IMG/VR virus record: IMGVR_UViG_3300027782_000435
Location: 1 to 20,984 of that record
Reading direction: 5' to 3' (one strand)
Length of the DNA stretch: 20,984 nt
DNA from: a virus
The position numbers were made by a program, and so were the translations under genes. Shown here piece by piece: positions 1 through 20,984 of this stretch (positions are counted from its first letter, which is position 1; every line of letters starts with the position of its first letter). The notes below the pieces were generated by a model. The model worked only from the letters and a program-made list of their open reading frames with translations. It made no database searches and had not been told where the DNA came from.

Positions 1-136
1 ATGCAGCAGCAGCACATTTCTCCAACTTGCCACCAGCAGACACAGCAACCACCATGTCAGGTGTTATCTCTGAAGGCTTCTTACCTTTAAGGTGCTGGCA
101 CCAATGAATGTCTCGAACAGGCCAGTTCGGTTTCAT
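1..136 (-). CDS. Unidentified protein after holin-like genes, 5' part only
   Basis: The ATG at 136-134 overlaps the stop of the preceding holin-like gene as ATGA, and the frame stays open to the window edge, giving about 45 residues starting MKPNWPVRDIHWCQHLKGKK. No catalytic motif is visible in this fragment. It contains a Gly-Gly-Lys-Leu followed by an Ala-rich helix (GGKLEKCAAAA), which loosely recalls the helix ahead of the catalytic core in some M15/VanY-type phage peptidases. The place directly after two holin-like genes is where a lysin commonly sits. Endolysin is therefore a positional guess only; the gene is cut off and I do not recognise it. Confidence 0.6.
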   Translation of the reverse strand, partial: MKPNWPVRDIHWCQHLKGKKPSEITPDMVVAVSAGGKLEKCAAAA

Positions 137-369
137 GCTTTAGGTTTCGCACCGAAGGCTTCGTTGATTTCAGCAACAGTCAACTGACCGTCAAGACTGC
201 TTTGAGCGAGCTTCTGAATCACGGTGGCGCAGGCTGCGAAACCTGCAAGAATCGCACTCTTGTAGATAGGCAGGTCTGGCGCGATAACAGCCGAACCACC
301 AACGATGGCTAGAGCTGACGATAGGAATACTGCGACGATACGTCCTGCGATGTCTTGAACCTTTTTCAT
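133..369 (-). CDS. Small two-helix membrane protein, holin-like
   Basis: The product is 78 aa, starting at the ATG at 369. That ATG overlaps the previous gene's stop (ATGA) and follows a purine-rich AAAGAAAGAAG ribosome-binding sequence. A longer frame open to 498 is only the shadow of the upstream 54-aa gene. The protein has a short basic N-terminus (MKKVQDIAGR), a hydrophobic segment at about 9-30, a second weaker one at about 38-54, and a soluble acidic/basic tail of about 25 residues ending KPKA. Small size, two membrane spans and a position between tail genes and a possible lysin fit a phage holin or an actinophage lysis-cassette membrane protein. The function is inferred from layout and topology; no family signature is decisive. 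Confidence 0.7.
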   Translation of the reverse strand: MKKVQDIAGRIVAVFLSSALAIVGGSAVIAPDLPIYKSAILAGFAACATVIQKLAQSSLDGQLTVAEINEAFGAKPKA

Positions 370-530
370 TCTGAGTCTTCTTTCTTTAACGCGCCGATGA
401 AGTGAAGAACGAGAGCTGCAATAGTGAGCCAGATCACGATCTTTTGAAGCCCACCAGATAGCGTCAAGATTGTTGTGACAGATGCAGCGATAGTCCAAAT
501 CAACGCATGGAACTCACCCCAAAACTTCAT
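366..530 (-). CDS. 54-aa membrane protein, second holin-like gene
   Basis: This small frame reads MKFWGEFHALIWTIAASVTT... and ends KKEDSE. The ATG at 530-528 shares one base with the stop of the preceding surface-protein gene (TGATG) and has AAGGA about 8 nt upstream. Its stop overlaps the next gene's ATG (ATGA). The two hydrophobic stretches, about residues 9-27 and 31-47, are separated by a Gly-Gly-Leu turn and followed by a charged KKEDSE tail. Both ends are translationally coupled to neighbours, which strongly supports a real gene despite its size. Two consecutive tiny membrane proteins are typical of actinophage lysis cassettes (holin pair or holin/antiholin). Which of the two is the holin cannot be told. 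Confidence 0.75.
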   Translation of the reverse strand: MKFWGEFHALIWTIAASVTTILTLSGGLQKIVIWLTIAALVLHFIGALKKEDSE

Positions 531-1903
531 CACTTATTCCTTCGACTAGGTGCAGGGGCTACGGTCAAGAATACAGCAGATAGCGCAATCAACGCACGAC
601 GAGTTTTCACAGGCACCGTTGAGTTGAGTGGAACATAAGTGTCAGCGAAACCTTGGAAAATATTCAGCACAGACTCGAACGCTTTACGCACAGAACTAGG
701 CGCATCTTGAACCGCAGCCACCACAGCCTCAGCCTCAGCAGGACTCAACTCCGTTGGCGCAATCTCCTCAAACAAAGCAACCGCCTGCTCACTCGTAACC
801 GAGGCTAGAATGGTTGGGTTGGAGACGAGTGACGCTGCTTGGCTGGTGTCCAAATCCTTTGCCAACACCTGCTCAACTAATGCTTGCACCTCAGCCTTGT
901 CAGCCGTTTCTAACGCGTCCAATACGGCTACTAGCTCTTGGTCGCTGAGTGGTGGTTCAGTCTCATCTGGGAGGCTCAGGACGCTTGTGGTGGGGTTCTC
1001 AGGTTGGGTTGTGGGGGTAGGCTGTACCGATGTCGTTGTGGTCACATTCTCTGTCGTTGTGGTCATTTCTGCAACTGTCGTGGTTGTGGTTGACTGAGAC
1101 TCCGGTATGGGTTCTGTTGTCGTTGTTGACGGTTCGGTTGTTGTTGTTGGCGGTATATAAAGCGTCACGGGAACAGTCGAGGTCGTGGTCGTTGAAGTCG
1201 TCGTTGAGGAGCTGGTAGTTGATGAAGTTGTTTCTGGGACTGTTGATGTTGTTTGTGGTTCTACCGTTGTACTTGGCGGGACGCTAGATGTGGTGGACTC
1301 TGGCATCGTGGTCGATGGGAATGTTGTTGATACTTGTGGTGTTGCTGTCGTAGGTGGCTCACTCGTAAATGCTTCAGGTGGCACAATCGTCCAACCTGTG
1401 TCATCAATGTTCCAAGCCAACATGAAGCACGTCCCACCACCGTTCTCATAGAACCAGGCATCAAGAGGATATGAGCCAGCTGGTGTTGCACTCAAATCAA
1501 ACTCAGTCGCGCTGCACCCTTGGTCTTGCCAAACCCCAAACTCGTCTAATCCAATCTTGACTGTTCCACCATCATCGGATGCAACCCACATCTGCAAGGT
1601 CTGATGCTCAGGGATTTGCAGGTAGCCCGTGTAATGAACCAAAAACAAATCCCAACCACAATCACCAAACAAGTTCTGCTGATAATCAAAGGTGACGTTG
1701 ATGAACGGCACCACGTCACGACCACACTCGACATAAGCGGTATCTGATTTGATAGGTGGGATTTCGGTGACGGTATAACCAACCGCGTTCAACCCAACCT
1801 GGAAGGCCTCAGCCGAAGGAACGAAACTAAATAGTGAAACTAAAAGTGCAGGGGAAACAACTAGCCAACGGCTACGGAGTAATGACTTCAGATGCAATGT
1901 CAT
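530..1903 (-). CDS. Exported PA14-like / Thr-rich stalk / TM surface protein
   Basis: The product is 457 aa. Residues 1-33 look like a signal peptide: basic KSLLRSR, a hydrophobic core, then a signal-peptidase-like site after SAEA. Residues about 35-175 resemble a PA14/GLEYA-type beta-sandwich: YTGYLQIPEHQTLQMWVASD, the Asp-Asp-Gly-Gly turn, and paired cysteines at C60, C82, C130 and C159. Residues about 181-307 are a Thr/Ser/Pro mucin-like stalk with runs of TTTT. Residues about 318-420 are helical (AEAEAVVAAVQDAP), and residues about 435-450 form a hydrophobic segment followed by SRRNK. PA14 domains commonly bind carbohydrate, and this build resembles Acidimicrobiia surface proteins. I infer a protein displayed on the infected cell or a moron gene; a virion adhesin is the alternative. 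The signal peptide argues against an ordinary tail fibre. Confidence 0.75.
   Translation of the reverse strand: MTLHLKSLLRSRWLVVSPALLVSLFSFVPSAEAFQVGLNAVGYTVTEIPPIKSDTAYVECGRDVVPFINVTFDYQQNLFGDCGWDLFLVHYTGYLQIPEHQTLQMWVASDDGGTVKIGLDEFGVWQDQGCSATEFDLSATPAGSYPLDAWFYENGGGTCFMLAWNIDDTGWTIVPPEAFTSEPPTTATPQVSTTFPSTTMPESTTSSVPPSTTVEPQTTSTVPETTSSTTSSSTTTSTTTTSTVPVTLYIPPTTTTEPSTTTTEPIPESQSTTTTTVAEMTTTTENVTTTTSVQPTPTTQPENPTTSVLSLPDETEPPLSDQELVAVLDALETADKAEVQALVEQVLAKDLDTSQAASLVSNPTILASVTSEQAVALFEEIAPTELSPAEAEAVVAAVQDAPSSVRKAFESVLNIFQGFADTYVPLNSTVPVKTRRALIALSAVFLTVAPAPSRRNK
983..1363 (-). repeat. Low-complexity Thr/Ser/Pro-rich coding repeat
   Basis: This segment encodes residues about 181-307 of the surface protein. 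Degenerate ACN (Thr) codons alternate with Ser, Pro, Val and Glu codons in imperfect TTTT, STTTTS and PTTTTEP units. On the plus strand it appears as tracts of GTT/GTC/GTG. It is a degenerate codon-level repeat, not an exact tandem array. Long plus-strand open frames here are by-products of the composition. Confidence 0.85.
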
Positions 1904-1911
1904 TCATGGAT

Positions 1912-2097
1912 TTACTTGTTTGCAAGTTCGGTTGCTTTAGCCATTGTTGCAGCTTCAGTTGGTTGCAACGCTGGGTCATCCATCCACTCAAGGCAAGCGT
2001 AACTGTCACCTGGTTCATTGAATTTCCATGTTGTGCCAGGTGCAAGTTCGCGAGTGGCGTTACCGATCTGGGCGTTGATTTGCTTTTGAGTTGCCAT
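1912..2097 (-). CDS. 61-aa protein after the tail fibre, possible fibre chaperone/accessory
   Basis: The product is 61 aa, starting MATQKQINAQIGNATRELAP. The ATG at 2097 shares its A with the fibre gene's stop (TAATG), so translation is coupled to the fibre. A central Trp-Lys-Phe and a CLEWMDDPALQPTEAATMAK segment are visible. A compact aromatic/acidic stretch followed by 'W-[ND]-D...P-T-E' and a short helix recalls small XkdW-type or fibre-assembly proteins often encoded next to fibres. The resemblance is weak and the assignment rests mainly on position. No membrane segment or enzyme motif is seen. Confidence 0.65.
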   Translation of the reverse strand: MATQKQINAQIGNATRELAPGTTWKFNEPGDSYACLEWMDDPALQPTEAATMAKATELANK

Positions 2098-2909
2098 TAG
2101 CCAATCTTTTCAATCGTGATTTGCCCGTATATTTCGCTAACACCAGCAGAACTAAGTTGCACACCTAAACCGTTTGAAGCAACCGCTGCACCAGTTTGGT
2201 AGTACTGCACCTCAAAGTTCTTTGTGCCTGTAATGGTGAAATATCCGTCTAATTCTGTATAACAACCAGAAGCACTCAAAGAATAGTTGTTCGGGCCAGA
2301 GATCGTTGTTGTGCTGTCTGTTGTGTTTCGTAGGCGAAGTGCAACAGCATTCGAGTTGAAATGTGGTGACATGGCAAACACTCGATATGTGCCAGCGACT
2401 AAAGCAATGACGCTTGAAGTGAGGGTTGCGCCAATGTTGTTGACAACTGTGGTGTTGAAGGTGCGTTTTGTGTAGGTGGTTTGAACGCTTGCACCGCCAG
2501 CAGTACCAGATGCCTGTGTTTCGTTAAAAATCGCAAACGTGCTTGCAGCACCTGCAACATCACCAGCAATATAAATTGCAGCTGATGCACTAATGAACAC
2601 CAATTTGCCTGACGCATTTTGTGCCATCGCCAATGTACCTGTAGTTGAAACTGTGCAAGTTCCAGCCGTTACCGTGCAAACACCAGTCGAAAGGTTGACG
2701 ATTTCTAAACTGTCGCCAGCACTAAATATCGAGGTATTAACCGTGATCGTTGTAGCCGATGCTGAAGTCATCGTGATACGTGTACCAGCGTCAGCAGCAA
2801 CTAAAACATAACTAGCGGTCTTGGCACTTACAGGGATATTGAATGTCGAATTTAACTGTGATGCGGTGAGGGTCGCACCAGAAACGAACGGATATGGAGT
2901 TGTAGCCAT
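2097..2909 (-). CDS. Tail fibre / receptor-binding protein with TNF/C1q-like head
   Basis: The product is 270 aa. Residues about 1-25 (PYPFVSGATLTASQLN) are a typical short attachment segment of phage fibre or appendage proteins. Residues about 28-120 are Thr/Ala/Ser-rich beta repeats (SYVLVAADAGTRITM, TITVNTSIFSAGDSLEIVNL) as in trimeric shafts. Residues about 125-270 look like a C1q/TNF jelly roll: TFAIFNETQASGTAG, TLTSSVIALVAGTYRVFAMS, a GCYTELDGYFTI strand and a closing SEIYGQITIEKI strand. Such heads form trimeric receptor-binding tips. The gene lies after the minor tail proteins and before the coupled 61-aa gene, where host-recognition genes normally sit. The Shine-Dalgarno sequence is poor, so translation may rely on the neighbouring gene 10 nt upstream. 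Confidence 0.75.
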   Translation of the reverse strand: MATTPYPFVSGATLTASQLNSTFNIPVSAKTASYVLVAADAGTRITMTSASATTITVNTSIFSAGDSLEIVNLSTGVCTVTAGTCTVSTTGTLAMAQNASGKLVFISASAAIYIAGDVAGAASTFAIFNETQASGTAGGASVQTTYTKRTFNTTVVNNIGATLTSSVIALVAGTYRVFAMSPHFNSNAVALRLRNTTDSTTTISGPNNYSLSASGCYTELDGYFTITGTKNFEVQYYQTGAAVASNGLGVQLSSAGVSEIYGQITIEKIG

Positions 2910-2918
2910 ATGGGAAGT

Positions 2919-3521
2919 CTAACCCAAACCCTTCGTATCGTCATTCAATGTTGAACTGTTCAAAATAAAGTATGTATAGATACGTGCAGGGTTCGTGTAC
3001 AAGGTGACGATGTGACGGTCAGGGCTGATGTCATGGCTGATCCCCTCCAACGCCATCAGCTGTGTCACCGTTGACGGGGTGGATTTAGGGAAGGTTTTAG
3101 TCACCGAAATCTGTGAACCAATATCCAAGTTGGTGATGGTGGTGCGTTGCGCGTCAGTCAACCCATTCATCACAATCCGAATGTTGCCGAACCAAAACTT
3201 CGGTAAAGGTTGAATCAGATATGAGGCCAAGTCACCTGCATCATCCAAAGTTTCTAGGAGGGTGATGACGACTGGGGTGGATTGGGTTCCGAATTGGTTT
3301 ACTGAATCAGATGCGATGGCTTGGGCGTATTGGATGGTGGTGTTAAGTGTGCCTACGGTTGGGGCTGCTGGCGCGATACCAACGTTGACAGTATTGATTA
3401 CCGATGGGTTGGTTGGGGTGAACTCGTTGGGGCGTTGAACTGATGGTGCTGCAACAGAGTCAGCAAGGTTGCCTGCTCCGGCTAATTCTTTTGCGCTGTA
3501 TGTATAAAGTGGCCCAGCCAT
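2919..3521 (-). CDS. Minor tail protein, C-terminal-half type
   Basis: The product is 200 aa. Residues about 85-180 match the C-terminal half of actinophage minor tail proteins: VVITLLETLDDAGDLASYLI, then NIRIVMNGLTDAQRTTITNL, DIGSQISVTKTFP, an LEGISHDISPDRHIVTLY strand pair and TNPA. This follows the usual 'leucine-rich domain - dlGd.v.v - ieGi.h.is - v.l.l.p' order. The first 80 residues are Pro/Ala/Thr-rich and look like a linker. The start ATG at 3521 is 1 nt after the stop of the preceding tail gene. The two together correspond to what is often a single polypeptide. It probably forms part of the distal tail or baseplate hub. Confidence 0.7.
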   Translation of the reverse strand: MAGPLYTYSAKELAGAGNLADSVAAPSVQRPNEFTPTNPSVINTVNVGIAPAAPTVGTLNTTIQYAQAIASDSVNQFGTQSTPVVITLLETLDDAGDLASYLIQPLPKFWFGNIRIVMNGLTDAQRTTITNLDIGSQISVTKTFPKSTPSTVTQLMALEGISHDISPDRHIVTLYTNPARIYTYFILNSSTLNDDTKGLG

Positions 3522-3522
3522 G

Positions 3523-4323
3523 TCAGTTGCTCACAATGTCAAATTCGGTGAATGGGATAGCGGTGCCACCAGTATCGGCAAGGGTGGCTTCAATGGCTTG
3601 GAACTCTCCTGTTAAACGCTGGTCAAAGGCGAACGCGCCATTGGCTTTGATGAAGATGCGTCCCTGTTCAGAGTTGTTTATACGTTGTAAGTATTCGAGG
3701 ACTGATGCTGATTCATCTACTGCTGCGGTGCCAAGTTTGGCTACACCTGTAACGATGTCACGATCTGTGGCACCAGTAAACAAACCTGCATTGGTTAGAA
3801 CTTTGTTGATTCTTGACCCAGCATATTCAACGACTGGTGTGAACGCAGGAGTTTTAACATTATTCAAACCGAATAGTTTGTCTGAGCAACTAATGGTTAC
3901 CAATGAGCGGTTAGGTTTCTCAATGGACTGGTTGTATTGGCTGATAATGCCAACAAATAGGTAGGTTCCGTTTCTACTGATCCGCACGTTTGAGTTCAAT
4001 TCAAATCCCAGACGTGCCTGTGTTGCGTTGTAGTAAGGGGAACCAGTATTGACTAAAGAAAAATAAAAGTCACGATCCTCCAAAATAATCGTTGCTGATC
4101 CTGGCTGACCTGTGGCATCACGATATCTGTTCTGCCGTCCACGATTAATAGAAACACTTTTAACATATGTGGTCACATCTACATATAGCGGTGTACCGTC
4201 AAGAACATAAGTTGTCGAGTCCAGCACACCAGCAACAGCATCGTCCAAACGAAACGCATTCGTTGTCGAACCGTAGTCCATCTCGACCATGTAGGTACCG
4301 CAGTTAGGAACAACAACAGCCAT
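3523..4323 (-). CDS. Minor tail protein, N-terminal-half type
   Basis: The product is 266 aa. Recognisable actinophage minor-tail features are FRLDDAVAGVLDSTTYVLDG, a DVTTYVKSVSINRGRQ segment (the 'DVT..V..v.i.RGRq' beta motif), a LEDRDFYFSL strand, a short 'G.I..Y...' barrel region (LFVGIISQYNQSIEKPNRS) and a helical VLEYLQRINNSEQGRIFIKA segment followed by AFDQRL. It ends abruptly at EFDIVSN, where longer homologues would continue into the part encoded by the next gene. The start at 4323 lies 2 nt after the tape-measure stop. Its likely place is the tail tip, directly after the tape measure in assembly order. Confidence 0.75.
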   Translation of the reverse strand: MAVVVPNCGTYMVEMDYGSTTNAFRLDDAVAGVLDSTTYVLDGTPLYVDVTTYVKSVSINRGRQNRYRDATGQPGSATIILEDRDFYFSLVNTGSPYYNATQARLGFELNSNVRISRNGTYLFVGIISQYNQSIEKPNRSLVTISCSDKLFGLNNVKTPAFTPVVEYAGSRINKVLTNAGLFTGATDRDIVTGVAKLGTAAVDESASVLEYLQRINNSEQGRIFIKANGAFAFDQRLTGEFQAIEATLADTGGTAIPFTEFDIVSN

Positions 4324-4325
4324 GA

Positions 4326-6332
4326 CTACCTGACACTTACTGGGATTTTGCCAACCGTCTTGTTATATGTTTGCAAAGCCTTAACCACCAAATCAGGTAC
4401 ACCAGCATCAGCTATCGCAGCGTTGATATTGATCGCATACGTATCCCCAGAACGAGTCTGGAGCGCAAGCGAGCCAACCGTGTTAGCAGGCTGACCCGAC
4501 ACCCCAGCCATCGGGTTAGGCATACTACCCAACACCTTCGGATACTTAGCCATCAAATCAATCGTCGTTTTGATTGACTCATTCAACTTATCTTGAGCCT
4601 CACGCTCCTTATCAATCGCATCAGCCAACGCCTCAGCTGCAGCAAACTGGCGATCCTTCGCATCATTAACTGCTTGCAAAGCCTCATCATAAACAAGAGA
4701 ACCAATCGTCGCACCAAAAATAGTGTCATTCAAAATACCCTGCTGAGTATTCAACTCCTTAGTCAAATCAATCTGAGAATCAGTCGCATCAGACACACTC
4801 AACTTCGCCTCAGCCAACGCCAACTCTGCTCGACGAACATCCATAGGAGAAGACTCAGGGTCTTGACGAACCTTACGCAAATTCATCTCAGCATCAGCAA
4901 CCGAATAAATCGCCTCCTCAACCGCAAACGTCGCCCGCTCCTGACCACGCTGAGCCTTAGCCAACTCCGTCTGCGCAGCCAACGCCTCCGGCGAACCAGC
5001 ACCAAACCCCTGCGACACCTGATCCAACCTTGCCTGCGCTTTAGCCACAGCCATATCCGCATCAGCCTTCGACTTCGTAGCACTAGCCGTACCCTTCTGA
5101 GCATCAGCAAACGACTTCTGTGCCGAAGTTGTGGACTTCAAAGCGTCACCATATTCCTTCAACTTTTCGGTTGCAGTCTTTAGGGTCTTCGTAACTGACT
5201 TGCCACTACCACCCAATTCACCACCTAAATCTTGTGCTGAACCCTTGAAGTTTGTTTGCTGATTGATCGCATCACGGATGCTGAGTTTGTATTGATTTCC
5301 AGCAGTAGTCAAAGAATCAAAAGAACCTTTGAGCGCGTCAATATTTATCCTGTCTTTACCTACCTGAGCAAATGCCTTTGCAGCTTCACCTATCTTGAAA
5401 GGGTTCAACGCAAGTATTGCCCCTTTAGCTGCATAATAAACATCTGAAGAAATATTGATTAAATGCGCAAAAGCAACAGCAACAGTCTTAACAAAATTCA
5501 CAATCCCTTTACCAGCACCACCCGATTCAAAAACAAGTTGCTGTAATCCAGCCACCAAACCTTTCTCACCGATGACTGTGGTGACGCGTTGAATGGCTGG
5601 CGCAACATTCTTGACCAAGAAGTCTGTGAACTTTTGCAGATAAGGCAGAAGGGCTGCACCTATTGTTTCCATGATTTCACCAAACTGACCAGACAGAATC
5701 TTTAACTGTCCACCAAAAGTCTCTGCCTTAGTAGCTGCAGCACCACCGAACTGATCGTTCAATAAACCAATTACTTTGCCAAAGTCTTTAGACTTCTTTG
5801 TATTTTCATCAAGCGGTATACCAAGTTTTGATAGAGCGGTGAACTGTCCCTGGCTGGACTTAGCCAACGCCAAGGAAACTGTCGCCAAATCTTTACCAGT
5901 AGCAGCCGAAATATCTTGAGCCGTATTCAACAAACCAAGTGACTGCTGATAATCTCCTGTTGCTCGAACTAATAAGCCCAGCGATGTACGAAGCTCAATA
6001 TCCGACGTGCCGGTTCGAAGTTGTGTCACCGATACATACCGTTCAGCTGAAGCATTCAACGCCTCATTAGCACCAAAGGTCTTCTCCAACTGACGTTGCA
6101 ACTCAGCCTGCGAAGCCTGATCCTCCATCGCAGCCTTGACCGCTTTAGTCATTCCAACAGCAACAGCCCCAATTGCAGCAGTTGCTCCGATAGCCATTGC
6201 GGAGAAGAGTGGAGAAACTTTCCCCACTTCTTTGCCGAAACCTTTGATGTCACCAGATAAAAGTTTTAAGCCTGCTTTGGCTGCAGCAGTATCGGAAATA
6301 AATTTTACAGAGAACGTCCGCTCACCAGCCAT
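4326..6332 (-). CDS. Tape measure protein
   Basis: The product is 668 aa and belongs to the phage tail tape-measure class. The N-terminus has the typical FSVKFISDTAAAKAGLKLLS opening, then a hydrophobic Ala/Gly segment at about 40-68. A helical core follows with AEVERYV-like stretches, 'TGTSDIELRTSLGLLVRATG', and ATVSLALAKSSQGQFTALSK, the classic 'lA.as.G....L.klGi' motif. The block at about 205-250 (FGGQLKILSGQFGEIMETIG) is also characteristic. Residues about 385-590 form a long Ala/Lys/Asp/Glu coiled coil. The length predicts a tail of roughly 100 nm by the usual 1.5 angstrom per residue rule. Codon choice changes inside the gene: the coiled-coil part (about 4440-5150) uses almost only G- or T-ending codons, while the N-terminal part is mixed. 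Confidence 0.9.
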   Translation of the reverse strand: MAGERTFSVKFISDTAAAKAGLKLLSGDIKGFGKEVGKVSPLFSAMAIGATAAIGAVAVGMTKAVKAAMEDQASQAELQRQLEKTFGANEALNASAERYVSVTQLRTGTSDIELRTSLGLLVRATGDYQQSLGLLNTAQDISAATGKDLATVSLALAKSSQGQFTALSKLGIPLDENTKKSKDFGKVIGLLNDQFGGAAATKAETFGGQLKILSGQFGEIMETIGAALLPYLQKFTDFLVKNVAPAIQRVTTVIGEKGLVAGLQQLVFESGGAGKGIVNFVKTVAVAFAHLINISSDVYYAAKGAILALNPFKIGEAAKAFAQVGKDRINIDALKGSFDSLTTAGNQYKLSIRDAINQQTNFKGSAQDLGGELGGSGKSVTKTLKTATEKLKEYGDALKSTTSAQKSFADAQKGTASATKSKADADMAVAKAQARLDQVSQGFGAGSPEALAAQTELAKAQRGQERATFAVEEAIYSVADAEMNLRKVRQDPESSPMDVRRAELALAEAKLSVSDATDSQIDLTKELNTQQGILNDTIFGATIGSLVYDEALQAVNDAKDRQFAAAEALADAIDKEREAQDKLNESIKTTIDLMAKYPKVLGSMPNPMAGVSGQPANTVGSLALQTRSGDTYAININAAIADAGVPDLVVKALQTYNKTVGKIPVSVR

Positions 6333-6341
6333 GCGCCGATT

Positions 6342-7052
6342 CTACTCAATAACCGACATCCCATTCCGTAAAGCAACAAACTCATCCAACATCGCACTAT
6401 AAAGGTCTTTGCCTGTGAGGCCATCCCAACGAGAAATATCTACAGGCGCATTCCACCAAGCCTCATCCAACACCTCTGCACCAGCACGACGTTGACGTGG
6501 TTGACGGGCTTGACGTGTGCGTGGTGTTACAGGATTAGAAGCAACCTCAACATCGAGTGTGAACGATGAATCCAACAACTGACCGTGACCTTCATGAAAC
6601 TCAAACGGCTGATCCGGCGCGTGTTGAGGAAGATAGAAAATTCGTGCAGGGTCTTTAGTCTGAGGGTCACCAACCAAACCAATACGGTCATGCAGCTCAG
6701 ACCACACCACCCGCCACAACGACGCAGGCACCCGCTCCGCTAACGGCAAGACCAAGTGATAGTGAGGATCATCCAAACGATGCGAATACGTGGAATAGGC
6801 GAACCATTCCAAACCGTCTAGTCGAGCATTGTCAAAGGTTTCGCTGTCCATGTCCACAACCAATGCCTCAACAAAACGAACATTACGGTTACCTCTGGTA
6901 GTACCAGCGTCATACTCAACAGGTGACCACAACGACCCAGCCTGCTTAACAGGGTTCTCCTCATGGAACGACAACAACTCCTTCAAGTCATCCCAAGACG
7001 AAGCCAAAGGCTTCGGATATATCGACTTCACATTCTTAAATAGAACTGCCAT
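6342..7052 (-). CDS. Stand-alone archaeo-eukaryotic-primase-like (prim-pol) protein in the tail module
   Basis: The product is 236 aa. Residues 62-69 (EALVVDMD) fit the hhhDhD metal-binding motif (D67, D69). Residues 86-104 (YSTYSHRLDDPHYHLVLPL) fit the 'yTThSH....p.yRlvlPL' region. Residues 129-142 (DPQTKDPARIFYLP) fit the 'D...dpsRi.YlP' segment of plasmid/phage primase-polymerases related to RepB, D5 and BT4734 N-terminal domains. Residues about 174-192 are a basic Arg/Gln/Pro linker, and the tail ends with a short helix. No helicase domain is attached. It has the best ribosome-binding site here (AGGAGGAGGGG at about 7056-7066) and sits between a gp10-like gene and the tape measure, where no replication gene is expected. 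The fold call is from motifs only. Confidence 0.7.
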   Translation of the reverse strand: MAVLFKNVKSIYPKPLASSWDDLKELLSFHEENPVKQAGSLWSPVEYDAGTTRGNRNVRFVEALVVDMDSETFDNARLDGLEWFAYSTYSHRLDDPHYHLVLPLAERVPASLWRVVWSELHDRIGLVGDPQTKDPARIFYLPQHAPDQPFEFHEGHGQLLDSSFTLDVEVASNPVTPRTRQARQPRQRRAGAEVLDEAWWNAPVDISRWDGLTGKDLYSAMLDEFVALRNGMSVIE

Positions 7053-7055
7053 AAC

Positions 7056-7066
7056 CCCTCCTCCTA
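7056..7066 (-). promoter_or_regulatory. Very strong Shine-Dalgarno of the primase-like gene
   Basis: On the minus strand TAGGAGGAGGGG precedes the ATG at 7052 by about 4-6 nt. It is a near-perfect anti-16S match, much better than that of the adjacent tail genes, several of which have none and rely on coupling. It fixes the start and suggests high expression of this gene. Confidence 0.8.
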
Positions 7067-7092
7067 GAAGGGTACAGGAACCTCAGCCAAAG

Positions 7093-7692
7093 TCAAGCAC
7101 TATCTTTCAGCGTGTTGATTACCTTCTGGATAGCGTCCAAATACTCTTTGGCAATATTGTCTTTTTGCTTACGGACAGTAGGCCAAAAGAAATAACCAGC
7201 TCTGCCACGATGCCGAAGGAACTGACTCGTATGCCCGCCACCTTTACGGTAACCATCACGGGATTCACCCTTTTTATTGACCGATCTAGCCCCAGCAGAA
7301 GTCTTCATCCCCTTACCAAACTTGCCACCACCAAACTCAGCACCAAAGAAAACATCACCCCTGGTCACCTTGCGTTTGCGATTCCTATTCGGGTTGGTTG
7401 TAGAAACAAAAGCAGACGTACTAGCCAAATAAATCATAGGCACTCGATCCTTGCCAACCTTCATTCCCTTCATCACCTCAGTAGCCTGACGGTTACGGGT
7501 TATAGAACCTGCTTCAGTCTTGGCTTTATTTAGAAGGTTCTCTGCCACTTTTCCTGCAGCAATACGAGCTTCAGCATTAAAGCGTTTGTCAGCCTTAGAT
7601 GCGTCGCGCAAAAATTCGTAGATACCTTTTACTTGAATCGCATTGTTGTCAGAGGTAATACTGACTTGACCTGCTCTACCAAAAACTGCCAT
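7093..7692 (-). CDS. HK97 gp10-like tail/neck completion protein
   Basis: The product is 199 aa. An N-terminal helix region (VKGIYEFLRDASKADKRFNA) precedes AAGKVAENLLNKAKTEAGSI. A strongly basic middle (NRNRKRKVTRGDVFFGAEFG) carries the 'fGaEfG' signature. The C-terminal block HTSQFLRHRGRAGYFFWPTV then IAKEYLDAIQKVI matches the 'tp.f.p.rgrGyff.Pa.r....i...y..ai..v' ending of HK97-gp10-like proteins, which sit at the neck or tail-completion ring. In most phages this gene lies between connector and tail terminator; here it lies after the tail assembly chaperone. No clear Shine-Dalgarno is present, and the start is 9 nt after the stop of the frameshifted chaperone. Confidence 0.75.
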   Translation of the reverse strand: MAVFGRAGQVSITSDNNAIQVKGIYEFLRDASKADKRFNAEARIAAGKVAENLLNKAKTEAGSITRNRQATEVMKGMKVGKDRVPMIYLASTSAFVSTTNPNRNRKRKVTRGDVFFGAEFGGGKFGKGMKTSAGARSVNKKGESRDGYRKGGGHTSQFLRHRGRAGYFFWPTVRKQKDNIAKEYLDAIQKVINTLKDSA

Positions 7693-7701
7693 AGCAACAG
7701 A

Positions 7702-8111
7702 CTACTTGCCTAGATGAATTGCTCTCCAACGCAAATAAGCAAACATCGTGAATAACATTCGAGGGTCTTCTGCCAGCAAAGAGGAGGGGGAAATATGTGT
7801 CTCGCAAGCGAGATACGCAATCATCCAATGTGCTGACTGATCTCCAAAGGGACGATCACGGCATCAGCCTGGTTACCCAACTCCAAAGCCTCAATCTCAT
7901 TAATCCAAGAATCAAAATCTAAACCAGTACGTTTCGTGCGATGCTCAGAATGCCAAGCCAAAAAACCTAAATCAGTCAGCGTCAGTTCAGCCTCAAACTT
8001 CGCAACACTCTTGCTGAACTTTTGTTCAAAGGCGATGAAGTCTGGGAACGCAGCAATGATGGTGCGCTTTGATTGATCCAATGATGACGTTACTTCTAAC
8101 GCTATTTTCAT
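7702..8111 (-). CDS. Tail assembly chaperone, long -1 frameshift form (gpGT-like)
   Basis: The first 87 codons are those of the short form. At C CCT TTG (7851-7845) a -1 slip onto CCC TTT moves ribosomes into a frame encoding PFGDQSAHWMIAYLACETHI and then a 'SPSSLLAEDPRML' motif, ending LGK at the TAG at 7704-7702. The total is about 136 aa. The extension has the usual signature of the second tail chaperone segment ('W..i..l...t.i.Ps.ll.edpr.l..m..yl'), and it begins upstream of any start codon in that frame. Frameshifted G/GT chaperones between tail tube and tape measure are conserved in siphoviruses and help load the tape measure. The heptamer and the extension are seen directly; the slip efficiency is not known. 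Confidence 0.8.
7821..8111 (-). CDS. Tail assembly chaperone, short form (gpG-like)
   Basis: The product is 96 aa, starting at the ATG at 8111 with GGAGG 4 nt upstream. It opens with MKIALEVTSSLDQSKRTIIA, followed by AFPDFIAFEQKFSKSVAKFE, a LGFLAWHSEHRTKRTGLDFD segment with the 'la..a.....g....df..f' pattern of phage tail chaperone N-domains, and an acidic helix WINEIEALELG. The position directly after the tail tube gene is the classic one. The in-frame stop at 7823-7821 lies just past the slippery site, so this is the majority product and the frameshifted version the minority. Confidence 0.85.
   Translation of the reverse strand: MKIALEVTSSLDQSKRTIIAAFPDFIAFEQKFSKSVAKFEAELTLTDLGFLAWHSEHRTKRTGLDFDSWINEIEALELGNQADAVIVPLEISQHIG
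7845..7851 (-). promoter_or_regulatory. -1 ribosomal frameshift slippery heptamer C CCT TTG
   Basis: In the chaperone frame the codons are GTC CCT TTG, so the heptamer is C_CCU_UUG, the X_XXY_YYZ form. Slipping back one base pairs both tRNAs on CCC UUU and enters the open frame that continues to 7702. No strong stimulatory hairpin is obvious immediately downstream by eye. Confidence 0.75.
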
Positions 8112-8146
8112 TTATCCTCCGCAGGGTTAAGGGTTTGTTAGAAAAC

Positions 8147-8572
8147 TTACGCGCCAGTACCAGTCTTGGTGATTGCACCGTCAACAGGGAGCGTTATATC
8201 AAAGGTAGCGAGGTCGCCCACAGCGCCGTTCACGGGACTATAACCGGTGCTAATTACGTTAAACGCATATTGTGGTTGCGTCGAACCAGCAGTAGCAGTT
8301 CCGTTTGGCTTGATTGTCATAGGAACAGCAGTTCCGTTTGAGAACACATCGTAAAACAATTTTTCAATTGTTGGATAATCCTGGTGCATTGACAAGGTGA
8401 CGCTGTGGTCACGCAAGCCTTGGATGCGGGTAACAGCGTTTGTGGTGGAGAATGCCGTGGTCGTGACTTCCGCAGCAGACAAATTTAAGGACACAGATGC
8501 AACGTATGCCGAAATATCCGTGTTAGCCGTTCCGAATGTCACGTTTACGTTTGTGAGAACTTGCTTTGCCAT
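8147..8572 (-). CDS. Major tail tube protein
   Basis: The product is 141 aa. The opening MAKQVLTNVNVTFGTANTDI, then SAYVASVSLNLSAAEVTTTA and FSTTNAVTRIQGLRDHSVTL, follow the 'v..v.g.d.s.yv..v.l..s...v.tT.fg......i.GL.d.s.tl' pattern of lambda-gpV/actinophage tail tube subunits. A helix (PTIEKLFYDVF) and the strands 'PMTIKP...' and 'YAFNVISTGYSP' complete the single tube domain, and 'GDLATFDITLPVDG' is the usual penultimate strand. The length fits a minimal tube protein with no added Ig domain. AGGAG lies about 8 nt ahead of the ATG at 8572. It polymerises around the tape measure. Confidence 0.88.
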   Translation of the reverse strand: MAKQVLTNVNVTFGTANTDISAYVASVSLNLSAAEVTTTAFSTTNAVTRIQGLRDHSVTLSMHQDYPTIEKLFYDVFSNGTAVPMTIKPNGTATAGSTQPQYAFNVISTGYSPVNGAVGDLATFDITLPVDGAITKTGTGA

Positions 8573-8646
8573 GTTGATTACTCCTGCCTTCCGGCACTCG
8601 AAGATTTACTAATGAAACTCTACACGCTCGCAGGAATGCGTATCAA

Positions 8647-9060
8647 CTAAGCGTACACCACCACACGGAAGTCAACCATCAGATAGGTCGCATCGTTGCC
8701 ATCCAGCGTCGAGATGTTGGATGCTGACTCAACCAGCAAGTCCTGTACGACCCCACCCAACGTGCGATCCGACTCCAACGCTTGACGCACCGATGAGGTT
8801 CCCCGATACGACAAGAAACCATCCAACGCTATCTGAGCTGTGCGTTCAGCCGAACGACCAACCACCACAGACACATTGAAAATGTGGGTTAGCAAACCCC
8901 CACCCATAGCCCCGTTATATGTGATTGAATCCAACATAGGCCACGCAAACGGGGCATTCACATTGTCAGGCTGCTGAGCGTAAGCACGAAGCCCTGAGAT
9001 AGTTCTCAGCGCGGTAGCAATACCTTCTTTGATTTCGGTGACGGTTGTGGTTGCGCTCAT
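8647..9060 (-). CDS. Tail terminator / neck protein
   Basis: The product is 137 aa, and its ATG overlaps the connector stop (ATGA). An N-terminal helix (TEIKEGIATALRTISGLRAY) is followed by 'QPDNVNAPFAWPML', a beta segment, the strand-rich THIFNVSVVVGR, a helix (AERTAQIALDGFLS) and YRGTSSVRQALESD, and finally the strand TYLMVDFRVVVYA. This is the common layout of the lambda gpU/gp10-like tail terminator family in actinophages ('i...l..i.glrv......p.....p......y.....g......f.v.vlv......aq..ld..l......Sv..al'). It caps the tail tube and joins it to the head connector. The family call is by pattern and position. Confidence 0.75.
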   Translation of the reverse strand: MSATTTVTEIKEGIATALRTISGLRAYAQQPDNVNAPFAWPMLDSITYNGAMGGGLLTHIFNVSVVVGRSAERTAQIALDGFLSYRGTSSVRQALESDRTLGGVVQDLLVESASNISTLDGNDATYLMVDFRVVVYA

Positions 9061-9680
9061 GCGTAAATCCGCATACGACGATACGGTTCAACCAGCTGAG
9101 CCATATCAGGGTCAAGGTATCGAGACACACGGATTTGTCCGAGATCGCCAAATCCAACCACGCCGAGCGGACTGTCGTAACGCTTAAAAATTCTTGAAGC
9201 CTGAATGATCGTTGCCTGAGTTACTGGCTCAGGGATCGCAGGCCAACCGAACACAGCAGTCACCTGAACCAAAGCCTGCTCACCATAGTTCGCATTAACC
9301 GTTGGGAACAGGTAATCGCCAACAGCACGAATCTTGTCGTAACTCCAAGTGAGTCCATCAAGGTTTCCGTTCAACGGTTCCAACTGATAATCGGAACGAG
9401 TCCACGTCACATCAAAATTGCCATCAGCAAACGAAGAAGTTTTCAGCGTAATAGCCGTACCAGCAATATCGTCAATAGAGCAATAGAACGAATCCTCTGC
9501 TTGAAACACGCGAGCCTCAGCCGTGCCAGTCTGCCAGAAGCGACGGTTGCAATAACCATCAATCAGACGTGACGCTGCACCAACACAGTTATCAATCAGA
9601 TCATCGTCAATGGTGTCAGCTGTGCCGATACGGAGGGCTGCTTTGACCTGATTTCTAGTTGCGTAACCTTGGTTAATCAT
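9057..9680 (-). CDS. gp6-like head-tail connector
   Basis: The product is 207 aa. The N-terminal helical part (ATRNQVKAALRIGTADTIDD, then LIDNCVGAASRLIDGYCNRRF) matches the 'dd.li...i.aAs..Id.yc.R.F' signature of HK97 gp6-type adaptors. The middle part is beta-rich (SFYCSIDDIAGTAITLKTSS), and a closing helix 'PEPVTQATIIQASRIFKRYD' followed by 'SPLGVVGFGDLGQIRVSRYL' is typical of actinophage versions. A CAGGAAA element lies just ahead of the ATG at 9680. The protein would form a ring beneath the portal. Separation from the capsid genes by sugar-transfer and endonuclease genes is unusual. Confidence 0.85.
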   Translation of the reverse strand: MINQGYATRNQVKAALRIGTADTIDDDLIDNCVGAASRLIDGYCNRRFWQTGTAEARVFQAEDSFYCSIDDIAGTAITLKTSSFADGNFDVTWTRSDYQLEPLNGNLDGLTWSYDKIRAVGDYLFPTVNANYGEQALVQVTAVFGWPAIPEPVTQATIIQASRIFKRYDSPLGVVGFGDLGQIRVSRYLDPDMAQLVEPYRRMRIYA

Positions 9681-9689
9681 GGTTTCCTG

Positions 9690-9698
9690 ATTCTAGTT
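9690..9698 (-). repeat. 9-bp direct repeat at the 3' boundary of the homing endonuclease gene
   Basis: The plus-strand sequence attctagtt occurs here and again at 10419-10427, at the two ends of the endonuclease gene. In both places it encodes the last Asn codon and the TAG stop on the minus strand, and both proteins end in Ala-Ser-Ile-Asn. It may mark the insertion boundary. Confidence 0.45.
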
Positions 9699-10412
9699 TA
9701 TTGACGCAGATTGCGTCGTAGCCAAATGACGAGCAACCCAATACCTGCGTCGTGCCTCACTCATCTTGGCACGGGTTTCAGCAGAACGTTTTGAACCTCG
9801 TCTTGACTCACTCAAATTGGCGCGGTGTTCAGGTGAGAGTTTTTTGCCTAGGTGCGCCTTACTCAATTTGGCACAATGTTCAGGAGAAAGTTTTTTGCCT
9901 TTATTTGCAGCGCTTATTTTTGAGCAAGTTTCAACAGAACGTTTTGAACCTCGTCGTGACTCGCTCATTTTGGCAATAGCTTCAGGTGAGTGTTTTCTGC
10001 CTCGTTGTGCCAGACTCATTTTTAAACAAGTTTCTGGTGAACGTTTCTTCCCTCGTTTTGCCTCACCAATTTTGGCACAAACCTCTGCTGAATGTCGTAA
10101 ACCCAAAGCGCCATCACCACCTGCGGTGATGTTAGTGAGTTTATGCCCATTATCACGGTACTGAGAAATATAAAGTATTTCCACTTGACGAGCTTCGTCC
10201 CACGAAATACTTGTTTTCAAAATAACCGCCATAACAGAATTTCCATCGTGCAAAATTTTTCTTAGTAGATTGCACTTATAGCTGTTTTTACCATTTTTTG
10301 CTTGATGAAGATGTTCTGATAAGCGTTTATTTGGTGTCTCATATTTGGAAATCCCAATATAACGATAGTGGTCTGGTTGCGCTGATGATACTAAAGCGTA
10401 GACACAAGGCAT
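9693..10412 (-). CDS. GIY-YIG homing endonuclease with NUMOD3 repeats
   Basis: The product is 239 aa. Residues about 1-100 form a GIY-YIG nuclease: the first motif is VYAL (GIY position), then YIGIS at 18-22, R30 in NKRLSEH, E78 within ARQVEILYI, and N94 in LTNITAGGDG. The expected catalytic residues are present. Residues 104-222 are seven tandem 17-residue units built as G-[KS]-K-x-S-x-E-x-x-x-K-[MI]-S-x-A-x-R, a NUMOD3-like DNA-binding array. The ATG has no Shine-Dalgarno, and the nuclease part is visibly AT-richer than its neighbours. It is free-standing, lies between a sugar-transfer gene and the connector, and has no role in the virion. It is a selfish element likely to cut a related phage's homologous locus. 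Confidence 0.85.
   Translation of the reverse strand: MPCVYALVSSAQPDHYRYIGISKYETPNKRLSEHLHQAKNGKNSYKCNLLRKILHDGNSVMAVILKTSISWDEARQVEILYISQYRDNGHKLTNITAGGDGALGLRHSAEVCAKIGEAKRGKKRSPETCLKMSLAQRGRKHSPEAIAKMSESRRGSKRSVETCSKISAANKGKKLSPEHCAKLSKAHLGKKLSPEHRANLSESRRGSKRSAETRAKMSEARRRYWVARHLATTQSASIN
9747..10103 (-). repeat. Seven tandem 51-bp units coding the NUMOD3-like array
   Basis: Residues 104-222 of the endonuclease divide into exactly seven 17-residue units, each beginning with Gly after a basic/polar residue. The unit starts are G104, G121, G138, G155, G172, G189 and G206. Units 3 and 6 share SESRRGSKRS with their followers, suggesting duplication of a two- or three-unit block. DNA identity between units is partial, which is why plus-strand shadow frames also look repetitive. 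Confidence 0.85.
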
Positions 10413-10421
10413 AAAATAATT

Positions 10422-11069
10422 CTAGTTGATACTTGCTACTCCCCTAAATTGCATTCCCTCTAAATTCAAAGACGCAAATGGATTAAGGCTGTATACATGG
10501 CAATTATAAACATCCCACAACCGTTGCTTCATGTCTCGAAGATGCCGCTCATACAAAGCCCAAGGCGTATCACCAGCAACATAACCATCAACCCTGTCCT
10601 TACCGTTCAACTGTCCACAATCAGCCCCAACCAACACAATGAACTTCGCACCCATATATGCAGCAAGGTGCATCGCCCCATGAATGCTCGATGACCCGAT
10701 AGTCAACTGGTCATACTCAACAGGCCAATCCTTGTCATGTGGGTTGAACGATGTTCCTGGTCTTCCGGTGCGGGTACCGAAGGTCACAATCTTGGGCATG
10801 AAGCCTTGGAACTCTGCATCAGTTCCATGTTCTTTGAGTGGGGTAAATACTGCAATGGATTCATCACGTCGAGCTTCCTGTATTGCGTCACCGTGATAAT
10901 GGCTGAAGCAGTAATAGTTCTTCATCCCGAAAACTGACCCAGAGAAATTGACTGCAATACTCAGTTTGTCATCAAAGAAATCAGGTGACAGATAATCAAG
11001 CGTTGCGCCAGACCCAATGACATAAATTGTTTCGCCCTCATGGAGAAGGTTGTAGTCCTCTAATCCCAT
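10422..11069 (-). CDS. DUF115/MptE-like protein of the glycosylation cassette
   Basis: The product is 215 aa from the ATG at 11069, which follows AAGAAGGGA and overlaps the upstream gene by 10 nt; a further upstream start at 11129 is less likely. Residues 12-24 (GETIYVIGSGATL) make a Rossmann-type 'iyviGsGpSL' loop. 'KLSIAVNFSG' fits the 'iiavN.a' strand. SSSIHGAMHLAAYMGAKFIV then LVGADCGQLNGK match the 'sS...a..lA..lG...I.l.G.D' block of DUF115/MAF/MptE-like proteins. Relatives act with glycosyltransferases in flagellin or surface sugar modification, or as pterin pyrophosphokinases in archaea. Here it ends a run of two sugar-transferase genes. The exact reaction is unknown. Confidence 0.7.
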   Translation of the reverse strand: MGLEDYNLLHEGETIYVIGSGATLDYLSPDFFDDKLSIAVNFSGSVFGMKNYYCFSHYHGDAIQEARRDESIAVFTPLKEHGTDAEFQGFMPKIVTFGTRTGRPGTSFNPHDKDWPVEYDQLTIGSSSIHGAMHLAAYMGAKFIVLVGADCGQLNGKDRVDGYVAGDTPWALYERHLRDMKQRLWDVYNCHVYSLNPFASLNLEGMQFRGVASIN

Positions 11070-11725
11070 CCCAATTCCCTTCTTCGTGTTAAATCCCAAT
11101 GTCCTGCATCTGGCAAACCTGACTGCCAACGCATCGCATGCAAAGCCCCATTCGCAGCGAAACTGCGCTGGTTCTTTTCAGCCAGTTCTGGTGCCGATGA
11201 AATCGTTGACGAGTTGTCGTGAACTATCCCAGCGTCAGAAGTGAACACTGGAACATTCAATCGCATTGCACGTTCTTGAAAATCTGTGTCCTCAAAATAG
11301 GCGGGAACATAACACTCCGAAAACAGCCCAACCTTGGCAACCACGTTCGCACCGATCCACGCGCACGACCAACCAGGCATCGCCTCAGTCAACGTGATCG
11401 ATTCAGGGTTGCAGTCCTTGTAGAAAACTTCTAGTTGCCCTGGCTCAAAGAACGCATCCGAATTGAGGATGATCCAGCCGTCAGCGTGAGGGGTTGCTTT
11501 GATACCGATGTTCCAAGATGGTGCGACACCAAGGTTGGTTGGCATTGACCAGACGTGATAGTTCTTGACATGGCGACGATCAATCACCCAAGGCCAATCA
11601 TGCAATGTGGATTTGCCACCATTGTCAATGATGATGAGTGTCTCCACGTCGTAGTCAATCGAGCGTAAGCATCGCTCTAGTAGGTCATACCTGTTTAGGA
11701 CGGGGACGATGATGACTGGCACCAT
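11060..11725 (-). CDS. GT2-like (GT-A) glycosyltransferase
   Basis: The product is 221 aa from the ATG at 11725, chosen because GAAGGAG lies about 8 nt ahead; a GTG 30 nt upstream also exists. 'VIIVPVLNRYDLLERCLRSI' is the GT-A family 2 opening. It is followed by IIIDNGG, NLGVAPSWNIGI (nucleotide-sugar binding), WIILNSDAFF (the DxD-equivalent, Asp90), a YFEDTDFQERA acidic motif at about 143-153, and 'IVHDNSST'. The size fits a catalytic domain without membrane anchors, so it is soluble. The start overlaps the GT4-like gene by 31 nt. Phage GT2 enzymes modify capsid or tail proteins, DNA bases, or host surface glycans; the context beside the capsid gene favours virion glycosylation. Confidence 0.85.
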   Translation of the reverse strand: MVPVIIVPVLNRYDLLERCLRSIDYDVETLIIIDNGGKSTLHDWPWVIDRRHVKNYHVWSMPTNLGVAPSWNIGIKATPHADGWIILNSDAFFEPGQLEVFYKDCNPESITLTEAMPGWSCAWIGANVVAKVGLFSECYVPAYFEDTDFQERAMRLNVPVFTSDAGIVHDNSSTISSAPELAEKNQRSFAANGALHAMRWQSGLPDAGHWDLTRRRELGWD

Positions 11726-13005
11726 GCTGACAACTCCTTCATCACAGGCTTCCACGATTGCTCATAAACGAGGTCTGCGTCATATTGGCTGGCAAAGGCC
11801 ACAGCCTGCTTATCCGTGCCTCTCGGAGCCTCATACGAGGCTTTCAGGGCATCCACGATGGACGACACAACAGGGGTGCAAAACCATGAACGCTGATGCG
11901 CATCCCAGAACGGTTGAATGTCCACAGCCCACCCAGCCCCAACCAACTCAGGCTGTGCTGTGTAGTCCGACACGATGACCCGTGTACCGCAAGCCTGAGC
12001 CTCGATCACCGGAACACCGAACCCTTCACCCATCGAGCAGGCCAACAGCACGTCAGCTGCGGAATACAACGCAGCCAAAGCCTGCTGAGGGAAACCAGTC
12101 CGATAAGCGTAAGGATCACAAATCTTGTATTGCTCAGGCTTCACACCACAAGCCTCCAACAGATGCACCAGATTGATACCACCCATCGCACCATCACGCT
12201 CAGTATGGAGATACAACATTGCGTCAGGTTTATCTTGCGCGAAAATAGCGAACGCTAAAATGTTTTCAGCAAACGATTTGCGTGACGGGTTCGCACCCTT
12301 GTTCGCAGCGTTCATCATGACCACAAACTTGTCGTCAGGAATCTCCATCAGCTCACGCCCCGTGAACTCACCCTTAGACGAAACAATCTTTGGTGTAGGA
12401 GCAAACACTTTTTCAATCGCATGAGGAACATACATTGCATCCACACCAGCGTTCTGCAACATTTGCAAACCAAACTTTGACATCGCAATCGGTTTCACAT
12501 TGTCACGACGACACCAAGCCAAAACATTCGGTGGGCAAGGAGCATGATCCACAGGAATCCAAGACGCAATATGTGGAACCTGATCCAACGATGGTGATTG
12601 CAAAACCCACACATCAAACAATGTCATCATCAGCGTTGGCATCTCACGATTACCGTTAGCCCAATCCATCCAATGCGCAACCATGATGTCATCGCTATAT
12701 GCAGACATTCCACGCGGATAAAGTTTTACACCATTCCACATTGAAGAAATACCTTCAATGCCATACATCGCATGGATTGCTACTTCGTGTTGGTCTTTGA
12801 TGAGCCTTGCGACGGTTTGCGCGGTTTGCGTCCCGTAGCCTGTTGGGGCGAACGGGGCGTTGGAATACCAGAGGATTCGAAGCGCGTCGGGATTGGCAAA
12901 TCTGCTCGCTCTGGTAAGTGCGCTATTCCCCTGCGGAGCAATATCTCCGCTTCTAGGTCGGGTAATTCGACCGGAGTGTTCTTGACGATTACGAGCATTA
13001 GCCAC
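11695..13005 (-). CDS. GT4-like (GT-B) glycosyltransferase
   Basis: The product is 436 aa if translated from the GTG at 13005, which has GAAGGAG 6 nt ahead. The catalytic part begins at about residue 43 with RILWYSNAPFAPTGYGTQT, the 'G.G' acceptor-side loop. The C-terminal domain carries ALYSAADVLLACSMGEGFGV then PVIEAQACGTRVIVSD, the retaining GT4 E-x7-E motif at E327/E335, followed by PELVG. No membrane segment is seen. Residues 1-42 are Arg/Ser/Asn-rich and uncharacteristic because this DNA also encodes the 72-aa head protein in another frame. No alternative ATG, GTG or TTG exists in this frame before the conserved core, so the overlap seems real. Confidence 0.85.
   Translation of the reverse strand: MANARNRQEHSGRITRPRSGDIAPQGNSALTRASRFANPDALRILWYSNAPFAPTGYGTQTAQTVARLIKDQHEVAIHAMYGIEGISSMWNGVKLYPRGMSAYSDDIMVAHWMDWANGNREMPTLMMTLFDVWVLQSPSLDQVPHIASWIPVDHAPCPPNVLAWCRRDNVKPIAMSKFGLQMLQNAGVDAMYVPHAIEKVFAPTPKIVSSKGEFTGRELMEIPDDKFVVMMNAANKGANPSRKSFAENILAFAIFAQDKPDAMLYLHTERDGAMGGINLVHLLEACGVKPEQYKICDPYAYRTGFPQQALAALYSAADVLLACSMGEGFGVPVIEAQACGTRVIVSDYTAQPELVGAGWAVDIQPFWDAHQRSWFCTPVVSSIVDALKASYEAPRGTDKQAVAFASQYDADLVYEQSWKPVMKELSAWCQSSSSPS
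12780..12998 (-). CDS. Small head-type protein nested inside the glycosyltransferase gene
   Basis: The product is 72 aa from the ATG at 12998, reading MLVIVKNTPVELPDLEAEIL then LRRGIAHLPE. The pattern 'v.v......velpd.eAe.Ll.rGiA...' is that of short phage proteins encoded right after the major capsid gene in many HK97-like phages, and its place after the capsid agrees. From about residue 40 on, the protein is a Pro/Ser/Arg/Lys-rich tail with no fold. It lies completely within the glycosyltransferase frame, and its conserved half overlaps that enzyme's unconserved leader. It shares GAAGGAG with the enzyme start but at a long spacing of about 13 nt. A longer frame up to 13079 runs through the terminator and is rejected. 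Confidence 0.65.
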   Translation of the reverse strand: MLVIVKNTPVELPDLEAEILLRRGIAHLPERADLPIPTRFESSGIPTPRSPQQATGRKPRKPSQGSSKTNTK

Positions 13006-13031
13006 CGTTCTCTCCTTCGCAGGTCGCAGGG

Positions 13032-13078
13032 TAAAAAGAAATGAGGGTAGGTCGCCCTGCGTGTTCGACCTACCCTCA
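13032..13078 (-). terminator. Intrinsic terminator downstream of the major capsid gene
   Basis: On the minus strand a perfect 13-bp inverted repeat (TGAGGGTAGGTCG / CGACCTACCCTCA) with an 11-nt loop is followed by TTTCTTTTT. GC-rich stem plus U-tract is the standard rho-independent signal. It lies 41 nt after the capsid stop and about 27 nt before the next start codon. It should reduce transcription into neck and tail genes rather than end the operon, as no new promoter is evident. Confidence 0.85.
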
Positions 13079-13085
13079 AACTTAC

Positions 13086-13103
13086 ACCGATATTGCTATC
13101 GGT
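13086..13103 (-). other. GNRA-tetraloop hairpin after the capsid stop codon
   Basis: ACCGATA-GCAA-TATCGGT on the minus strand forms a 7-bp stem closed by a GCAA tetraloop. It starts about 15 nt after the capsid stop and 8 nt before the terminator stem. It has no U-tract of its own. It may protect the capsid mRNA 3' end or assist termination. Confidence 0.6.
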
Positions 13104-13118
13104 TGCACTACCTTCAAC

Positions 13119-14300
13119 TTATGGTTGGAGGAGGTGCTTAATGTGGCTAACTTGTGGAAGATTTCCGTCAACTCTGTATGTGCTGCGGAAAGTCACTAAG
13201 CCCGTGTTGAATGCGAAGTCATCGCTGCGCTCCAACTTGATTCCACCAACTGTGCGTACATAGTACGAAGGTAGGTGACCAACAATGACGGACTTGGTTC
13301 CAGTTGCTACGTCGACCATTGAAGGGTTTTCGTAGATTGGCTTGCCAAGAAGCATGTCTGGTGATTCCATTGAAAGAGCTGGCTGGAATACATAATTTCC
13401 AGCTGTGTCCTTCAACTTGCGAACTGCACCAATTGACTTGCCGTTCATCATCCAACCAACACCAGGAAGGTTACGTGCTGCGCCATCAAGGCTGTACAGC
13501 AAGTCAATCAAGTTGTCTGCGGTGAATGCGGTAGCAGTTCCAGCCGTGCCGCCTACTGCGCTCGCTGTCACGATGCCCTTTGGCTGGTTGGTTCCTGAAC
13601 CGACTGTCAAAGCCGAACCTACTGCGTAACCAAGAGCGTTACCAGTTTGTTCTGCCAAGAAGCCGAGGATGTCAACACCAGAGTCTTCGATAAGTTCCGT
13701 TGTCAACTGCGTCAAGAATGAGTACTTGTAAGCACCCAAGGTAACGAAGCTGTTGAACTGTGGATCGGATTCTGGAATTGCGGTTCCTTCACCTGGCAGA
13801 GTAGCTGTTGACCAGCTGAACTGCGAAGGGATTTGAAGGTTCTCGCCACCAGCGGTGTTCAAAATCGTTGCTACTTGCAAGATCGGTGCAACAAGACGAG
13901 CCTGTGCAATTACTTGGTTGTAGAACGAGGTTGGTACAGGTGCGCCTGCTGAACCCTTGGTGATGTCACGACGTTCAAATGTGTGTGAACGCTTTTCGCC
14001 CATAACAAGTGAACGCAAGAACGAAGCATCATCTGCAACTGGTGCAGCTGATTCCTGTGGACGTGCCTGTGAAGCGATGTCACGAGTTGCTGCATCGAGG
14101 CGAAGTTCGCGAGCTTCGTCTTCACGAAGTTTTGCGATGGTCTGTCCACGCTCGTCCAGTTCCTTAGAGATGCGCTCATAGGTTTGGTTTTCTTCTGCTG
14201 AGAGGTCACGCTTTTCTGCGGTGGCTTTGTCCAAAATTGACTTGGCTTCTTCCCATGCACGATTGCGAATCTCAACCTGACGGTCAATATATTCTTTCAT
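13119..14300 (-). CDS. HK97-fold major capsid protein
   Basis: The product is 393 aa. Residues about 1-75 are a charged coiled coil (RAWEEAKSILDKATAEKRDL, ERISKELDERGQTIAKLRED) corresponding to the HK97 delta/scaffold domain, which the prohead protease normally removes. After a linker to about residue 115 the capsid fold begins with 'GAPVPTSFYNQVIAQARLVA'. Typical elements are the IPSQFSWSTATLPGEGTAIP E-loop area, FVTLGAYKYSFLTQLTTELI, NALGYAVGSALTVGSGTNQP, WMMNGKSIGAVRKLKDTAGN and LLGKPIYENPSM near the end. The length is normal for the family. An AGAAGGA ribosome-binding site lies about 8 nt ahead of the ATG, after a long leader. Together with the fused protease gene upstream it forms the usual protease-capsid pair. 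Confidence 0.93.
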   Translation of the reverse strand: MKEYIDRQVEIRNRAWEEAKSILDKATAEKRDLSAEENQTYERISKELDERGQTIAKLREDEARELRLDAATRDIASQARPQESAAPVADDASFLRSLVMGEKRSHTFERRDITKGSAGAPVPTSFYNQVIAQARLVAPILQVATILNTAGGENLQIPSQFSWSTATLPGEGTAIPESDPQFNSFVTLGAYKYSFLTQLTTELIEDSGVDILGFLAEQTGNALGYAVGSALTVGSGTNQPKGIVTASAVGGTAGTATAFTADNLIDLLYSLDGAARNLPGVGWMMNGKSIGAVRKLKDTAGNYVFQPALSMESPDMLLGKPIYENPSMVDVATGTKSVIVGHLPSYYVRTVGGIKLERSDDFAFNTGLVTFRSTYRVDGNLPQVSHIKHLLQP

Positions 14301-14434
14301 GATGTGTTCCTTCTCCCGTTAGGGATGAATGTTGAGTGTTTGGATACGCAGGGATTTAACTTAAACCTGGTACGGCTCCGTACACAGCAACATCCAAGGA
14401 GGCTCCTCGCGTTGGACGCAGTACTAAAACAGTA
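14301..14434 (-). promoter_or_regulatory. Capsid-gene leader with repeats
   Basis: This 134-nt gap is the longest non-coding stretch here. On the minus strand it holds a direct repeat TAGTACTG-TTT-TAGTACTG overlapping the protease stop (14419-14437), an inverted repeat GTACGG-AG-CCGTAC (14370-14383), and the capsid ribosome-binding site near 14307-14313. I see no convincing -35/-10 pair. It could carry a promoter, an mRNA stabilising hairpin or a processing site for high capsid expression. Confidence 0.45.
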
Positions 14435-16099
14435 CTAGAAATTCTTGATTAGTTCAAGATGCTTAGCCATCAGGCCAAGAGTCGCAGGTGGTTCAGTTGG
14501 AGTTGGTTCCAACTTCGCAACAGTTTCACGCAACAACGCACCCTGATCCGGTGACAAAGTTTGACCTGATTCCAACACCAAGATTGCGTCAGCAAGACGA
14601 TCAGCATCAACACCAGTACGAGTAGCAAGCGCATCAAAGCTGCGAACCTGTGCAGATGTTGCTGAATACGCTGGGAACCCTGTCACAACAGAAACTTCAA
14701 ACAGTTTGATTTGACGTAGTTCACGGCTCATTCCATCTTCAGACCAACGGTCACCACCAGAAGGAACAGTAAACCCGAACGACATTGAGGTCACGTCACC
14801 ACGCTTCATCAAAATTGATAGGTCTTTGCCAACCGAAGTTTCAGGCAAATCAGCAGAAGCCAACAAACCCTTCGAATCTTCTTGCAGACGTAAAGTCTTT
14901 GCGCGGGTCGTAGCCAGCAACATTGAAGAGTCATGGTTCATATACATTCGAATATTATTTCGTGCCTTCAATGAACGTGCGAATGCACCAGGAGCAATAG
15001 TTTCAATGAACGGCAATGGCTCAGATGGCGAGTTGAATACAGCTGCATAACCTGTGAACGACATACCGTCACCAGACTCGTTAGCCCGCAACTCAAAATC
15101 GGATACGGTAACTCTGCGTGTTTCAACCTGTTCAGTCATATGAGAAACATTACCAAACTCCTGTTCACGCTGACGATGGAACGCTGGTGCCTCACGCAAG
15201 GTTGGCATATCACCAGACTTAATTCGCTTCGGGTCAAGGGTTTTGATACCTAAATCAAAATATGCTCGACGTGCAGCAGGATCATTATCTATTGCCAAAA
15301 CAACAGTCTGTTCAGACAGAATGTCCGCAGCCTTATTGCCCTTGTACTCAGGCGTTGGGATGCTCAAGTCTTCGTTGAACTCAATGTCATCGTATTTCAC
15401 GCCGGCATCAGCCAACTCTGAAACAGTCTTATCTTGTTCAGCGTCACCGCGACCAGTCACGATATAGATAAAAAACTTCTCGTAAAGAGCATTGACATAA
15501 TCCACATTCTTTTGAATGCCTTCACCACCAGCAAGCAATGTTCCATCAATATCAACGATGACCACATCTTGAGCATTGGCAGTTCGTTGCGAACCAGTCT
15601 GATCGTCTTTTATGGCCTGTGCTTTACGAGCAAACCAAGTCATCGCAGGTTCAGGGTCAAGTGGATCAATTCCCCAAAGATAGAACGCGACAGCACCAGC
15701 ACCAGGGAAGCCCTCATCATCAGCCTCAGAGTTCTGTGAAGCATCCAAATCAACTAAATGACGTTGACCCCAAGCGTTTGCTCGAATCACCTTGTCCTCA
15801 GTAATTTGACCGTCAGCCATCTGGCGAGCCTCACGAATAGTGCGTTCCACCAAACCATCACCACCCAAACCTTGAGCGTTATATTCCAAACCTTTAGCAG
15901 CAGCGTTCTGGATATAGGTTGGCAACTTCAAATCAACTGCACGTTCACCACCTGGAGCCATATCTTCAGCCAACGAAACTGCCACCATCTGATCTATCGC
16001 ATCTTGTTTTGATTGGTGGCATCCCATGACTTCGCCATCTTCCTTTTCAACAGCCCAACCTGAACAATCAGGATTCTTATTTGAAATGAAATATGGCAT
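14435..16099 (-). CDS. Prohead protease fused to a HAD-type phosphatase and two N-terminal domains
   Basis: The product is 554 aa from the ATG at 16099, which overlaps the previous stop (TAATG). Residues about 2-45 are a small Cys/Trp domain (PDCSGWAVEKEDGEVMGCHQ) of the kind appended to phage structural proteins. Residues about 58-160 match a phage domain with GDGLVERTIREARQMADGQI, DKVIRANAWGQRH and FYLWGIDP. Residues about 178-290 look like a HAD hydrolase: VDIDGT (D183, D185), VTGR (T215), YKGNKA (Lys) and IDNDP (D271, D273). Residues about 328-490 are the U35/S78 prohead protease with FTGYAAVFN, MNHD (H389), TSMSFGF (S438/S440) and LFEVSVVTGFPAY. The protease matures the capsid. The HAD domain's substrate is unknown. 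An internal ATG at 15139 could start a protease-only product. Confidence 0.88.
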   Translation of the reverse strand: MPYFISNKNPDCSGWAVEKEDGEVMGCHQSKQDAIDQMVAVSLAEDMAPGGERAVDLKLPTYIQNAAAKGLEYNAQGLGGDGLVERTIREARQMADGQITEDKVIRANAWGQRHLVDLDASQNSEADDEGFPGAGAVAFYLWGIDPLDPEPAMTWFARKAQAIKDDQTGSQRTANAQDVVIVDIDGTLLAGGEGIQKNVDYVNALYEKFFIYIVTGRGDAEQDKTVSELADAGVKYDDIEFNEDLSIPTPEYKGNKAADILSEQTVVLAIDNDPAARRAYFDLGIKTLDPKRIKSGDMPTLREAPAFHRQREQEFGNVSHMTEQVETRRVTVSDFELRANESGDGMSFTGYAAVFNSPSEPLPFIETIAPGAFARSLKARNNIRMYMNHDSSMLLATTRAKTLRLQEDSKGLLASADLPETSVGKDLSILMKRGDVTSMSFGFTVPSGGDRWSEDGMSRELRQIKLFEVSVVTGFPAYSATSAQVRSFDALATRTGVDADRLADAILVLESGQTLSPDQGALLRETVAKLEPTPTEPPATLGLMAKHLELIKNF

Positions 16100-16365
16100 T
16101 AGAACGGCTGCACAATCAAAGAACAAGTAAGCGAACTGCCAGCAATTGCAAAGAGCTGTTCGGTGGTATTCAAAACAAAATACAAAGTTGCTTCAGGATC
16201 AAGATGCAAACCAGTTGAAGTTGTAACAGCAGAACCACCCAAATAAACAATCGAGTTCGCCTGATGATTATTATTATGAATTGTCACCTTCACAGGATTG
16301 ATAGGTGCATCAGCCAGCAACACAGGTGTTGTACTTACCGTGTAATTGTAAGAAGTCAAAGTCAT
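16099..16365 (-). CDS. 88-aa beta-rich head-associated protein
   Basis: The product is 88 aa. It reads as a small beta sandwich: SYNYTVSTTPVLLADAPINP, VKVTIHNNNHQANSIVYLGG, SAVTTSTGLHLDPEATLYFV, then 'EQLFAIAGSS' and a final TCSLIVQPF strand. The 'v.i.N......s.vylG...Vt.sTG..l' pattern recurs in small virion proteins of environmental phages encoded near the portal or protease, possibly decoration or fibre-base proteins. There is no signal peptide, membrane segment or enzyme motif. It is coupled by TAATG overlap to the protease fusion downstream and starts 3 nt after the portal stop. A role on the capsid surface is inference. Confidence 0.7.
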   Translation of the reverse strand: MTLTSYNYTVSTTPVLLADAPINPVKVTIHNNNHQANSIVYLGGSAVTTSTGLHLDPEATLYFVLNTTEQLFAIAGSSLTCSLIVQPF

Positions 16366-16367
16366 AA

Positions 16368-17714
16368 TTAAACCTGATATGCAGCAGAAGGATCAGCAGG
16401 ATTCACGGTCGAAATTTGTTGCAACTGACTTGAAGGCAAACCAGTATGAGCCACAGCTGGCAAGCCAACCATCAACATCACCTCAGCCGGATCAAACCCA
16501 GTCAAAATCAGGCGTTGAGCAATCTCAGCCTTGGACTGCATCTCAGCCAAGTTCGCAGCATTGATGTCCACGTTCGCCAATGGCACACGATACGAATCGC
16601 CACCATCAACAGGAGCCATGTCCTCAAGACGATGAATGTCATTGATTGACAAGAACCCAGACTGCAAGCCCGTTGAGAATGCTGTGTACCGTGACGCTTG
16701 GTCACCGCGCAACAATCCGTCTACGTTGAACTTCATGAATGCTCGACCAGCAAGCAAACGTGAATAGCCTTCCTCAATTTTCTCTATGTACGGACGCAAC
16801 GTGTGGGTCACATACTGGATGCCGTTCTGTTCTACCGACGCATACGACATCGCACCAGGCGTAGTCACACCAAGCATCGATGGAGGCACACGGAAGATAC
16901 GAGCAATCTCCTCAACAGCAAAACGACGTGACTCCAAGAACTGTGCAGAATCATTGTCCACAGTTGTCTTCGTGAACTTCGCTCCACCGAACAACACACC
17001 AGGACGATGCGACCTGCGCAAACCCTTATGGCCTTCCTCAAATCCTGACACCAAATCCTTAGCCTGCTCACGGGTCAGGTTGCCAGGGAACTCAATGATG
17101 CCGGAAGCTGAAGAACCCTGACCAAAGAATCGTGCAGCGAACTCCTCCAACGCTTTAGCCAGCCCCAAGTTTTCTTTGATGAGTTCAATGCGGGAGCGTC
17201 CACGCAAATCACCAGGCAAACGCAACTCGGTGATATGAATCATGTTGTCAGCTGTGATTACATCACGGCCTTCATAAATATAAATCGGACGACGAGTCTC
17301 ACGGTCACGACTGCACTCAACGCGCTCAGGGTTCAGAACAACCAAACCAGCAATACCTTGGTCGTCGCGCAAGATGCGGGTGAACGAGTTGCCGTTCAAC
17401 ATCAACGAAACAAGAACCTGTTGGAAATGCTCGATGCGGGTCACACCAGATTCAGGGTTATCTAACCAGTCTGGTCGTGGACGGAACGGTCTACGAGTTC
17501 CATCAAGACGCAAGAATGTGTCAACAGGTAGCGTTGAAATTGAATCTGAAATCATGCGCACACACGCATAGACCGCTTCAATTTTTAGTGAGTCTTGTTG
17601 CGTGACTGTTGTGCCTGATGCGGTAGTGAAACTGAATGTATCACCTGAAGCAAACAAGTTTTGGAACGAAACCGCACGTTCCTCGTTGCCACCACCCAAC
17701 AGCCTTGACAACAT
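16368..17714 (-). CDS. HK97-family portal protein
   Basis: The product is 448 aa. The family opening is present: SLKIEAVYACVRMISDSIST then LPVDTFLRLDGTRRP ('v.acv..ia..ia.lp...y'), followed by NPESGVTRIEHFQQVLVSLM and LNGNSFTRILRD. 'PERVECSRD', IHITELRLPGDLRGRSRIEL and the stem helix LGLAKALEEFAARFFGQGSS follow. The block ARIFRVPPSMLGV is highly typical, as is 'SYASVEQNGIQYVTHTLRPY' with the FMKFNVDGLLRGDQASRYTA C-terminal region. It forms the dodecameric vertex through which DNA is packaged. The start ATG overlaps the stop of the 49-aa membrane gene (TAATG). The length is normal. Confidence 0.95.
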   Translation of the reverse strand: MLSRLLGGGNEERAVSFQNLFASGDTFSFTTASGTTVTQQDSLKIEAVYACVRMISDSISTLPVDTFLRLDGTRRPFRPRPDWLDNPESGVTRIEHFQQVLVSLMLNGNSFTRILRDDQGIAGLVVLNPERVECSRDRETRRPIYIYEGRDVITADNMIHITELRLPGDLRGRSRIELIKENLGLAKALEEFAARFFGQGSSASGIIEFPGNLTREQAKDLVSGFEEGHKGLRRSHRPGVLFGGAKFTKTTVDNDSAQFLESRRFAVEEIARIFRVPPSMLGVTTPGAMSYASVEQNGIQYVTHTLRPYIEKIEEGYSRLLAGRAFMKFNVDGLLRGDQASRYTAFSTGLQSGFLSINDIHRLEDMAPVDGGDSYRVPLANVDINAANLAEMQSKAEIAQRLILTGFDPAEVMLMVGLPAVAHTGLPSSQLQQISTVNPADPSAAYQV

Positions 17715-17863
17715 TATTTAGCCTTTCCGCGACCACGCTCGTAGGCAGCCGTGAACAATAGAACTGACAGGCCAACAAAAATTAGCCCTAATGGAATTGA
17801 TAACAAGAATAGTCCAGATGCGATCATCAGGATTGAAAAAAGTTCTAGCAGGAAAATAGGCAT
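17714..17863 (-). CDS. 49-aa membrane protein between terminase and portal
   Basis: This short frame starts at the ATG at 17863, 4 nt after the large-terminase stop, and ends with a TAA sharing its A with the portal start. It reads MPIFLLELFSILMIASGLFL..., with two hydrophobic segments (about 3-21 and 22-40) around an Ile-Pro-Leu-Gly turn and a basic YERGRGKAK tail. The exact fit between two genes and the coupling at its end support it as real. Small membrane proteins are seen in this slot in other actinophages, but no function is known to me. Perhaps it anchors packaging or acts on the host membrane; that is speculation. Confidence 0.75.
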   Translation of the reverse strand: MPIFLLELFSILMIASGLFLLSIPLGLIFVGLSVLLFTAAYERGRGKAK

Positions 17864-17867
17864 ACCC

Positions 17868-19346
17868 TTAGACTACAAAGAACCCAGGCACAGGTGCGAC
17901 TTCTTCACGTCTGGTCGCACGATCCACAGCCATACTCAACGCGATAGCAGCGTCAATCTTGCGACGCGACTTACCTTTAGACAGTCGAAGTCCAGCATCG
18001 GTTTGACGTGGCACAGCAGATAACACCTGATCGGTAAACATCGGATCGCCATCATGAGCCAACTGCTGATTCACAATGCACTCATACAGCGTTCCGATAG
18101 CAGGCACCATACGTTGTGCGGACTGAGGGAACTCAACCATTGGTAACCCGTCATCAGCCAACGCCTCAGCTGAACGCTGGAAGAACGCTGGGTCATAAGC
18201 AAACTCACGCACATTGAACTGGCGATGAAGTTCTCGAAGGTGATGTTCAACAGCTGCGATGTCTGTCATCGTCCCATCGGGAATCCAAATCTTGGCTCGC
18301 ACCACCAACCTGCGACCCTGCGGTTGACACATCACGACAGCAATCGAGTCATGTTTCAACGCCATGTCAATCCCCACAAACATTGGCAAGTCAGGATCAA
18401 GTTGCAGGTCAGACTGACATTGCTCCCACCCGCCAGCCGGAAGCCAAGTTGAATCCTGATCCTGACGTACCCATTGGTTCAGACGATATCTGCGAAAAGG
18501 AATCTCAGCCGTCTGATTCATGCTGACTTCCATGTCATCCATATCTAACAAACCTTCAGCCAAGTTCGGGTTAGACAAAGCCCACGCATCGCGGTCATGA
18601 ATCGCACATCCCTCCGGTGCCTCCCACCAAAAGAAACCAAACCGTTCATCATCACGCTCACCCGATATGACTTGCTTGCCGTAGTTGTACAGCCGTCCAC
18701 AGATTGTGTCCAAGTCAAAGCCTGCTGTAGTGATCGCAACAATCATCGGGTCTTTACGCGCACCAGAACCAAGAGTCAAAGCATCCCAAAGTTCTGAGTC
18801 GCGCTGAACGTGTAACTCGTCAAACACCACACATGATGGGTTGAGGCCTTGCTGAAGTTTTGCGTCACTTGATAGCACTCGATAGATAGCACCAGTAGAT
18901 GGAACTTCAATGACATCTCGATACACCTTGCATACACCTGACAAGGCTGGCGATTGTGTGATCTGCCACTTGGCCTCATTGAACACAACCCGTGCTTGCT
19001 GGCGGTCACCTGCTGCGGAATACACTTCGGCACCTGGCTCGCCTTCAATCAAATTGTAAAGGGCAATCAGCGAACCAAGAAGTGATTTACCGTTCTTACG
19101 CGCAAGCCCAATCAGCGAACGTCGGTAACGAAGGAGACCATCAGTACGACGCTCAAAAAGATTATCCAATAAATCAAACTGCCAATCAGTAAGCACCAAT
19201 GGCTGACCCGCCAAAACGCCCTTCGAGACGTGGAGAAAAGTTTCTGCAAAATCTGAAACGACTCGCCCATCAGAAAACTCATAAACCTTTGGTGTCGAAA
19301 ACGTTGGTGCGCTGAGACTTGCGTTCACGGAATTGTTCAAGCTCAT
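17868..19346 (-). CDS. terL: Terminase large subunit
   Basis: The product is 492 aa, of the Terminase_1 (lambda/HK97-like) type. ATPase: 'LTDWQFDLLDNLF' adenine-binding region with Q56, Walker A ARKNGKS at 82-88, Walker B VVFDEL at 173-178 (catalytic E177) and the coupling motif AITTAG at 204-209. Nuclease (RNase H fold): GIDMALKHDS with D327, EFAYDPAFF with D385, and RRKIDAAIALSMAV with D465. All key residues are present, so it should be active. The ATG at 19346 follows GGAGGTG by about 10 nt and overlaps the small-terminase gene by 68 nt. It cuts and pumps DNA into proheads through the portal encoded next. Confidence 0.96.
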   Translation of the reverse strand: MSLNNSVNASLSAPTFSTPKVYEFSDGRVVSDFAETFLHVSKGVLAGQPLVLTDWQFDLLDNLFERRTDGLLRYRRSLIGLARKNGKSLLGSLIALYNLIEGEPGAEVYSAAGDRQQARVVFNEAKWQITQSPALSGVCKVYRDVIEVPSTGAIYRVLSSDAKLQQGLNPSCVVFDELHVQRDSELWDALTLGSGARKDPMIVAITTAGFDLDTICGRLYNYGKQVISGERDDERFGFFWWEAPEGCAIHDRDAWALSNPNLAEGLLDMDDMEVSMNQTAEIPFRRYRLNQWVRQDQDSTWLPAGGWEQCQSDLQLDPDLPMFVGIDMALKHDSIAVVMCQPQGRRLVVRAKIWIPDGTMTDIAAVEHHLRELHRQFNVREFAYDPAFFQRSAEALADDGLPMVEFPQSAQRMVPAIGTLYECIVNQQLAHDGDPMFTDQVLSAVPRQTDAGLRLSKGKSRRKIDAAIALSMAVDRATRREEVAPVPGFFVV

Positions 19347-19752
19347 TTTGAATCTTCACCTCCACGAAGCCAAGCCGTGCTCGATCAACAGGAGTAAAAC
19401 CAAGCAGGGATAAACAATCTAACACCTGAGCATCCAAAGCTCGCAACGCTGAACGATCACGCCAATCACTTTCACGCAACACCTTCACACGCAACGCAGC
19501 ACGCTCATCAATCTGCTCAGCCACAATCTGCAACAACTCAGTATCCATCTGCGGGCTGATCCAAGTAAACCCAACATTCCAAACACGATCCCAAAACTGG
19601 CGACCAGCCTGACCCAACGGCCTATGCGGTTCAGGCACCAAAGATGAAGTTGGGATAGCAATAACGGTGTCAGGCAAAGGACGCTTGCCAGGGTTACCAG
19701 CACGACGCTTCTGCTCCACCGGCTTAGGGGGACGACCAACAGGTTTAGGCAT
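19279..19752 (-). CDS. terS: Terminase small subunit (P27-like)
   Basis: The product is 157 aa from the ATG at 19752. The opening PKPVGRPPKPVEQKRRAGNP then GKRPLP is the basic 'GRP.kp...kr..GnpGkRplp' N-terminus of P27-family small terminases. A helical middle follows: PLGQAGRQFWDRVWNVGFTW, MDTELLQIVAEQIDERAALR and LRALDAQVLDCLSLLGFTPV, with the 'llGftP..R.rlg' motif. It overlaps the upstream methyltransferase gene by 8 nt and the large terminase by 68 nt. It recognises the packaging site and guides the large subunit. A longer version from 19800 is possible in frame but lacks the family's usual beginning. Confidence 0.88.
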   Translation of the reverse strand: MPKPVGRPPKPVEQKRRAGNPGKRPLPDTVIAIPTSSLVPEPHRPLGQAGRQFWDRVWNVGFTWISPQMDTELLQIVAEQIDERAALRVKVLRESDWRDRSALRALDAQVLDCLSLLGFTPVDRARLGFVEVKIQNELEQFRERKSQRTNVFDTKGL

Positions 19753-20947
19753 TGAGGAAGTCGTGAACCTTCCCAGACGATTCCAACACCGGCAACACAC
19801 CAGTCAGCTTTTGGAATCGAGCACAAATCACATCCACATATTTTGGGTCTAACTCCATCAGATATGCGGTGCGGTTCGTTTCCTGTGCAGCGATCAGTGT
19901 GCTGCCTGATCCACCGAATAGATCAAGCACAATGTCCTGCTCATCACCCCAACGATCAAAGAACCATTTTGCTAATGCAACTGGTTTCTGTGTTGGGTGA
20001 ACCCTTGTCTCGTCACCCCTTGCTGTGTAGTTGGTTGTTACAAGAACTCTGGCAATTTCCCGTTTATGCTTTGTCTTAGACCAGCAGGTTTCAAATGTGC
20101 TTCCAAACCTTCCATCTAGTAGACCAATGCGTTCATCACTGTACTTATCCCAAATGATCCAACTTCCAAGATCAGGGTATTGCCTGTGCAATGTCTCAAC
20201 ATAATAATCTGCGCCCCACAAGAATATTTCTTTGCAGTAATCAAACTGTTCAAGAATTAGAGAAGCATCAAATTGCTTATCGTCATTAGCAACTTTTCTA
20301 TGTGCCTTGCCTGTGTTGCCCATCTTTGAAAAGTCTGTATCCAGATCCATTCCGTAAGGTGGATCAGTGAACACCATGTTGATTGTCTTGTTGTTTAACA
20401 ACTTGCCGATCATCTCCAGATTGCTGCTATCCCCACACATGACTCGATGGTCGCCCAACAACCACACATCACCCAACGTTGAAACAGCAGGCACATCCTC
20501 TGGTACCTCATCAACATCAATAGGCAACTCAATCTGCTCTACACGATCCAACAATTCTTGCACCGCCTTATCATCCCAGCCCGATGACTCCAGCAGACCT
20601 GGGTTCAACGAACCAACATCGTTGATGAGATCAGCCAACGCCTCCTCGTCATAGTCACCCAACTCAGCTGTGCGATTATCAGCCAAAGCAAATGCCTTAG
20701 AAGTCACCTCGTCATCATCAACCCATACGACAGCAATCTCAGCCCAACCCAAAGCCTGAGCAGCTTGCAAAGTGTGGTTGCCTGCGATGACCACGTTGTC
20801 TGTCCGGCGCACGACAATCGGTTTGCGTTGCCCGAACGCTTCAAGGCTGCGCTTCACGGCCTCGATGTCACCACGTCTTGGGTTGCCTGGTAGCAACTTG
20901 AGTTCGGTGATTGAGTGGGCGAGCTGGAGCAGGTCTTTTTGGATCAT
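19745..20947 (-). CDS. ParB-like nuclease domain fused to DNA methyltransferase
   Basis: The product is 400 aa from the ATG at 20947 (AGGG 8 nt ahead; a GTG at 20956 is the alternative). Residues about 12-100 are a ParB/Srx-like domain: LKLLPGNPRRGDIEAVKRSL, QRKPIVVRR, IAGNHTLQAAQALGW, then VVWVDDDEVTSKAFALADNR. Residues about 155-385 are a beta-type adenine or N4-cytosine methyltransferase: TLGDVWLLGDHRVMCGDS, catalytic motif TDPPYG at 194-199, HPTQKP at 317-322, and the SAM-binding DLFGGSGST at 342-350. Such fusions sit next to terminases in many phages and may protect phage DNA from host restriction. The stretch at about 20040-20400 has more A-ending codons than the flanking parts, hinting at recombination. 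Confidence 0.92.
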   Translation of the reverse strand: MIQKDLLQLAHSITELKLLPGNPRRGDIEAVKRSLEAFGQRKPIVVRRTDNVVIAGNHTLQAAQALGWAEIAVVWVDDDEVTSKAFALADNRTAELGDYDEEALADLINDVGSLNPGLLESSGWDDKAVQELLDRVEQIELPIDVDEVPEDVPAVSTLGDVWLLGDHRVMCGDSSNLEMIGKLLNNKTINMVFTDPPYGMDLDTDFSKMGNTGKAHRKVANDDKQFDASLILEQFDYCKEIFLWGADYYVETLHRQYPDLGSWIIWDKYSDERIGLLDGRFGSTFETCWSKTKHKREIARVLVTTNYTARGDETRVHPTQKPVALAKWFFDRWGDEQDIVLDLFGGSGSTLIAAQETNRTAYLMELDPKYVDVICARFQKLTGVLPVLESSGKVHDFLNA

Positions 20948-20984
20948 GACAAACACCCTAGTTTCGCGGAGGCGCGTCTTGCGC
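20944..20984 (-). CDS. 3' end of an upstream gene (fragment)
   Basis: One frame entering from the window edge reads ARRASAKLGCLS and ends with a TGA overlapping the methyltransferase ATG (ATGA), matching the coupling style of the rest of the operon. Only about 13 codons are visible, and two other frames are also open at the edge, so the call is tentative and no function can be given. Confidence 0.3.
   Translation of the reverse strand, partial: ARRASAKLGCLS

Follow-up and report, generated by a model that had tools for sequence, protein, structure and literature searches.

A stand-alone AEP (primase-polymerase-type) protein predicted between the tail genes of freshwater phages

The tail locus and its conservation

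The window spans an entire IMG/VR record (20,984 bases), which probably represents part of a genome. On its minus strand, an open reading frame at 6342-7052 starts with ATG and encodes a 236-aa product amid genes of the tail module. The features that define the locus are listed below.

8147..8572, minus strand: major tail protein (phrog_4574, E=6e-16)
7821..8111, minus strand: 96-aa gene occupying the position of the tail assembly chaperone gpG
7093..7692, minus strand: upstream tail-module gene, 199 aa, which precedes the AEP gene in related contigs
7069..7096, minus strand: sigma70-like promoter TTGACT-N16-TACCCT, with the -35 element at 7091-7096 and the -10 element at 7069-7074
7055..7065, minus strand: Shine-Dalgarno sequence AGGAGGAGGGG that serves the AEP gene and ranks second in strength within the window
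6342..7052, minus strand: stand-alone AEP (primase-polymerase-type) protein, 236 aa, predicted to comprise an AEP core (residues 1-166), a disordered basic linker (168-190) and a helical C-terminus (191-236)
4326..6332, minus strand: tape measure protein, with weak tail tape-measure profile matches, downstream of the AEP gene and separated from its stop codon by 9 nt

The order of major tail protein, 96-aa gene, 199-aa gene, AEP gene and tape measure recurs in all close loci and in the full-length distant ones, wherever the contig covers the region. The neck gene-AEP-tape measure arrangement is shared by 293 relatives (177 unique), and the gap between the AEP gene and the tape measure is shorter than 20 nt in 138 of 139 loci. 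Circularity was avoided by retrieving loci with the head-tail adaptor gene alone, leaving the AEP sequence unused; 113 of the 114 loci obtained in this way with enough sequence carry the AEP gene. An earlier note had placed the gene between a gp10-like neck gene and the tape measure. The position holds in essentially every related contig, whereas the gp10-like identity gains support from neither profile nor fold, as the model of the 199-aa protein reaches a pLDDT of 72 and has no meaningful fold match.

Several other parts of the window deserve mention in their own right. The frame that follows the 96-aa gene at 7702-7820(-) reads ISPSSLLAEDPRMLFTMFAYLRWRAIHLGK and resembles a tail assembly chaperone's frameshift extension. 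An endonuclease-like ORF is inserted ahead of the head-tail adaptor at 9693-10412(-), with repeated SPET/SAET-A-K-[IM]-S blocks and a GC3 of 0.31. By appearance it is a GIY-YIG protein with NUMOD repeats, has a relative in one of 81 loci, and is probably a homing endonuclease. At 19745-20956(-), a ParB-like domain fused to a DNA methyltransferase adjoins the terminase genes. Past the tail genes, 530-1903(-) encodes a Thr/Ser/Pro-rich protein with an N-terminal hydrophobic stretch and no family match.

Domain assignment and the HxH signature

Profiles, predicted fold and invariant residues jointly support the reading of the 236-aa protein as an AEP. The motifs named in the earlier note are all present, namely VVDMD (D67, D69), TYSH...HYHLVLPL and GDPQTKDPARIFYLP (D129, D134). 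Among PHROG profiles, phrog_9765 ("DNA primase") matches residues 40-166 with E=3.9e-17 and phrog_256 ("DNA helicase") matches residues 52-169 with E=5.4e-10; both matches lie far above chance and are confined to the AEP parts of the two profiles. No helicase domain was matched in the protein, whose best profile match covers residues 40-166 only. Searches of Pfam, NCBIfam and PADLOC gave no usable match for the tail AEP, and a PDB sequence search with the single protein and with a 62-row profile matched nothing. Weak Rep-type Pfam matches occur in some members, and the Pfam model of Prim-Pol (PF09250) matched none of 62 members.

A protein scan returned 299 relatives in viral contigs, of which the best 80 were examined, and a motif-pattern search added more distant ones, mostly self-contained proteins 230-260 aa long with identities as low as about 41%. 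The final comparison set holds 293 AEP ORFs, 177 of them unique. For the positions counted, R53, D67, D69, T88, S90, H97, H99, W113, W117, D129, K133, D134, R137, P142 and W200 are invariant across the 177 unique sequences; the two aspartates that the earlier note had singled out, D67 and D69, are thus kept together at this locus in every one. The median dN/dS of the gene is about 0.12, near that of its structural neighbours and against 0.35 for the tape measure; by this measure the gene is under purifying selection. Neither close nor profile-based relatives were found in bacterial and archaeal genomes, so that route allows no prophage or host assignment.

Alignment of the tail AEP profile with ten VirE-type AEPs (hhalign) gives a probability of 99.7 and E=1e-25. 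Residues D67, D69, D129 and R137 are common to all members of both sets, and H91, present in 175 of the 177 tail AEPs, aligns with the VirE-type histidine. The tail proteins share with the VirE/VapE-type primase-helicases (phrog_9765, phrog_256) the DxD, T-x-x-H, D-x-x-T and R-x-x-Y-x-P blocks in the same order, but lack an SF3-type helicase and are encoded in the tail module instead of the replication module. They also differ at positions 97 and 99, where H-x-H in 177/177 tail AEPs stands against K/R-x-R in 10/10 VirE-type proteins compared, so that H-x-H marks the tail family. The replacement may signal altered chemistry, or H99 may be the canonical AEP motif II histidine, restored. The residues H97-Y/W-H99 also constitute an HUH motif. 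Identity as an HUH nuclease was considered and rejected, as the catalytic tyrosine is absent after the motif: no tyrosine beyond H99 is fully invariant, and Y140, which is F in 2 of 177 sequences, belongs to a shared AEP motif. On profile and model evidence, the ORF at 6342-7052(-) is a real, stand-alone AEP domain homologous to the N-terminal domain of VirE-type primase-helicases.

Predicted fold

An AlphaFold2 model built with 62 window and locus sequences has a mean pLDDT of 83, with values of about 90-95 over most of residues 1-166. The comparison with solved structures recovers the AEP core fold. In Foldseek, the AEP domain of cyanophage S-2L PrimPol (6zp9) ranks first among PDB entries (E=1.1e-4) and is the only match below 1e-3, followed by weaker matches to LigD PolDom, CAPP and AsfvPrimPol. 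VIA-align likewise places 6zp9 first, with Z 9.3 over 133 aligned residues (rmsd 3.3), above CAPP (6.3), primase subunits (PriS, 5.6-5.9) and PolDom (5.0-5.3); one non-AEP chain, 2atz, ranks second at Z 7.2. Among viral models, the top match is a 234-aa protein of an uncultured phage (61% identity), and most of those that follow are phage primase-helicases. S-2L PrimPol is thus the best solved-structure match, yet it has no detectable sequence relation to the tail AEP, and its role is not transferable. LigD PolDom and CAPP likewise use the AEP catalytic fold in a small unit that acts as a polymerase, but the tail protein has no ligase, nuclease or CRISPR partner and no sequence similarity to them.

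A second AEP, the host and the gain of the gene

Long contigs of the clade reveal the replication region, and one of them (G001, 31.6 kb) is a nearly full genome turn. Its replication region encodes a 673-aa protein with the Pfam domains Prim-Pol (PF09250, E=1.4e-40) and AAA_25. Prim-Pol was detected in 13 of the 28 records searched, and all 13 also carry the tail AEP; several Prim-Pol-negative contigs stop before the replication region on their maps. The description of the AEP as "lone" in the earlier note therefore applies to the protein, which has no helicase domain, and not to the genome, where by domain content the tail AEP is a second AEP. Both belong to the AEP superfamily. The replicative protein represents another AEP family, is 600-700 aa long, is fused to an AAA ATPase where scanned, and is encoded in the replication module. 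Recent duplication of the phages' own Prim-Pol was considered as a source of the tail AEP and rejected, because hhalign detects no sequence relation between them (probability 0.3).

The same nearly complete genome encodes a WhiB protein. WhiB serves as a marker of actinobacterial phages (PMC10202952, PMC6802176), which makes an actinobacterium the probable host of the clade. Pontimonas phage phiPsal1, the closest isolate found (43% identity in the major capsid protein, 42% in TerL), encodes RepO instead of Prim-Pol. Both phiPsal1 and its IMG/VR relatives are without the AEP gene, and in them the tape measure follows its upstream neighbour after 1-2 nt. Within the clade, the single exception among the 114 loci (L329, a partial contig) carries a natural deletion, around 7040-7160 of its own sequence, in which 86 unrelated bases take the place of the AEP gene and the upstream gene runs straight to the tape measure. 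Taken together, the AEP-less relatives and this deletion are most simply explained by a gain of the gene in the freshwater clade, followed by occasional loss.

Expression signals

The AEP gene is preceded by signals of its own. The promoter-like site lies within the 40-nt gap, 17 nt upstream of the start codon, and its -35 element runs into the stop codon of the 199-aa gene. Among SigA-like sites it scores best in the window, as it does in G001, G003, G005, G008, G011 and G015, and 115 of 163 loci keep it. Among 34 non-redundant loci, 26 have a site with p<0.05 against shuffled sequence and eight have no recognisable site; the scoring matrix was written after the AEP site had been seen, so these p-values serve as a guide only. 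Other promoter-like sites recur 45 nt upstream of the major tail protein (8572(-)) and, at roughly 129 nt, upstream of the capsid gene (14300(-)). The earlier note had described the Shine-Dalgarno sequence as the strongest in the window; at -12.3 kcal/mol it comes second to that of TerL (-13.6 kcal/mol).

Two subclades show further elements at this position. In the second (L087-type loci), a perfect dyad, TCAGGAT-TCGCT-ATCCTGA, spans the promoter region just upstream of the AEP gene. Its core was found only there in the contigs examined, and it may represent an operator. In the third (L102, L115, L122, L127, L131, L151), 330-415 nt separate the 199-aa gene from the AEP gene, and a ribbon-helix-helix-like gene overlaps the AEP start where the sequence was read. 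In one such contig (G014, locus L122), a promoter and a 60-aa gene with 52% identity to c33 occupy the gap, followed by the ribbon-helix-helix-like gene that ends over the AEP start. This cassette stands in for the sigma70-like site and resembles one in the early region of G001, and the c33-like gene is otherwise an early-region gene.

The dedicated promoter-like element leaves the earlier claim of late-gene control unsupported, and that claim is probably wrong. Together with the dyad and the cassette of the two subclades, it argues that the AEP gene has regulation of its own, either apart from that of the late operon or on top of it. Since only 9 nt separate the gene from the tape measure, with no room for a terminator, read-through from upstream is also expected, and late transcripts should cover the AEP gene too. 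The arrangement recalls the morons of prophages and phages, which are likewise extra genes in structural regions with a promoter of their own (here by sequence) and absent in relatives. Unlike morons, however, the tail AEP gene lacks its own terminator, has a GC content that does not deviate (0.496 versus 0.484), and occurs in nearly all clade members instead of sporadically.

Possible roles of the tail AEP

The earlier note had suggested late-stage priming, co-injection with the DNA, or reuse of the fold in a structural or anti-defence role. We favour, at a probability of about 0.5, an independently expressed and probably active accessory primase-polymerase working on phage DNA within the cell. 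On this view, the N-terminal domain of a VirE-type phage primase-helicase gave rise to a stand-alone, catalytically competent AEP, whose gene presumably became inserted into the tail module, between the upstream (neck) gene and that of the tape measure, in the common ancestor of a large siphovirus clade from fresh water with probably actinobacterial hosts. It would have been kept there as cargo with its own promoter and a strong ribosome-binding site. The protein would be made shortly after the phage enters, without depending on the late operon. Acting in trans on phage DNA in the cell, it would supply primers or fill gaps at points where the host machinery or the replicative Prim-Pol/AAA protein stalls. 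The promoter-like site speaks for intracellular synthesis. An intracellular role gives no explanation for the strict siting beside the tape measure.

That siting, with translation close to the tape measure, is what favours a virion-borne primase-polymerase, carried in the tail lumen or head and injected with the DNA, which would prime or repair the entering genome before phage gene expression. The second, replicative AEP makes such a separate early role plausible. Precedents exist in phage P23-45, whose virion RNA polymerase is fused to the tape measure (PMC10770324), and in plasmid (conjugative) primases, which are transferred along with DNA (PMC5512222). P23-45 likewise ties a nucleic-acid polymerase gene to the tape measure, but the tail AEP is a separate protein, an AEP and not an RNA polymerase, and would only hypothetically be a virion component. 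The absence of fusion counts against carriage in the virion, as do the natural deletion and the finding of one study that PrimPol domains of injected polyvalent proteins were present only in conjugative elements (PMC5512222); a promoter of its own and the early-type cassette of one subclade would also be superfluous for a virion protein. On balance, we regard carriage in the virion as a rather unlikely possibility. The fuller proposal, that a stand-alone AEP with an HxH-altered active site would assemble together with the tape measure, travel into the cell alongside the genome and work on the arriving DNA, leaving later replication to the second AEP, is unlikely.

The HxH signature could alternatively mark a re-purposed protein, in which the histidines serve a new chemistry (another nucleotide or signal molecule, HUH-like cutting, or inhibition of host defence) and not primer synthesis. 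The invariance of H97 and H99 against the K/R-x-R of the VirE-type proteins, the weak Rep-type matches and the moron-like promoter would fit. Yet the polymerase-site DxD, D129 and R137 are all retained, the sole nearly invariant tyrosine after HxH is Y140 of the shared AEP motif, PADLOC gave no match, and H99 may merely restore a canonical histidine, all of which makes re-purposing quite improbable. Displacement of the main replicative primase into the tail module, after its separation from the helicase, would agree with the intact core and active-site acids, and stand-alone AEPs with a separate helicase gene are known in other phages (henriette). It is nevertheless very unlikely in view of the 13 clade records with their own Prim-Pol, AAA-fused where scanned, and of the locus that dispenses with the AEP gene, albeit in a partial contig. 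A catalytically dead tail structural or chaperone protein reusing the AEP fold would suit the position between tail genes and the conserved C-terminal tryptophan W200. Such reuse is highly improbable, since D67, D69, D129, K133, D134 and R137 are completely invariant, a natural deletion exists, and AEP-less relatives build the same module.

Significance

As far as the literature was covered, no paper was found that describes an AEP encoded among tail genes. An apparently intact AEP is kept between two tail genes in hundreds of contigs of freshwater phages, which encode another for replication. This raises a testable question, namely of what use a second, free-standing AEP is to these phages. 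Ready controls exist in the HxH signature, the promoter dedicated to the gene, the naturally deleted locus and the relatives that lack the AEP. If the protein is injected, it would be the phage counterpart of the plasmid primases that are sent along with DNA.
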